64,000 nt of DNA, from contig NZ_AP022582.1 of the NCBI RefSeq assembly GCF_010731595.1, positions 558,001-622,000 on the forward strand, given 5' to 3'. The notes beneath the pieces are model-generated. The model saw nothing but the letters and a program-made list of their open reading frames with translations. It ran no database searches and was not told the DNA's origin. Source of the stretch: Mycobacterium seoulense. GTDB lineage: Bacteria > Actinomycetota > Actinomycetes > Mycobacteriales > Mycobacteriaceae. The position numbers and the translations under genes were made by a program. Positions 1 to 64,000 of this stretch are shown here, one piece after another; within the stretch, counting starts at the first letter, position 1, and the number at the start of each line of letters is the position of its first letter.

Positions 1-1
1 C

Positions 2-418
2 CCCGACCTGGTGTATCGGCTCATCACCGACCTGCCCACGCTGGCCTCGCTGGCCGAGGAGGCGGTGGCGATGGAGTGGCGCAAAGGCGATGCCCCGCGT
101 CCGGGGGCCGTGTTCACCGGTCACAACGCAAGCAGCAAGCGGCGCTGGCGCACCACGTGCACGGTCACCGATGCGGAACCGGGTCGCGTCTTCGCGTTCG
201 ACGTGCGGCACACCGTCGTCCCGATCGCGCGCTGGCAATACGACATCGAGGCCGCCGACGGCGGTTGCCGGGTCACCGAAAGCACCTGGGACCGCAGGCC
301 CGGCTGGTTCCGCAAGATTGCCGGCAGGGCCACCGGCGTTCCGGATCGCGCGGCCGCCAACGCCGAGCACATCCGGCTGACCTTGCAGCGCCTCAAGCAG
401 CGCGCCGAGTCCGCGTAG
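2..418 (+). CDS. SRPBCC (polyketide cyclase/dehydrase-like) family protein, 5' truncated
   Basis: The open frame runs into the left edge of the window, so the true start lies outside. The visible 138 or so residues have the pattern of the SRPBCC/polyketide_cyc2 fold: an alternating beta-strand stretch (WRTTCTVTDAEPGRVFAFDV), then a strand rich in aromatic and acidic residues, and a long C-terminal helix (NAEHIRLTLQRLKQRAE). Such proteins bind hydrophobic ligands in a helix-grip cavity; no specific ligand can be read here. The stop lies 9 bases before the flavin monooxygenase start, so the two are probably co-transcribed. Confidence 0.7.
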   Translation, partial: PDLVYRLITDLPTLASLAEEAVAMEWRKGDAPRPGAVFTGHNASSKRRWRTTCTVTDAEPGRVFAFDVRHTVVPIARWQYDIEAADGGCRVTESTWDRRPGWFRKIAGRATGVPDRAAANAEHIRLTLQRLKQRAESA

Positions 419-427
419 TCGGCGACC

Positions 428-1888
428 ATGCGACGCGACCCCACCGTAGCCGTCGTCGGAGCGGGAATGTCGGGATTGTGCGTCGCGATTGCCTTGCTGC
501 GCAACGGGATAACCGATGTCACTCTCTACGAGAAGGCCGACGAGGTCGGCGGGACCTGGCGGGAAAACACCTACCCCGGCCTGGTCTGCGACATCCCGTC
601 GCGGGTCTACCAGTACACGTTCGCCCGAAACCCCAACTGGTCGCACCTCTTCTCGCCCGGTGGCGAGATCCAGGACTATTTCCGCGGCGTCGCCGACCGC
701 TTCGGGCTGCGCGACCGCATCCGGTTCGGCACCGAGATCGCCCATGCGGAATTCGAGGGCGGCCGCTGGCGGCTGCGCACGCAGGCCGGAGCGGAATCGA
801 CCGTCGACTTCCTGATCTGCGCCACCGGCGTGCTCCATCACCCGCGCCTGCCGTCGATCCCCGGCCTGAATGACTTCGGCGGAAACGCTTTTCACTCGGC
901 GCGCTGGGACCATTCCGTCGAACTGCGGGGCCGGCGGATCGCGATCATCGGCAATGGGTCGACGGGAGTGCAGCTCGTGTGCGGCCTGACGGGTGTGGCG
1001 GGCCGGGTGATGCTCTTCCAGCGCACCCCGCAGTGGGTGTTGCGGCTGCCAAACCCCCGATACAGCAGGCTCACCAACATCACCCACAACAGATTCCGCT
1101 GGCTCGACCGGTTGGCCTACCGCTGCTACAGCTCCGGCTACGACCTGTTCGCCGCCGGGCTGACCAAGCCGGGCCTGCGCCGAAAGATCATGGGAGCGCT
1201 GTGCCGCGCCAGCCTGCGCGAGGTCCGCGACCCCGAGTTGCGCCGGGCGCTGACGCCCGACTACACGCCGATGTGCAAACGGCTGGTGATGTCCAACGGC
1301 TTCTACCGCGCCGTCCAGCGCGACGACGTCGACCTGGTGACCGCCGCCATCGACCACGTGGAGCGCCGCGGCATCGTGACCGATGACGGCGTCCTGCACG
1401 AGGCGGACGTCATCGTCCTCGCCACCGGGTTCGACAGCCACGCGTTCTTCCGGCCGATGCAGCTCATTGGCCGCGACGGCATCGCGGCCGACGACGTCTG
1501 GCGCGACGGCCCGCAGGCCTACCAGACCGTGGCGCTGCCGGGCTTCCCGAACTTCTTCATGATGCTGGGGCCGCACAGCCCGGTCGGCAACCTCGCGCTG
1601 ACGACCGTCGCCGAATCGCAGGCCGACCACATCCTGGGGTGGATTCAACGTTGGCGCCGTGGGGAATTCGACACGGTGGAGCCCACCTGGCCCGCGACCG
1701 ATGACTTCAACGCGAAGCTGCGCGCCGCGATGCCGAACACGGTGTGGACCACCGGTTGTCACAGCTGGTACCTGAACAAAGACGGGGTGCCCGAGGTGTG
1801 GCCCTTCACGCCGGCCGAACATCGCGCCATGCTGGCTAACCCCGATCTCGGACAGTACGACTTGCGCCGGCGCGTCGCCGCCGGTTGA
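428..1888 (+). CDS. Flavin-containing monooxygenase (Baeyer-Villiger type)
   Basis: A 486-residue FAD- and NADPH-dependent monooxygenase. It has an N-terminal FAD Rossmann motif (VVGAGMSG, residues 9-16), a GTWREN segment near residue 43, the BVMO-like fingerprint FGGNAFHSARWD at about 151-162 and a second nucleotide motif IIGNGSTG at about 172-179. The family inserts one oxygen atom into ketones or hydroxylates heteroatoms; substrate is unknown. The fingerprint has Ser where classical BVMOs have Thr/Pro after His, so a plain FMO activity is also possible. The ATG start is chosen because the FAD motif begins within ten residues of it. Its 3' end overlaps the convergent GNAT gene by about 50 bases. 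Confidence 0.85.
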   Translation: MRRDPTVAVVGAGMSGLCVAIALLRNGITDVTLYEKADEVGGTWRENTYPGLVCDIPSRVYQYTFARNPNWSHLFSPGGEIQDYFRGVADRFGLRDRIRFGTEIAHAEFEGGRWRLRTQAGAESTVDFLICATGVLHHPRLPSIPGLNDFGGNAFHSARWDHSVELRGRRIAIIGNGSTGVQLVCGLTGVAGRVMLFQRTPQWVLRLPNPRYSRLTNITHNRFRWLDRLAYRCYSSGYDLFAAGLTKPGLRRKIMGALCRASLREVRDPELRRALTPDYTPMCKRLVMSNGFYRAVQRDDVDLVTAAIDHVERRGIVTDDGVLHEADVIVLATGFDSHAFFRPMQLIGRDGIAADDVWRDGPQAYQTVALPGFPNFFMMLGPHSPVGNLALTTVAESQADHILGWIQRWRRGEFDTVEPTWPATDDFNAKLRAAMPNTVWTTGCHSWYLNKDGVPEVWPFTPAEHRAMLANPDLGQYDLRRRVAAG

Positions 1889-2399
1889 GTCGATAGCCCA
1901 GATGGGCGACCTTGACGCCGGGCAGCGGCTCCCAGTCCAGGGTGCGGCCGTCGACGTGAAAGTCGTTCCGCTCGTAGAAGGTCCGCGCTTGGGCGTTGCG
2001 TTCCGCGCACCACAAGACGACGTCACCCGGCGGGCTTTCGCTCAGAGCCGTGGCGAGCAGGCGGCCCCCGACCCCGTGGTGTTGGTATTCGGCCGCGATG
2101 TACAGCGAGTCGAGCTCGACCTGCTCGGGGTTGGCGGGATCCGGGCCGAAGATGGTCATTCCGATTGTGCGGGAACCGGATTCCGCCATCCACATGCTCC
2201 AGTCGCGACGCTGCAGGATTCGCGGGTACGCCAGGATGGCCCAGCGCCGCGGCGACCCGAGGACGTCGAGCGTGGCGTCGGGCAGTATGCCCGCCCAGGA
2301 CCGCCGCCAGACCGGATAGTGCATCTCGGCGACCCGGGCGAAATCGTTCGGCCCGGCTCGGCGGATCGCGACGTCACCCAAAACGTCACCGGTCAGCAC
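1836..2399 (-). CDS. GNAT family N-acetyltransferase
   Basis: A 187-residue protein with a complete GNAT fold: the N-terminal strand and helix start at VAIRRAGPNDFARVAEMHY, the central motif A is LDSLYIAAEYQHHGVGGRL (acetyl-CoA pyrophosphate loop Q-x-x-G-x-G/x), and motif B is CAERNAQARTFYERNDF. It transfers an acetyl group from acetyl-CoA to an unknown amine. The C-terminal basic tail (RLNRRRRAGASR) runs into the region overlapping the convergent monooxygenase. Its start overlaps the end of the TetR gene by seven bases, so the two minus-strand genes probably form one transcript. Confidence 0.85.
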   Translation of the reverse strand: MLTGDVLGDVAIRRAGPNDFARVAEMHYPVWRRSWAGILPDATLDVLGSPRRWAILAYPRILQRRDWSMWMAESGSRTIGMTIFGPDPANPEQVELDSLYIAAEYQHHGVGGRLLATALSESPPGDVVLWCAERNAQARTFYERNDFHVDGRTLDWEPLPGVKVAHLGYRLNRRRRAGASRTVRDRG

Positions 2400-3046
2400 G
2401 GGCGGGATTGCTCCAGGTACGCGGCCAGCGCGTTGGTCAGGCCCTGCCGCGCCAGATCCAGGTCGGCGTAGGAGCCGAGCTGGCGTTCGGACACCAGCCC
2501 GCGCATCGCGCCGGGGATCAAGGCGGCCACCTCGCGCACCCGATCGGGGTCGACGTCCAGACCGGCGAAGGCGTTCTGGCAGGTCTCCAGCCAGCTCTTG
2601 CCCCAGGAGAACAGCTCGGCGGCGGTGCGCGGGAACAGACGCTCGAGCTCGGCGGGGTTGCGGGGGAGCGCCGCCCGCAGGTTCTCGATCGCGCGGGAGT
2701 CCGGCGACGCCAACCCGTCGTAGAGGGTGTCGATGATGGCGCCGACCCGCTCGCGCAGGGGCGCGTCCGGCGAGATCGGCGCCGACAGCGTCGAGAACGT
2801 CGCCGCGCGCCGCTCGGCGGTGCGGTGCAACACGGCCGCCCAGAACCCGTCGGTGTCGCCGAACTGGTATTGCACGGCTCCCCAGGTGGCGCCGATTTCC
2901 TTGGCGATGCGATTGGCCGACACCGAACCCGGGTCGCCGGACGCCAGCGACTTGAGCGCGGCTTCGAGCATGTTCTCGCGCGTGGCGTTGCCACGCCGGT
3001 TGGGGCGCCGGCTCCCGGTTCCGGGCGCGCTAACCTGCCGCGTCAT
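2393..3046 (-). CDS. TetR family transcriptional regulator
   Basis: A 217-residue protein with a TetR-type N-terminal DNA-binding domain after a basic leader: a first helix RENMLEAALKSLA, then the helix-turn-helix VSANRIAKEIGATWGAVQYQFGD (about residues 42-64). The C-terminal ligand-binding part is helical and of usual length. It is transcribed divergently from the Rieske oxygenase, with a 93-base gap containing that gene's promoter, so it is a candidate repressor of the Rieske gene and its reductase-like partner. No clear palindromic operator was found in the gap. The inducer is unknown. Confidence 0.88.
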   Translation of the reverse strand: MTRQVSAPGTGSRRPNRRGNATRENMLEAALKSLASGDPGSVSANRIAKEIGATWGAVQYQFGDTDGFWAAVLHRTAERRAATFSTLSAPISPDAPLRERVGAIIDTLYDGLASPDSRAIENLRAALPRNPAELERLFPRTAAELFSWGKSWLETCQNAFAGLDVDPDRVREVAALIPGAMRGLVSERQLGSYADLDLARQGLTNALAAYLEQSRPC

Positions 3047-3086
3047 CGGACGAGCCTATCGCGCCCGCAGTTTCATAGAGGGTACT

Positions 3087-3116
3087 TTGATTTGGTGTGG
3101 GATCCCCGCCTATGAT
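3087..3116 (+). promoter_or_regulatory. SigA-like promoter of the Rieske oxygenase gene
   Basis: TTGATT (3087-3092) and TATGAT (3111-3116) are separated by 18 bases, close to the housekeeping consensus and rare in this GC-rich context. It ends 23 bases before the start codon and is followed by a strong ribosome binding site AAGGAGGG (3125-3132). Confidence 0.6.
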
Positions 3117-3139
3117 CTGTTCTCAAGGAGGGATCCCGC

Positions 3140-4120
3140 ATGGCCAAGCCGCCGCTGTCGATGAAACCCACGGGCTGGTTCCAGGTCGCCTGGTCCGACG
3201 AGATCGCGATGGGCGACGTGCACACGATGAGGTACTTCGACCAGGAGATGGTGGCGTGGCGGGCCGAGTCCGGGGAACTCACCGTGATGGACGCCTACTG
3301 CGAACACCTCGGCGCACATCTGGGTTTTGGCGGGCAGGTCGTCGGTGAGGTGCTGCAGTGCCCGTTCCACGGGTGGCAGTGGAACGGGGAGGGCCGCAAC
3401 GTCCGCATTCCCTACCAGGATCGCCCCAACCGCGGCCGGCGCATCCGCACCTACCCCGTGGTGGAACGCAACGAGTCGGTCTACATCTGGCACGACGTCA
3501 AGCGCCGCGAGCCCTACTTCGACGCGCCGGACGTCTTCGGCGCGTTCGGCGACGGCAGCAGCTCGGACGACTATTACCCGCAGCAGCGGTTGTACCGGCG
3601 GGCCTTGGAGCTGCATCCGCAATACGTGCTCGAAAACGGCGTCGACTTCGCGCATTTCAAGTTCGTGCACAAGACGCCCATCGTGCCGGTGTTCACCCGC
3701 CACGACTTCGCCGAGCCGGTGTCGTTCGTCGACTTCACCATCACGTTCGAGGGTGACGACGGGCAGAAGATCGAGGACGTCAACAGCGGCGTCGAGGCGA
3801 TCAACGGCGGGCTGGGCATCGCGGTGACCAAGAGCTGGGGGATGATCGACAACCGCACCATCTCCGCGGTCACCCCGGTCGACGAGTTCACCTCCGACGT
3901 CCGGTTCATGGTCTACATCGGCCGGTCCCCGGGCAAAGACCCGGCGCGCGCCGAGCGCAAGGCGGCCGAGTTCGGCCGCGAGGTGATCCGCCAGTTCGAG
4001 CAGGACATCGAGATCTGGCAACACCAGCGCTACTCCGACCTGCCGGCGCTGGCCACCGACGAGTACGAGGGCTTCACCGCAATCCGCAACTGGGCCAAAC
4101 AGTTCTATCAGGAAGGCTGA
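3140..4120 (+). CDS. Rieske [2Fe-2S] non-heme iron oxygenase, KshA-like
   Basis: A 326-residue oxygenase subunit. The Rieske centre ligands are C54-x-H56 and C74-x2-H77 (YCEHLGAHLG and QCPFHGWQWN). The mononuclear iron site is the D169-x2-H172-x4-H177 pattern in NGVDFAHFKFVH. This order is typical of ring-hydroxylating oxygenases, and the closest type I recognise is the 3-ketosteroid 9-alpha-hydroxylase (KshA) group, although KshA itself is about 60 residues longer. It needs an external ferredoxin/flavin reductase that is not encoded here. The ATG start is fixed by the excellent ribosome binding site eight bases upstream. Steroid or terpenoid substrate is inference only. Confidence 0.85.
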   Translation: MAKPPLSMKPTGWFQVAWSDEIAMGDVHTMRYFDQEMVAWRAESGELTVMDAYCEHLGAHLGFGGQVVGEVLQCPFHGWQWNGEGRNVRIPYQDRPNRGRRIRTYPVVERNESVYIWHDVKRREPYFDAPDVFGAFGDGSSSDDYYPQQRLYRRALELHPQYVLENGVDFAHFKFVHKTPIVPVFTRHDFAEPVSFVDFTITFEGDDGQKIEDVNSGVEAINGGLGIAVTKSWGMIDNRTISAVTPVDEFTSDVRFMVYIGRSPGKDPARAERKAAEFGREVIRQFEQDIEIWQHQRYSDLPALATDEYEGFTAIRNWAKQFYQEG

Positions 4121-4126
4121 AGCCGA

Positions 4127-5206
4127 ATGAACGCACCCATCCGCGTCTTCCAGGTCGCCACCGGAAACGTCGGCTCGGAGATGATCAAGCGGATCGCCAC
4201 CCGGCCCGATCTCGAACTCGTTGGCGTGCACTGCTATTCGCCGGAGAAGATCGGCAAGGACGCGGGGGAGCTCGCCGGCGGGGCACCCAACGGGGTGAAG
4301 GCCACCGGCACCGTCGAGGAAATCATCGCCGCCAGGCCGGACGTGCTCACCTTCCACGGCGTGTTCCCCGACGAGGACCTCTACGTCAAGGTGCTCGAGG
4401 CGGGCATCAACGTCGTCACCACCGCCGACTGGATCACCGGCTGGCACCGCGACAAGAACCATCCGCACCCGTCGGGCAAGCCGGTGAGCCGGCTGCTGGC
4501 CGAGGCCTGCGACAAAGGCGGCGCGACGTTCTACGGGACCGGGATGAACCCGGGCCTGAACCAGATACTGGGCGTGGTGTGTTCGGCCGACGTCGCCGAC
4601 ATCGAGAACGTCACCACCATCGAGTCCGTCGACGTCTCGTGCCACCACTCCAAGGACACCTGGATCGAGGTGGGCTACGGCCAGCCGGTCGATGACCCGC
4701 AGATCCCGGCCAAGCTGGAGAAGTACACCCGCGTCTTCGCCGACAGCGTGCTGATGATGGCCGATTGCTTCGACCTGACGCTCGACGAGGTGAAGTTCAG
4801 CTACGAGCTGGGCGCCTGCACCAAGGACGTGGACCTGGGCTGGTACACCCTGCCCAAGGGCTCGCTGGGCGGCAACTACATCAAGTACCAGGGCATGGTG
4901 GACGGGGTTCCCCGCGTCGAGACGCACCTGGAGTGGCAGATGACCCCGCACACCGATCCGAGCTGGAACATCAAGGGCTGCTACATCACCCAAATCAAGG
5001 GCGACCCGTGCATCTACAACAAGCACATGATCTTCCCCAAGCCCGGCGTGGACCTGTCCAATCCGGACAACTTCGCCTCCATCGGCATGACCGTCACCGG
5101 CATGCCCGCGCTGGCCGCGATCAAATCGGTGGTGGCGGCGCCGCCGGGCCTCATCACCAGCGCCGACCTGCCGCTGCGCGGGTTCGCCGGGCGCTTCAAG
5201 GCCTAG
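4127..5206 (+). CDS. NAD(P)-dependent dihydrodipicolinate reductase-like protein
   Basis: A 359-residue protein starting six bases after the Rieske gene and almost certainly co-transcribed with it. The N-terminal Rossmann motif VFQVATGNVGSEMIKRI and the domain arrangement match the DapB-like/2,4-diaminopentanoate dehydrogenase superfamily that is common beside mycobacterial catabolic oxygenases. It is not the lysine-pathway DapB, which is encoded separately at 6658-7395 and carries the HHPHK signature missing here. A plausible role is oxidation or reduction of the oxygenase product using NAD(P)H. The substrate is unknown. Confidence 0.75.
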   Translation: MNAPIRVFQVATGNVGSEMIKRIATRPDLELVGVHCYSPEKIGKDAGELAGGAPNGVKATGTVEEIIAARPDVLTFHGVFPDEDLYVKVLEAGINVVTTADWITGWHRDKNHPHPSGKPVSRLLAEACDKGGATFYGTGMNPGLNQILGVVCSADVADIENVTTIESVDVSCHHSKDTWIEVGYGQPVDDPQIPAKLEKYTRVFADSVLMMADCFDLTLDEVKFSYELGACTKDVDLGWYTLPKGSLGGNYIKYQGMVDGVPRVETHLEWQMTPHTDPSWNIKGCYITQIKGDPCIYNKHMIFPKPGVDLSNPDNFASIGMTVTGMPALAAIKSVVAAPPGLITSADLPLRGFAGRFKA

Positions 5207-5207
5207 G

Positions 5208-7395
<2,188 letters not shown>

Positions 7396-7402
7396 ACCTG
7401 CA

Positions 7403-7858
7403 ATGAACGCCGCCCTGCGCACCCAGATGCTCATCGCGTTTCTCTGCGTCGCGATGCTGGCCTACTTCGTGCTGCTGGGGCGGATGGCCGTCGCGATGAT
7501 CGCCTCGGGCCGGGCGGCCGCCGTGGGGCTCGGGCTGGCGGTGTTGGTCATGCCCTTCATCGGGCTGTGGGCGATGGTGGCGACGCTGAGGTCCGGGTTC
7601 GCCCACCAGAGGCTGGCCCACCTGATCGCGGCGGACGGAATGGAGCTCGACACCAGCGCTCTGCCGCGGCGCGCGTCGGGCCGCATCGAGCGCGCCGCCG
7701 CCGACGCGCTGTTCGCCTCGGTGCGCACCGAAGTCGAAGACCACCCCGACGACTGGCGCCGCTGGTACCGCCTGGCCCGCGCCTACGACTACGCGGGGGA
7801 CCGTCGCCGGGCGCGGGAAGCCATGAAGACGGCGCTCGAATTGCAGGGCCGCCGATGA
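7403..7858 (+). CDS. Membrane-anchored protein with C-terminal TPR-like helix pair
   Basis: A 151-residue protein corresponding in position to Rv2772c. Two N-terminal hydrophobic segments (about residues 9-33 and 38-62) anchor it in the membrane. The C-terminal half is soluble and contains a single TPR-like helix pair (DDWRRWYRLARAYDYAG, then RARREAMKTALEL-like residues). It starts seven bases after the dapB stop and its TGA overlaps the next ATG, so it is within an operon. The function is unknown; a scaffold or interaction role is suggested by the TPR-like unit only. Confidence 0.85.
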   Translation: MNAALRTQMLIAFLCVAMLAYFVLLGRMAVAMIASGRAAAVGLGLAVLVMPFIGLWAMVATLRSGFAHQRLAHLIAADGMELDTSALPRRASGRIERAAADALFASVRTEVEDHPDDWRRWYRLARAYDYAGDRRRAREAMKTALELQGRR

Positions 7859-8310
7859 GCAAGACGCTGCTGATCGTCCACCACACACCGTCGCCGCATT
7901 GCCAGGAAATGTTCGAGGCGGTCGTGGCCGGTGCGACCGACCCCGAGATCGAGGGCGTCGAGGTCCTTCGGCGACCGGCGCTGACCGTGTCGCCGGTCGA
8001 GATGCTGTCGGCCGACGGCTACGTGTTGGGCAGCCCCGCGAACCTGGGCTACATGAGCGGCGCGCTCAAGCACGCGTTCGACTGCGCCTACTACCAGCTG
8101 CTGGACTCGACGCGCGGGCGCCCGTTCGGGCTGTACCTGCACGGCAACGAGGGCACCGAGGGTGCCGAGCGTGGCGTCATGTCGATCACCACCGGGCTGG
8201 GCTGGACGAAAGCCACAGAGACAGTGGTGGTTTCGGGCCAGCCGGACAAGGGCGACCTGCAGGCCTGCTGGGAACTCGGCGCGACGGTGGCCGCCCAGCT
8301 GATGGCCTAG
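7855..8310 (+). CDS. Flavodoxin/NADPH-dependent FMN reductase-like protein
   Basis: A 151-residue protein at the Rv2771c position. The N-terminal strand and phosphate-binding loop (LLIVHHTPSPHCQEMF) and the segment DGYVLGSPANLGYMSGALKHAFD are typical of the flavodoxin/FMN-reductase fold, binding FMN through the first loop and the Asn-Leu-Gly-Tyr segment. It overlaps the preceding membrane gene by four bases (ATGA), which fixes the start. Likely a quinone or FMN reductase of unknown partner. Its stop overlaps the stop of the convergent thioesterase gene by four bases. Confidence 0.82.
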   Translation: MSKTLLIVHHTPSPHCQEMFEAVVAGATDPEIEGVEVLRRPALTVSPVEMLSADGYVLGSPANLGYMSGALKHAFDCAYYQLLDSTRGRPFGLYLHGNEGTEGAERGVMSITTGLGWTKATETVVVSGQPDKGDLQACWELGATVAAQLMA

Positions 8311-9146
8311 CCATGAGTCGGCTGGAACGCCTCGGCCGGTTGGGCCAGCGCCAGCGCCGAGCTGGTGCCGATCGGCCCGTGCCGGTCGAACAGGGTGGCG
8401 GCGCCGGTGGCCACCCCGGCAGTGGCGTAATGGCTTTGCGCCGCCAGCCCCACGTACTCGCCGTCGGGCAGGCGGCTGGCGGTGACCGTGTAGTCGGCGT
8501 TGATGTAGCGCAGTCCGCCCGTGCCCCAATGGGTCAGCGAACTCGTGATGTCACCGACGAAGGCCAGCCGGGTGAACGGCGTCAGCGGATGGCCCTGCAC
8601 CATCGGGCGAAAGACCCTCGTCCAGGCGAACTTCTGCGAGTGGGACTGTTCCCACTCGCCGGCCGCGATGCCCGGGCTGCCCGCTTCGGTGGCGCCGTAC
8701 CCCCAGATGAGGAACGGCATGTCGGACGGGAAGCCCTCGGAATCGGCCGGAAGCGGCGGCATGGCCAGGGGCGCGGACCACACCGCCCCGTCGGGATGCG
8801 CCCCCCGGCGCAGGAACAGCGCGCTGGCCCGCGCGACGGTGTTGCCGTTCTGCACCAGTGCGGCGTCGACCAGTTTGATCCGCCGGCCCTCCCGCTGCAC
8901 CGACGTCCGAATCCGGACCGGCTCGAGCAGCGCCGGCCGCAGCAGGTCGACCGTGAATCGGGCCGGCTGGAAGTCCGGCTCGATGCCGGATTGCTCTATG
9001 CCCCAAGCCAACAGGCCGCCGACGTTCTGGCCGCCCATCGCGGCGCCCCACGGCCCCCGCGTCAGCACGCCCGGAACGTACGAGTCACCGTCGACAGTGA
9101 AGAACGCCTCGGGCATGATGGCGGCATCGTCGATCGTCACCGTCAT
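8307..9146 (-). CDS. Acyl-CoA thioesterase-like double hot-dog protein
   Basis: A 279-residue protein of the TesB-like/thioesterase family (4HBT_3 type): an N-terminal hot-dog half containing GGQNVGGLLAWGIE and RFTVDLLRPALLEPV, and a C-terminal half ending in QSHYATAGVATGAATLFD and a D-x-x-G-P-like turn. Such enzymes hydrolyse acyl-CoA or act as hydratase-like folds on acyl-CoA. A much longer open frame continues upstream on the minus strand but has no coding character, so the ATG at 9146 is used. It is divergent from the acyl-CoA ligase, with a 33-base gap, which suggests joint regulation of the lipid island. Confidence 0.8.
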   Translation of the reverse strand: MTVTIDDAAIMPEAFFTVDGDSYVPGVLTRGPWGAAMGGQNVGGLLAWGIEQSGIEPDFQPARFTVDLLRPALLEPVRIRTSVQREGRRIKLVDAALVQNGNTVARASALFLRRGAHPDGAVWSAPLAMPPLPADSEGFPSDMPFLIWGYGATEAGSPGIAAGEWEQSHSQKFAWTRVFRPMVQGHPLTPFTRLAFVGDITSSLTHWGTGGLRYINADYTVTASRLPDGEYVGLAAQSHYATAGVATGAATLFDRHGPIGTSSALALAQPAEAFQPTHG

Positions 9147-9179
9147 CACGATAGGACACGCCGATAGTAAGGACCGGGC

Positions 9180-10715
9180 ATGCCTCCAGTGATCGAAATT
9201 CCGCGCGCACACAACCCGTTCCCCACCACAGGCGTGACCCGTGACGCCGACGGCATCCCGCACTACGACGAACTTCCGGCCACCCTGCTGGACATGCTCG
9301 CCGAACAGGTCGAGCAGCGCCCGGGCAGCGAGGCGCTGGTCGAACTCGGTGCCGGTCGGCTGACCTACCGGCAGCTGTGGGACCGCGCGGCGCGCGTCTC
9401 CGGCGGCCTGCGGGCCGCCGGGCTGCGACCCGGTGACCGCGTCGCGGTGCGTTACCCCGCCGGCATCGACTGGGTGCTGGCGTTCTGGGGCACGGTGATG
9501 GCCGGCGGCGTTGCGGTGGCGGTCAATACGCGCTCGGCGCAACCAGAGGTCGACTTCGTCCTCTCCGACTCCGGGGTGACCGTGGACCTGGCGGCCGGCG
9601 CGCCGCTGCCCGACGGACCGCCGTACGTCACAGAGCGACTCGAGCGCACCGACGTGGCCGCGCTGTTCTACACCTCGGGCACCACCGGCCACCCCAAGGG
9701 GGTCCCGACCACCCACGAGGCCTTCCTGACCAACACCGAGAACGCGATTCGCTGTCTCGACCAGCCGCGCGACCTGGGCGACGCCATGCGCACGCTCATC
9801 TCGGTGCCGCTGTTCCACGTGACCGGGTGCAACACGCAGCTTCTGGTCGCCGCCCGGTTGGGCGGGGCCTCGGTGATCATGCCCGCCCTCAACCTGGACG
9901 CGTTGATCGCCACGCTGAGCGCCGAGCGCATCTCCGTCATGGTTACCGTTCCGGCGGGCTACGCATTGATGTTGCGGCACAACGCCTTCCCCGACGCCGA
10001 CGTGTCCGGTGTCCGCTGGGTGGGCTACGGCGGGGCCCCGATCGCCCCGTCGTTGGTGCGGGCGGTGCAGAGCGCCTTCCCCCAGGCCACGGTGTTCAAC
10101 GGCTACGGCATGACCGAGACGGCCTCGCTGATGACCGTGCTGCCCAGCCGCGACGCCGTCGAGCACGCCGACTCGGTCGGGTACGCGGTCCCGTCCGTCG
10201 ACCTCGGGCTGGTCTCGTTCGGCGGCGATGAACCGGGAGTCGGTGAGCTGGTGGTGCGCGGCGCCAACGTGACCGCCCGGTACTGGAACCGCCCGGAGGC
10301 GACCGCGGCCACCATCGTGGACGGCTGGCTGCACACCGGTGACGTGGTCCGGGTCGACGAAGCGGGCCGGGTGCACATCGTCGACCGGCTCAAGGACATC
10401 ATCAACCGCGGCGGTGAGAACGTGTCCAGCGTCGAGGTGGAATCCGTGCTGCTGGCGGCGCCCCACGTCGCGGACGCGTGCGTGCTGGCGGTTCCCGACG
10501 ACGTCATGGGGGAGAAGGTTGGTGCGGTGTTGTTCGGCGGCGCCGACGAGATCGACGTGCCGGCGGTGCTCGACCACTGCCGCGAGCAGCTCGCCGACTT
10601 CAAGGTGCCGCAGTACGTCACGGTGGTCGATAAGGCGCTGCCGCGCAACGCCGGCGGCAAGCTGCTGAAGGGCAAACTCCGTGAGCAGGTGCGGTGGGGG
10701 GAGCCGCTGCGATGA
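9180..10715 (+). CDS. Acyl-CoA synthetase (AMP-forming), fatty-acid-CoA ligase family
   Basis: A 511-residue member of the ANL superfamily. It has the AMP-binding P-loop YTSGTTGHPKG (164-174), the adenine motif NGYGMTETAS, the YWNRPEAT and GWLHTGDVV motifs, the hinge DRLKDIINRGGENVSS and the C-terminal catalytic lysine K494 in NAGGKLLKG. It activates a carboxylic acid to its CoA thioester through an acyl-adenylate. The stop overlaps the start of the carboxylase gene by four bases, so the CoA ester product is likely the substrate, direct or indirect, of the carboxylase. Chain-length specificity cannot be read. Confidence 0.92.
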   Translation: MPPVIEIPRAHNPFPTTGVTRDADGIPHYDELPATLLDMLAEQVEQRPGSEALVELGAGRLTYRQLWDRAARVSGGLRAAGLRPGDRVAVRYPAGIDWVLAFWGTVMAGGVAVAVNTRSAQPEVDFVLSDSGVTVDLAAGAPLPDGPPYVTERLERTDVAALFYTSGTTGHPKGVPTTHEAFLTNTENAIRCLDQPRDLGDAMRTLISVPLFHVTGCNTQLLVAARLGGASVIMPALNLDALIATLSAERISVMVTVPAGYALMLRHNAFPDADVSGVRWVGYGGAPIAPSLVRAVQSAFPQATVFNGYGMTETASLMTVLPSRDAVEHADSVGYAVPSVDLGLVSFGGDEPGVGELVVRGANVTARYWNRPEATAATIVDGWLHTGDVVRVDEAGRVHIVDRLKDIINRGGENVSSVEVESVLLAAPHVADACVLAVPDDVMGEKVGAVLFGGADEIDVPAVLDHCREQLADFKVPQYVTVVDKALPRNAGGKLLKGKLREQVRWGEPLR

Positions 10716-13700
10716 GCGCGACCGTGCTGGTCGCCAACCGCGGCGAGATCGCGCTCCGAATCATCCGCACGACAACAGAATTGGGGATGCGAACGGTCGC
10801 GGTCTACGCCGAGGACGATGCCGAGAGCCCCCACGTGCACGCCGCCGACGAGGCGATCGGCCTCGCGGGTGCCGGGCCGCGGGCCTACCTGGACCAGCCC
10901 GCGATGCTGGCCGCGGCCAAGAGCTCCGGCGCGGAGCTGATCCACCCGGGTTACGGATTCCTCAGTGAGAACGCCGAATTCGCCCGCGCCTGCGCCGGTG
11001 CCGGGTATACGTTCGTGGGGCCGGACGCCGACGCGCTCGAGCTGGTGGGCAACAAGTCCGCCGCCCGCCGCGCCGCCGTCGCCGCCGGGGTGCCGGTGTT
11101 GCCCGCGACCGACGGGCCGAGCAGCGTCGCCGACATCGAGGCGTTCTTCGCCGCCCACGGCGGCGCCGTCATCATCAAGGCACTCGCCGGCGGGGGCGGG
11201 CGGGGAATGCGCGCGGTGCGCGGCGCCGGGGAGATCGGCGACGCCTACCGACGGTGCGCCGCGGAGGCGCAATCGGGCTTCGGCGACCCCGCCCTGTACG
11301 CCGAGGCGCTGCTCGACGGCGCGCGGCACATCGAGGTCCAGGTCGTCGCCGCCCCGGCCGGGCACCAGACCCGCGCACTCGCGCTCGGCGACCGCGACTG
11401 CAGCATCCAGCGGCGCTACCAGAAGCTCGTCGAAATCGCGCCCGCCCAGGGGCTTTCCGACGGTCTGCGGCGCGACCTGCACCAGGCGGCGGCCCGGCTG
11501 TGCGCGCGGGTCGGCATGCGCGGGCTGGCCACGGTCGAATTCCTGGTCACCGGTGAGGATTTCGTGTTCCTGGAAGTCAACCCGCGAATACAGGTGGAGC
11601 ACACGGTCACCGAGGAGACGACCGGGTTCGATCTGGTGGCCATCCAGCTGGCGATCGCCGGGGGCGCCTCCTACTACCAGCTCGGGCTGCCGGCCGGAAT
11701 CGCCTCCGACGGCAACGAAGTCATCGGTGAGCCCGCCGCGCATCGCGGCATCGCGATCGAGGTCCGGGTCAACATGGAGACTTTCGGCCCGGACCTGTCC
11801 GTCGTGCCCGCCGCCGGCGCGCTCACCGCGTTCTCGCCGCCGAGCGGGCCGGGGATCCGCGTCGACACGTACGGCCGGGCCGGGCTGGTCGTCAACCCGC
11901 AATACGACTCGCTGCTGGCGAAGCTCGTCGCCCACGTGCACGCGTCGTCGCCGCACGCGGCGGTACGCAAGGTGCGCACGGCCCTCGCCGAGTTCGGCAT
12001 CGAGGGCGTCCGCACCAACGTCGAATTCCTGCGCGAGCTGCTGCGTGACCCCGCCGTGGAATCCGGTTGCGTGAGCACGGGTTTCCTCGACGCGAAGCTG
12101 CCCGAGCTGGCGGCGGCGGTGTCGTCGCACCAGCACGACGTCCGCGCCGCACCGGTCGAGCTCTACCCCGGCGAGGACGTGCTGCGGGCGCAGTTGGCCG
12201 GCACCGTGGTCGAGGTGGTGCCCGAGGGCGCCGAATACCCGGCGGGCTGCCAGCTCGTCGTCCTCGAGGCGATGAAGATGCAGCATGTGCTCGTCGCACC
12301 GGATGCGCTGCGGACCGTTCGCGGTCTGGTGGCCCCCGGGCAGGTCGTCGGAACCGGCGACCCGTTGCTGGTCTTCACCCGCACGGGCACCGCCGCCGGT
12401 GGCGACTCAGCCACGGCCGCAACGGATCTCGACCGTCCGCGCGCCGACCTCGACGAGGTGCGCAGACGGCGCCTGTTCACCCTGGACGAGGGGCGCGAGG
12501 CCGCCGTGGCCAAGCGGCACAGCCAAGGTCGCCGCACCGCGCGGGAGAACATCGCCGATCTGATCGATCCCGGTAGCTTCGTCGAATACGGCGCGCTGGC
12601 GATCGCCGCACAGCGCAGCCGGCGCTCGGAAGAAGACCTGATCGCCAACACACCGGCGGACGGCCTGGTGGCCGGCCTGGCCACGATCGGAGCGGATCGC
12701 TTCGGGCGGGCCGCGGCCGAGGCGGTCGTGGTGTCCTACGACTACACCGTCCTGGCCGGCACGCAGGGCATGCGCAACCATGCCAAGACCGACCGCGCGT
12801 TCGACCTCGCCGCCCGACGGCGGCTGCCGGTGGTGCTGTTCGCGGAGGGCGGCGGTGGCAGGCCGGGCGACACCGACGTCGGCGGCGCCGCGGGGCTGGA
12901 CGTGCCGACCTTCCGGATGCTGGCCGCGCTGAGCGGCCGGGTGCCGTTGATATCGATCGTTTCCGGCAGGTGCTTCGCCGGCAACGCCGCGCTGGCCGGG
13001 GTGTGCGACGTGATCATCGCGACGCCCGACGCCAACATCGGGATGGGCGGGCCGGCCATGATCGAGGGCGGCGGGCTCGGGGTGTACCCGCCGGAGGCGA
13101 TCGGGCCGATCGGCGTGCAGCGGCGCAACGGCGTCGTCAGCCTGGTGGCCCGCGACGAGGCGCACGCGGTCTCGCTGGCCAAGCGTTATCTGTCGTATTT
13201 TCAGGGCGCCCTGGACGACTGGGCGGCGCCGGATCCGCGGCTGGCCCGGCATGTGGTGCCGCAGAACCGGTTACGCGCGTATGACGTCCACCGGGCGATC
13301 GCGGCGATCGTCGACACCGGGTCGGTGCTGGAGCTGCGGCCGGACTACGGCGTCGGCATCGTCACCGCGCTGGTCCGCGTCGAGGGGGCGGCGTACGGGC
13401 TGATCGCCAACAGCACCCACCACCTCGGCGGCGCCATCGACGCCGAGGCCGCAGACAAGGCCGGCGACTTCCTCGCCCTGTGCGAGTCGTTTCGGCTGCC
13501 GGTGATCTCGCTGTGCGACACCCCCGGCTTCATGGTCGGGCCCGACGCGGAGAAGGAAGCGGCGGTGCGGCGGTTCGGGCGGATGTTCGTCCTGGGCGCG
13601 CGGCTGACCGTCCCGCTCGGAATGATCATCCTGCGCAAGGGATACGGGCTCGGCGCGATGGCGATGGCCGGCGGTTCCTTCCGCGCCCCGCAGTTCACCA

Positions 13701-13951
13701 TCGCCTGGCCCACCGGCGAGATCGGCGGGATGGGGCTCGAAGGCGCGGTGCGCCTCGGGTTCAGCAAGGAGCTGGCGGCCGAGGGCGACCCCGTCAAGCG
13801 CCAGGAGCTGTTCGACAAGCTGGTGGCGGCGGCCTACGAGCACGGCAAGGCGCTGCGGTCGGCCACCACGTTCGAGCTTGACGACGTCATCGACCCCGCG
13901 GACTCCCGGGCCTGGATCGCCAGGCTCCGGGAGCCACGCAGATCGAACTGA
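10712..13951 (+). CDS. Single-chain multidomain acyl-CoA carboxylase (LCC type)
   Basis: A 1079-residue biotin enzyme that has both half-reactions on one chain. The order is biotin carboxylase (1-450; ANRGEIALRI, ATP-grasp loop ALAGGGGRGM at about 155-164, EVNPRIQVEHTVTEE), a linker domain, BCCP with biotinyl lysine K522 in EAMKMQH, and a carboxyltransferase (about 570-1079; GGAAGLDVP, RCFAGNAAL, ANIGMGGPAMIEGGG, then a second crotonase-like half with DTPGFMVGPDAE). It carboxylates acyl-CoA at the alpha carbon using ATP and bicarbonate. The arrangement matches the hexameric long-chain acyl-CoA carboxylase described from M. avium subsp. paratuberculosis; other mycobacterial ACCs are split (AccA/AccD/AccE). 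The ATG overlaps the ligase stop (ATGA). Confidence 0.93.
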   Translation: MSATVLVANRGEIALRIIRTTTELGMRTVAVYAEDDAESPHVHAADEAIGLAGAGPRAYLDQPAMLAAAKSSGAELIHPGYGFLSENAEFARACAGAGYTFVGPDADALELVGNKSAARRAAVAAGVPVLPATDGPSSVADIEAFFAAHGGAVIIKALAGGGGRGMRAVRGAGEIGDAYRRCAAEAQSGFGDPALYAEALLDGARHIEVQVVAAPAGHQTRALALGDRDCSIQRRYQKLVEIAPAQGLSDGLRRDLHQAAARLCARVGMRGLATVEFLVTGEDFVFLEVNPRIQVEHTVTEETTGFDLVAIQLAIAGGASYYQLGLPAGIASDGNEVIGEPAAHRGIAIEVRVNMETFGPDLSVVPAAGALTAFSPPSGPGIRVDTYGRAGLVVNPQYDSLLAKLVAHVHASSPHAAVRKVRTALAEFGIEGVRTNVEFLRELLRDPAVESGCVSTGFLDAKLPELAAAVSSHQHDVRAAPVELYPGEDVLRAQLAGTVVEVVPEGAEYPAGCQLVVLEAMKMQHVLVAPDALRTVRGLVAPGQVVGTGDPLLVFTRTGTAAGGDSATAATDLDRPRADLDEVRRRRLFTLDEGREAAVAKRHSQGRRTARENIADLIDPGSFVEYGALAIAAQRSRRSEEDLIANTPADGLVAGLATIGADRFGRAAAEAVVVSYDYTVLAGTQGMRNHAKTDRAFDLAARRRLPVVLFAEGGGGRPGDTDVGGAAGLDVPTFRMLAALSGRVPLISIVSGRCFAGNAALAGVCDVIIATPDANIGMGGPAMIEGGGLGVYPPEAIGPIGVQRRNGVVSLVARDEAHAVSLAKRYLSYFQGALDDWAAPDPRLARHVVPQNRLRAYDVHRAIAAIVDTGSVLELRPDYGVGIVTALVRVEGAAYGLIANSTHHLGGAIDAEAADKAGDFLALCESFRLPVISLCDTPGFMVGPDAEKEAAVRRFGRMFVLGARLTVPLGMIILRKGYGLGAMAMAGGSFRAPQFTIAWPTGEIGGMGLEGAVRLGFSKELAAEGDPVKRQELFDKLVAAAYEHGKALRSATTFELDDVIDPADSRAWIARLREPRRSN

Positions 13952-13962
13952 TCAGGGACCGA

Positions 13963-14310
13963 TCAGGCGTGGCCGGAACCGCAGCCGACGCCGGGCAGGC
14001 AGCCCTGGCCGCCCGGCACGCCGCCGGGACCGGCGAACTGTCCGCCGGAGCCGCAGCCGACGCCCGGGACGCAGCCCTGGCCGCCGGGACCGCCGCCGGG
14101 GCCGTTGAACTGGCCGCCCGAACCGCAGTTGCCGTTGGCGTCACAACCACCGCCGCCCGGGTCGTCCTTGAACACCACGTGCGTGGGCGCCGCGGACGGG
14201 GCGGGCGCGGGACCAACAGAATCGGTGATGGCGATCGGCGCAACCACGATTGCCGCGGCCGCAGCCCCGCCCATCACCAGTCTTTTCGTGAGGGTTAATT
14301 TCGAGGACAT
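13963..14310 (-). CDS. Small exported Gly/Cys-rich repeat protein
   Basis: A protein of about 115 residues. The N-terminus (KLTLTKRLVMGGAAAAAIVV, then APIAITDSVG) looks like a signal peptide. The mature part, after a Pro/Ala linker, consists of a repeated unit of about 27 residues: C-x4-C or C-x4-G-C, GSGGQF, then a GPGG-x-PGGQ segment, occurring two full times plus a terminal CLPGVGCGSGHA. Cysteine pairs C-x4/5-C recur three times, suggesting disulfides or metal binding. In-frame starts exist at 14346 and 14367 (GTG) and no ribosome binding site decides between them. It is unrelated in strand to the carboxylase and SDR on either side. Function unknown. Confidence 0.6.
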   Translation of the reverse strand: MSSKLTLTKRLVMGGAAAAAIVVAPIAITDSVGPAPAPSAAPTHVVFKDDPGGGGCDANGNCGSGGQFNGPGGGPGGQGCVPGVGCGSGGQFAGPGGVPGGQGCLPGVGCGSGHA

Positions 14311-14400
14311 GCGTTTCGCATACCACGCACGGACAGGTGTAAACATCCATCTAGCGAAACGGGACACCGCTGGCTATCGCGCGACGGAAGGCGCATCACG

Positions 14401-15177
14401 ATGACCTCACTGGATCTGACCGGCCGAACCGCGATCGTCACCGGCGCCTCGCGCGGGATCGGGCTCGCGATCGCCCAGCAGCTGGCGGGCGCCGGGGCCA
14501 ACGTGGTGCTCACCGCGCGCAAGCAGGAGGCCGCCGACGAGGCCGCCGCCCAGGTCGACGGCAACGCCCTCGGCGTCGGCGCGCACGCGGTCGACGAGGA
14601 CGCCGCCCGGCGGTGCGTGGACCTCACGCTGGAGCGTTTCGGCAGCGCCGACATCCTGATCAACAACGCGGGCACCAACCCCGCCTACGGTCCGCTGATC
14701 GACCAGGACCACGCCCGATTCACCAAGATCTTCGACGTCAACTTGTGGGCCCCGCTGCTGTGGACCTCGCTCGTCGTCAAGGCGTGGATGGGCGAACACG
14801 GCGGCGCGATCGTCAACACCGCCTCCATCGGCGGCCTGCACCAGTCACCGGCCATGGGGATGTACAACGCCACCAAGGCCGCGCTGATCCACGTCACCAA
14901 GCAGCTGGCGCTCGAGCTCTCGCCCCGCGTCCGCGTCAACGCCATCGCCCCCGGCGTGGTGCGCACCCGGCTGGCCGAGGCGCTGTGGAAGGACCACGAG
15001 GATCCGCTCGCGGCCTCGATCGCGCTCGGTCGCATCGGGGAGCCCGCCGACGTGGCCGGCGCCGTGGCCTTCCTGGTTTCCGACGCCGCGAGCTGGATCA
15101 CCGGCGAGACGATGGTCATCGACGGCGGCCTGCTGCTCGGTGCCGCCCAGGGCTTCCAGACTCGACCGCAGGGCTAG
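14401..15177 (+). CDS. Short-chain dehydrogenase/reductase (FabG-like)
   Basis: A 258-residue classical SDR: cofactor motif TGASRGIG (about 18-25), the structural NNAG motif, active-site serine in VNTASIGG and catalytic Y155-x3-K159 (MYNATKAAL). C-terminal GGLLLG follows the usual substrate loop. It reduces 3-oxoacyl or oxidises 3-hydroxyacyl thioesters, or acts on another hydroxyl. The locus corresponds to fabG5/Rv2766c of M. tuberculosis by synteny. It is followed after two bases by the acyl-CoA dehydrogenase pair, so it probably supplies a beta-oxidation step on the same acyl chain. Confidence 0.88.
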   Translation: MTSLDLTGRTAIVTGASRGIGLAIAQQLAGAGANVVLTARKQEAADEAAAQVDGNALGVGAHAVDEDAARRCVDLTLERFGSADILINNAGTNPAYGPLIDQDHARFTKIFDVNLWAPLLWTSLVVKAWMGEHGGAIVNTASIGGLHQSPAMGMYNATKAALIHVTKQLALELSPRVRVNAIAPGVVRTRLAEALWKDHEDPLAASIALGRIGEPADVAGAVAFLVSDAASWITGETMVIDGGLLLGAAQGFQTRPQG

Positions 15178-15179
15178 CC

Positions 15180-16373
15180 GTGAGCTCCGACGATCTGGCG
15201 GCCGGCCTCGAGGCGCGGGTGCAGGCGCTGCTGGACGACCACGACCCCGCCACCACCGAGCCGCGGGAATTCCTCGGCGCCCAGTACGACGCGGGCCTGG
15301 CCTGGGTGTACCTGCCGCAGGGCTTCGGCGGGCTGGGCCTGCCGCGCAAGGCCCAGGAACTCGTCGACGCAAAGCTGGCCGCCGCGGGGGCGCCCGTGGG
15401 CGGCACCGCCAAGAATTTCATCGGAATGGGGATGGCGGCCCCCACCATCGCGGCCTTCGGGACCGACGAACAGAAGCGAAAGTTCTTGCGCCCCTTGTTC
15501 ACCGGTGAGCAGGTCTATTGCCAGTTGTTCAGCGAGCCCGGCGCGGGCTCCGACCTGGCCGGGCTGGCCACCCGCGCGGTGCGCGACGGCGACGACTGGA
15601 TCGTCAACGGGCAGAAGGTGTGGACCTCGATGGCCCAGCACGCGCAGATGGCCATCCTGGTCGCCCGCACCGACCCGACGGTGCCCAAACACTTTGGCCT
15701 GACGTACTTCCTGTGCGACATGACGCAGCCGGGCGTCGACGTGCGCCCCCTGCGTCAGATCACCGGCGAGGCCGAATTCAACGAGGTGTTCCTCACCGAC
15801 GTGCGGGTGCCCGACGCGAACCGGCTCGGCCCGGTCGGCGGCGGCTGGCGGGTCGCGACCACCACGCTCAACAACGAGCGCGTCGCCATCGGCACCCGCG
15901 CCGGAACTCCGCGCGAGGGCGGAATCATCGGCAAGGTCACCAAGGCGTGGCGGGACGAGCCGCGGCTGCGCGACCCGGCGATGCACGACGAGCTGATGAA
16001 ACTGTGGGTCGACGCCGAGGTCCTTCGGCTGGCCGGTGAGCGGCTGCGCCAGCAGGCCCAGGCCGGTCAGCCCGGCCCGGAAGGCGCGGGCATGAAAGTG
16101 GCCTTCGCCCGCCTCGCGCAAGCCATCTCGGGGTTCGACATCGAGCTGCACGCCGAGTCGGGGCTGCGCTACGACGACTGGACCATGCGCCGGACCGAAG
16201 TCGTCGATCTGATCGGACGCGAGCCCGGCTATCGCTACCTACGCGCCCGCGGCAATTCCATCGAGGGTGGCACCTCGGAGATCCTGCGCAACACCATCTC
16301 CGAGCGGATCCTGGGCCTGCCGGGTGAGCATCGCGTCGACAAAGACGTCGCGTGGAAGGACCTGAACCGGTGA
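15180..16373 (+). CDS. Acyl-CoA dehydrogenase, putative catalytic subunit
   Basis: A 397-residue FAD-dependent dehydrogenase of the FadE type: N-terminal helical domain, beta domain with QLFSEPGAGSDLAGL and VNGQKVWTSMAQHA, and C-terminal helical domain ending in SIEGGTSEILRNTISERILGL. The Glu in IEGGT lies where the catalytic base of many acyl-CoA dehydrogenases lies. The GTG start is two bases after the SDR stop and fits operon organisation. The stop overlaps the GTG of the next dehydrogenase by four bases, which indicates translational coupling and an alpha/beta complex like the mycobacterial steroid-type FadE pairs. Substrate is unknown. Confidence 0.88.
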   Translation: MSSDDLAAGLEARVQALLDDHDPATTEPREFLGAQYDAGLAWVYLPQGFGGLGLPRKAQELVDAKLAAAGAPVGGTAKNFIGMGMAAPTIAAFGTDEQKRKFLRPLFTGEQVYCQLFSEPGAGSDLAGLATRAVRDGDDWIVNGQKVWTSMAQHAQMAILVARTDPTVPKHFGLTYFLCDMTQPGVDVRPLRQITGEAEFNEVFLTDVRVPDANRLGPVGGGWRVATTTLNNERVAIGTRAGTPREGGIIGKVTKAWRDEPRLRDPAMHDELMKLWVDAEVLRLAGERLRQQAQAGQPGPEGAGMKVAFARLAQAISGFDIELHAESGLRYDDWTMRRTEVVDLIGREPGYRYLRARGNSIEGGTSEILRNTISERILGLPGEHRVDKDVAWKDLNR

Positions 16374-17461
16374 GCGACCTGCTCTACTCCGACACCGAGG
16401 AGGCGCTGCGGGACAGCGTCCGGCATCTGTTCGCCGACCGCTGCCCGCCCGAATCGGTGGCACACGCCTATGACCCCGAACCACGGGACTTTTCGGGCGT
16501 TTGGCGGACCCTGGCCGGCGAGCTGGGAGTGGCCGGGCTGCTGGTTCCCGAATCCCTCGGCGGAGCGGGCGCAAGCGCGCGCGAGGCCGCGGTCGTCATG
16601 GAGGAGATCGGCCGGGCCGTCGCGCCGGTGCCGTTCCTGTCCAGCGCGGTGCTTGCCACGGTCGCGCTACTGCGTGCCGGCGACACCGAGACCGTGTCCG
16701 CGCTGGCCCGCGGCGAACTGACCGCCGCGTTGGCGGTGGCGCTGCCGACCGCGCCCGGCGATCCGGTCGCGGCGGTGACCCGCGGCGCCGACGGGCTGAG
16801 CGGATCGGTCACCAGCGTCGCCGGTGCCGCCGAGGCCGACGTGCTGGTGGTGCCGGTCGCCGGCCCGGACGGACTCGAGCTGCACACCGTGCCGCGCACC
16901 GCGGCCGGTGTGGAGGTGTCGCCGCTGCTGGCGCTGGACATGACGAGACCCCTTGCCGACGTCAGGTTTTCGGGTGCGGAATCGGCATACGTCGGGCCGG
17001 CGGACGGACCGGTCGGCGAGGCGCTGCGCACCGGGGCCGCCCTGCTCGCCTCCGAGCAACTCGGCGTCGCCCAGTGGTGTTTCGAGACCACGCTCGATTA
17101 CGCCAAGCAGCGCAAGCAATTCGGCCGCGCGATCGGCTCCTACCAGGCGATCAAACACCGGCTGGCCGACCTGTGGTTCGAGGTCGGCGCCGCGACGGCG
17201 GCCGCCCGCTACGCCGCCGACACCTGCGCCCGCGACGACGTGGACTCGACCGTCGCGGCGGCCCTGGCCCAGGCGTATTGCAGCGGCACCGCCGTGCACG
17301 CGGCCGAGGAGTGCGTACAGCTGCACGGCGGCATCGGCATGACGTGGGAGTATCCCGCGCACCTGTACCTCAAGCGGGCCAAGAGCGACCAGTTGATCTT
17401 CGGCACCGCCTACCGTCACCGCGCCCGGCTGGCCGAACTGGTGGACCTGCCGCCGAATTAG
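16370..17461 (+). CDS. Acyl-CoA dehydrogenase, putative partner subunit
   Basis: A 363-residue protein with the acyl-CoA dehydrogenase fold: helical N-terminus (EEALRDSVRHLFADR), a divergent beta domain lacking the usual EPGAGSD-type motif, and the helical C-terminus with the FAD-contacting RKQFGRAIGSYQAIKHRLAD and the QLHGGIGMTWEYPAHLYLKRA stretch. It ends in DQLIFGTAYRHRARL without the E-G-G-T catalytic segment seen in its partner. This asymmetry is the one reported for heterotetrameric FadE pairs in mycobacteria, so I infer a heteromer with the preceding gene. The GTG start overlaps the upstream stop (GTGA). Confidence 0.85.
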   Translation: MSDLLYSDTEEALRDSVRHLFADRCPPESVAHAYDPEPRDFSGVWRTLAGELGVAGLLVPESLGGAGASAREAAVVMEEIGRAVAPVPFLSSAVLATVALLRAGDTETVSALARGELTAALAVALPTAPGDPVAAVTRGADGLSGSVTSVAGAAEADVLVVPVAGPDGLELHTVPRTAAGVEVSPLLALDMTRPLADVRFSGAESAYVGPADGPVGEALRTGAALLASEQLGVAQWCFETTLDYAKQRKQFGRAIGSYQAIKHRLADLWFEVGAATAAARYAADTCARDDVDSTVAAALAQAYCSGTAVHAAEECVQLHGGIGMTWEYPAHLYLKRAKSDQLIFGTAYRHRARLAELVDLPPN

Positions 17462-17524
17462 GTGCGCATTGCTTCTCAGCTCCGCGGTCGGCCCGTTGCG
17501 GCGAGACCGCTGCCGCAGAGCGGG

Positions 17525-18274
17525 TTAGCGCGGTAACGCGGAAGCGAAGACCTCGCTCATGGCCTGCCAGTGCCGTTCGGCCGCTGCCGGATCGTACGGC
17601 GCATTGTCCGGAACCGCGAACCCGTGGCCCGCCGGATACCACTCGATGGTGTGGCGCACGCCGGCCGCCGTCAGCGCCTTTTCGAGCTGCTCGGCGTGGT
17701 CGCGCGTGAAGGACGCGTCGTCCTTGGCGCCACCCACGTACACCGTGGCGCTCATCCGGTCGGCGAGCAGGTGTGGGCTGTCCGCGGTGTCGGTCACCAG
17801 GCCGCCGCCGTGGAACGACGCCGCGGCGGCGACGCGCTCGGGCACCCGGCCGGCGACGATCAGCGACGTGCGCCCGCCCATGCAGTAGCCGCACACGCCG
17901 AAACGATCCCCGCAGACCTCGGGGCGGGCCGCCAGGTAGTCGAAGAACGCGGCGGCGTCGCTGGCCATCTTGTCCGGCGTGACGCTGCCGATCATGCCGA
18001 ACAGCCGCTTGCGTTCCCGCTCGTCACCGAACACGGTGGCCATGTCGAACGGCGCCCAATCGCCGCTGCGGTAGTACACGTCGGGAAGCAGCACGGTGTA
18101 GCCGTATCCGGCCAACTTGGCCGCCATGTTCTCGAACGTGTCGCGCACCCCGCCGGCGTCGGGGTACATGACCACGCCGGGCCACGGGACCTGGGCTTGC
18201 GGACCGTCGGGGGTGAACAAGTGGACGGTGCAGGTTCCGTCTGCGGTGGTGATGGTGTCGATGATGTTCGGCAT
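17525..18274 (-). CDS. Dienelactone hydrolase family protein
   Basis: A 249-residue cytoplasmic alpha/beta hydrolase at the Rv2765 position next to thyA. The nucleophile is the Cys in GVCGYCMGG, the typical G-x-C-x-G elbow of dienelactone hydrolases; the acid and histidine are compatible with GAKDDASF and the C-terminal YPAGHGFA. It would hydrolyse lactones or esters. It is convergent with the second acyl-CoA dehydrogenase and divergent from thyA, from which it is separated by the 57-bp repeats. The physiological substrate is unknown. Confidence 0.88.
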   Translation of the reverse strand: MPNIIDTITTADGTCTVHLFTPDGPQAQVPWPGVVMYPDAGGVRDTFENMAAKLAGYGYTVLLPDVYYRSGDWAPFDMATVFGDERERKRLFGMIGSVTPDKMASDAAAFFDYLAARPEVCGDRFGVCGYCMGGRTSLIVAGRVPERVAAAASFHGGGLVTDTADSPHLLADRMSATVYVGGAKDDASFTRDHAEQLEKALTAAGVRHTIEWYPAGHGFAVPDNAPYDPAAAERHWQAMSEVFASALPR

Positions 18275-18314
18275 GGCACCCGTTCTACTCTGTGCGCCCA
18301 GAGCGGGATTTATT

Positions 18315-18475
18315 GGCGTCGACCCGCCGCGCCCGGCTTCGCCGCGCTTGCGATCGCCGCTGAATATTTTGGGCGTCGACCCGCCGCGCCCGGCTTCGCC
18401 GCGCTTGCGATCGCCGCTGAATATTTTGGGCGGCGACCCGCCGCGCCCGGCTTCGCCGCGCTTGCGATCGCCGCT
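18315..18475. repeat. 57-bp tandem repeat, nearly three copies, upstream of thyA
   Basis: Copies begin at 18315, 18372 and 18429. Copies 1 and 2 are identical over 57 bases; copy 3 has one substitution (GGCGGC for GGCGTC) and stops after GATCGCCGCT, lacking the AATATTTT tail. Each unit contains a short CGGC-TTC-GCCG stem and the palindrome GCGATCGC. The AT-rich AATATTTT spacers are the only low-GC bases in the area. Period 57 is a multiple of three, so the array stays open in frame. It ends 11 bases before the thyA start. Confidence 0.95.
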
Positions 18476-18486
18476 AAGCTGGCCGC

Positions 18487-19299
18487 GTGCCGATCGCAGT
18501 GCCGATTTCGACGCCCTACGAGGACCTGCTGCGCCTGGTGCTCGAGCGGGGCACGGCCAAATCCGACCGCACCGGCACCGGCACCCGCAGTCTGTTCGGC
18601 CAGCAGTTGCGCTACGACCTGTCGGCCGGCTTCCCGCTGATCACCACCAAGAAGGTGCATCTGAAGTCGGTCGTCTACGAGTTGCTGTGGTTCTTGCGCG
18701 GCGACTCCAACGTCGCCTGGCTGCACGAGCACGGTGTCACCATCTGGGACGAATGGGCAAGTGACACAGGCGATCTCGGACCGATCTACGGTGTGCAGTG
18801 GCGATCCTGGCCGACGCCGACGGGCGAACACGTCGACCAGATCAGTGCGGCGCTGGACTTGCTGCGCACCGACCCGAACTCCCGGCGCATCATCGTTTCG
18901 GCGTGGAACGTCGGGGAGATCCCGCAGATGGCGCTGCCGCCGTGCCACGCGTTCTTCCAGTTCTACGTGGCCGACGGGCGGCTGAGCTGCCAGCTGTATC
19001 AGCGCAGCGCCGACCTGTTCCTCGGGGTGCCGTTCAACATCGCCAGCTACGCGCTGCTCACCCACATGATGGCCGCCCAGGCCGGTCTGGCGGTCGGTGA
19101 GTTCGTCTGGACGGGCGGCGACTGCCACATCTACGACAACCACGTCGAGCAGGTGCGCACCCAGCTCAGCCGCGAGCCACGGCCCTACCCGGAACTGGCA
19201 CTGGCGCAGCGGGATTCGATCTTCGACTACACCTACGACGACATCGTGGTGAAGAATTACGACCCGCACCCGGCGATCAAAGCCCCCGTCGCTGTATGA
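18487..19299 (+). CDS. thyA: Thymidylate synthase (folate-dependent)
   Basis: A 270-residue enzyme that methylates dUMP to dTMP with methylenetetrahydrofolate. The catalytic cysteine is C153 in [11 protein letters not shown], followed by the dUMP-binding [30 protein letters not shown] and the conserved C-terminal KAPVAV are present. The GTG start lies just after the tandem repeat and is a few residues longer than the usual 263-residue form; a shorter start is possible. The stop overlaps the start of dfrA by four bases, giving the classical thyA-dfrA pair. A second synthase, thyX, is encoded 5 kb away. Confidence 0.97.
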
Positions 19300-19793
19300 C
19301 CGACCTCGGTCTGGTCTGGGCTCAGTCGACGTCCGGCATCATCGGCCGTGGTGGTGACATCCCGTGGCGAGTGCCCGAGGACCTGGCCCGCTTCAAGGAG
19401 CTGACCATCGGCCACACCGTGGTCATGGGCCGGCGCACGTGGGAGTCGCTGCCGGCGAAGGTCCGGCCGCTACCCGGCCGCAGGAATGTCGTACTCTCGC
19501 GTCGGAGCGACTTCGCGGCCGACGGGGCGCAGGTCGTCGAGTCGCTCGACGCGGCCCTTGCCGGTTCCGGGGACGAGCCCGAGACCTGGGTGATCGGCGG
19601 CGAGCAGGTCTACCTGCTCGCGCTGCCGCGCGCCACCCGGTGCGAGGTCACCGAGGTCGAAGTCGACCTGCGGCGCGACGACGACGACGCGCTGGCGCCG
19701 GTGCTCGACGACAGTTGGCTGGGCGAGACGGGGGAGTGGCAGGTCAGCCGCACGGGGCTGCGGTACCGGCTGCACAGCTACCGTCGGGCGTAG
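19296..19793 (+). CDS. dfrA: Dihydrofolate reductase
   Basis: A 165-residue NADPH-dependent enzyme regenerating tetrahydrofolate after thymidylate synthesis. Diagnostic segments are [20 protein letters not shown] (substrate Asp and the conserved PWR-x-PEDLARF), [12 protein letters not shown] and [13 protein letters not shown]. The ATG overlaps the thyA stop (ATGA), which fixes the start and implies translational coupling. Also written folA. It is the drug target of antifolates in related species. Confidence 0.97.
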
Positions 19794-19872
19794 TCCTCGG
19801 TCTCCGCGCCCGTGACATACTCGGACGCGGGGTCGGTCTCACCAGGTCACCACGCGTTGCCAGAAGGGGGAA

Positions 19873-20580
19873 ATGGCAGTGACAACCGAACCCACGAAGA
19901 CGTTCAACCGCATGTTCAGGGGCTACGACCCGTCCGCGGTCGATGCCCACATCGAGATGCTGACCACCAAGCAGCGGTTGCTGCTCGACGACGTCGAGAG
20001 CCTGCGGAACCGGCTGAAGGAGGCGGGCGACCAGACGGCCGCGCTGCGCAAGGAGGTCGCCGTCCTCACCGACACCTCGCCCTCACCCCACGCGATGCAG
20101 CGCCGGATGGCGCAGATGCTCAACCGCGCGGTCGACGAGGTCGCCGAGATGCAGGCGGAGGCGCGCAGCGAGGCGGACGCGCTGATCGCGGCCGCCCAGG
20201 CGGAGGTGGAGGCCGCGCAGCGAAAGCACGAAGAGGAGTTGGCGGAGATGGCCGCCCAACGACAAGCCATGGAAACCGATTACGAGGAAACCAAGAAACA
20301 GCTCGAGGCCGAACTGGCCGGCATGCGAGCCGAAACCGAAGCGGCGATCGACAAGGCGTGGCGGGACGCCCAGCGGGAGGCCGATCACTATCGTGAGCAG
20401 GCCCGGCGCGCGGCGGACGAGGCGATCCAGCAGCGGATCAGTGTCCTCGAGCAGCTGATGGGCGTGTACCGCGACCTGGAAGCCGTCCCGGCCGCCCTCG
20501 AAGCGGCCTACCAGGAACAGAAGAACTCGCCGGAGCCGAGCGTCGTGGTGCCGCTGGAGGGGAAAGTCAGCGCGGGCTAG
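19873..20580 (+). CDS. DivIVA-like coiled-coil protein
   Basis: A 235-residue protein. The N-terminal KTFNRMFRGYDPSAVDAHIEML matches the short DivIVA-type domain (F-x-x-x-x-RGYD-x-x-x-VD). From residue about 30 to 205 it is almost entirely Ala/Glu/Gln/Arg coiled coil (for example HEEELAEMAAQRQAMETDYE). It would be cytoplasmic and perhaps associated with curved membrane or cell-pole structures like Wag31 paralogues. The start (ATG) has a purine-rich AGAAGGGGG ribosome binding site. No functional assignment beyond architecture is possible. It lies alone between dfrA and the YcaQ-like gene. Confidence 0.8.
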   Translation: MAVTTEPTKTFNRMFRGYDPSAVDAHIEMLTTKQRLLLDDVESLRNRLKEAGDQTAALRKEVAVLTDTSPSPHAMQRRMAQMLNRAVDEVAEMQAEARSEADALIAAAQAEVEAAQRKHEEELAEMAAQRQAMETDYEETKKQLEAELAGMRAETEAAIDKAWRDAQREADHYREQARRAADEAIQQRISVLEQLMGVYRDLEAVPAALEAAYQEQKNSPEPSVVVPLEGKVSAG

Positions 20581-20628
20581 CCGCGTCGCCGCCGAGCGCT
20601 GTCGTACCCGGGCGGTATTCTCGGCGCC

Positions 20629-21843
20629 GTGTCGATCCGGATCCCCAGGCTGTCGGCCGCGCAAGCCCGGCGGATCGCCGTTGCGGCCCAAGGCTTTAGC
20701 GAGCCGCGGCCGGCCGGTTCGATCACCCGCGCCCACCTGAAGCGGCTGATCTCGAGAATCCAAGTGCTGCAACTCGATTCGGTGTCGGTCGCGGTGCGCG
20801 CCCACTACGCGCCGGTGTTCAGCCGGCTCGGCCCGTACGACCGCGACGTGCTGGACCGTGCGGCCTGGGGCCCGCGTTCGTCGCGGCTGCTGGCCGAGTA
20901 CTGGGCGCACGAGGCGGCGCTGATGGCCGTCGACGACTGGCCGCTGCTGCGCTGGCGGATGCGCCAGTACCGGCACGGTCGCTGGGGCACCCACATCGTC
21001 AAGGCCAACCCCCGGCTCGCCGAGGGCATCGTCGCCGCCGTCGCCGAGCTGGGCCCCAGCACCGCCGGGCAGATCGAAGCGCACCTGGCCGCCGAACCGC
21101 GCAGGAAAAGGGGCACCTGGTGGAACCGCAGCGACACCAAGTGGGTCGCCGAGGCGCTGTTCGCGGCCGGCGTGCTCACCACGGCCACCCGGGTGGGCTT
21201 TGCCCGCCACTACGACCTGGTGGAGCGGGTGCTCCCGGCGAGCGTGCTGGCCCGCGAGGTCGACGATGCCGAGGCCGTCCGGGAACTCGCGCTGCGCGCC
21301 GCCACCGCGCTGGGGGTGGCGACCGAGGCCGACATCCGCGACTACTTCCGGCTCTCGGCCCAACAGGTCAAGCCGGCCGTGGCCGACCTGGTGGCGGCGG
21401 GCGAGATCGAGCGGGTCGAGGTGGACGGCTGGCCCGCGCCGGCCTATCTGCGCACCGGCAGGCCGGTGCCGCGCTCCGACCGCGGCACCGCGTTGCTGTG
21501 CCCGTTCGACCCGCTGATCTTCTTTCGCCCCCGGGTGGAGCGGCTGTTCGGGTTTCATTACCGCATCGAGATCTACACCCCGGCCGCCAAGCGTCAATAC
21601 GGCTACTACGTGTGGCCGCTGCTGATGGACGGGCAACTGGTCGCGCGGGTCGACCTCAAGGCGGACCGGGACGGCGACACGCTGCGCGTCTTGGGCGCGT
21701 TCGGCGAGGCTGACACCCCGCGGCCGCGGGTGGTCGCCGCGCTGGCCGGTGAGCTGCAGTCCATGGCGTCGTGGCTGGGCCTGGGCGGCTACAGCGTCGC
21801 GACCCGGGGCGACCTCGCGGCCGACCTGCGGGCGGTCGGCTGA
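20629..21843 (+). CDS. Winged-helix HTH_42 protein, YcaQ-like DNA glycosylase
   Basis: A 404-residue protein of the HTH_42 (DUF1006) family. The N-terminus LSAAQARRIAVAAQGF and the internal Q48-L-D50 motif (LQLDSVSV) match the YcaQ/AlkX branch, where Q-phi-D residues are catalytic; the AlkZ branch carries Q-phi-Q. Three winged-helix units and a C-terminal beta domain (LLCPFDPLIFFRPRVERLFG, YGYYVWPLLMDG) follow. E. coli YcaQ unhooks interstrand crosslinks. The TGA overlaps the hsdM ATG (TGATG), so this gene is translationally coupled to the methylase. Start is GTG 20629; no better start is visible. Confidence 0.82.
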   Translation: MSIRIPRLSAAQARRIAVAAQGFSEPRPAGSITRAHLKRLISRIQVLQLDSVSVAVRAHYAPVFSRLGPYDRDVLDRAAWGPRSSRLLAEYWAHEAALMAVDDWPLLRWRMRQYRHGRWGTHIVKANPRLAEGIVAAVAELGPSTAGQIEAHLAAEPRRKRGTWWNRSDTKWVAEALFAAGVLTTATRVGFARHYDLVERVLPASVLAREVDDAEAVRELALRAATALGVATEADIRDYFRLSAQQVKPAVADLVAAGEIERVEVDGWPAPAYLRTGRPVPRSDRGTALLCPFDPLIFFRPRVERLFGFHYRIEIYTPAAKRQYGYYVWPLLMDGQLVARVDLKADRDGDTLRVLGAFGEADTPRPRVVAALAGELQSMASWLGLGGYSVATRGDLAADLRAVG

Positions 21844-23216
21844 TGCGGGCCACGGACAAAGACCTCGAAGACACGCTCTGGAAGGCGGCCAACAAGCTGC
21901 GCGGCTCCCTGTCGGCCAGCCAGTACAAGGACGTGATCCTCGGGCTGGTGTTCCTCAAGCACGCCTGCGACTCGCAATGGAAGTCGTTGACGCACAACGC
22001 GGAATCGCCCGACATCGGCCGCCTCGTCGACGACGCGATGCAGGCGATGTCGCTGCCACGGCTGTGTGAAAACCTCGACCGGCGCAGGCTCGGTGAGTTG
22101 CTGCGCCTCCTCGACACCGCGCGGATCGGCGAACGGGGCCGCGCCCGGGACCTGCTGGGCGAGGTGTACGAGTACTTCCTGGGCAACTTCGCGCGCGCGG
22201 AGGGCCGTCGCGGCGGCGAGTTCTTCACCCCGCCCAGCGTGGTCCGGGTGATCGTCGAGGTGCTGGAACCCGCCGGCGGGCGAGTCTATGACCCGTGCTG
22301 CGGCTCGGGCGGGATGTTCGTGCAAACCGAACGGTTCATCGCCGAACACGACGGCGATCCCGCGAACGTCACGATCTTCGGACAGGAAAGCGTCGAGCAG
22401 ACCTGGCGGCTGGCGAAGATGAACCTCGCCGTGCACGGCATCGACGACAGCGGCCTGGGCGCGCGCTGGGGCGACACGTTCCTCGAAGACCGGCACGCCG
22501 GCGTGCAGATGGATTACGTGATGGCCAACCCGCCCTTCAACGTCAAGGACTGGGCCCGCGACGAACACGACCCGCGCTGGCGTTTCGGCGTACCGCCCGC
22601 CGGCAACGCCAACTACGCATGGATTCAGCACATCCTGTCCAAACTGGCCCCGGGCGGAAAGGCCGGCGTGGTCATGGCCAACGGATCGATGTCGTCGAAT
22701 GCGCTCGGGGAAGGCGACATCCGCGCGCGTATCGTCGACGCCGACCTGGTGTCGTGCATGGTCGCCCTGCCCGCGCAGCTGTTCCGTAGCACATCGATTC
22801 CGGTGTGCCTGTGGTTCTTCGACACGGACAAGGGCGAGCGGTCCGGGCAGGTGCTGTTCATCGACGCCCGCGGGCTCGGCCACCTGGTGAACCGCGCCGA
22901 GCGCGCGCTGACGCACGAGGAAGTCGTCCGCATCGGCGACACCTATCACGCGTGGCGGAGATCACCATCAGCCATCGCGAAAGGCCTTGCTTATCAGGAT
23001 ATTCCGGGTTTCTGCGGATCGGTGTCGCTCGGCGACGTCGCCGCGGCCGGCTATACGCTTACGCCCGGCCGTTACGTCGGGGCGCCCGCCGCCGAGGACG
23101 ACGGCGAGCCGGTCGAGGAGAAGATCGCCCGGCTCAGCGGCGACCTGCTGGCGGCGCTCGACGAATCCGCCCGGCTGGAAGGCGTTGTGCGCCAACACCT
23201 GGAGCGCCTGCGGTGA
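21843..23216 (+). CDS. hsdM: Type I restriction-modification DNA methyltransferase subunit M
   Basis: A 457-residue N6-adenine methylase. It has the AdoMet motif DPCCGSGGMF (D150-F159), the catalytic NPPF (N229-F232) and the N-terminal HsdM_N block LWKAANKLRGSLSASQYKDVILGLVFLKHACDSQ. The stretch between that block and PDIGRLVDDAM is very short, so the N-terminal domain is contracted by some tens of residues relative to the roughly 540-residue mycobacterial HsdM I recall. The reading frame is otherwise continuous and all catalytic motifs are kept. It overlaps the YcaQ-like gene (TGATG) and hsdS (GTGA). No hsdR gene is present nearby. Confidence 0.93.
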   Translation: MRATDKDLEDTLWKAANKLRGSLSASQYKDVILGLVFLKHACDSQWKSLTHNAESPDIGRLVDDAMQAMSLPRLCENLDRRRLGELLRLLDTARIGERGRARDLLGEVYEYFLGNFARAEGRRGGEFFTPPSVVRVIVEVLEPAGGRVYDPCCGSGGMFVQTERFIAEHDGDPANVTIFGQESVEQTWRLAKMNLAVHGIDDSGLGARWGDTFLEDRHAGVQMDYVMANPPFNVKDWARDEHDPRWRFGVPPAGNANYAWIQHILSKLAPGGKAGVVMANGSMSSNALGEGDIRARIVDADLVSCMVALPAQLFRSTSIPVCLWFFDTDKGERSGQVLFIDARGLGHLVNRAERALTHEEVVRIGDTYHAWRRSPSAIAKGLAYQDIPGFCGSVSLGDVAAAGYTLTPGRYVGAPAAEDDGEPVEEKIARLSGDLLAALDESARLEGVVRQHLERLR

Positions 23217-24274
23217 CGACCACGCTGGGCGACCACCTGATCTTCGGCACCGGGAGCAGCGCGCCGCCCGGGGTGCCGGGCGCAGGGTTCCGCGTCTACG
23301 GCGCCAACGGGGCCATCGGTTACGCCGCCGAACACAACGCGGCGGGTCCGCTGATCGTCCTCGGGCGCGTCGGGTCCCAGTGCGGCAGCCTGCGGTATTG
23401 CGCCTCCGACGTCTGGGTCACCGAGAACGCATTGGTGTGCCGGGCCAAAGATCCTGGCGAGACGCGGTACTGGTACTACGCGCTGCACACCTGCCGGCTG
23501 GCCGATCACCGCTCCGGATCGGGACAGCCGCTGCTCAGCCAGCGGATCCTGCGTGCCGTCGCGGTGCGCAGCGTGGGCGCGCCGCAGCGCCCGGCGATCG
23601 CCGGGCTGCTCGGCGCCCTCGACGACAAGATCTCCGCCAACGCGCGGGTGATCGAGACGGCCGAGAACCTGATGGTGGCCGTCGCGGGCTCGGTGCGCGA
23701 CCGCGTGCCGCTGTCCAGCCTGGCGGGCCGGTCGACGGCATCGGTCAACGTGGCCGAATTCGACGACGTGGTCGCGCACTTCAGCCTGCCGGCGTTCGAC
23801 GACGGGGCGAACCCGCGCGTCGTGCCCGCCGAGTCGATCAGGAGCGCCAAGCTTCTCCTGACGGAGCCGTGCGTGTTGTTCGCGAAGCTCAACCCCCGCA
23901 TCCCGCGGATCTGGAACGTGGTGAGCCTGCCGCCGGAAATGGCCTTGGCCAGCAGCGAGTTCGTCGTCCTGACGCCGAGGCGCGTCGACGCGTCGGCCCT
24001 GTGGGCGGCCGTGCGGCAGCCAGATGTCTCCGATCGGCTGCAGCGTCGGGTCGCCGGGACGTCCGGGAGCCATCAGCGGATCCCGCCGCGCGACCTGATG
24101 GAGGTTGCGGTCCCGGACGTCCGGCGCCTGACCGCGGCGGCCCGGCAAACGATCACCGGCCTGGGGGCGCTGTGCCACGCCCGCCGCACCGAAAGCGTGC
24201 GGTTGTCCGCCTTCCGCGACGCGCTGCTGCCGCCGCTGATATCGGGTGAGCTGTCGCTACGGTCCCCACGTTAA
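23213..24274 (+). CDS. hsdS: Type I restriction-modification specificity subunit S
   Basis: A 353-residue subunit with two target-recognition halves. The first runs from [15 protein letters not shown] and ends in the conserved helix [20 protein letters not shown]; the second runs from [11 protein letters not shown] to a matching C-terminal helix containing [24 protein letters not shown]. The two coiled helices join it to two HsdM copies and the halves each read one part of a bipartite site. The recognition sequence cannot be predicted. It overlaps hsdM by four bases. Without hsdR nearby, it probably functions in methylation only. Confidence 0.9.
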
Positions 24275-26002
<1,728 letters not shown>

Positions 26003-26021
26003 GCCAAAGGGTGGCCCGTAA

Positions 26022-27698
26022 GTGGATGTAGACCTCGCCCCGCCCGGTCCTTTGACCACTGGCGGGTTGCGGGTCACCGCGCTGGGCGGCATCAGCGAAA
26101 TCGGCCGCAACATGACGGTTTTCGAGCATCTCGGCCGGCTGCTGATCATCGACTGCGGGGTGATGTTCCCCACCCACGACGAGCCCGGGGTGGACCTGAT
26201 CCTGCCCGACCTGCGCCATATCTCCGACCGGCTCGACGACATCGAGGCGCTGGTGCTGACCCATGCGCACGAGGACCACATCGGCGGCATCCCGTTCCTG
26301 CTCAAGCTGCGGCCCGACATTCCGGTCGTCGGGTCGAAGTTCACCCTGGCGCTGGTCGCCGCCAAATGCCGCGAGCACCGGCTCAAGCCGGTGTTCGTCG
26401 AGGTCGGCGAGCGACAGCGGAGTACGCACGGCGTCTTCGAGTGCGAATACTTCGCCGTCAACCACTCCATCCCCGACGCGCTGGCGATCGCCGTGCACAC
26501 CGGCGCGGGAACCGTGCTGCACACCGGCGACATCAAGCTCGACCAGCTTCCCCTCGACGGCCGGCCCACCGATCTGCCCGGCATGTCGCGCCTGGGTGAC
26601 GCCGGGGTTGACCTGTTCCTGTGCGACTCCACCAACTCCGAGATCCCGGGTGTGGGGCCGTCGGAGAGCGAAGTGGGGCCGACGCTGCACCGGCTGATCC
26701 GGGGCGCCGAGGGCCGCGTCATCGTGGCGTGCTTCGCCTCCAACGTCGACCGCGTGCAGCAGATCATCGACGCGGCGGTGGCTTTGGGCCGGCGGGTGTC
26801 GTTCGTCGGGCGGTCGATGGTGCGCAACATGGGCATCGCCCGCGAACTCGGATTTCTGCGGGTGGCCGACTCCGACGTGATCGACATCGGCGCCGCCGAG
26901 ATGATGCCGCCCGAGCGGGTGGTGCTGATCACCACCGGCACCCAGGGCGAACCCATGTCGGCGTTGTCGCGGATGTCGCGCGGCGAGCATCGCAGCATCA
27001 CCCTCACCGCGGGGGACCTGATCGTGCTGGCGTCGTCGCTGATCCCCGGCAACGAGGAGGCGGTCTACGGGGTGATCGATGAGCTCGCCAGGATCGGGGC
27101 CCGCGTCGTCACCAACGCCCAAGCGCGCGTGCATGTTTCGGGTCACGCGTATGCCGGCGAGCTGTTGTTCCTCTACAACGGCGTGCGGCCGCGCAACGTC
27201 ATGCCGGTGCACGGCACCTGGCGGATGCTGCGCGCCAACGCCAAGCTGGCGGCCAGCACCGGGGTGCCGGAGGAGTCGATCCTGTTGGCCGAGAACGGCG
27301 TCAGCGTCGACCTGGTCGCCGGCACGGCGTCGATCGCCGGGGCGGTACCGGTCGGCAAGATGTTCGTCGACGGCCTGATCAACGGCGACGTCGGCGACAT
27401 CACGCTGGGGGAACGGCTCATTCTGTCGTCGGGTTTCGTCGCGGTGACCGTGGTCGTCCAGCGCGGCACCGGGCGTCCGGTGACCGCGCCGCACCTGTAT
27501 TCGCGCGGGTTCTCCGAAGATCCCAAGGCGCTGGAACCCGCCGGGCGCCGCGTCGAGGAGGAGCTGGAATTGCTGGCCGCCGAGAGCATCACCGACCCCG
27601 GCCGCATCGCCCAGGCCGTGCGCCGCACCGTCGGCAAGTGGGTGGGCGAGACGTACCGCCGGCAACCGATGATCGTGCCGACGGTCATCGAGGTCTGA
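26022..27698 (+). CDS. rnj: Ribonuclease J (metallo-beta-lactamase/beta-CASP)
   Basis: A 558-residue zinc-dependent 5'-to-3' exoribonuclease and endonuclease for RNA processing and turnover. The metal motif is H81-x-H83-x-D85-H86 (LTHAHEDHIGG), with the beta-CASP insert (CFASNVDRVQQIIDAA, ITTGTQGEPMSALSRM) and the distal H in VSGHAYAGEL. The C-terminal domain completes a standard RNase J. The GTG start is followed by Asp-Val-Asp and agrees in length with the Rv2752c protein. Confidence 0.95.
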   Translation: MDVDLAPPGPLTTGGLRVTALGGISEIGRNMTVFEHLGRLLIIDCGVMFPTHDEPGVDLILPDLRHISDRLDDIEALVLTHAHEDHIGGIPFLLKLRPDIPVVGSKFTLALVAAKCREHRLKPVFVEVGERQRSTHGVFECEYFAVNHSIPDALAIAVHTGAGTVLHTGDIKLDQLPLDGRPTDLPGMSRLGDAGVDLFLCDSTNSEIPGVGPSESEVGPTLHRLIRGAEGRVIVACFASNVDRVQQIIDAAVALGRRVSFVGRSMVRNMGIARELGFLRVADSDVIDIGAAEMMPPERVVLITTGTQGEPMSALSRMSRGEHRSITLTAGDLIVLASSLIPGNEEAVYGVIDELARIGARVVTNAQARVHVSGHAYAGELLFLYNGVRPRNVMPVHGTWRMLRANAKLAASTGVPEESILLAENGVSVDLVAGTASIAGAVPVGKMFVDGLINGDVGDITLGERLILSSGFVAVTVVVQRGTGRPVTAPHLYSRGFSEDPKALEPAGRRVEEELELLAAESITDPGRIAQAVRRTVGKWVGETYRRQPMIVPTVIEV

Positions 27699-27705
27699 AC
27701 CGGCG

Positions 27706-28578
27706 CTACAACTTCTCCGCGTAGGCCGACCATTCCAGTTGCGAGGCGGTGAGTTTGCGGCCGGTGGGCTCGACGTAGCGCTGGAGGAGTTCGTCGGGAC
27801 CGGCCTGCTCCAGCAGCCGCCAACCGTATTCGCCGATGAACGCGCCGACCTCGTCGGGCTGTAGCCCGAAATGCCACAGCTGCCGCCGCTGGCGGACGCT
27901 GCGATAGAGCGTGCGGGTGCCGTAGCGATTCGTGCCGTCGATGAAATCCCGCCGGACGTAGGTGAAAACCAAACGGCTGCCCGGCGCGGCCGCGCGCAGC
28001 CCCTCCAACGTTCGGCGGACGGTGGCTTCCGTCAGGTATTGGGTGACGCCCTCGCAGATGAAGAACGTCCGGTAGTCGGTGTGATATCCGTGCTCGGCCA
28101 GGGCGGTGAGCAGGTCGTCGCGCTCGAGGTCCAACGCCACCTGCCGCACCGACATCGGTGGCCCGCCCAGCACCCGCCGGACCGTCTGCACCTTCCTGGC
28201 GACGTTGACCGGCAGGTCGACCTCGAAGACGGGGACGCGGACCTGCCGCGTCAACAGGTAGGCGCGGGTGTCCAACCCGGCGCCCAGGATGACCACCGCG
28301 TCGATGCCGTCGAGCGCCTCGGTGAGCTTGTCGCCGATGAACCGCTTGCGGCAGGCCAGGTTCGCCCACAAACCGCGGCCCGTCCACTCCGATCCGCGGA
28401 TCATCAGGCGGCGCACCGGCGCCACGCGGGTCGCCGCGACGAGCCAGCGCAGCGGCGCAGGCAGGAACAGTTCGGCGAGGTCGTCGTCCACCAGCCGCCG
28501 GCCCGCCGGCTCGTTGTGTTCGACGGCCGCCAATACCATCGGTCCGAAGGCGGTCTGCGCGGCGGGATTTCGTGCCAT
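27706..28578 (-). CDS. Class I SAM-dependent methyltransferase of the leucine carboxyl methyltransferase-like family
   Basis: A 290-residue protein of the TIGR00027-type mycobacterial O-methyltransferase family: N-terminal NEPAGRRLVDDDLAELFLP, AdoMet loop VVILGAGLDTRAYLL (about residues 96-110), acidic VFEVDLPVN (ribose contact) and the FICEGVTQYLTEATVRRTL stretch that defines the family. Location corresponds to Rv2751. The substrate is unknown; some relatives are linked to envelope lipids. It is the downstream-most gene of a three-gene minus-strand group with a six-base gap to the SDR. Confidence 0.85.
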   Translation of the reverse strand: MARNPAAQTAFGPMVLAAVEHNEPAGRRLVDDDLAELFLPAPLRWLVAATRVAPVRRLMIRGSEWTGRGLWANLACRKRFIGDKLTEALDGIDAVVILGAGLDTRAYLLTRQVRVPVFEVDLPVNVARKVQTVRRVLGGPPMSVRQVALDLERDDLLTALAEHGYHTDYRTFFICEGVTQYLTEATVRRTLEGLRAAAPGSRLVFTYVRRDFIDGTNRYGTRTLYRSVRQRRQLWHFGLQPDEVGAFIGEYGWRLLEQAGPDELLQRYVEPTGRKLTASQLEWSAYAEKL

Positions 28579-28584
28579 GCGCGG

Positions 28585-29403
28585 CTACTTGTTCAGGAAA
28601 CCGGCATCGACGGGCAACGTCACGCCGGTGATGTAGCGGGCCTGGTCGGACACCAGCCACGCCACCGCGTTGGCGACGTCTTCGACCTGCAGCACCTCCA
28701 CCGGCATGGCGTTGCCCATGGCTCCCGGGGTGTCGGTCGCGGCGGCCATCTTGGCCAGCCACTCCCGGGTGAACTCGTTGTTGATCATCGGGGTTTCGAC
28801 TCCGGACGGGTGGATCGAGTTGACCCGAATATACTGCGTCGCAAGCAGGTTGGCGTATACCCGCATCAAGCCCACCACGCCGTGCTTGGCGGCGGCATAG
28901 CCGACGGAACCCGCGTCCGGGCTGCCGACGCCGGCCAGGCCGGCGCTCGAGCTGATCAGCACGATCGAGCCCCCGGTGCCCTGCTTGACCATGGTCGGGA
29001 TGGCGGCCTTGATGGTGTTGTAGACGCCGGTGAGGTTGACGTCGATGACGTCGCGCCAGCCGTCGTCACCGGACTGCATCGGAGCGATGCCGGCGTTGGC
29101 CACGACGATGTCGAGCCGGCCGAACTCGTCCAGGCCCCGCTGCAGCGCGGCCGACAGCGACGCCCGCTCGCGCACGTCGCCACGGGCGGCCACGATCCGA
29201 GCGCCGGTGTCCTCGACCAGCTTGACGGTCTCCGCCAGGTCGTCCTCGGTGGCCAGGGGGTAGGGGACACTGGCGATCTGATCGCACAGGTCGACGGCGA
29301 TGATGTTCGCGCCGTCGCCGGCGAGCCGCACCGCGTGTGCGCGTCCCTGCCCGCGCGCCGCGCCGGTGATGAACGCGACCTTGCCTTCGAGTGGCCGGGT
29401 CAT
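28585..29403 (-). CDS. Mycofactocin-coupled SDR family oxidoreductase
   Basis: A 272-residue SDR. It has the cofactor motif [13 protein letters not shown] (about 12-24), NAG-type VANAGIAPM, and catalytic Y169-x3-K173 (VGYAAAKHG). The Gly-Gln-Gly-Arg-Ala-His string and the [19 protein letters not shown] insert after the first beta-alpha unit are hallmarks of SDRs that keep a non-exchanging NAD and hand electrons to mycofactocin. The start (ATG at 29403) overlaps the stop of the ABM gene by three bases. It corresponds to Rv2750. Mycofactocin biosynthesis is not encoded in the window, so this is a satellite user. Confidence 0.85.
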
Positions 29404-29717
29404 CAGGACCGGAGCTGACCCTTGTCCGGGTCGCCCGCGACAACCGGCTGCAGCATCTTGATGTCCGGCGCCCCGGCCAGGTGCTCGCCGGCCGCGCCGA
29501 ACATCTTGCCGATGGCCGGCGCGGTGCTGTGGGCCTTGAGCGCCTCTTCGTCGGCCCACTGCTCGACGAAGACGAAGGTCTCGCCCGATTGGTGCAGCGA
29601 GTACAACTGGCAGCCCGGTTCGTTGTGCACTTCCTCCACCGCCTGCGTGAGGATGTCACGAACGGTGTCGACCGACTCGGGTTTGACGGTCATGGTGGCG
29701 ACGACGACGACGGGCAT
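29403..29717 (-). CDS. Antibiotic biosynthesis monooxygenase (ABM) domain protein
   Basis: A 104-residue ferredoxin-like fold protein: [21 protein letters not shown] and the conserved [12 protein letters not shown], then [19 protein letters not shown]. The family includes heme-degrading and quinone-forming small monooxygenases and also non-catalytic binding proteins. The ATG start at 29717 has a perfect AGGAGG ribosome binding site seven bases upstream, so the longer frame beginning further upstream is rejected. It heads the minus-strand group ABM-SDR-methyltransferase. Confidence 0.88.
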
Positions 29718-29896
29718 GCTGGGGCCTCCTGGGGGCATACGGGGTGGGTGACGCGCATGACTTCTGTTATCCAGATCACCGCTTGTCTACCCTACTCACG
29801 CGACATCCCCGCCAAGCCGCCAGATGGCTCACAACCCAAACCGTTACCAGTGTGGCGGGTGGTGTAGATGATGTCGATGCGACTACCCTTGCCGTC

Positions 29897-32416
<2,520 letters not shown>

Positions 32417-32424
32417 CGGACCCG

Positions 32425-32934
32425 CTACAGCACCAGCAGCATCCGGGAGTTGCCCAGGATGTTGGGCTTGACGTAGCTCAGGTCCAGGAACTCGGCGACG
32501 CCGATGTCGTAGGAGCGGCACATCTCCTCGAACACCTCGGCGGTCACCGGCGTGCCCTCGATCTCTGTGAACCCGTGCTTGCCGAAGAACTCGGTCTCGA
32601 ACGTCAGCACGAACAGGCGCTTGAGCTGCAGCTCGCGCGCGACCTCCAGCAGCCGGTCGACGATCGCGTGCCCGATGCCGTGGCCGGTCGTCGCCGGGTC
32701 GACCGCGACCGTGCGGATCTCACCCAGGTCGGACCACATCACGTGCAGCGCACCGCAGCCGACAACCTCGCCGCCACGCTCGGCCACCCAGAATTCCTGG
32801 ACGGCCTCGTAGAGCGTCACCAGGTTCTTCTCCAGCAGGATCTTGCCTGCGTAGGTGTCGACGAGTCGCTTGATGGCGGGGACATCGGAGGTTCGCGCGC
32901 GCCGCACCACAGTGTCCTGCGAACTTTCGGTCAC
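32425..32934 (-). CDS. argA: Amino-acid N-acetyltransferase of the GNAT family (Rv2747/argA type)
   Basis: A GNAT protein of about 169 residues. After [16 protein letters not shown] come the conserved [20 protein letters not shown], the motif [20 protein letters not shown] (acetyl-CoA loop G-x-G-I-G/H) and a long C-terminus [21 protein letters not shown]. The family is an N-acetylglutamate synthase that replaces the missing classic ArgA in mycobacteria; this assignment is from homology. GTG 32934 is preferred because it begins close to the conserved block; an ATG at 32952 is in frame. Relative to the M. tuberculosis protein as I recall it, a few residues are missing in the first loop. Confidence 0.85.
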
Positions 32935-32990
32935 GGCTAACAGTATCGGCATCGGGCACGGGTGCGCTGGTCAACAGTTATTCTGTTGCG

Positions 32991-33590
32991 GTGTCGGGGC
33001 AGCCGCAAGCGGGTCCACCGATGGGACCGCCAGGCCGCGTCCACATCGCAAACCTCGCCAACACACTGACGCTGCTGCGGCTGGTCTTGGTCCCGGTCTT
33101 CCTGCTCGCGCTGTTCGCCAAGGACGGCCACGAGATCGCCTTCCGGATCGTGGCTTTCGTCATCTTCACGCTCGCGGTCATCACCGATCGGCTGGACGGC
33201 CTGCTCGCCCGCAACTATGGAATGGCAACCGAATTCGGCGCTTTCGTCGATCCGATCGCCGACAAGACGCTGGTCGGGTCGGCGTTGATCGGGCTGTCGA
33301 TGCTCGGCGACCTGCCCTGGTGGGTCACGGTGGTGATCATGGCCCGGGAGGTCGGGGTGACCGTGCTGCGGCTGGCCGTGATTCGCCGCGGGGTCATCCC
33401 GGCCAGTTGGGGCGGCAAGCTCAAGACCGTGGTGCAGGCCGTGGCGATCGGCTTGTTCATCCTGCCGCTGTCCGGGCCCTTCCGGGTGACGGCCGCCGTG
33501 GTGATGGGAGTGGCCATCGTCCTGACGATCGTCACCGGCATCGATTACGTGGTGTCGACCGTCAGGGAAGTGCGCCGGACGGCGGACTGA
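32991..33590 (+). CDS. pgsA3: CDP-alcohol phosphotransferase (phosphatidylglycerophosphate synthase-like)
   Basis: A 199-residue integral membrane enzyme with six hydrophobic segments. The CDP-alcohol phosphotransferase signature D66-x2-D69-G-x2-A-R-x8-G-x3-D87-x3-D91 is intact ([28 protein letters not shown]). It transfers a phosphatidyl group from CDP-diacylglycerol to an alcohol, probably glycerol-3-phosphate, in phospholipid synthesis. Start GTG 32991. Located upstream of clgR-psp, consistent with a cell-envelope locus. Confidence 0.93.
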
Positions 33591-33608
33591 TTCTCGGGCC
33601 GCCGAACG

Positions 33609-33634
33609 GGAACCAACACCCCGCCGCTCGCGTT
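33609..33634 (+). promoter_or_regulatory. SigE-type promoter of clgR-psp
   Basis: GGAACC at 33609-33614 (-35) and CGTTT at 33631-33635 (-10) have 18 bases between GGAAC and GTT, fitting the SigE/ECF consensus of mycobacteria. It lies 72 bases ahead of the clgR start; a strong ribosome binding site GAAGGAGG is at 33693-33700. Confidence 0.75.
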
Positions 33635-33706
33635 TCACCTAATGAGCGCCTGCCGGACGGGGCCGATTTCGCTCCGGGCGGGCTGACTGGACGAAGGAGG
33701 GCAGAA

Positions 33707-34045
33707 ATGCCGCCATTGGTGCGCGAGGTCATCGGCGACGTGCTGCGGGAGGCCCGGATGACGCAGGGCCGGACGCTGCGCGAGGTTTCCGATTCGGCGC
33801 GGGTGAGCCTCGGTTATCTGTCCGAGGTCGAGCGCGGGCGCAAGGAACCCTCCAGCGAACTGCTCAACGCGATCTGCGAGGCGTTGGAGATGCCGCTGTC
33901 GTCGGTGCTGACTGACGCCGGCGAGCGGATGGCCGGGGTGGAACGGGCCGCACGCGAGGCGCCCGCCGACGGATTGCGCGGTCCCAGCATCGACGCCGAC
34001 ACCAAGGTCGTCATCCCGCCGGTGGCGTCGCTGGCGATCGCCTGA
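33707..34045 (+). CDS. clgR: Transcriptional regulator ClgR
   Basis: A 112-residue activator of proteases and of the psp genes. It has an N-terminal XRE-type helix-turn-helix ([32 protein letters not shown], about residues 22-53) and the conserved C-terminal [14 protein letters not shown], whose hydrophobic end resembles the Clp-degradation tag of the family. ATG 33707 has an excellent ribosome binding site and gives the same length as the M. tuberculosis protein. The SigE-like promoter upstream indicates envelope-stress control. Confidence 0.95.
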
Positions 34046-34172
34046 ACGCCGCCCGGCGCAAGGATCCAGCGCCAGGGGTAGGGCGATCGGCGCCGACCCA
34101 CTAAATTGAGCGACAAGCGACGGCCCATCCGGGGGCCATCCGGCCCACAAGAAGCGAAGGTGGAGCTCACTC

Positions 34173-35000
34173 ATGGCCAATCCGTTCGTCAAAGCGTGGA
34201 AGTACCTCATGGCGCTGTTCAACGCGAAGATCGACGAGCACGCCGACCCCAAGGTGCAGATCCAGCAGGCCATCGAGGAAGCGCAACGCACGCATCAGGC
34301 GCTGACCCAGCAGGCCGCGCAGGTGATCGGCAACCAGCGCCAGCTGGAGATGCGGCTCAACCGCCAACTCGCCGACATCGAGAAGCTGCAGGTCAACGTG
34401 CGTCAGGCGTTGACGCTGGCCGACCAGGCCACCGCCGCCGGTGACGCCGCCAAGGCCACCGAATACAACAACGCCGCGGAGGCGTTCGCCGCCCAGTTGG
34501 TGACCGCCGAGCAGGGCGTCGAGGACCTCAAGACGCTGCACGATCAGGCGCTGAGCGCGGCCGCGCAGGCCAAGAAGGCGGTCGAGCAGAACGCGATGGT
34601 GCTGCAGCAGAAGATCGCCGAACGCACCAAGCTGCTCAGCCAGCTCGAGCAGGCGAAGATGCAGGAACAGGTCAGCGCCTCGCTGCGCTCGATGAGCGAG
34701 ATCGCCGCGCCGGGCAACGTGCCCAGCCTCGACGAGGTGCGCGACAAGATCGAACGCCGCTACGCCAACGCGATCGGCTCCGCCGAGCTCGCGCAGGGAT
34801 CGGTGCAGGGCCGCATGCTCGAGGTCGAACAGGCCGGGGTGCAGATGGCCGGCCATTCCCGGCTGGAGCAGATCCGCGCGTCGATGCGCGGCGAAGCGTT
34901 GCCGACCGGCGGGACGCCCGCCGCCGGGGCCACTCCGGCGACGCCCGCGCCCGCCGAGACCACCGGCGGCGCCGCCACCGAGAAGCCCTTTGGCCAGTAA
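34173..35000 (+). CDS. pspA: Phage shock protein A (PspA/IM30 family)
   Basis: A 275-residue envelope-stress effector, the 35-kDa antigen homologue (Rv2744c). The amphipathic N-terminal helix [16 protein letters not shown] precedes a coiled coil of ESCRT-III-like helices ([53 protein letters not shown]). A Pro/Ala-rich tail ([17 protein letters not shown]) ends the protein. It binds membrane and ClgR in mycobacteria. The gap to clgR is 127 bases; a further promoter there is possible but not recognisable. Confidence 0.95.
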
Positions 35001-35009
35001 CCCGGTGCC

Positions 35010-35819
35010 GTGACGGTGAGCGAGACGCAGCGCGGGCTCTGGCGCACGCTGCTGGGGCGCGGGCTGGCCACCGCCGCCGACCTTTCCGACCTGGTGGCCC
35101 GAAAGCTCAGCGCCGCCGCGGATCCCCGTGCGCGACAGCTGCGGCGGCGTCGCCGCGCCCTGCGGTGGGGCCTGATATTCGCCGTTGGCTGCGTGTTCTG
35201 GGCGGTGGTGACGATGCTGCTGGCGGCCTGGGGGTGGTTCGCGCTGTTGCTGGAGATCACCGGCGCGGTCTCCGTCGTCATGGCCATCCCGGCGACGCTG
35301 CTGTTGCTGCGCTACCGGTGGCTGCGTTCCGAGCCGCTGCCCACACCCCGCCCGACCAGCGTGCGCCGGCTGCCGCCACCCGGCTCGGCGGCGCGGCCCG
35401 CCATGTACGCGCTCGGCGCCTCCGAACGCGGGTTCCTCTCGCTGCTGAACGTCATCGAGCGGGGCTCGATGTTGCCGACCGCCGAGATCCGCGACCTGAC
35501 CGCGGCGGCCAACAAATCCTCGGCGGCCATGGCGGCCACCGCCGCGGAGGTGGTGTCGATGGAGCGGGCGGCGCAGTCCAGCGAATCGTCGCGGGCCTAC
35601 TTGGTGCCCACCATCAACGCGTTCACCGCGCAGCTGAGCGCCGGCGTCCGCCAGTACAACGAGATGGTCACCGCCGCAGCGCAATTGGTGTCCTCGGCCC
35701 ACGGCGACCAGTTGGCCGCCTCGCAGCGCTACCGCGCCGAGCTGGCCGGGGCCACCGACCGGCTGGTCGGCTGGGCGCAGGCGTTCGACGAGCTCGGCGG
35801 CCTGCGCGGGGCCAGCTAG
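35010..35819 (+). CDS. pspM: Phage-shock membrane protein PspM
   Basis: A 269-residue protein at the Rv2743c position. A basic N-terminus (ARQLRRRRRALRW) leads into two transmembrane helices (about residues 54-75 and 77-98), then a soluble helical region with MERAAQSSESSRAYLV and QLSAGVRQYNEMVTAA. It links PspA to the membrane in the ClgR-PspA-PspM-PspN system of M. tuberculosis. GTG start nine bases after the pspA stop, in the same operon. No separate pspN follows: the next gene is on the opposite strand. Confidence 0.85.
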   Translation: MTVSETQRGLWRTLLGRGLATAADLSDLVARKLSAAADPRARQLRRRRRALRWGLIFAVGCVFWAVVTMLLAAWGWFALLLEITGAVSVVMAIPATLLLLRYRWLRSEPLPTPRPTSVRRLPPPGSAARPAMYALGASERGFLSLLNVIERGSMLPTAEIRDLTAAANKSSAAMAATAAEVVSMERAAQSSESSRAYLVPTINAFTAQLSAGVRQYNEMVTAAAQLVSSAHGDQLAASQRYRAELAGATDRLVGWAQAFDELGGLRGAS

Positions 35820-35823
35820 CGGG

Positions 35824-36255
35824 CTAGAACGTCGCCTTCAGCGAGGGCAGCACCACCGCGGCCAGGCCGCGAAGGGTGGCCTTGAACATGTCGAAGAAGT
35901 CAAAGTAGTCGCGCCACAACGTGATTCGTCCGTCGTGGACTTCGAACACGCCGCACACCCAGAACTGGAGCCGCACGGGGCCGAAGATCAGGGCGTCGGT
36001 GCGCTCGGTGAGCACCGCCCCGCCGTCGGCGGCGATGCGATGGATCTTCACCTCGAAGGCGGCGCGGCCGTCCATCTGGCGAAACAGCTTCATCGCCCTG
36101 GCCCGGCCGTGGATCGTCGGCAGCCCGACGTTCTCGTAGACGAGGTTGTCGTCCAATGCGGCGTCGGCGGCGTCGTAATCCGCGTCCTGCAGGGCGTTCA
36201 GGAAGCCCTCGACCGTGCGGGTGTTCGCAACGGCGGTTCCGGTCGGCTCGGTCAT
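35824..36255 (-). CDS. Limonene-1,2-epoxide hydrolase family protein (EphG-like)
   Basis: A 143-residue SnoaL-like cone-shaped protein. Conserved residues of the limonene epoxide hydrolase family appear as NTRTVEGFLNALQDADYDAA, the DDNLVYENVGLPTIHGR region (Asn and Tyr of the active site), EVKIHRIAADGGAVLTERTD and WVCGVFEVHDGRITLWRDYFD (Arg/Asp pair with catalytic Asp). It adds water across epoxides; substrate unknown, likely a sterol or lipid epoxide. It is related to EphG/Rv2740 by position and length. It is convergent with pspM. Confidence 0.87.
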   Translation of the reverse strand: MTEPTGTAVANTRTVEGFLNALQDADYDAADAALDDNLVYENVGLPTIHGRARAMKLFRQMDGRAAFEVKIHRIAADGGAVLTERTDALIFGPVRLQFWVCGVFEVHDGRITLWRDYFDFFDMFKATLRGLAAVVLPSLKATF

Positions 36256-36308
36256 GACCGCCAGCGTAGGCGAGCGTCGCGGTCACGCGCTGTGGCAGGG
36301 TAAGCCCG

Positions 36309-37475
36309 ATGCGTGTCGCCGTGGTCGCCGGGCCGGATCCCGGTCACTCGTTCCCCGCGATCGCGCTGTGCCAACGTTTCGCCGCAGCCGGCGACGAGCC
36401 CACGCTGTTCACCGGCGCCGAATGGGTGGACACCGCCCGCGCCGCCGGCATCGCCGCCGCGCCGCTGGACGGGCTGGCGGCCACCGACGACGACGTGGAC
36501 GCCGGGGCCCGAATCCACCGGCGCGCGGCGCGGATGGCCGTGCTCAACGTGCCCGCGCTGCGCGACCTGGCGCCCGACCTGGTGGTGTCCGACGTCATCA
36601 CCGCCGGCGGCGGCATGGCCGCGGAGCTGTTGGGCATCCCGTGGATCGAACTCGACCCGCATCCGCTCTACCTGCCGTCGAAGGGATTGCCGCCGATCGG
36701 CAGCGGGCTGGCCCCGGGCACCGGCATCCGCGGCCGGCTCCGCGACGCCACGATGCGCGCGCTCACCGCGCGGTCCTGGCGCGCGGGCCTGCGCCAGCGC
36801 GCCGCGGTGCGGGTCGGGATCGGGCTGCCGGCCCGCGACCCCGGGCCGCTGCGCCGCCTGATCGCCACCTTGCCGGCCCTCGAGGTGCCGCGGCCGGACT
36901 GGCCGGCGGAGGCCGTGTTGGTGGGCCCGCTGCACTTCGAACCGACCGACCGGGTGCTCGAAATCCCGGCGGGTTCCGGGCCGGTGCTGGTGGTCGCGCC
37001 GTCGACCGCGTCGACCGGGACCGAGGGGCTGGCCGAGCTTGCGCTGGCCCGGCTGCGGCCGGGGGAGACGCTGCCGGCCGGATCGCGGCTGGTGGTCTCG
37101 CGGCTCGGGGGCGTGGATCTGCAGGTGCCGCCGTGGGCGGTGGTCGGGCTGGGCAGCCAGGCCGAGTTGTTGAGGCACGCCGACCTGGTGATCTGCGGCG
37201 GCGGCCACGGCATGGTGGCCAAGACGCTGCTGGCGGGGGTGCCGCTCGTGGCGGTGCCCGGGGGCGGGGATCAGTGGGAGATGGCCAATCGGGTGGTCCG
37301 GCAGGGCAGCGGGCGGCTGATCCGGCCCCTGACCGCCGAAGCGCTGGTGGCCGCGGTGAACGAGGTCCTGTCGTCGCCCCGTTACCGGCAGGCCGCCCGG
37401 GCCGCCGCCGCCAGCATCGCCGGCGTGGCCGATCCGGTCCGGGTGTGCCACGAAGCGCTCGCCCTTACGGAATGA
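36309..37475 (+). CDS. Glycosyltransferase (GT-B fold, MGT-like)
   Basis: A 388-residue glycosyltransferase of the UGT/MGT type (Rv2739c-like). The N-terminal MRVAVVAGPDPGHSFPAIAL is the acceptor-domain start; the C-terminal donor-binding domain has DLVICGGGHGMVAKTLLAGVPLVAVPGGGDQWEMANRV, the nucleotide-sugar signature H-G-M/T-x-x-E-like and G-D-Q. It transfers a sugar from a UDP- or TDP-donor to a small hydrophobic acceptor. The acceptor is unknown. The start has no strong ribosome binding site but the N-terminal Rossmann motif fixes it. Confidence 0.87.
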   Translation: MRVAVVAGPDPGHSFPAIALCQRFAAAGDEPTLFTGAEWVDTARAAGIAAAPLDGLAATDDDVDAGARIHRRAARMAVLNVPALRDLAPDLVVSDVITAGGGMAAELLGIPWIELDPHPLYLPSKGLPPIGSGLAPGTGIRGRLRDATMRALTARSWRAGLRQRAAVRVGIGLPARDPGPLRRLIATLPALEVPRPDWPAEAVLVGPLHFEPTDRVLEIPAGSGPVLVVAPSTASTGTEGLAELALARLRPGETLPAGSRLVVSRLGGVDLQVPPWAVVGLGSQAELLRHADLVICGGGHGMVAKTLLAGVPLVAVPGGGDQWEMANRVVRQGSGRLIRPLTAEALVAAVNEVLSSPRYRQAARAAAASIAGVADPVRVCHEALALTE

Positions 37476-37507
37476 TTGGCCGGGTCCGCGAAAGGAGGGC
37501 AACGGCG

Positions 37508-37771
37508 ATGAGGACGATCGCGGCCGGCGGGCTGCTTCTCGCCCTGATGGTCAGCGCGGGCGTCGCCCACGCCGACAGCGGAGACGAGCAGCAGGCCTGC
37601 CAGTTGATGGACGATCCGGCGGCCGCTGAGCAGGGACTCGCACCGGTCGAATACGCCTTCATGCAATTGCGCGCCAGGATGTCGGCGGAGCGGGCGCGGA
37701 CCATCATGTCCGTGGCGGTGCAGGACTACTGCCCCAACCACCTGGCGGACCTGCCGGCGAGCTGGCGGTGA
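37508..37771 (+). CDS. Small secreted DUF732 protein
   Basis: An 87-residue protein with a clear signal peptide (MRTIAAGGLLLALMVSAGVA, then HADSGDEQQ with the cleavage site about residue 22). The mature 65 residues contain two conserved cysteines (QQACQLMD and QDYCPNH) that would form one disulfide, the DUF732 pattern with the helical ERARTIMSVAV between them. Function is unknown; DUF732 proteins are abundant in mycobacterial envelopes. Ribosome binding site AAAGGAGGG at 37491-37499. It was hidden in a longer frame beginning inside the glycosyltransferase. Confidence 0.87.
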   Translation: MRTIAAGGLLLALMVSAGVAHADSGDEQQACQLMDDPAAAEQGLAPVEYAFMQLRARMSAERARTIMSVAVQDYCPNHLADLPASWR

Positions 37772-37814
37772 CGCGGCCGGTGTCCGATCGTGGGCCGGTG
37801 GGTATCTTGCTGGC

Positions 37815-38009
37815 GTGCGGCTAACGGAATTCAACGAGCGCGTCGTGCTGCGATTCGGTGCGGCATACGGCTCTTCGGTGCTGGCGGACCACGTGCTGAC
37901 CGTGTTCGGCGGCCGCACCGCCGCCCAGGCGATCGAGGACGGGATCGAGCCCCGCGACGTGTGGCGGGCCCTGTGCGTCGACTTCGACGTGCCGCGCGAC
38001 CAGTGGTGA
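37815..38009 (+). CDS. DUF3046 protein (Rv2738c-like)
   Basis: A 64-residue cytoplasmic protein starting with GTG. The motif [24 protein letters not shown] and the C-terminal [17 protein letters not shown] match DUF3046, a small conserved actinobacterial family often next to recA. Structure and function are unknown. It lies 43 bases after the DUF732 gene and about 200 bases before recA. Confidence 0.88.
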
Positions 38010-38090
38010 CGCCCGCCGATTATTCGTAGGGCGCCGGTTCGGCGGCAGATGGTGCCACTCGCGGGGGTGGGTTCGGCGTGTCCGCTTGAA

Positions 38091-38106
38091 TCGAACAGGT
38101 GTTCGG
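38091..38106. promoter_or_regulatory. LexA (SOS) box of recA
   Basis: The 16-mer TCGAACAGGTGTTCGG matches the mycobacterial SOS box TCGAAC-N4-GTTCGA at all but the last base. It lies 108 bases before the recA start and 29 bases before the PafBC-type element. LexA binding here would repress the distal recA promoter. Confidence 0.88.
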
Positions 38107-38135
38107 CTACTGTGGGAAACGTTCGGTGAGTCAAT

Positions 38136-38158
38136 TTGTCGGTGGCCTTCTCTAGTGT
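38136..38158 (+). promoter_or_regulatory. PafBC-dependent (RecA-NDp) promoter of recA
   Basis: TTGTCGGTG (38136-38144), eight bases, then TAGTGT (38153-38158), exactly the TTGTCRGTG-N8-TANNNT arrangement of the LexA-independent DNA-damage promoter. It lies 57 bases before the ATG. Confidence 0.88.
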
Positions 38159-38214
38159 CACGGCCAACCGACCGACACCGGTCACCGAACACACCGAACC
38201 ATAGGAGAGGCACC

Positions 38215-39267
38215 ATGGCGCAAGCCCCCGACCGCGAGAAGGCTCTCGAACTGGCGATGGCCCAGATCGAAAAGAGCTACGGCAAAGGCTCGGTGATGCG
38301 TCTCGGCGACGAGATGCGTCAGCCGATCTCGGTCATCCCGACCGGATCCATCGCACTGGACGTGGCCCTGGGCATCGGCGGCCTGCCCCGTGGCCGGGTC
38401 GTGGAGATCTACGGCCCGGAATCCTCGGGTAAGACCACCGTCGCCCTGCATGCGGTGGCCAACGCCCAGGCCGCCGGTGGCGTCGCGGCGTTCATCGACG
38501 CCGAGCACGCCCTGGACCCCGATTACGCCAAAAAGCTCGGCGTGGACACCGATTCCCTGCTGGTCAGCCAGCCCGACACGGGGGAGCAGGCCCTCGAGAT
38601 CGCCGACATGCTGATCCGCTCCGGCGCGCTGGACATCCTGGTCATCGACTCGGTGGCGGCGCTGGTGCCGCGCGCGGAGCTCGAGGGCGAGATGGGCGAC
38701 AGCCACGTCGGGTTGCAGGCCCGGCTGATGAGCCAGGCGCTGCGGAAAATGACCGGCGCGCTGAACAATTCGGGCACCACCGCGATCTTCATCAACCAGT
38801 TGCGCGAGAAGATCGGGGTGATGTTCGGCAGTCCGGAAACCACCACGGGTGGAAAGGCTTTGAAGTTCTACGCGTCGGTGCGCATGGACGTGCGCCGGAT
38901 CGAGACGCTCAAGGACGGCGCCAACGCGGTCGGTAACCGCACCCGCGTCAAGGTCGTCAAGAACAAGGTGGCGCCGCCGTTCAAGCAGGCCGAATTCGAC
39001 ATCCTCTACGGCAGGGGGATCAGCCGGGAAGGCTCGCTGATCGATATGGGTGTGGAGCAGGGCTTCATCCGCAAGTCCGGTTCCTGGTTCACCTACGAAG
39101 GCGAGCAGCTCGGTCAGGGCAAGGAGAATGCCCGCACCTTCCTGATGGAAAACGACGACGTGGCCAACGAGATCGAGAAGAAGATCAAGGAGAAGCTTGG
39201 CATTGGCGCGGTCGTGACCGATGGCTTGTCCGATGACAGCGTCCTGCCCGCCCCCGTCGATTTCTGA
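38215..39267 (+). CDS. recA: Recombinase RecA
   Basis: A 350-residue DNA strand-exchange ATPase and LexA co-protease. Walker A is G67-PESSGK-T74; Walker B is [13 protein letters not shown]; the L2 loop [15 protein letters not shown] and C-terminal acidic tail ([19 protein letters not shown]) are present. There is no intein; the reading frame is continuous through the site where M. tuberculosis carries one. Ribosome binding site TAGGAGAGG is seven bases before the ATG. It is induced by LexA and PafBC elements upstream and overlaps recX by 35 bases. Confidence 0.98.
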
Positions 39268-39754
39268 GCCCTCCCGCGAGGAGCAGGCGCGGACGCTGTG
39301 CCTGCGCCTGCTCACCGCGAGAGCACGCACCCGGGCCGAGCTGCACGGCCAGCTGGCCAAACGCGGATACCCCGAGGACGTCAGCGCATCCGTGCTCGAC
39401 CGGCTCGCCGCCGTCGGCCTGATCGACGATGCCTACTTCGCCGAACAGTGGGTGGCGGTCCGCCGGGCAAAGGCGGGGAAGAGCAAGCGGGCCCTGGCCG
39501 CTGAACTGCACACCAAAGGCGTCGACAGGGACGTGATCGCCGCTGCGCTGTCGGGGATCGACGCCGGCGCCGAACGGGACCGGGCCGAGGAGCTGGTGCG
39601 GGCCAAGCTGCGCCGGGAGACACTGGCCGGCGATGACGCGCGAGTGACCCGCCGGCTGGTCGGAATGCTGGCGCGTCGTGGCTACAGCCAGAACCTGGCG
39701 TGCGAGGTCGTGCTCGCCGAACTGGCCGCCGAACGGGAGCGCCGCCGGGTCTAG
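39233..39754 (+). CDS. recX: RecA modulator RecX
   Basis: A 173-residue all-helical protein that restrains RecA filament growth. Three-helix repeats are seen: [36 protein letters not shown] and [16 protein letters not shown]. The start at 39233 (ATG), inside the end of recA, is the one conserved in mycobacteria; the 35-base overlap implies translational coupling with recA. Confidence 0.93.
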
Positions 39755-39806
39755 CCCGGTGACGTGCGGTTTCTCGCCCGCCGACCGGTCGCCGTACCAT
39801 GGCCCC

Positions 39807-41357
39807 GTGACTTCGATGGTGGTGCGGGACGCTGCGGGCGTGGCCGGCGGCGCGGGGCCTGCGCGCACCTACCAGGTCCGCACCTACGGCTGCCAGATGA
39901 ACGTCCACGACTCCGAGCGGTTGGCGGGTCTGCTGGAGGCGGCGGGCTACCGGCGGGCGGCGGCGGACGCCGACGCCGACGTGGTCGTGTTCAACACCTG
40001 CGCCGTCCGCGAGAACGCCGACAACAAGCTGTACGGCAACCTCAGCCACCTGGCCCCGCGTAAACGCGGCAACCCCGAGATGCAGATCGCGGTCGGGGGT
40101 TGCCTGGCCCAAAAGGACCGCGACGCGTTGCTGCGCAAGGCGCCTTGGGTCGACGTCGTCTTCGGCACGCACAACCTCGGATCGCTGCCCACGCTGCTCG
40201 AACGGGCCCGGCACAACAAGGCCGCCCAGGTCGAGATCGCCGAGTCGCTGCAGCAATTCCCGTCGTCGCTGCCGAGCGCGCGCGAATCCGCTTACGCTGC
40301 TTGGGTTTCCGTCTCGGTCGGGTGCAACAACAGCTGCACCTTCTGCATCGTCCCCTCGTTGCGGGGCAAGGAGGTCGACCGGAGCCCGGTCGACATCCTG
40401 GCCGAGGTGCGCGCGCTGGTGGCCGACGGCGTGCTCGAGGTGACGCTGCTGGGCCAGAACGTCAACGCCTACGGCGTCTCCTTCGCCGACCCGGCGCTGC
40501 CCCGGGATCGCGGCGCCTTCGCGCGGCTGCTGCGGGCCTGCGGGGACATCGACGGGCTGGAACGGGTGAGATTCACCTCCCCGCATCCCGCCGAATTCAC
40601 CGACGACGTCATCGATGCCATGGCACAGACGCCGAATGTCTGCCCGGCCCTGCACATGCCGCTGCAGTCGGGCTCCGACCGGGTGCTGCGGGCGATGCGG
40701 CGCTCGTATCGCGCCGAGCGCTACCTCGGCATCATCGACCGCGTCCGCGCGGCCATGCCCCACGCCGCCATCACCACCGACCTGATCGTCGGGTTCCCCG
40801 GTGAGACCGAGGACGACTTCGCGGCCACCCTGGAGGTGGTGCGGCAGGCCCGGTTCGCCGCCGCGTTCACCTTCCAGTACTCCAAGCGGCCCGGCACCCC
40901 GGCCGCCGAACTGGACGGGCAGCTCCCGAAAGCCGTTGTGCAGGAACGCTATGAGCGGCTGGTCGAGCTGCAGGAGCAGATCTCGCTGGAGGGCAACCGC
41001 GCGCTGGTTGGTCAGACCGTGGAACTGCTGGTCGCCGCCGGTGAGGGACGCAAGGACACCCACACCGCCCGGATGACGGGCCGCGCCCGCGACGGCCGCC
41101 TGGTGCACTTCAGCGCCGACGACCGGGTACGACCCGGCGACGTGGTCAGCGCGGTGATCACCCAGGCCGCGCCGCACCACCTCATCGCCGACGCCGGCAT
41201 CCTCAGCCATCGCCGCACCCGCGCGGGAGACGCCCACGCCGCCGGGCAGCGCCCGGGCGGCATCGGTCTCGGCATGCCCGCCGTCGGACCGCCCACCGGC
41301 CCCACAGAACCCACAGAACCCACAGAACCCACAGAACCCCTTGGATGTGCGCGATGA
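39807..41357 (+). CDS. miaB: tRNA-2-methylthio-N6-dimethylallyladenosine synthase
   Basis: A 516-residue radical-SAM methylthiotransferase acting on isopentenyl-A37 of tRNA. The auxiliary cluster cysteines are C29 (YGCQMN) and C65 (NTCAVRE) with a third near GGCLAQ; the radical-SAM cluster is C173-x3-C177-x2-C180 (GCNNSCTFC). A TRAM domain follows at about 430-490. The C-terminal tail contains four Thr-Glu-Pro repeats encoded by a 9-bp tandem repeat. GTG start. Its partner miaA is 5 kb downstream. The stop overlaps the next gene start by four bases (ATGA). Confidence 0.96.
41301..41336 (+). repeat. Four perfect copies of a 9-bp repeat inside miaB
   Basis: CCCACAGAA occurs four times in tandem from 41301 to 41336, encoding a Pro-Thr-Glu run ([13 protein letters not shown]) at the extreme C-terminus of MiaB, beyond the TRAM domain. 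The unit keeps the reading frame at any copy number. Confidence 0.97.
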
Positions 41358-41983
41358 ACGAAGAACACCCCGACTTCCACGCCCTGCGGACCGAAATCGA
41401 GGCCGCCGAGCGCCGCGTGGCGCGCGGATTCGACCCGGGCCCACGCGGTTTCGTCGTGGCGATCCTGGTCTTCGTGCTGCTGGGATCGTTCATCCTGCCG
41501 CACACCGGTGCGGTGCGGGGCTGGGACGTGCTGTTCAGCAGCCACGGCGCCGGCGCGGCCGCGGTGGCGTTGCCGTCGCGGGTCTTCGCCTGGCTGGCGC
41601 TGGTGTTCGGCGTCGGGTTCTCCATGCTGGCGTTGGTGACGCGGCGCTGGGCGCTGGCCTGGATCGCGCTGGCGGGCTCGGCGCTCGCCGGGGCGGCGGG
41701 GCTGCTGGCCATCTGGTCGCGCCAGACGGTGGCCGCGGGGCATCCGGGCCCCGGGGTGGGGCTGATCGCCGCGTGGATCGTCGTCCTCGTGCTGACCTAT
41801 CAGTGGGCCCGGGTGGTGTGGTCGCGCACCATCGTGCAACTCGCGGCCGAGGAGCAGCGGCGCCGCGTCGCGGCGCACCAGCAGTCGAAAACGCTGCTCG
41901 ACAGCCTGGACGACACCGGGCCGGGCGCCCCGAACCGGAACGGCGGGTCGACGGACCGAGCGCCCCGGGAGCCCGGAGCCTAG
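41354..41983 (+). CDS. Conserved membrane protein (Rv2732c-like)
   Basis: A 209-residue protein with a cytoplasmic N-terminus ([17 protein letters not shown]), four to five hydrophobic segments at about residues 28-45, 68-95, 97-118 and 130-148, and a long basic/polar C-terminal tail ([23 protein letters not shown]). The ATG at 41354 overlaps the miaB stop, and is preferred over an in-frame ATG nine bases earlier. Function unknown. The stop overlaps the stop of the convergent DUF349 gene by four bases. Confidence 0.85.
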
Positions 41984-43341
41984 GGCTTGCGGGTCAGCGC
42001 CTCGGCGGCCGCCTGCGCCCACTGCCGCCACTGCTCGGCGTTGGCCCTGGCTTCTTCGGCCTCCTTGGTGCGGCCCGCCGCCGCGGCCTTCTGGGCCTGC
42101 TGCTCGTATTGCTCGGCGCGAGTGCGGAACTGCTCGGCGCGGGCCTGCGCCTGCGGGTCCGACCAATCGGCGTCGCCGGCGTCGCGCACCTTCTTCTCGA
42201 CCGCGCGCATCCGACGCTCCAATTCGGCCGACCGCTCCCGCGGCACCTTTCCGATCGCGTCCCATCTCTCGGCGATCGAGCGCAGCGCCGCCCTGGCCGC
42301 GTCGTGATTGCCGGTGTCGATCTTCTCGGCTTCGGCCAGCAGCGCCTCCTTGGCGGTGGCGTTGGCGCGCAACTCGGCATCCTTCTCCGCCGTGGCCGCG
42401 TTGCGAGCCGTGAAGAAGACGTCCTGGGCGGCCTTGAACCGCCGCCACAACGCGTCGTCGACATCCCGGGCCGCGCGGCCTGCCGCCTTCCACTCCGTGA
42501 GCAGTTTGCGGAACTCCGCGCTGGTGGCGGTCCAGTCCGTCGAGCCGGACAACTCCTCGGCCCGTTCGCAGAGTCGTTCCTTGGCCTGCCGAATGCCCAG
42601 GCGTTCGCGGTCCAGTTCGGCGAAATGCGATCCCCGCCGCCGGTTGAACGCCTCCCGCGCCGCCGAATAGCGCTTCCACAGCGCGTCATCGACCTTCCGG
42701 TCCAGGCCGCTGATGGTCTTCCACTCGTCGAGGATGGCCCGCAGCCGGTCACCGGCCGCCTTCCACTGCGTGGAGTTGGCGCCCAACTCCTCGGCCTCGG
42801 CGGCCAGCGCCTCCTTGCGCGCCGTCTGGGTGGCGCGATGCTCGTCGCGGCGGGATCGCTCCTCGGCGACGGTGGCCTCGACCTGGTCGATGAGGCTGGT
42901 CAGCCGGCGGGCCAGCGCGTCGATGTCGCCCAGTACGGCCGCCGTCGGCAGTGTCTCGGCGAGCTCGGACGCGTGGGCCTTGATCTTGCGGGCGTCACCG
43001 GTTCCCGCCGCGAGCCGCTCCTCCATGAGCGTGATCTCGGTGCTCAGGTCGTCGAAGCGGCGGCCGAAGTGGGTGAAAGCCGCTTCTCGGTCACCGGCCT
43101 GCCAGGAGCCGACGATGCGCTCGCCGTCGGCGGTGATCAGCCACACCGTGCCGTCGTCGTCGACGCGCCCGAACCGATGCGGATCGCTGGCCGGCGGCGC
43201 CGGCACGGGGTGGGTGAGGGGCCGTGGGCCCGGGCTCGGCGGCCGGGGACCGGGACGCGGTCCCGGGCGTGGCACCGGGCGCGAAACCGGTTGGGGCACC
43301 GGCCCCGCCGGGGTTCCGCCGTTCGCTTCGTCAGCCGTCAT
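41980..43341 (-). CDS. DUF349 coiled-coil protein
   Basis: A 453-residue protein of the DUF349 family (Rv2731-like). A Pro/Arg-rich N-terminus ([21 protein letters not shown] repeats) precedes five DUF349 helical units, visible as [51 protein letters not shown] and [21 protein letters not shown] (W-K/R-x-G...D-x-x-LW-x-R-F pattern). It is cytoplasmic, alanine/arginine rich, and probably a nucleic-acid or ribosome-associated factor; the role is unknown. Confidence 0.88.
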
Positions 43342-43740
43342 CGCTCGTCACCTACCCTTCGCGCGGTCGCTGCTCCGCGCACCTGCCGCGCGTAGCGGCA
43401 CCGTGTGCTGCGCCGGTGGGCGGCCCTCGCGGCCCTCCCAACAGCTGCTCAACAGTATTCAAGCAGCTTGGCGGCCCATGCGCCGCCACCCTGACCTTCT
43501 TGCTCGGGATGCAGCGGCGCGGACGCATGGCGGCGGCCCGCGCACCGGCTTAACCGGATCGCAGCCTCACCCACAGGCCATACATAGGTTAATGACGTAT
43601 CAACAGAGGGTGAATCGGTGAACGGACAGCGGCGTGGCCGACGTCATACAGTTGTTGCTGAACTGATCGCAAATATTGCGTGTATTTGCCCGTGCCCCAG
43701 GGAAAGCTGGTCGGGGCAATCGTGAGGTGAGGGGTCGCTC
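43342..43740. other. 399-bp intergenic region between DUF349 gene and DMT transporter gene
   Basis: Both flanking genes point away from this gap, so it holds two promoters. The left half is very GC-rich, with a GGCGGC-CCATGC-GCCGCC stem (about 43471-43488) and no coding evidence. The right half is AT-richer, with a candidate -10 region (CAAATATTGCGTGTATT, about 43672-43688) and the ribosome binding site GTGAGGTGAGGGG ahead of the transporter. No gene or RNA is recognised. Confidence 0.5.
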
Positions 43741-44709
43741 ATGTCGAAGGTTGATGTCGCGGCGTTGATCGCAGTGTGCGCGGCGTTGGCATCCGCGGTC
43801 GGCGATGTGATCCGTCAGCGCTCCGCGCAGGAGATCACGGACAAGCAGGTCGGCCATCTCGAGCTGTTCCGCATGTCGCTGCGGGACACCCGGTGGTGGT
43901 TGGGCGGCCTGGCGGCGATCGTCAACTACAGCCTGCAGGCCGGGGCCCTGGCCTGGGGCTCGGTCGTGCTGGTGACCGCCCTGCAGGTGACGGCGTTGCT
44001 GTTCGCCCTGCCGATCTATGCCCGGCTGACCAAGCGCCGGGTGACCCGCTGGGAGTGGGCGTGGGCGGTGACCCTCGCCGGCGCCCTGGCCGTGGTGATC
44101 ATCGTCGGCGACCCGGCCGCCGGCAATCAGCGCGCATCGGTCGGCACCTGGGCCGTAGTCGCCGCGGTGATGGTGCCGCTGCTGGTGGCGTGTGTGGTGG
44201 CCGCGCGAATCCGGTCGGGCAGCCCGATCGCGGCCGCGCTGCTCGCGGTGGTGGCGGGTTCGGCCTTGGCCCTGTTCGCCGTGCTCACGAAGGGCATCGT
44301 CGAGGTGGGCGAGGACGGCCCGTTGGCCGTCCTGAGCGCGCCCGAGTTCGTTCCCTGGCTGCTGCTGGCGCTGACCGGGATGATCTTCCAGCAGTCGGCG
44401 TTCCGTGCCGGAGCGCTGACGGCGTCCATGCCGACGATGACCGTGGCGAAGCCCGTGGTCGCCGGTGTGCTCGGCATCTTCGTGCTCGGCGAAACGCTGG
44501 GCGCGACCGGACCCAAGGCCCTCGTGCTGATCGCGGCGGTGGCGGTGGTGATCGTGGCGACGATCGCGCTGGCTCGCGGCGAGGCCGCCACCATGGTCGC
44601 GCAGGTCGGGCGAGACGCCGGGGACATCACGCCGGGCGCGTCGTCGTCCGAAGACGACGACGCCGGCCCTTGTAGCGATCCCATCCTGGCTGCGCCGGCC
44701 GAGGCCTGA
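43741..44709 (+). CDS. DMT-superfamily membrane transporter-like protein
   Basis: A 322-residue integral membrane protein with about nine or ten hydrophobic helices arranged as two EamA-like halves, the second ending in GVLGIFVLGETLGATGPKALVLIAAVAVVIVATIAL. Location and pattern match the Rv2729c DMT-type permease family. Transported substrate unknown. A C-terminal acidic tail (SSSEDDDAGPC) faces the cytoplasm. ATG start with a strong ribosome binding site. Confidence 0.85.
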   Translation: MSKVDVAALIAVCAALASAVGDVIRQRSAQEITDKQVGHLELFRMSLRDTRWWLGGLAAIVNYSLQAGALAWGSVVLVTALQVTALLFALPIYARLTKRRVTRWEWAWAVTLAGALAVVIIVGDPAAGNQRASVGTWAVVAAVMVPLLVACVVAARIRSGSPIAAALLAVVAGSALALFAVLTKGIVEVGEDGPLAVLSAPEFVPWLLLALTGMIFQQSAFRAGALTASMPTMTVAKPVVAGVLGIFVLGETLGATGPKALVLIAAVAVVIVATIALARGEAATMVAQVGRDAGDITPGASSSEDDDAGPCSDPILAAPAEA

Positions 44710-44744
44710 GGCGCGCCGCCCCGGCGAAACGTTAGTTTGGTGGC

Positions 44745-45434
44745 GTGCTCAGCGGCATCGCGATCGTTCCGTCGGCTCCGCTGCTGGTGCCCGAGCTCGC
44801 CGGAGCGGCCGCCGCGGAGGTGACCGACCTGGCCGCCGCGGTGCTGGCGGCGGCCGTCTTGTTGCCCTCGCGCTGGACCGTCATCGGGACCGCCGGGCGC
44901 GACGACGCGTTCGGCCCCGGCGCGGCCGGCAGTTTCGCGGGCTTCGGCGCGGACGTACGGGTCGGGCTTTCCCCGCGGGCCGACGTCGGGGCGCCGGCCG
45001 ACCTGCCCGTGTGCGCGTTGCTGGCCGCGTGGGTCCGGGGCGAAGTCCGGCCGGACGCCACCGCGCAGGCGCGGGTCTACGCCGCCGACCACGACGCCGA
45101 GACGGCGCTGGCCCGCGGCAGGCGCTTGCGCGCCGAGATCGACCGGTCCCCCGAGCCGATCGGGGTCCTGGTCGTGGCCGACGGCGCGAACACCCTGACA
45201 CCGGCCGCCCCCGGCGGATACGACCCGGGCAACGCCGACGCGCAGCTGGCCCTCGACGACGCGCTGGCCACCGGTGACGTCTCGGCCCTGACGCGGCTGT
45301 CGCCGCAGATCCTGGGCCGGGTCGCCTTTCAGGTGCTGGCCGGCCTGGCCGAACCCGGCCCGCGATCGGCCAAGGAGCTATACCGCGGTGCCCCCTACGG
45401 CGTGGGCTACTTCGCCGGTGCCTGGCAGCTCTGA
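44745..45434 (+). CDS. Class III extradiol dioxygenase-like protein (Rv2728c type)
   Basis: A 229-residue Ala-rich protein. The N-terminal [17 protein letters not shown] and the later [21 protein letters not shown] with a C-terminal [15 protein letters not shown] correspond to the class III extradiol ring-cleavage dioxygenase/MEMO-like fold seen in actinobacterial homologues of Rv2728c. Metal ligands are not clear, so enzyme activity is uncertain. GTG start 35 bases after the transporter stop; the miaA start follows by one base. Confidence 0.7.
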
Positions 45435-45435
45435 G

Positions 45436-46365
45436 GTGGCCGTGCGACCGCTGGCGATCATCGGCCCCACCGGAACCGGCAAGTCGCAGCTGGCGCTCGA
45501 CGTCGCCGAACGGGTCGAGGGCGGCGCCGAGATCGTCAACGCCGACGCGATGCAGCTCTATCGGGGAATGGACATCGGCACCGCCAAACTGCCCGTCGAC
45601 CAACGCCGCGGCATCCCGCATCACCAGCTCGACGTCCTGGACGTCACCGAGACCGCAACGGTCGCCCGCTACCAGGCCGCCGCCGCCGTGGACGTCGAGG
45701 CCATCGCCGCCCGCGGCGCCGTGCCCGTCATCGTGGGCGGCTCCATGCTCTACATCCAGTCCCTGCTCGACGACTGGTCGTTCCCCGCCACCGATCCCGC
45801 CGTGCGGGCACGCTGGGAACAGCGGCTGGCCGAGGTGGGGGTCGGCGGCCTGCACGCCGAGTTGGCCCGTCGCGACCCCGCCGCGGCCGCGGCCATCCTG
45901 CCCACCGACGCGCGGCGCACCGTCCGGGCGCTCGAGGTGGTCGAGCTGACCGGGCAGCCGTTCGCCGCGTCCGCACCCCGCATCGGCGCGCCGAGGTGGG
46001 ACACCGCCATCGTCGGCTTGGATTGTGAGACAACGCTTCTCGACGAACGGCTGGCCCGCCGCACCGACGCGATGTTCGACCACGGCCTGGTCGACGAGGT
46101 GAGTGCACTGCTCGACAAGGGCCTGCGCGACGGTGTCACCGCGTCGCGCGCCCTGGGCTACGCGCAGGTGATCGAGGCGCTGGACGCCGGGGGCGGCGCC
46201 GATCGGCTGCGCGACGCGCGGGAACAGACGTACGTGGGCACCCGACGCTATGTGCGCCGCCAGCGGTCGTGGTTCCGCCGCGACCACCGGGTCCGCTGGC
46301 TGGACGCGGGCGACGCCGCCCGGCTCGTCGACGAAGCCCTGCGGGCCTGGCGCCACGTATCCTGA
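45436..46365 (+). CDS. miaA: tRNA dimethylallyltransferase
   Basis: A 309-residue enzyme that adds an isopentenyl group to A37 of certain tRNAs, giving the substrate for MiaB. The P-loop is GPTGTGKS (about residues 10-17); the conserved [20 protein letters not shown] and the [15 protein letters not shown] segment follow. GTG at 45436 gives a protein of the usual length; a second GTG six bases later is an alternative. It follows the Rv2728c-like gene immediately and precedes dapF by four bases. Confidence 0.95.
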
Positions 46366-46369
46366 GCGG

Positions 46370-47242
46370 GTGCAATTCGCCAAGGGCCACGGCACCGAGA
46401 ACGACTTCGTGCTGCTCCCGGACGCGCAGGCCACGCTCGACCTCACCGCGGCCCGGGTGGCGGCGCTGTGTGACCGGCGGCGCGGGCTGGGCGCCGACGG
46501 GGTGCTGCGCGTGACCACCGCCGGTGCCGCCCTGTCGGCCGGCGTGCTCGACCGGCTGCCGGACGGCGTGGCATCGGCCGACTGGTACATGGACTACCGC
46601 AACGCCGACGGCTCGCTCGCCCAGATGTGCGGCAACGGCGTCCGGGTGTTCGCGCACTACCTGCGGGCCAGCGGGTTGGAGGCCCGCGACGAATTCGTGG
46701 TCGGGTCGCTCGCCGGCCCCCGGCCGGTCACCGTGCACCGCGCCGATGCGGTCCGCGCCGACATCAGCGTCGAGATGGGCAAGGCCAACACGCTCGGCCC
46801 GGGTAGCGCGCTCGTCGGCGGCCGTCGGTTCACCGGCCTGGCGGTCGACGTGGGCAACCCCCACCTGGCGTGCGTGGATCCGGACCTGACCGCCGAGGAG
46901 CTGGCGACGCTGGACGTGGCGGCGCCGGTCGCATTCGACCACGCCCAGTTCCCGGACGGCGTCAACGTCGAAGTCCTGACGGCACCGGCCGACGGCGCGG
47001 TGCGGATGCGGGTGCACGAGCGGGGCGTGGGCGAAACGCGCTCATGCGGCACCGGCACGGTCGCGGCCACCGTGGCCGCCCTGGCCGCCGCCGGCGCGGC
47101 CACCGGCACCCTGACGGTGCGGGTCCCCGGCGGCGACGTCGTCGTCACCATCACCGACGCCACCAGCTACCTGCGGGGTCCCTCGGTACTGGTGGCGCAC
47201 GGCGAGGTCAGCGAGGAATGGTGGAACGCGCAGGAGCGTTAA
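46370..47242 (+). CDS. dapF: Diaminopimelate epimerase
   Basis: A 290-residue PLP-independent epimerase converting LL- to meso-diaminopimelate. The catalytic cysteines are C87 ([10 protein letters not shown]) and C226 (RSCGTGTVA), matching the family pair. The GTG start yields [16 protein letters not shown], the usual N-terminus. It completes the three DAP genes of the window together with dapB and dapA. Confidence 0.97.
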
Positions 47243-47288
47243 TTCAAGTGCACGACGCCGATCCGCCGTGCATCATCGTGTATTGCCT

Positions 47289-48710
47289 ATGACACAACCT
47301 GAATTCGAACATCACGCTCCCGCGGAGCCAAGCACCGGCGAACTCGCCCTGGAGGAACGGTCTGCGCTGCGCCGCGTCGCCGGTCTGTCCACCGAGCTCA
47401 CCGACGTCTCCGAGGTCGAGTACCGCCAGCTCCGGCTGGAACGCGTCGTGCTGGTCGGCGTGTGGACCGACGGCACCGCCGCCGACAGCGAGGCCAGCAT
47501 GGCCGAGCTGGCCGCCCTCGCGGAGACCGCCGGCTCCCAGGTGCTCGAAGGGCTCATCCAGCGCCGCGACAAGCCCGACCCGTCCACCTACATCGGCTCG
47601 GGCAAGGCGCAGGAGCTCCGCGAGGTGGTGCTGGCGACCGGCGCCGACACGGTGATCTGCGACGGTGAACTGTCCCCGGCGCAGCTGACCGCGCTGGAGA
47701 AGGCGGTGAAGGTCAAGGTCATCGACCGCACCGCGCTGATCCTCGACATCTTCGCCCAGCACGCCACCAGCCGGGAGGGCAAGGCGCAGGTATCGCTGGC
47801 CCAGATGGAGTACATGCTGCCGCGGCTGCGCGGCTGGGGTGAGTCGATGTCCCGGCAGGCCGGTGGCCGCGCCGGCGGCAGCGGGGGAGGCGTGGGCCTG
47901 CGCGGTCCGGGTGAAACCAAGATCGAGACCGACCGCCGCCGCATCCGCGAACGCATGGCCAAGCTGCGCCGCGAGATCAAGGACATGAAGCAGGTCCGCG
48001 ACACCCAGCGCAGCCGCCGCCTACAGAGCGACATGCCGTCGGTCGCCATCGTCGGCTACACCAATGCCGGCAAGTCGAGCCTGCTCAACGCGCTGACCGG
48101 GGCGGGGGTCCTGGTGCAGGACGCGCTGTTCGCCACGCTGGAGCCCACCACCCGCCGCGCCGAGTTCCTTGACGGTCGCCCTTTGGTGCTCACCGACACC
48201 GTCGGATTCGTCCGCCACCTGCCCACCCAGCTGGTCGAGGCGTTCCGCTCCACGCTCGAGGAGGTCGTCGACGCCGACCTGTTGCTGCATGTGGTCGACG
48301 GCTCCGACGCCAACCCGGTGGCCCAGATCAATGCGGTGCGCGAAGTGATCTCCGAGGTCATCGCCGACCATCACGGCGACCCGCCCCCCGAGCTGCTGGT
48401 GGTGAACAAGGTCGACGCCGCCAGCGGCCTCACCCTGGCCAAGCTTCGGCACGCGCTGCCCGGCGCGGTGTTCGTCTCGGCACGCACGGGCGAGGGCATC
48501 GACGCGCTTCGGCGCCGGATGGGGGAGCTCGCCGTTCCCACCGACACGGCCGTGGACGTGGTGATTCCGTACCACCGCGGCGACCTGGTGGCCCGGCTGC
48601 ACGCCGACGGGCGCGTGCAGCAGCAGGAGCACCACCCCGACGGCACCCGGATCAAGGCCCGGGTCCCGGTGGCGCTGGCCGGGCGCCTGCAAGAGTTCGC
48701 CGCCCGCTGA
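47289..48710 (+). CDS. hflX: GTPase HflX
   Basis: A 473-residue ribosome-binding GTPase. The HflX N-terminal domain (SEASMAELAALAETAGSQVLEGLIQRRDKPDPSTYIG) precedes the G domain with P-loop G256-YTNAGK-S263, G2/G3 (DTVGFVRHLPTQLVEAF) and NKVDAASG. A Gly-rich linker (RQAGGRAGGSGGGVGLRGPGETK) lies between. ATG 47289 is preferred; a GTG 21 bases earlier is in frame. It is tolerant to antibiotic stress in relatives by splitting ribosomes; that role is known from the family. Confidence 0.94.
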   Translation: MTQPEFEHHAPAEPSTGELALEERSALRRVAGLSTELTDVSEVEYRQLRLERVVLVGVWTDGTAADSEASMAELAALAETAGSQVLEGLIQRRDKPDPSTYIGSGKAQELREVVLATGADTVICDGELSPAQLTALEKAVKVKVIDRTALILDIFAQHATSREGKAQVSLAQMEYMLPRLRGWGESMSRQAGGRAGGSGGGVGLRGPGETKIETDRRRIRERMAKLRREIKDMKQVRDTQRSRRLQSDMPSVAIVGYTNAGKSSLLNALTGAGVLVQDALFATLEPTTRRAEFLDGRPLVLTDTVGFVRHLPTQLVEAFRSTLEEVVDADLLLHVVDGSDANPVAQINAVREVISEVIADHHGDPPPELLVVNKVDAASGLTLAKLRHALPGAVFVSARTGEGIDALRRRMGELAVPTDTAVDVVIPYHRGDLVARLHADGRVQQQEHHPDGTRIKARVPVALAGRLQEFAAR

Positions 48711-48742
48711 TCTCCGCGGCGCCCCTACCCCGCCGTCTGCCG

Positions 48743-48765
48743 ACCAACCGTCTGGTTGGTATATG
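48743..48765 (+). promoter_or_regulatory. Perfect palindrome overlapping the fadE20 promoter
   Basis: ACCAACC-GTCT-GGTTGGT (48743-48760) is a perfect inverted repeat with 7-base arms. It runs directly into the -10 element TATATG (48760-48765). A palindrome at this place is the usual layout of a TetR-type operator. The regulator is not identified; the match to KstR-type motifs is poor. Confidence 0.72.
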
Positions 48766-48803
48766 TTGGGCGACAGAGTTCCCAGTCGCCGGAGGTCATC
48801 CAC

Positions 48804-49964
48804 ATGGGCAGTGCCGTCAAGTACCAGCGCACGCTTTTCGAGCCGGAGCACGAGCTGTTCCGCGAGTCCTACCGGGCCTTCCTCGATCGTCATGTCGCGC
48901 CCCACCACGACGAGTGGGAGAAGGCCAAGATCGTCGACCGGGGCGTGTGGCTCGAAGCCGGCAAGCAGGGCTTCCTCGGCATGGCGGTGCCCGAGGAATA
49001 CGGCGGCGGCGGCAACCCCGACTTCCGGTACAACACGATCATCACCGAGGAGACCACCGCCGGTCGCTACAGCGGCATCGGCTTCGGCCTGCACAACGAC
49101 ATCGTGGCGCCGTACCTGCTGGCCCTGGCGACCGAGGAGCAGAAGCAGCGCTGGCTGCCGAAGTTCTGCACCGGCGAGCTCATCACCGCGATCGCGATGA
49201 CCGAACCCGGAACCGGCAGCGACCTGCAGGGCATCAAGACCCGCGCGGTCAAGCAGGGTGACCACTACGTGCTCAACGGCGCAAAGACGTTCATCACCAA
49301 CGGAATCAACGCCGACTTGGTGATCGTGGTCGCGCAGACCGATCCCGACAAAGGGGCGCAGGGCTTTTCATTGATCGTCGTCGAACGCGGCATGGAGGGC
49401 TTCGAACGCGGCCGCCACTTGGACAAGATCGGGCTGGACGCACAGGACACCGCCGAGTTGTCGTTCACCGACGTCAAGGTGCCCGCCGAAAACCTGCTGG
49501 GGCAGGAGGGCATGGGGTTCATCTACCTGATGCAGAACCTGCCGCAGGAACGGATCTCGATCGCCATCATGGCGGCCGCGGCGATGGAGCACGTGCTCGA
49601 GCAGACGCTGCAATACACCAAGGAGCGCAAGGCATTTAACAAGCCGATCGGCAGCTTCCAGAACAGCCGCTTCGTGCTTGCCGAGCTGGCGACCGAGGCC
49701 ACCGTGGTGCGCATGATGGTCGACGAGTTCATCCGGCTGCACCTGGACAAGAAGCTGACCGCCGAACAAGCGGCGATGGCCAAGTGGTACTCCACCGAAA
49801 AGCAGGTACACCTGATCGACCGGTGCCTGCAGCTGCACGGCGGTTACGGCTACATGCGCGAATACCCCGTTGCCCGTGCCTATCTGGACGCGCGGGTGCA
49901 GACCATCTACGGCGGCACCACCGAGATCATGAAAGAGATCATCGGCCGCAGCCTGGGGGTCTAG
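48804..49964 (+). CDS. fadE20: Acyl-CoA dehydrogenase FadE20
   Basis: A 386-residue FAD enzyme introducing the alpha-beta double bond in an acyl-CoA. The N-terminal helix FRESYRAFLDRHVAPHHDEW, the beta domain IAMTEPGTGSDLQGIKTRA, and C-terminal LHGGYGYMREYPVARAYLDARVQTIYGGTTEIMKEII are typical of the long-chain/isovaleryl-like group; the IYGGTTE end lacks the Glu seen in short-chain enzymes, so the base is expected on helix G. ATG 48804 has a GGAGG ribosome binding site and gives the length I recall for FadE20. Controlled by the palindrome upstream. Confidence 0.93.
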   Translation: MGSAVKYQRTLFEPEHELFRESYRAFLDRHVAPHHDEWEKAKIVDRGVWLEAGKQGFLGMAVPEEYGGGGNPDFRYNTIITEETTAGRYSGIGFGLHNDIVAPYLLALATEEQKQRWLPKFCTGELITAIAMTEPGTGSDLQGIKTRAVKQGDHYVLNGAKTFITNGINADLVIVVAQTDPDKGAQGFSLIVVERGMEGFERGRHLDKIGLDAQDTAELSFTDVKVPAENLLGQEGMGFIYLMQNLPQERISIAIMAAAAMEHVLEQTLQYTKERKAFNKPIGSFQNSRFVLAELATEATVVRMMVDEFIRLHLDKKLTAEQAAMAKWYSTEKQVHLIDRCLQLHGGYGYMREYPVARAYLDARVQTIYGGTTEIMKEIIGRSLGV

Positions 49965-50559
49965 CCCTAACACCGTTGGTCGGCAACGCCATCGGCCGGC
50001 CAATTCGCAACGGTTACGGCAAACCGGATCGGTGCCCGCGACGCGGCCCGTTTTCCCGGGTAGATCGTGGCAAAGTTAATGGCCTCACGTACCGTCGGCA
50101 CATGTGTTTCGGGTACGTCGCCCGGGTAATGACAGACCGTCGAGCCGAAAAGCACGACGCCGCGGGGCACCTGGTGAAGTTCGGTGCCGCCCGCGGGCGC
50201 CCGATCGTCACGCAGGACGGCGGCCGTTCCTTATTGCACACGCGGTGGTCGGCCGCGGATTACGGCGCGATTTCCCGATCATCGGGCGAGCGACGGCGGG
50301 GTTGGCCGCGATTTGAGCGTGGCTCGGCATCATTTCGACATCGGCGTGGTATCCGTTTTTGTAATATTCGTGATCTGACTTCGCATTTTTCGTTGGCTGG
50401 AGCAAAGTTATGCGAGCCCGGCAAAAATGCGGTTCGGAACGGGGTTGTTTCCCCGCGGTCGTACCGCGGCTCGCTCGCCGGCTGTGCAGGCGCGGGCGTA
50501 GCCGCTGATAGGGGAATAGCCGTCGGCTGGGAGGCTTGGTGAACGGGCAGAGAGGTCAC
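49965..50559. other. 595-bp gap between fadE20 and the LGFP-repeat gene
   Basis: No confident gene. Short frames here have no motif or ribosome binding site. An AT-rich patch occurs at about 50350-50420 (TTTTGTAATATTCGTGATC). Two small hairpins follow: GGGG-TTGTTT-CCCC (50441-50454) and CCGCGG-TCGTA-CCGCGG (50453-50469). In M. tuberculosis I recall Rv2723 (TerC-like) and Rv2722 at this place; neither is present here. Confidence 0.5.
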
Positions 50560-52788
50560 ATGCGCAGGCTGGTCGGGAGCGCGCTGGTCAGCTTGACCGC
50601 CGCAGCAATTGCCGCCGCCTTGCTGGCGCCCCCCGCGGCGGCGTCGCCCATCGGCGACGCCGAGGCGGCCATGATGGCGGCGTGGGAGAAGGCCGGCGGT
50701 GACGGTTCGCCTCTGGGCGCCCGCAAGGGCGACGTGTACCCGGCCGGCGACGGTTTCGCGCTCGACTTCGACGGCGGCAAGATGTTCTTCACCCCGGCGA
50801 CCGGTGCCAAATTCGTCTACGGGCCCATCCTGGACAAATACGAGATGCTGGGCGGCCCCGCCGGCAGCGATCTGGGGTTCCCGGCCATCAACGAAGTGCC
50901 CGGCCTGGCCGGACCCGACAGCCGGGTGGCCACCTTCTCGGCGAGCGACAAGCCGGTGATCTTCTGGACGCCCGACCACGGGGCGTTCGTCGTGCGCGGC
51001 GCGATCAACGCCGCCTGGGACAAGCTCGGCAGTTCGGGCGGCGTGCTCGGGGTCCCGGTCGGCGACGAAACGTACAACGGCGAGGTCTCCGCCCAGAAGT
51101 TCAGCGGCGGTCAGGTCTCGTGGAACAGGCAGACGAAGCAGTTCACCACCGAGCCCCCGGCTTTGGCCGACCAACTGAAGGGCCTGCAGGTCGCGATCGA
51201 CCCCACCGCGGCCATCAACATGGCGTGGCGAGCGGCCGGCGGCCCCAATGGGCCGTTGGGGGTCAAGAAGGGCGCGCAATATCCGATCGGCGGCGACGGG
51301 ATCGCCCAGGACTTCGCCAACGGAAAGGTGTACTTCAGCCCGGCCACCGGCGCCAACGCCGTCGAAAGCAACATCCTGGCCAAGTACGAGTCGCTGGGCG
51401 GACCCGCCGGCAGCGACCTGGGTTTCCCCACCGCCACCGAGTCCGACGGCGGCATCCCGTCCAGCCGCGTCGTCACCTTCTCCGGCGCCGACAAGCCGGT
51501 GATCTTCTGGACTTCGGAGCACGGCGCGTTCGTGGTGCGCGGGGCCATGAAGGCGGCGTGGGACAAGCTCCGCGGGCCGGCCGGCAAGCTGGGCGCTCCC
51601 GTCGGCGACCAGGCCGTCGACGGCGACGTCGTCTCCCAGCAGTTCGCCGGCGGCAAGATCTCCTGGAACCGGGCGAAGAACACGTTCAGCACGGAGCCGG
51701 CCAACCTCGCGCCGCTGCTCTCCGGCCTGCAGGTGTCGGGCCAGAACCAGCCGAGCAATTCGGCGACGCCCGCCCATCCCAAGAAGTTCACGTGGCAGTC
51801 GTGGTGGCTGCTGGCCGTCATTCCGGTGGTCGTGCTGATCGTCCTGGCGGGGCTGCTGGCCTTCGGATGGCGTCGGCGTCGTGCCGCGCAGGAGGGTGCC
51901 GGCTACGAGCCGCACCCCGACCTCGCCGGCGGCTACGACGCCGTGGGCGACCAGCATTGGGGGCACGAGGACGTCACCACCGAACAGTTCGGCCACCAGC
52001 CGGGAGCCCCCGAAGCCGAGGCCGCCGGGCGGGTCAGCTGGCGGCGCGGCGGCGCGGACGAGGGTCCATTCGCGGGCGAGCAGGAGGACCCCGACGCGGT
52101 GGACACCGACTCCTTCTCCGTCGTCACGCCTGCGGACCTGTCGGAGGCCGGCTACCCCGAAACCGAAGCCGAATACGGCGAAGCCGAATACGGCGAAGCC
52201 GAATACGCCGAACCTGAACGCGGCGAAGCCGAATACGGCGAGTCCGAATACGCCGATGCGAATTACGCCGACGCCGACTATGCCGGCGCCGAGTACGCCG
52301 GCGATGAGCATGAGCCCGCCTACCGCGACACCGACCACGCCGACGACGAATACCTGGAGGCCGAGGAAGTCGCGGTGCCGCACGCGCCCGCGGACGCCGG
52401 ATTCGACGGCGGTGCAGCCGATGCCGCCCCACCCGAGGCCGAGTACCCGGACGTCGCGGTACCGCACGTCCCCGCGGACATTGCCGAGGCCGAGGCCGCC
52501 GCTCCGGAGGCCGTCGCGCCGGCGGTCGTCGCATCCGAGCAGCGCGGCGGGCGGCACGCGGCCGCGGACGACGAAGACAGCGCGGGGGCCGGCCCGGCCG
52601 GGCGCCCGACCATCCACCTGCCGCTCGACGATCCCTACCAGGCGCCCGACGGATACCCGATCAAGGCGAGCGCCCGCTTCGGGCTGTACTACACGCCGGG
52701 CAGCGAGCTCTATCACGACACGCTCGCCGAAATCTGGCTGTCCAGTGAGGAAGTGGCGCAGGCCAACGGCTTCGTCAAGGCGGACTGA
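50560..52788 (+). CDS. Exported LGFP-repeat membrane protein with repeat tail and sunset-like domain
   Basis: A 742-residue envelope protein. Signal peptide at residues 1-28 (RRLVGSALVSLTAAAIAAAL), then two homologous halves of about 180 residues, each made of LGFP-type repeats (DLGFPAINEV, PLGARKG, GVLGVPVGD in the first; DLGFPTATES, PLGVKKG, KLGAPVGD in the second). A transmembrane helix lies at about 415-437 (WWLLAVIPVVVLIVLAGLLA), followed by a cytoplasmic acidic region with five-residue EAEYG repeats and a C-terminal YPIKASARFGLYYTPGSELY, like the actinobacterial sunset domain. It resembles Rv2721c. The ATG start is supported by the signal peptide; TTG/GTG starts 24 bases earlier are possible. 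Confidence 0.88.
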   Translation: MRRLVGSALVSLTAAAIAAALLAPPAAASPIGDAEAAMMAAWEKAGGDGSPLGARKGDVYPAGDGFALDFDGGKMFFTPATGAKFVYGPILDKYEMLGGPAGSDLGFPAINEVPGLAGPDSRVATFSASDKPVIFWTPDHGAFVVRGAINAAWDKLGSSGGVLGVPVGDETYNGEVSAQKFSGGQVSWNRQTKQFTTEPPALADQLKGLQVAIDPTAAINMAWRAAGGPNGPLGVKKGAQYPIGGDGIAQDFANGKVYFSPATGANAVESNILAKYESLGGPAGSDLGFPTATESDGGIPSSRVVTFSGADKPVIFWTSEHGAFVVRGAMKAAWDKLRGPAGKLGAPVGDQAVDGDVVSQQFAGGKISWNRAKNTFSTEPANLAPLLSGLQVSGQNQPSNSATPAHPKKFTWQSWWLLAVIPVVVLIVLAGLLAFGWRRRRAAQEGAGYEPHPDLAGGYDAVGDQHWGHEDVTTEQFGHQPGAPEAEAAGRVSWRRGGADEGPFAGEQEDPDAVDTDSFSVVTPADLSEAGYPETEAEYGEAEYGEAEYAEPERGEAEYGESEYADANYADADYAGAEYAGDEHEPAYRDTDHADDEYLEAEEVAVPHAPADAGFDGGAADAAPPEAEYPDVAVPHVPADIAEAEAAAPEAVAPAVVASEQRGGRHAAADDEDSAGAGPAGRPTIHLPLDDPYQAPDGYPIKASARFGLYYTPGSELYHDTLAEIWLSSEEVAQANGFVKAD
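52171..52305 (+). repeat. Nine imperfect 15-bp tandem repeats coding for EAEYG-like units
   Basis: Units of 15 bases (GAATACGGCGAAGCC and variants) begin at 52171 and repeat nine times to 52305. The first two are identical, later units diverge mainly at third positions and at the Ala/Asp/Gly positions, so the encoded E/D-Y/R-G/A-E/D/G-A pattern is kept. The array sits in the cytoplasmic tail of the LGFP protein. Confidence 0.92.
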
Positions 52789-52812
52789 GCCGGGCGGAAC
52801 CGCGCGACGGGG

Positions 52813-53511
52813 CTAGACCTTGCGGATCACCGTGACGACCTTGCCGAGCACGGTCGCGTCATTGCCGGGAATGGGGTCGAACGCGGGGTTGTGCGGCATC
52901 AGCCACACCTGACCGCCCGCCCGCTTGAACGTCTTCACGGTGGCTTCCCCGTCGATCATGGCCGCGACGATGTCGCCGTTGTCGGCGACGTTCTGCTGTC
53001 GCACCACCACCCAGTCGCCGTCGCAGATCGCCGCCTCGACCATGGAGTCGCCGACGACTTTGAGCAGGAACAGCGTGCCCTCGCCGACCAGCTCGCGCGG
53101 CAGCGGGAAAACGTCCTCGACGGCTTCCTCGGCGAGGATGGGGCCGCCGGCCGCGATGCGCCCCAGGACCGGGACGAATATCGGCTCCGGCAGGGCGTCC
53201 GACCCGGCGACATCGGTGGCCGGCGCCGCCGCGCCGTCATCGGCGCCGCGGACGTCGACCGCCCGTGGGCGGTTCGGGTCGCGACGCAGGTATCCCTTGC
53301 GTTCCAGCGTGCGCAGTTGATGAGCCACCGACGATGTCGACGTCAGGCCCACCGCGTCGCCGATCTCCCGGATGCTCGGCGGGTAGCCACGGCTGGTGAC
53401 CGACGCGCGAATGACGTTCAAGATGGTGCGTTGCCGTTCGGTCAGTGATGAATCGACGGCGTGCAGTCGACCGCCCGCGCCGGCCGATGAGGTGTCGTTG
53501 CTGTCGCTCAT
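52813..53511 (-). CDS. lexA: SOS repressor LexA
   Basis: A 232-residue repressor. It has the N-terminal winged helix ([40 protein letters not shown]), an Ala-Gly cleavage site in [11 protein letters not shown], and the catalytic Ser in [11 protein letters not shown] and Lys in [12 protein letters not shown] 53511 is selected because an LexA box and a -10 sequence TACATT (minus strand, 53519-53524) lie just ahead of it, giving a nearly leaderless transcript. It is divergent from chiZ. It represses itself and the SOS genes including recA. Confidence 0.96.
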
Positions 53512-53543
53512 GGCACTGAATGTAGCCCCACAGCGCCCAAGAA

Positions 53544-53559
53544 TCAAACATGTGTTCGA
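53544..53559. promoter_or_regulatory. LexA (SOS) box in the lexA/chiZ intergenic region
   Basis: Read on the minus strand, TCGAACACATGTTTGA matches the mycobacterial SOS box TCGAAC-N4-GTTCGA with one mismatch. It lies 33 bases upstream of the lexA start and overlaps the position of its -35 region, so it mediates autorepression and may also affect chiZ. Confidence 0.9.
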
Positions 53560-53679
53560 CTAGCGTGTCGCGGTGGCGGACGGGGGATGGAATCGCCCAT
53601 CGACATCGTTAATCACAAAGGTGTAACTCTTCGGTGGATCGGGTATTTCAGCCGCATGTCAGCTCTGGCGGCCACGGAC

Positions 53680-53702
53680 TTGTCGGTGGCGTGGTCTAGC
53701 GT
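53680..53702 (+). promoter_or_regulatory. PafBC-dependent promoter of chiZ
   Basis: TTGTCGGTG (53680-53688), eight bases, then TAGCGT (53697-53702), the same element as at recA. It is 100 bases before the chiZ start and in the same direction. Confidence 0.85.
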
Positions 53703-53740
53703 TCGACTCGTGCGACACGCTTCGCTCACATGTTCGGATA

Positions 53741-53777
53741 TCGAACACACGAGCGATACAGTCGAACAGCTGAGCGA
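53741..53777 (+). repeat. Direct repeat of SOS half-site-like sequence before chiZ
   Basis: TCGAACACACGAGCGA (53741-53756) and TCGAACAGCTGAGCGA (53762-53777) are direct repeats spaced 21 bases, two helical turns. Each begins with a perfect LexA half-site TCGAAC but ends in GAGCGA instead of GTTCGA. They lie between the PafBC promoter and the chiZ ribosome binding site. Confidence 0.75.
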
Positions 53778-53801
53778 ATTTAGTTGACCGGAGGAACGCA
53801 G

Positions 53802-54296
53802 ATGACAACCATCCACACGCTGGCGCCGCGCGCCGGCAGCCCCCGGCGTCCGGTCAACGGACCGGTCCAGGGCCTTGGCTACGGCCGGGACGTGCTGGCC
53901 CGCTCGCGCCGCCCCGTCCCCTCACGACCGGCCGGCGCGCCCATGCGCTACCACCGCACCGGCGTCGCGATGTCGGCCGCGCCCCACCGCAAGCGCCCCG
54001 TCACGGTGGCCACCACCGTCTGGCTGGCGCTGGCCGCCGGTGCGATCACCCTGTGGCTGGGCCTCGTCGGCAACGTCGGTCAGGTGCTCAACGGCGACTC
54101 CGGGAGTTCGGCCGCGCACGTGCCCGACCGGCTGGCCGTCGTGCGGGTCGAGGCGGGGGAGTCGCTGCAGGACGTCGCGCACCGGGTGGCGCCCGACGCG
54201 CCGGCCCGCCAGGTGGCCGACCGGATCCGCGAGCTCAACGACATGAACTCGCCGAGTGTGCTCGCCGGTCAGACCCTGATCGCCCCGGTCGGCTGA
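53802..54296 (+). CDS. chiZ: DNA-damage-induced LysM cell-wall protein (ChiZ/Rv2719c-like)
   Basis: A 164-residue single-pass membrane protein. The N-terminal 66 residues are basic, Pro/Arg-rich and disordered ([20 protein letters not shown]). A transmembrane helix lies at about 67-88 ([21 protein letters not shown]), and the extracellular C-terminus is a LysM domain ([22 protein letters not shown]). Relatives inhibit cell division by acting on FtsI/FtsQ and were reported as DNA-damage-induced wall hydrolases. The ATG has the ribosome binding site GGAGG. Divergent from lexA. Confidence 0.93.
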
Positions 54297-54405
54297 CGAC
54301 CGCCGTGCCGGACCGCTTACCGGCCGCGTATGCGCGGGCGGGTAACCGCACGGGTACGCTCGAAGTGCTGCGGTACCTGGTAGTCGGCACAGCGAAGGAG
54401 CGGTC

Positions 54406-54870
54406 ATGCATTGCCCGTTCTGCCGTCATCCCGATTCCCGGGTGATCGACTCGAGGGAAACCGATGAGGGGCAGGCCATCCGGCGCCGCCGATCGTGCCC
54501 CGAGTGCGGACGGCGTTTCACCACCGTGGAGACCGCGGTGCTGGCCGTGGTCAAACGCAGCGGAGTCACCGAACCCTTCAGCAGGGAAAAGGTCATCAGC
54601 GGTGTCCGCCGGGCCTGCCAGGGCCGACAGGTGGACGACGATGCGCTGAACCTGCTCGCCCAACAGGTCGAGGACACCGTGCGCGCCGCGGGGTCCCCGG
54701 AGGTCGCGAGCCACGAGGTCGGCCTGGCCATCCTCGGTCCGCTGCGCGACCTCGACGAGGTGGCCTACCTGCGGTTCGCGTCGGTGTATCGCTCGTTCGA
54801 GTCCGCGGACGATTTCGAGCGCGAGATTCAGGCGTTGCGCGAACACCGCCAGGTCACCACCCCGAGCTGA
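54406..54870 (+). CDS. nrdR: Transcriptional repressor NrdR
   Basis: A 154-residue repressor of ribonucleotide reductase genes. The zinc ribbon uses C3, C6, C31 and C34 (CPFCRH and CPECGRRF) and is followed by the ATP-cone domain ([25 protein letters not shown]). ATG 54406 follows a GAAGGAGC ribosome binding site. The gene is adjacent to the lexA/chiZ locus and follows it in orientation. Confidence 0.97.
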
Positions 54871-54908
54871 CGGCCCGGCCCACACCGTTCGGGCCTAGGC
54901 TCGTTTTC

Positions 54909-55394
54909 ATGCCTATCGACTTGCATCCCGATCTCGCGGCCCTGGCACCACTCCTCGGGACCTGGGCCGGCCGGGGGTCGGGCGAGTACCCGACGATCCA
55001 GCCCTTCGACTATCTGGAAGAAGTGGTCTTCTCCCACGTCGGCAAGCCGTTTCTGGCGTACGCGCAAAAGACCAAGGCGCCGGCCGACGGCAAGCCGTTG
55101 CACGCAGAGACCGGGTACCTGCGCGTGCCGCAGCCCGGTCACGTCGAACTGGTCCTGGCCCATCCGAGCGGCATCACCGAGATCGAGGTGGGCACGTACT
55201 CGGTCACCGGCGCCCTGATCGAAATCGAGCTGTCCACAACCGAGGTCGGGCTGACCCCGACCGCCAAAGAGGTGACCGCGCTGGGCCGTTCATTCCGCAT
55301 CGACGGCGACGAGCTCTCGTATTCGGTGCGGATGGGTGCGGTCGGGCAGCCGGTGCAGCACCACCTCGCCGCGGTGCTGCACCGGCAGGGCTGA
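54909..55394 (+). CDS. Nitrobindin-like heme-binding beta-barrel protein
   Basis: A 161-residue protein of the THAP4/nitrobindin (DUF1794) family (Rv2717c-like). The signature LLGTWAGRGSGEYPTIQPFDYLEE and the C-terminal PVQHHLAAVLHRQG with the proximal heme histidine are intact. It binds ferric heme in a ten-stranded barrel and can bind or isomerise NO/peroxynitrite in relatives. ATG 54909 begins 38 bases after the nrdR stop. Confidence 0.92.
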   Translation: MPIDLHPDLAALAPLLGTWAGRGSGEYPTIQPFDYLEEVVFSHVGKPFLAYAQKTKAPADGKPLHAETGYLRVPQPGHVELVLAHPSGITEIEVGTYSVTGALIEIELSTTEVGLTPTAKEVTALGRSFRIDGDELSYSVRMGAVGQPVQHHLAAVLHRQG

Positions 55395-55422
55395 GCCCGC
55401 GCGGGGGCGGCCGGCCCCGGGG

Positions 55423-56109
55423 TCAGTTCAGATGCCGCACACCGTCATTGACGACGCGCCCCGCCACCCCCACCCAGCCCTCCGCGTTCCAGGTGGTCTC
55501 GATGATCGATCCCTTGCCCTGGGTGACGTGGAGGTCGCGGCTGAGGTAGTCGGTGATGCGCATCGCGGCCGAGCCGGTCGCCTCGTCTTCCCGCACTCCG
55601 AGATTGGCGGCGAACATGCGGGTGCGCAGCGATCCGGCGGCCTGGTCGGTCCAGGCCCACAGGTAGTGCGCCGTGTCGTCGGGAAAGTCTCCCGGGTCGG
55701 CGGCGAGAAGCTCGTCGGCCGAAGCGAATTCGTGGAGGCCGACCTCGGGCGCCCACTCCGAGCGCGCGCTGATGCCGGTGCGCTCGGCGGCGTAGCTCAC
55801 CTGCACGAGCCCGGCCGACACCTGCAGCGTGTTGATGGGCGTCCCGTTCTCCCGCAGCCACCACGCCGCGCCGACGGTGGGGTGTCCGGCGAACGCGATC
55901 TGGATCAGTGGGGTGTAGATGCTGGCGTGCGCCGTGGTTGACCCGGGGGCGGGAACGTCGACGAAAACCGTTTCGCTGTAGCCCAATTGCGTGGCCAGCC
56001 GTTGCCGGTCGGCGGGTCCGACCTGGCGGGCATCCACGACGCCGAGCGGATTGCCGAAATTCCCGTCCGGATCGGTGAACACCCGCAACACGGTGACGTC
56101 GATATCCAT
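55423..56109 (-). CDS. PhzF family protein
   Basis: A 228-residue isomerase-like protein with the DapF-like fold duplicated as in Phz[21 protein letters not shown] and the catalytic acidic E of [23 protein letters not shown], and the matching C-terminal [17 protein letters not shown]. Family members isomerise phenazine or other small acids; physiological function in mycobacteria is not known. ATG 56109 gives the same length as the Rv2716 protein; a longer frame starts 33 bases upstream. Confidence 0.88.
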
Positions 56110-56155
56110 GGCCCGACTGTACGGCCCCGGCCGCGCCGGCACCGACCAAGGTGGT

Positions 56156-57187
56156 TCAGGTCGCGCTGCGTTCGTCGGAATCCATGGCGTTCAGCACGGC
56201 GACGCGGGTGGGGGCCGGCCCGGTGACGGCCTTCTCGCCGCCGCCGGTGCGCAACAACGCGCGCAGGGCGGCCTGATCGTATTCGGCGGGCGCGGTGCTG
56301 TCGATGAAGCGCTCGACCACGTCGATGAAGCGGGCCGGGTCGTCGTGGAAGGGGAAGTGGCCGGAGCCTTCGAAAATCTCCAGGCGGGAGCCGGGCATGG
56401 CGGCGTGGGCCATCCGCGCATGCCCTACCGGGACGACCGAGTCCTTGGCGCCCCAGACGATCTGCACGGGGATGGCCTCGGTCAAATAGCAGCGGTCCAG
56501 CATGGTGACGATCTGCCCGCGCCAGTCCACCACCGCCCGCAACGTGCGGCTGAAGGCGGCCGAGGCCGTCGGCTCCGGCAGGTCGTCGAGGATGCGCAGC
56601 ATGTTGGGCAGGTCGCGGCCCAACCCCGTGCTGCCCAGCATCGTGCCCAGCACCCGCCCGAAGATCTGGACGGCCGGCAGCACCAGGGGCAGTCGCAGCA
56701 ACGCGAGGGCCTCACTGCCCATCGGCAACGAGGCCCACCGCAACACGAAGTTCACGTCCTTGGTGACGCCCCCGGCGCCGACCAGGATCAGCCGCTCCAC
56801 CAAATGCGGGAACTGGTAAGCGAATTGCATGGCGACCCCGCCGCCCAGCGAGTGCCCCACGATGGTCACCCGCTCGATGTCGAGGACGCTGAGCAGGTCG
56901 CGCATCCCGTTGGCGTAGGCGGCGACCGAGTAGTCGGCGCGCGGTTTGTCCGATCGTCCGTGGCCCAGCAGGTCGGGGGCGATGACGGTGAACCGCTGGG
57001 CGAGCTTGGCCTGCACGGTATTCCACGTCGTCGAGTTGTCACCGATGCCGTGTACCAGCAGGATCGCCGGCCCGTCACCGGCGATGCGGTAGGCCCGCTG
57101 GTAGCCATGAATGGTGCGGAACTCCAGCCGCGGGGCGGCGACCTCACGCACCGGGCGGAGAGTGCTCTTGCGCTTCCGCTCGCTCAT
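56156..57187 (-). CDS. Alpha/beta hydrolase
   Basis: A 343-residue hydrolase (Rv2715-like) of the epoxide hydrolase/haloperoxidase-type fold. Nucleophile elbow [10 protein letters not shown], oxyanion region [13 protein letters not shown], acidic residue in [10 protein letters not shown] and the catalytic His in [11 protein letters not shown] are visible. It has a basic N-terminal extension ([15 protein letters not shown]). Substrate unknown. It lies 45 bases downstream of the PAC2 gene in the same direction. Confidence 0.88.
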
Positions 57188-57232
57188 GTCGCCAACCTTG
57201 GTCTCGGGCCGCGATGAGGCCGGGTGGAAAGG

Positions 57233-58201
57233 TCAGACCTGGTCGTCGTCGTCCCGCTTTTTCTCCGCCTGCTGGGCGAGGAATCGCTCGAACTCTGCGC
57301 CAAGCTCGTCGCCGCTAGGCAGGTCCTCGTCCCGAGTTAGTAACGACCTGTTCTCCTGAGCGTCGATGAAGGCATCGTACTGGCGCTCGAGCGCGGTCAC
57401 CACTTGAGCAACCTCCGCGCTCGCCTCGACCTGCTCGTCGATCTTGGCCCGGATCACCGCCGCCGCTTCGGTCAACGCCGTCAGCGGCAACTCGAGCGAC
57501 GCGATCTTGGCCACCTGCTCGAGCAGGGCCTCGGCGGCGGCCGGGTAGTCGGTCTGCGTCAGGTAGTGGGGGACATGCACGGTGTAGCCGACGACCTCGT
57601 GACCGTGCTGGGCCATCCGGTACTCCAGCAGATTGGACGCGCTGGCCGGGACCTGGATCTCGGAGATCCAGGGCGTGAACTCGGCGATCAGCTCGGCGTT
57701 GTTGGAGTGCGCCGTCATCGTGATGGGCCGCGTGTGCGGGACCGCCATCGGGACGGTGCCCAGGCCGATGGTCTGCCGCACGCCCAGACGCTCGGCCAGC
57801 AGGCGCACCGCGGTGATGAAGCGCTCCCACTTCAAATCCGGCTCCATGCCGGCGAGCAACAGAAACGGGGTTCCGATGGTGTCGCGCAACGCGTACAAGC
57901 TCAGTTCCGGCTCGTCATAGTTGGTGAAGTGATCGGTCTTGAACGTCATCAGCGGCCGCCGCGACCGGTAGTCCAGCAATTCGTCGATGGCGAAGGACGC
58001 GACCAGCTCGGTGTCCAGAGCCGCCTTCAGATGCGAAGAGGCCAGCCGGATCGCGTGACCGGCGTCGGAGAAACCCTCCAACGCGTGCACCAGCACCGGG
58101 CCTCGGCCATCCGACGTCGACAGCTGCGGCGCCGGCAGCTCGAGTTCGTACATGCCGGCCTGTCCCGGTTGGTAGTCCGGCTCCTGCGGGTCGTGTGCCA
58201 T
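57233..58201 (-). CDS. PAC2 family protein
   Basis: A 322-residue protein of the PAC2 (proteasome-assembly-chaperone-like) family (Rv2714). Conserved landmarks are LVHALEGFSDAGHAIRLASSHL, LLLAGMEPDLKWERF and GLGTVPMAVPHTRPIT, then SNNAELIAEF. It has a Rossmann-like alpha/beta fold and no known enzymatic motif. An excellent ribosome binding site (GAGAGGAGG on the minus strand) precedes ATG 58201. It is expressed as an operon with the alpha/beta hydrolase. Confidence 0.9.
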   Translation of the reverse strand: MAHDPQEPDYQPGQAGMYELELPAPQLSTSDGRGPVLVHALEGFSDAGHAIRLASSHLKAALDTELVASFAIDELLDYRSRRPLMTFKTDHFTNYDEPELSLYALRDTIGTPFLLLAGMEPDLKWERFITAVRLLAERLGVRQTIGLGTVPMAVPHTRPITMTAHSNNAELIAEFTPWISEIQVPASASNLLEYRMAQHGHEVVGYTVHVPHYLTQTDYPAAAEALLEQVAKIASLELPLTALTEAAAVIRAKIDEQVEASAEVAQVVTALERQYDAFIDAQENRSLLTRDEDLPSGDELGAEFERFLAQQAEKKRDDDDQV

Positions 58202-58400
58202 CGCCGATCGCCTCCTCTCGGGGGTTTCTCCAGGGTGCCCTACCAGTGTCCCCCGAATCAGTGGGCATCAATATCAAACAGCAATGTGAAGTTCGCGTTT
58301 AATCCAGGAGAGAACACGTCGGGGGTGGGCCAGTGCGAGTTGCCGGCAGGTCGGGCGAGGCGCGACGCGTTGAAGTCGGCCCGCCGCGCGGGTGTCAGGC

Positions 58401-59240
58401 ATGATGAACGCGATGCGCGTACCGACCGTGATGCTGTGCCTGGTGGTCGCCGTGGCGACGTCAGTGACGTCATGCAAGCGGCCGCCGGGCGATCGTGCGG
58501 TGGCCCCGCCGGCGCCCCCGCCGCGGAGCAGCGCGCCCGTGCAACGGCTCGGTCAGCCCCAGCAAAAGGCGGTGGCGGGGCCGGTGGACCCCGACAAGCG
58601 CGTGGGCGCCATCTTCATCGACGGCGGGCCGCTGCACGTGTGCACGGGCTCGGTGGTGCATTCGACGGGCGGCAACCTCATGATGACCGCGGCGCACTGC
58701 CTGGCCGGGGCGTCCAAGATCACCTTCGTGCCCGGCTTCGCCGGCGACGCGCCGCCCGGCCCCGCCGACGTGTGGAAGGCCGACGCCGTCTACCTCGACC
58801 CCCGCTGGACCGCCAGCAAGGATCCCAACGCGGACTATGCGATCGCACGGCTGAGCAACGACGCCGGCGGTTCGGTCGAGTCGCGCGCCGGCCTGGCGCT
58901 GACCCTGGGCACCACCCCGCCGCCCGGCAGCCACGTCACCGTGATGGGGTATCCGGCCGGCGTCGGCGGCACACCCATCGGGTGTCAGGCCAGCACGTCG
59001 CTGACCGAGGCCGGGTTCCCGTCGTTCCCGTGCGAGGGGCTGGTGGACGGCACCAGCGGCGCGCCCTGGGTCAGCGGTACCACGCTCACCGGGGTGATCG
59101 GCGGTTTCGAGCGCGGTGGGTGCGCCGCGAACGTGTCGTATTCGGCCCCGTTCGACGCGCAGACGGCGCAGCTGCTGGCCCGCGCGGACGCCGGCGGTCC
59201 CGGCGACCCGATTCCGGGCGAACTCGACGACAGCTGTTAG
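58401..59240 (+). CDS. Putative lipoprotein trypsin-like serine protease
   Basis: A protein of about 279 residues. The N-terminus ([20 protein letters not shown]) is a lipoprotein signal with lipobox VTSC, followed by a Pro-rich linker. The trypsin fold has H99 (TAAHC), D145 (NADYAIARL) and S219 (GTSGAPW), and paired cysteines flank the active site. It would be an extracytoplasmic, lipid-anchored protease. ATG starts at 58401, 58404 and 58413 and a GTG at 58392 are all in frame; 58401 is a compromise. It sits between the PAC2 gene and sthA and is convergent with sthA (4-base overlap of stops). Confidence 0.85.
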
Positions 59241-60652
59241 CGGCGGAACTGGTTGAGCGCGCGCACCTTGTTCATCACGTCGAGCGCCGCCACCTTGTAG
59301 GCCTCGGAAAAAGTGGGGTAGTTGAACACCGCGTCCACCAGGTATTCGACCGTGCCGCCGCAGCCCATGACGGCCTGCCCGATGTGCACCATCTCGGTGG
59401 CGCTGGTGCCGAAGATGTGCACGCCCAGCAGCTTGAGATCCTCGGTGGACACCAGCAGCTTGAGCATCCCGTAGGAGTCGCCGGCGATCTGGCCGCGGGC
59501 CAGTTCCCGGTACCTGGCCACCCCCACCTCGTAGGGGATGGCGTTCTTGGTCAGCTCGACCTCGGTGGCCCCCACATAGGAGACCTCGGGAATGGAGTAG
59601 ATGCCGATCGGCTGTAGCTCGGTGATGCCGTCGGTCGGCTCCCCGAACGCGTGGTAGGCCGCCAGCCGGCCCTGTTCCATCGAGGTGGCGGCCAGCGCGG
59701 GGAAGCCGATCACGTCGCCGACGGCGTAGATGTGCGGCACCTTGGTCTGGAAGAAGTCGTCGACGAAGATGCGACCGCGGTTGTCGGCCTCGAGCTCGGC
59801 GTTGTGCAGGTCCAGGTGGTCGGTCTGGCCCTGCCGCCCGGCGGAATACATCACCGTCTCCGCGGGAATTTGCTTGCCGCTGGCCAAGGTGGTGACGGTC
59901 CCCGCCGAGCCGACGTCGACCGCGGTCACCTCCTCGCCGAACCGGAACGTCACCGCCAGGTCGCGCAGATGGAATTTCAGCGCCTCGACGACCTCGGGGT
60001 CGCAGAAGTCGAGCATGTCGCTCCGCTTCTCAACGACGGTGACCTTCGTGCCCAGCGCGGCGAACATCGAGGCGTACTCGATGCCGATCACCCCCGCGCC
60101 GACCACCACCATCGACGCGGGCAGCGATTTGAGGTCGAGGATCCCGTCGGAGTCGAGCACCCGCTCCTCGTCGAACTCGACGCCGGACGGCCGCGCCGGC
60201 CGGGTGCCGGTCGCGATGACGATGTATTTGCCGCTGACGGTTAGCTTTTCGCGACGGGAGGGGTCTTCGACCTCGATGGTGTGCGGGTCGACGAACCGCC
60301 CGTGGCCCAGCAACAGGTCGATGCGGTTGCGCATCAGCTGGTTGCGCACCACGTCGACTTCCTTGCCGATCACGTGCTGGGTGCGCGCCAGCAGGTCGGC
60401 CGGGGTGATCTTCTCTTTGACGCGGTAGCTGGCGCCGTACAGTTCGCGCTGGCTCATCCCGGTCAGGTAAAGGACGGCCTCGCGCAACGTCTTTGACGGG
60501 ATGGTGCCGGTCTGGACGCACACGCCGCCGAGCATCTGGCCACGTTCGACGATCGCCACGGACTTGCCGAGCTTGGCTGAGGCGATGGCTGCCTTCTGCC
60601 CGCCGGGGCCCGAACCGATGACCACCATGTCGTACTCTTGCGCCGAACTCAT
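59237..60652 (-). CDS. sthA: Soluble pyridine nucleotide transhydrogenase
   Basis: A 471-residue FAD flavoprotein of the lipoamide dehydrogenase family that exchanges hydride between NADPH and NAD+. It has the FAD motif [13 protein letters not shown] (about 9-21), [15 protein letters not shown] where the redox-active disulfide cysteines of the family are replaced (only one Cys and a Thr), the NAD motif [19 protein letters not shown] and a C-terminal dimer interface. The loss of the second cysteine is the SthA hallmark. It keeps the NADPH pool balanced. Confidence 0.95.
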
Positions 60653-60762
60653 GGGCTAACAGTAGAGCAGCGGAACTCACAGTGCTGGGTTCATGCACAA
60701 GCGCGGGATTCGGCCCGTTCTGCGAGCGCCGGCTGACGGCGGGGACCGTCAGCGTGGTGCCC

Positions 60763-61821
60763 ATGACGACGCATCGACCTGACTTCACACTGAACCGACC
60801 CGGCGCGCTGATCGCCGCGCTGCCGGCCGTTCTCGGCTTTGTTCCCGAAAATTCATTGGTATTGGTGTCTTTGGATGGCGGTGACCTCGGGGCGGTGATG
60901 CGGGTCGACCTCTCCGAGGAGCTCGCCGCCCGGGTCGGCCACCTCGCTGATGTCGCCGCCGCGGCCCGGCCCGACGCCGCCATCGCGGTGATCGTCGACG
61001 CGGACGGTGCGCACTGTCCCGGGTGCAACGACGAATACCGGCAGCTGTGTGACGCGCTGGCAAAGTCATTGTCGCGACACGACATCGAGCTGTGGGCCGC
61101 GCACGTGGTCGACCGCGTCGCGCTCGGCGGGCGCTGGCATTGTGTGGACGGCTGCGGTTCGAGCGGCCCGGTCGACGATCCCTCGGCGTCGCCGCTGGCG
61201 GCCGCGGCGGTGCTCGACGGCCGGCGGCTCTACGCCCGGCGCGCCGACCTGCAGGCCGTCATCGCGGTCGAGGACATCGCGCGGAGCGCCGGGCTGACCG
61301 CGGTGATCGACCGGCAGGCGACCAGGCGCCGGGCGGCCCACCGCGCGAACCCGGGCCGGTGCGCACGCAGCGACGTCAGGCACGCCCTGGCGGCGGCCAT
61401 GCGGGTGGCCGCGGGCGAGGCGCTGTCGGAGACCCAGCTGGCGAAGCTGGCCTGCGCCCTGACCGACGCGCAGGTGCGCGACATCTTCTATGCCCTGGCG
61501 GTCGGCGAGAACGCCGGGGCGGCGGAGTCGTTGTGGGCGTTGCTGGCGCGCACCCTGCCCGCGCCCTGGCGGGCCGAGGCGCTGGCGCTGCTGGCGTTCA
61601 GCGCCTACGCCCGCGGCGACGGTCCGCTGGCCGGGGTATCGCTGGAGGCCGCGTTGCGCTGCGAGCCCGAGCACCGGATGGCGGGCATGCTGGACACGGC
61701 GTTGCAGTCGGGGCTGCGGCCCGAGGACATCCGGGAACTGGCGCTCACCGGCTACCGACTGGCCAAAGAGCTCGGTGTGCGGATACCGCCGCGACGGGCG
61801 TTCGGCCGCCGGGCATGTTGA
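60763..61821 (+). CDS. DUF4192 family protein (Rv2712c-like)
   Basis: A 352-residue protein. The N-terminal FTLNRPGALIAALPAVLGFVPENSLVLVSLDG and C-terminal ALLAFSAYARGDGPLAGVSLEAALRCEPEHRMAGML belong to DUF4192, an actinobacterial domain of unknown function. ATG 60763 gives the length I recall for the M. tuberculosis homologue; a longer frame begins 81 bases upstream without coding character. It is divergent from sthA and convergent with ideR. Confidence 0.88.
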   Translation: MTTHRPDFTLNRPGALIAALPAVLGFVPENSLVLVSLDGGDLGAVMRVDLSEELAARVGHLADVAAAARPDAAIAVIVDADGAHCPGCNDEYRQLCDALAKSLSRHDIELWAAHVVDRVALGGRWHCVDGCGSSGPVDDPSASPLAAAAVLDGRRLYARRADLQAVIAVEDIARSAGLTAVIDRQATRRRAAHRANPGRCARSDVRHALAAAMRVAAGEALSETQLAKLACALTDAQVRDIFYALAVGENAGAAESLWALLARTLPAPWRAEALALLAFSAYARGDGPLAGVSLEAALRCEPEHRMAGMLDTALQSGLRPEDIRELALTGYRLAKELGVRIPPRRAFGRRAC

Positions 61822-61836
61822 CCCGGCGCCGAGCGG

Positions 61837-62526
61837 TCAGACCTTCTCGACCTTGACGGCGTGCGCCATCTCGTGCGGCAGGGTGACGTTCTCGTGGCCC
61901 GGGATGACGATGGTGACCCCGGCCGGGCCGGTCTCGACCGTCACCCGGGCGTTGGGGACGACGCCGGCGTCCTTCAGGCGGGTGATCAGGTCGATGTCGC
62001 CCTGGACGTGCTCGGTCAGCTGGCGGACGACCACGGCCACCGGCGAGCCGGGCGGCAACTCGGTCAGCCGGACGAGGTTCGCGTCCTCGGCGCCGGATTC
62101 GGGGTCCACGCCCAGGTCCAGCAGCCCCGGGATCGGGTTGCCGAAGGGGGAGGTGGTCGGGTGGTTGAGCACCTTCACCAGCCGCCGCTCCACGTCCTCG
62201 CTCATCACGTGCTCCCACCGGCATGCCTCGGCGTGCACTTCCTCCCAGGGCACCCCGATGACGTCGACGAGCAGTCGTTCGGCAAGGCGATGCTTGCGCA
62301 TCACGGCGATGGCCAGCGCCCGGCCCTTGTCGGTGAGCTCGAGGTGGCGGTCACCGGCGACGTGGAGCAGCCCGTCGCGCTCCATGCGGGACACGGTTTG
62401 GCTGACAGTCGGCCCGCTCTGGTCGAGGCGTTCGGCGATGCGCGCACGCAGCGGCGTGACGCCCTCTTCTTCGAGGTCGTAGATGGTCCGCAAGTACATC
62501 TCGGTGGTGTCAACCAGGTCGTTCAT
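61837..62526 (-). CDS. ideR: Iron-dependent regulator IdeR
   Basis: A 229-residue DtxR-family repressor that senses iron and controls siderophore synthesis and iron storage. It has the N-terminal helix-turn-helix (AERLDQSGPTVSQTVSRMERDGL), the metal-binding dimerisation region (CRWEHVMSEDVERRL with the Cys-x-x-x-His pair) and a C-terminal SH3-like domain (GAEDANLVRL and the HEMAHAVKVEKV tail). The start is preceded on the minus strand by GAAGGTG. It is separated from sigB by a terminator. Confidence 0.97.
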   Translation of the reverse strand: MNDLVDTTEMYLRTIYDLEEEGVTPLRARIAERLDQSGPTVSQTVSRMERDGLLHVAGDRHLELTDKGRALAIAVMRKHRLAERLLVDVIGVPWEEVHAEACRWEHVMSEDVERRLVKVLNHPTTSPFGNPIPGLLDLGVDPESGAEDANLVRLTELPPGSPVAVVVRQLTEHVQGDIDLITRLKDAGVVPNARVTVETGPAGVTIVIPGHENVTLPHEMAHAVKVEKV

Positions 62527-62599
62527 TCAGCACCTTCCATCGACGCCGAGTCTACTTGGCCAGCTGCGCGAATGGGTGCAACGCTTCCCCGACAAGCAG

Positions 62600-62627
62600 T
62601 ATGCCCGCCGCGTCCGCGGCGGGCATA
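62600..62627 (-). terminator. Hairpin terminator between sigB and ideR
   Basis: TATGCCCGCCGCG, two bases, and CGCGGCGGGCATA form a perfect 13-base-pair stem with a TC loop at 62600-62627, downstream of the sigB stop on the minus strand. There is no U-tract longer than two, as usual for mycobacteria. Confidence 0.85.
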
Positions 62628-62654
62628 CCGTCTTGCTACTAGTTTTTGGAAGCC

Positions 62655-63614
62655 TCAGCTTGCGTACGACCGTAGCCGGTCGGCGCGCTCGCCGTGGCGG
62701 AGTTTGGACATTACGTCCCGTTCGATTTGCCGGACCCGCTCACGCGAGAGGCCGAACAGCTTGCCGATCTGGTCCAGGGTGCGTGGCTGGCCGTCGTCCA
62801 GGCCGAAGCGCAGCCGGATCACCTGGTGCTCGCGCTCGTCGAGAGTGGCCAGCACGCTGCGGATGTCGGTGTGCAGCAGCTCGGCGATCACCGCGTTCTC
62901 GGCGGACATGGCCTCGGCATCCTCGATGAAATCGCCCAGCGGGGCTTCCTCTTCGGAGCCGACCGGCATGTCCAGGCTCACCGGGTCGCGGCTGTGCTCG
63001 AGCAGGTCGTTGATCTTCTCGACCGGGATGCCGGATTCGGCCGCCAGCTCCTCGTCGGTGGCCTCGCGCCCGAGGTTCTGGTGCATCTCCCGCTTGATCC
63101 GCGCCAGCTTGTTGACCTGCTCCACCAGGTGCACGGGCAGGCGGATGGTGCGGCTCTGGTCGGCCATGCCGCGGGTGATGGCCTGACGGATCCACCAGGT
63201 GGCATACGTGGAGAACTTGAAACCCTTTGTGTAGTCGAACTTCTCCATCGCGCGGATCAGCCCCAGGTTGCCCTCCTGGATCAGGTCCAGCAACGGCATC
63301 CCGCGACCCGTGTAGCGCTTGGCCAGCGACACCACCAGGCGAAGGTTCGCTTCCAGCAGGTGACGGCGCGCGGCCTGGCCGTCGCGCACCACGGCCTCGA
63401 GGTCGCGTCGGCGGTTCTCGCCGAGGCGCTTACGCGTTTCCAGCAGGTGCTCGGCGTAGAGCCCGGCCTCGATGCGCTTGGCCAGTTCAACTTCGCCCGC
63501 CGCGTTCAGCAGTGCCGTCTTACCGATGCCATTGAGATACACGCGCACGAGGTCCGCGGCGGGGCTTTGAGCATCCAGATCGCCATCAAATCTGCTCGTG
63601 CTGGCGTTCGCCAT
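62655..63614 (-). CDS. sigB: RNA polymerase sigma factor SigB
   Basis: A 319-residue primary-like sigma factor. It has region 1.2/2.1 ([16 protein letters not shown]), region 2 ([37 protein letters not shown]), region 3 ([16 protein letters not shown]), and region 4 ([24 protein letters not shown]). The N-terminus is short and lacks SigA's long region 1.1. ATG 63614 has a GGGAGG ribosome binding site and begins the conserved [16 protein letters not shown]; an upstream ATG-rich frame is rejected. Its promoter is SigE/SigH-like. Confidence 0.97.
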
Positions 63615-63650
63615 AGCGACCTCCCGTTCGGCTTGTACTGTCATTGAGTT

Positions 63651-63678
63651 CAACGACAGATCAGCCCTGAGAGTTCCC
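63651..63678 (-). promoter_or_regulatory. SigE/SigH-type promoter of sigB
   Basis: On the minus strand GGGAAC (63678-63673) and GTTG (63654-63651) are spaced 18 bases between GGAAC and GTT, matching the ECF consensus also found at clgR. It lies about 37 bases upstream of the sigB start codon. Confidence 0.85.
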
Positions 63679-63779
63679 AGCCCCCGGCCATCTCACACGT
63701 CTTGACGTGCACAGATGTGCCGTCGACCTGAGAATGTCCTAAGAACTGTGACCCATTCCCGCCTTGGCGCTCGCGTCGG

Positions 63780-64000
63780 CTATGGAATGATGTCGCCGCC
63801 CGGGCCCGGGGGCCATCCCGGTTGCGGGTGAGGCGGCGCCTCGAGCGCCGGGCGCTCGGCCGTCGGGAACAACGGGGTGCGGCGGCGGGCGTCGTCGAAC
63901 CGCCGGGGTTCGTCGGAACGGCGCGGCGGCCGGTCGTTGGCGATCAGCACGGCCATCCACGGCAGCGGGATCGATACGGCCACGATCGCCAGCGAGATCA
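63780..64000 (-). CDS. DUF3099-like membrane protein, 5' truncated
   Basis: The frame continues past the right edge, so the start is outside. The visible part begins with the end of a hydrophobic helix (LISLAIVAVSIPLPWMAVLIAN), followed by a basic, Pro/Arg-rich tail (DRPPRRSDEPRRFDDARRR) and PGPGGDIIP at the C-terminus. Position next to sigB and the architecture fit Rv2709, a DUF3099 membrane protein. Function unknown. Confidence 0.6.
   Translation of the reverse strand, partial: ISLAIVAVSIPLPWMAVLIANDRPPRRSDEPRRFDDARRRTPLFPTAERPALEAPPHPQPGWPPGPGGDIIP

Follow-up and report, generated by a model that had tools for sequence, protein, structure and literature searches.

Gene content of the locus

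The window analysed here, i.e. the whole 64,000-nt stretch of the Mycobacterium seoulense genome taken from the forward strand of NZ_AP022582.1 (GCF_010731595.1, positions 558,001–622,000), carries a row of acyl-CoA enzyme genes around a single-chain acyl-CoA carboxylase, hereafter LCC (Table 1). All the genes named in an earlier sequence-only reading of this DNA were recovered in the analysis of open reading frames and Pfam domains, including the ATGA overlap between the ligase stop and the LCC start and the GTGA overlap between the genes for the two acyl-CoA dehydrogenases, FadE alpha and FadE beta (together FadEab). FadE alpha has a GTG start located 2 bp past the stop codon of the short-chain dehydrogenase/reductase (SDR) gene. 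The enzyme genes follow the order given in that reading, but the Gly/Cys-rich protein, which it had placed in the row, is encoded on the minus strand. Its gene runs against those of LCC and SDR and thus divides the row: FadD-LCC and SDR-FadEab are each a same-strand unit, and a divergent thioesterase gene lies beside them. A single six-gene operon was therefore rejected, as the antisense gene and the divergent thioesterase leave no common same-strand run and the units are separable in relatives. Two other candidate members of the row, the dienelactone-hydrolase gene at 17525–18274 and thyA, were rejected because each is kept in all six LCC-free loci (L176–L181).

Table 1. Genes and protein domains of the carboxylase locus, in window coordinates
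Feature	Position	Strand	Domains and remarks
4HBT_3 / TesB-like acyl-CoA thioesterase	8307–9149	-	open frame to 9167 and beyond; divergent from ligase
FadD-type acyl-CoA ligase, 511 aa	9180–10715	+	PF00501, PF13193
LCC, single-chain acyl-CoA carboxylase, 1079 residues	10712–13951	+	4RCN_A match, residues 1–1073, 1936.7 bits
LCC biotin carboxylase part, residues 3–460	10718–12091	+	PF00289, PF02786, PF02785
LCC biotinyl carrier part, residues 497–554	12200–12373	+	PF00364; Lys522 codon 12275–12277
LCC carboxyltransferase (CT) part, residues 602–1069	12515–13918	+	PF01039
Gly/Cys-rich 115-aa protein	13963–14310	-	antisense to the row; outside the enzyme set
Short-chain dehydrogenase/reductase (SDR)	14401–15177	+	PF13561/PF00106; YxxxK at residue 155
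FadE alpha, acyl-CoA dehydrogenase	15180–16373	+	PF02770, PF00441, PF02771; IEGGT segment
FadE beta, partner acyl-CoA dehydrogenase	16370–17461	+	PF00441, PF02771; DQLIFGT in the corresponding segment

The ligase has the motifs TSGTTG and GYGMTE and its best PDB match is FadD13 (3R44); no NCBIfam model reached its cut-off among the best 25 of 105. The thioesterase carries PF13622 and PF20789, belongs to no NCBIfam family and has no PDB relative at E ≤ 1e-3. The Gly/Cys-rich protein, which matches no Pfam family, has by eye a signal-peptide-like N-terminus, and tblastn matches to it were found in 54 of 73 LCC–SDR intergenic stretches (the M. seoulense window included, and some species counted twice).

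The carboxylase and its carboxyltransferase

LCC aligns end to end, over residues 1–1073 of 1079 and with the same domain order, with the long-chain acyl-CoA carboxylase 4RCN, which we take to be the enzyme that Tran et al. (2015) reported from Mycobacterium avium subsp. paratuberculosis; the comparison turned up no difference between the two proteins. This match bears out the identity assigned to the protein from the sequence alone, and the Pfam biotin carboxylase, biotinyl and carboxyltransferase domains confirm that all three functions are fused on one chain. The biotinyl domain PF00364 is barely above its cut-off (22.2 versus 22.1 bits); the biotinylation motif EAMKM, with Lys522, is present. 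Such single-chain enzymes had been called rare, a view that the survey speaks against: among at least 592 confirmed relatives of any kind, 80 LCC-like loci were kept that match nearly the whole chain at ≥ 50% identity, and an LCC-grade match (71–100% identity, some split or partial) was found by hand count in at least 92 of 297 genomes sampled across the genus, counting that of M. seoulense. Judged by its sequence, LCC of this window is one of the fatty-acyl-CoA carboxylases built as one chain, an enzyme kind already known, with a reported structure and in vitro activity; membership of that kind would further entail a homo-hexamer and activity towards long-chain acyl-CoA.

After 4RCN and 5FIF, the solved chains nearest to the CT part of LCC are methylmalonyl/propionyl-type carboxyltransferases, with 232 bits against 12S methylmalonyl transcarboxylase and 141–198 bits against full-length propionyl-type CTs, as compared with 104–133 bits against MCC, 126 against GCC and 139 against AccD1. 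The bit scores fall off gradually from propionyl-type to gamma-type CTs, and on this basis gamma-carboxylation of the MCC/GCC kind would rank second to alpha-carboxylation. In the CT tree, in which long branches were flagged and one paralogue (L008) was dropped for its short alignment, the window CT falls inside sets of LCC CTs (27 rows, support 97) and three included paralogues lie across a branch with support 100. The branch that would have all LCC CTs on one side has a support of just 24, because the placement of the stand-alone CTs is unsure.

These stand-alone CTs of the LCC type, 54–59% identical, are found in many mycobacteria; 20 of them form one clade, the position of which relative to LCC is unsure. 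One such locus (L150) has its own FadE pair and a 4HBT_3 thioesterase alongside, and two others (L152 and L156) have a FadE pair. LCC and the stand-alone CT were found together in none of 70 genomes, which were selected on their LCC/CT state, and in a single genome among the matches listed for the 297 (G059, 7% contamination).

Conservation and separability of the two units

The order of the row is common among LCC-bearing mycobacteria, yet its units come apart. The SDR is present at every one of the 60 LCC loci fetched from the genus; FadEab is missing from seven and FadD from five (L141–L145), and the thioesterase is found in 41. The same-strand gene directly upstream of LCC encodes a ligase in 47 of these 60 loci (cluster c5); in some relatives, PPE-family genes separate FadD from LCC. 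Among six LCC-free loci chosen for having SDR or FadE alpha, three from a single clade (L176–L178) have kept SDR-FadEab with FadD and LCC absent or decayed, perhaps through one joint loss, and the other three (L179–L181) have kept SDR without FadEab or LCC. Thus the neighbourhood, which the sequence-only reading had taken as the touchstone of its single six-enzyme pathway, is partly preserved and partly broken up, and with an antisense gene between LCC and SDR and the SDR or FadEab surviving without LCC, that pathway is not supported as proposed. The separable FadE/SDR unit is a warning against treating the whole row as one pathway.

On a tree of 70 genomes, picked by LCC/CT state, LCC changed state three times, FadE three times, FadD five times and the stand-alone CT six times. 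Three independent pairs differ in LCC; the mean number of these pairs that differ in the same direction was 0.8 for FadE and 1.7 for FadD, and that of pairs differing in the opposite direction was 1.9 for the stand-alone CT. With only three changes of LCC in 70 genomes, its co-occurrence with FadE or FadD is not statistically demonstrable within the genus. A thioesterase orthologue (≥ 81%) was present in 21 of 30 LCC genomes versus none of 40 LCC-free ones. FadD without LCC was found in five of these 40, all of which have the stand-alone CT, as do 31 of the 40 overall.

The few changes of LCC and the separability of the units would also fit a chance gathering of lipid genes, kept by common descent in a lipid-gene-rich genome; in that of M. 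seoulense, AMP-binding is matched 97 times and Acyl-CoA_dh_1 85 times, counted by domain rather than by gene. We regard this as improbable in view of the loci outside the genus, where the ligase pairing recurs with a different ligase cluster and FadEab orthologues are found near LCC in three other genera. Using a profile made from members of clusters c5 and c18, a ligase was detected directly upstream of LCC on the same strand in 20 of 65 non-mycobacterial loci (the other 45 have none in this position). This is ∼18 times the background frequency, as ligases occupy nine of 534 gene positions lying further than three genes from LCC. All 20 ligases belong to cluster c18, which is 24–34% identical to the mycobacterial cluster c5 and whose actinobacterial members are 37–51% identical to those of other phyla; being a single cluster, they may trace to few events. 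The recurrence of the ligase-LCC pairing outside mycobacteria, across phyla, is new. With two distantly related ligase clusters in the same position, the earlier suggestion that an acid is activated and then carboxylated gains support at the level of gene arrangement.

Linkage of FadEab with LCC extends beyond the genus as well, with orthologues ≤ 10 kb from LCC in four of 68 non-mycobacterial loci (67–70% identity for alpha, 51–68% for beta), which represent three genera and have differing arrangements. The Tsukamurella cluster L023 also includes an MFS transporter, a phosphotriesterase-family protein and a TetR regulator (assigned through one representative of cluster c28), and from its predicted gene content looks catabolic.

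The adjacent FadE alpha and FadE beta genes encode products that are each closest to the corresponding chain of 4X28 and 6WY8/6WY9. In the PDB, alpha is matched best by 4X28_A and 6WY9_A, and beta by 6WY8_A and 4X28_D. We take 4X28 to be FadE26-FadE27 (ChsE4-ChsE5), and both it and the Tcur3481-Tcur3483 enzyme (6WY8/6WY9) are presumably heterotetramers acting on steroid CoA esters. FadEab shares with them the adjacent alpha and beta genes and the chain-to-chain correspondence, but at 156 and 118 bits it is a distant relative. The top NCBIfam models, pimeloyl-CoA dehydrogenase large subunit (TIGR03204) for FadE alpha and IpdE2 (NF050027) for FadE beta, were rejected as equivalogs, their scores of 186.8 and 203.6 bits being below the curated cut-offs of 623.85 and 450.

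The distant likeness to these dehydrogenases, together with the propionyl/methylmalonyl-type affinity of the CT, would be in keeping with LCC as a terminal salvage enzyme, so that FadD, FadE and SDR would beta-oxidise a branched acid and LCC would turn propionyl-CoA into methylmalonyl-CoA. A Pseudomonas-type LCC, according to the Discussion of PMC6491548, takes substrates from C2 to C16 at comparable kcat, but with a Km 350-fold lower for palmitoyl-CoA than for acetyl-CoA. Since, in addition, distant LCC genes are found beside a ligase more often than near FadEab, salvage appears to be a rather unlikely role.

Proposed reactions and comparison with known systems

The explanation that we favour, while placing it slightly short of an even chance, is that FadD and LCC work as a pair, activating an acid and carboxylating it to 2-carboxyacyl-CoA, and that SDR-FadEab is an oxidation module linked to this pair but separable from it. 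FadD would convert a free acid into its acyl-CoA, which LCC, using ATP, bicarbonate and its tethered biotin, would then carboxylate, with the alpha carbon as the likeliest site; flux in this direction would yield a 2-carboxyacyl-CoA (alkylmalonyl-CoA). The SDR and the alpha/beta dehydrogenase would oxidise an acyl-CoA, probably a branched or bulky one, and we infer that they would cooperate with FadD-LCC in the same catabolic setting while being able to exist without it. The divergent thioesterase would probably free stalled acyl-CoA. The recurring ligase partner offers a direct route to the natural substrate of LCC, via the acids that this ligase activates.

A wider proposal, which we consider unlikely, is that ligase-LCC pairs represent an undescribed route of acid utilization that would open with alpha-carboxylation instead of beta-oxidation, with the ligase partner swapped for a distant relative between lineages and the pairing kept, and with the stand-alone CT replacing LCC in many mycobacteria.

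The ligase-plus-carboxylase logic already has a precedent in the stambomycin cluster of Streptomyces ambofaciens (PMC5187497), where the acyl-CoA ligase SamR0482 and then the carboxylase MccB convert a fatty acid into alkylmalonyl-CoA. By analogy, FadD-LCC might provide 2-carboxyacyl-CoA as an extender unit in the synthesis of lipids or polyketides. This appears distinctly improbable: unlike the setting of SamR0482-MccB, no polyketide synthase was found by Pfam among the ten window proteins scanned in the neighbourhood of LCC, and 205 of the 297 genomes of the genus had no LCC-grade match among the matches listed (hand count), so that the genus as a whole has no general need of LCC. As an activate-and-carboxylate pair, FadD-LCC resembles SamR0482-MccB in joining a ligase with an acyl-CoA carboxylase and differs from it in construction: MccB is described in PMC5187497 as a beta subunit on a chain of its own, presumed to act with AccA2 and encoded in a polyketide cluster, whereas LCC has its carboxylase functions on one chain.

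The gene row and its carboxylase

The window (558001–622000) lies on one 5.53 Mb contig; the same genome carries, at approximately 1.01–1.06, 1.31–1.34 and 3.90–3.93 Mb, very long NRPS-like open frames that reach 10379 codons and contain AMP-binding domains in repeated copies. An ORF listing, a codon-position gene caller and Pfam placed the thioesterase, acyl-CoA ligase (FadD), long-chain acyl-CoA carboxylase (LCC), SDR and two acyl-CoA dehydrogenases (FadE alpha and beta, together FadEab) where the sequence-only reading had put them, and its ATGA overlap (ligase stop/carboxylase start) and GTGA overlap (between the two dehydrogenase genes) are both present. The Gly/Cys protein of that reading exists as well but does not belong to the same-strand row: its gene keeps LCC and SDR apart on the opposite strand. 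The protein is present in 54 of 73 LCC–SDR intergenic stretches (the window itself being counted and some species twice) and matched no Pfam family.

Features of the acyl-CoA gene row
Feature	Position	Strand	Remarks
Thioesterase	8307–9149	-	
FadD ligase	9180–10715	+	
LCC	10712–13951	+	1079 residues, single chain
Gly/Cys-rich protein	13963–14310	-	115 aa; conserved; signal-peptide-like start; two copies of a GC(V/L)PGVGCGSG segment
SDR	14401–15177	+	
FadE alpha	15180–16373	+	
FadE beta	16370–17461	+	

A search against solved structures bore out that the window carboxylase belongs to the known LCC kind (next PDB match, 592.8 bits). Mycobacterium scrofulaceum is its nearest row in the carboxyltransferase (CT) tree, and among the matches listed in the contig scan the top named locus is that of Mycobacterium sp. 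852014-50255 (92%). LCCs of this type are termed rare in an excerpt of PMC6491548, as they were in the sequence-only reading; a scan of genome contigs speaks against this, with at least 80 loci of nearly full length drawn from many groups of bacteria. The Discussion of that paper describes the Pseudomonas-type LCC as active on C2 to C16, with a Km for palmitoyl-CoA 350-fold below that for acetyl-CoA (PMC6491548). Taken by itself, the CT part comes nearest to PDB chains 4RCN (a long-chain acyl-CoA carboxylase) and 5FIF and next, with 232 and 141–198 bits, to the 12S methylmalonyl transcarboxylase and to full-length propionyl-type CTs, respectively. As these scores exceed those with AccD1 (139 bits), MCC (104–133) and GCC (126) chains, albeit by a gradual difference, the comparison favours alpha-carboxylation as the probable activity of LCC.

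Conservation and separability within the genus

Matches at E ≤ 1e-150 were found in 222 of 297 sampled genus genomes. By hand count of the matches listed, 92 of these have LCC-grade matches (71–100% identity, some split or partial), and the best E-values of the other 130 resemble those of the stand-alone CT matches among those listed (54–58% identity, covering at most residues ∼ 530–1077). All of the 60 LCC regions fetched from these 92 contain SDR, 53 contain FadE alpha, 51 contain FadE beta (absent from L120; L099 stops at a contig edge) and 41 contain the thioesterase (contig ends truncate L103 and L104). The ligase lies directly upstream of LCC in 47 regions and farther upstream in eight, in seven of which the gene adjoining LCC belongs to cluster c23 or c130 (PPE-family proteins, judging by one representative each). 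PPE-family genes or fragments separate FadD from LCC in some relatives (L129:5421–5960 and L133:5112–5966). Across the fetched regions, the neighbourhood held for SDR but not throughout for FadD, which was not found in five of the 60 loci (L141–L145), or FadEab, not found at the locus in seven (L134, L137, L139, L140, L146–L148). These exceptions are confined to two starred clades of the CT tree and may therefore reflect few events. Among 12 named mycobacterial loci, which overlap the fetched set, FadD was not found in L018 and L028, nor the thioesterase in L016–L018 and L028. Downstream of FadE beta, L115:12786–14015 resembles the rifamycin-inactivating glycosyltransferase Rgt (452 bits, below the cut-off of 800); the fetched loci include 30 members of its cluster, c15.

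Co-occurrence was compared in 70 genomes, 30 with LCC, 30 with a stand-alone CT and 10 with neither at 1e-150 (one of the ten, G055, has a partial stand-alone CT). Orthologues of FadE alpha (≥ 79%) were present in 26/30 LCC genomes versus 3/40 others, FadD (≥ 72%) in 27/30 versus 5/40 and the thioesterase (≥ 81%) in 21/30 versus 0/40. On a tree of the 70 genomes built from one gene, a conserved window ORF that we take to be RNase J, LCC needs only three changes and there are only three pairs independent of one another; clade effects may therefore account for these contrasts. The three LCC-free genomes with FadE alpha (G026, G029 and G064; 80–84%) form one clade, and their loci (L176–L178) retain SDR and FadEab; FadD is fragmented into several tblastn pieces in L176, FadD and LCC occur as short pieces only in L178, and neither was found in L177. 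In L179–L181, FadD and SDR stay without LCC or a FadE alpha orthologue (FadE alpha matches of only 26–27%). SDR was found at ≥ 74% in seven of the 16 genomes searched for it, two of which have LCC. Since LCC-free loci keep SDR with either FadEab or FadD, the FadD–LCC and SDR–FadEab units are separable. Of the sequence-only reading, the genes are confirmed with the strand of one corrected, and the interpretation is supported in part.

Partners outside the genus and known systems

An AMP-binding ligase lies directly upstream of LCC, on the same strand, in 20 of 65 non-mycobacterial loci by the cluster-based count, one of the 65 having no upstream gene (20/66 by profile), against a background of 9/534 for genes four to eight positions away on either strand. 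In 18 of these 20 loci, the start-to-end distance between ligase and LCC ranges from −3 to 14 bases; in a further locus, L044, the upstream ligase is on the opposite strand. All 20 ligases belong to cluster c18, whose tested representative scored 928 bits (cut-off 782) with NCBIfam PRK06178, acyl-CoA synthetase. Actinobacterial c18 members are 37–51% identical to those of other phyla, and c18 is 24–34% identical to the mycobacterial FadD cluster c5. The best evidence that FadD–LCC would be an activate-and-carboxylate pair is that two different ligase groups adjoin the same carboxylase, although each group may represent few events.

Of 68 non-mycobacterial loci, some with cut flanks, four have FadE alpha and beta orthologues (67–70%/51–68%) at most 10 kb from LCC (Rhodococcus L022, Tsukamurella L023 and L025, Actinomadura L062); weaker FadE pairs occur in L061 and L086. 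Tsukamurella L023:3–13186 is a cluster in which LCC is joined by an MFS transporter, a TetR regulator, a phosphotriesterase-family protein, two ligases and three acyl-CoA dehydrogenases. Among PDB structures, FadE alpha is best matched by 4X28 chain A and the Tcur3483 chain, and FadE beta by the Tcur3481 chain and 4X28 chain D; we take 4X28 to be FadE26–FadE27, and it and the Tcur enzymes to be steroid-degrading. FadE alpha carries an IEGGT segment, presumably at the usual catalytic-Glu position, where FadE beta has LIFGT and the aligned 4X28 alpha chain has no Glu. FadEab is best read as a putative alpha/beta enzyme for bulky or branched acyl-CoA.

Many LCC-free genomes encode a stand-alone CT, 54–59% identical to that of LCC; L149–L168 are such loci from mycobacteria without LCC. 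The two were not seen together in the 70 genomes, which were chosen by LCC/CT state, and among the matches listed they coincide in one of 297 genomes, with 7% contamination. The stand-alone CT is followed by a FadE pair in L152, L156 and L150, the last (51/39%) also with a 4HBT_3 thioesterase, and a thioesterase (c11, or c65, so called from one representative) lies in the region fetched for 11 of these 20 stand-alone-CT loci. This hints that LCC may have been replaced by a subunit enzyme.

We found no literature on a single-chain multi-domain acyl-CoA carboxylase operon, and titles and abstract openings contained no description of the LCC neighbourhood, which may be described elsewhere. For the ligase-then-carboxylase order of FadD–LCC, stambomycin biosynthesis offers a published precedent: SamR0482 probably activates fatty acids and MccB carboxylates them to alkylmalonyl-CoA (PMC5187497).
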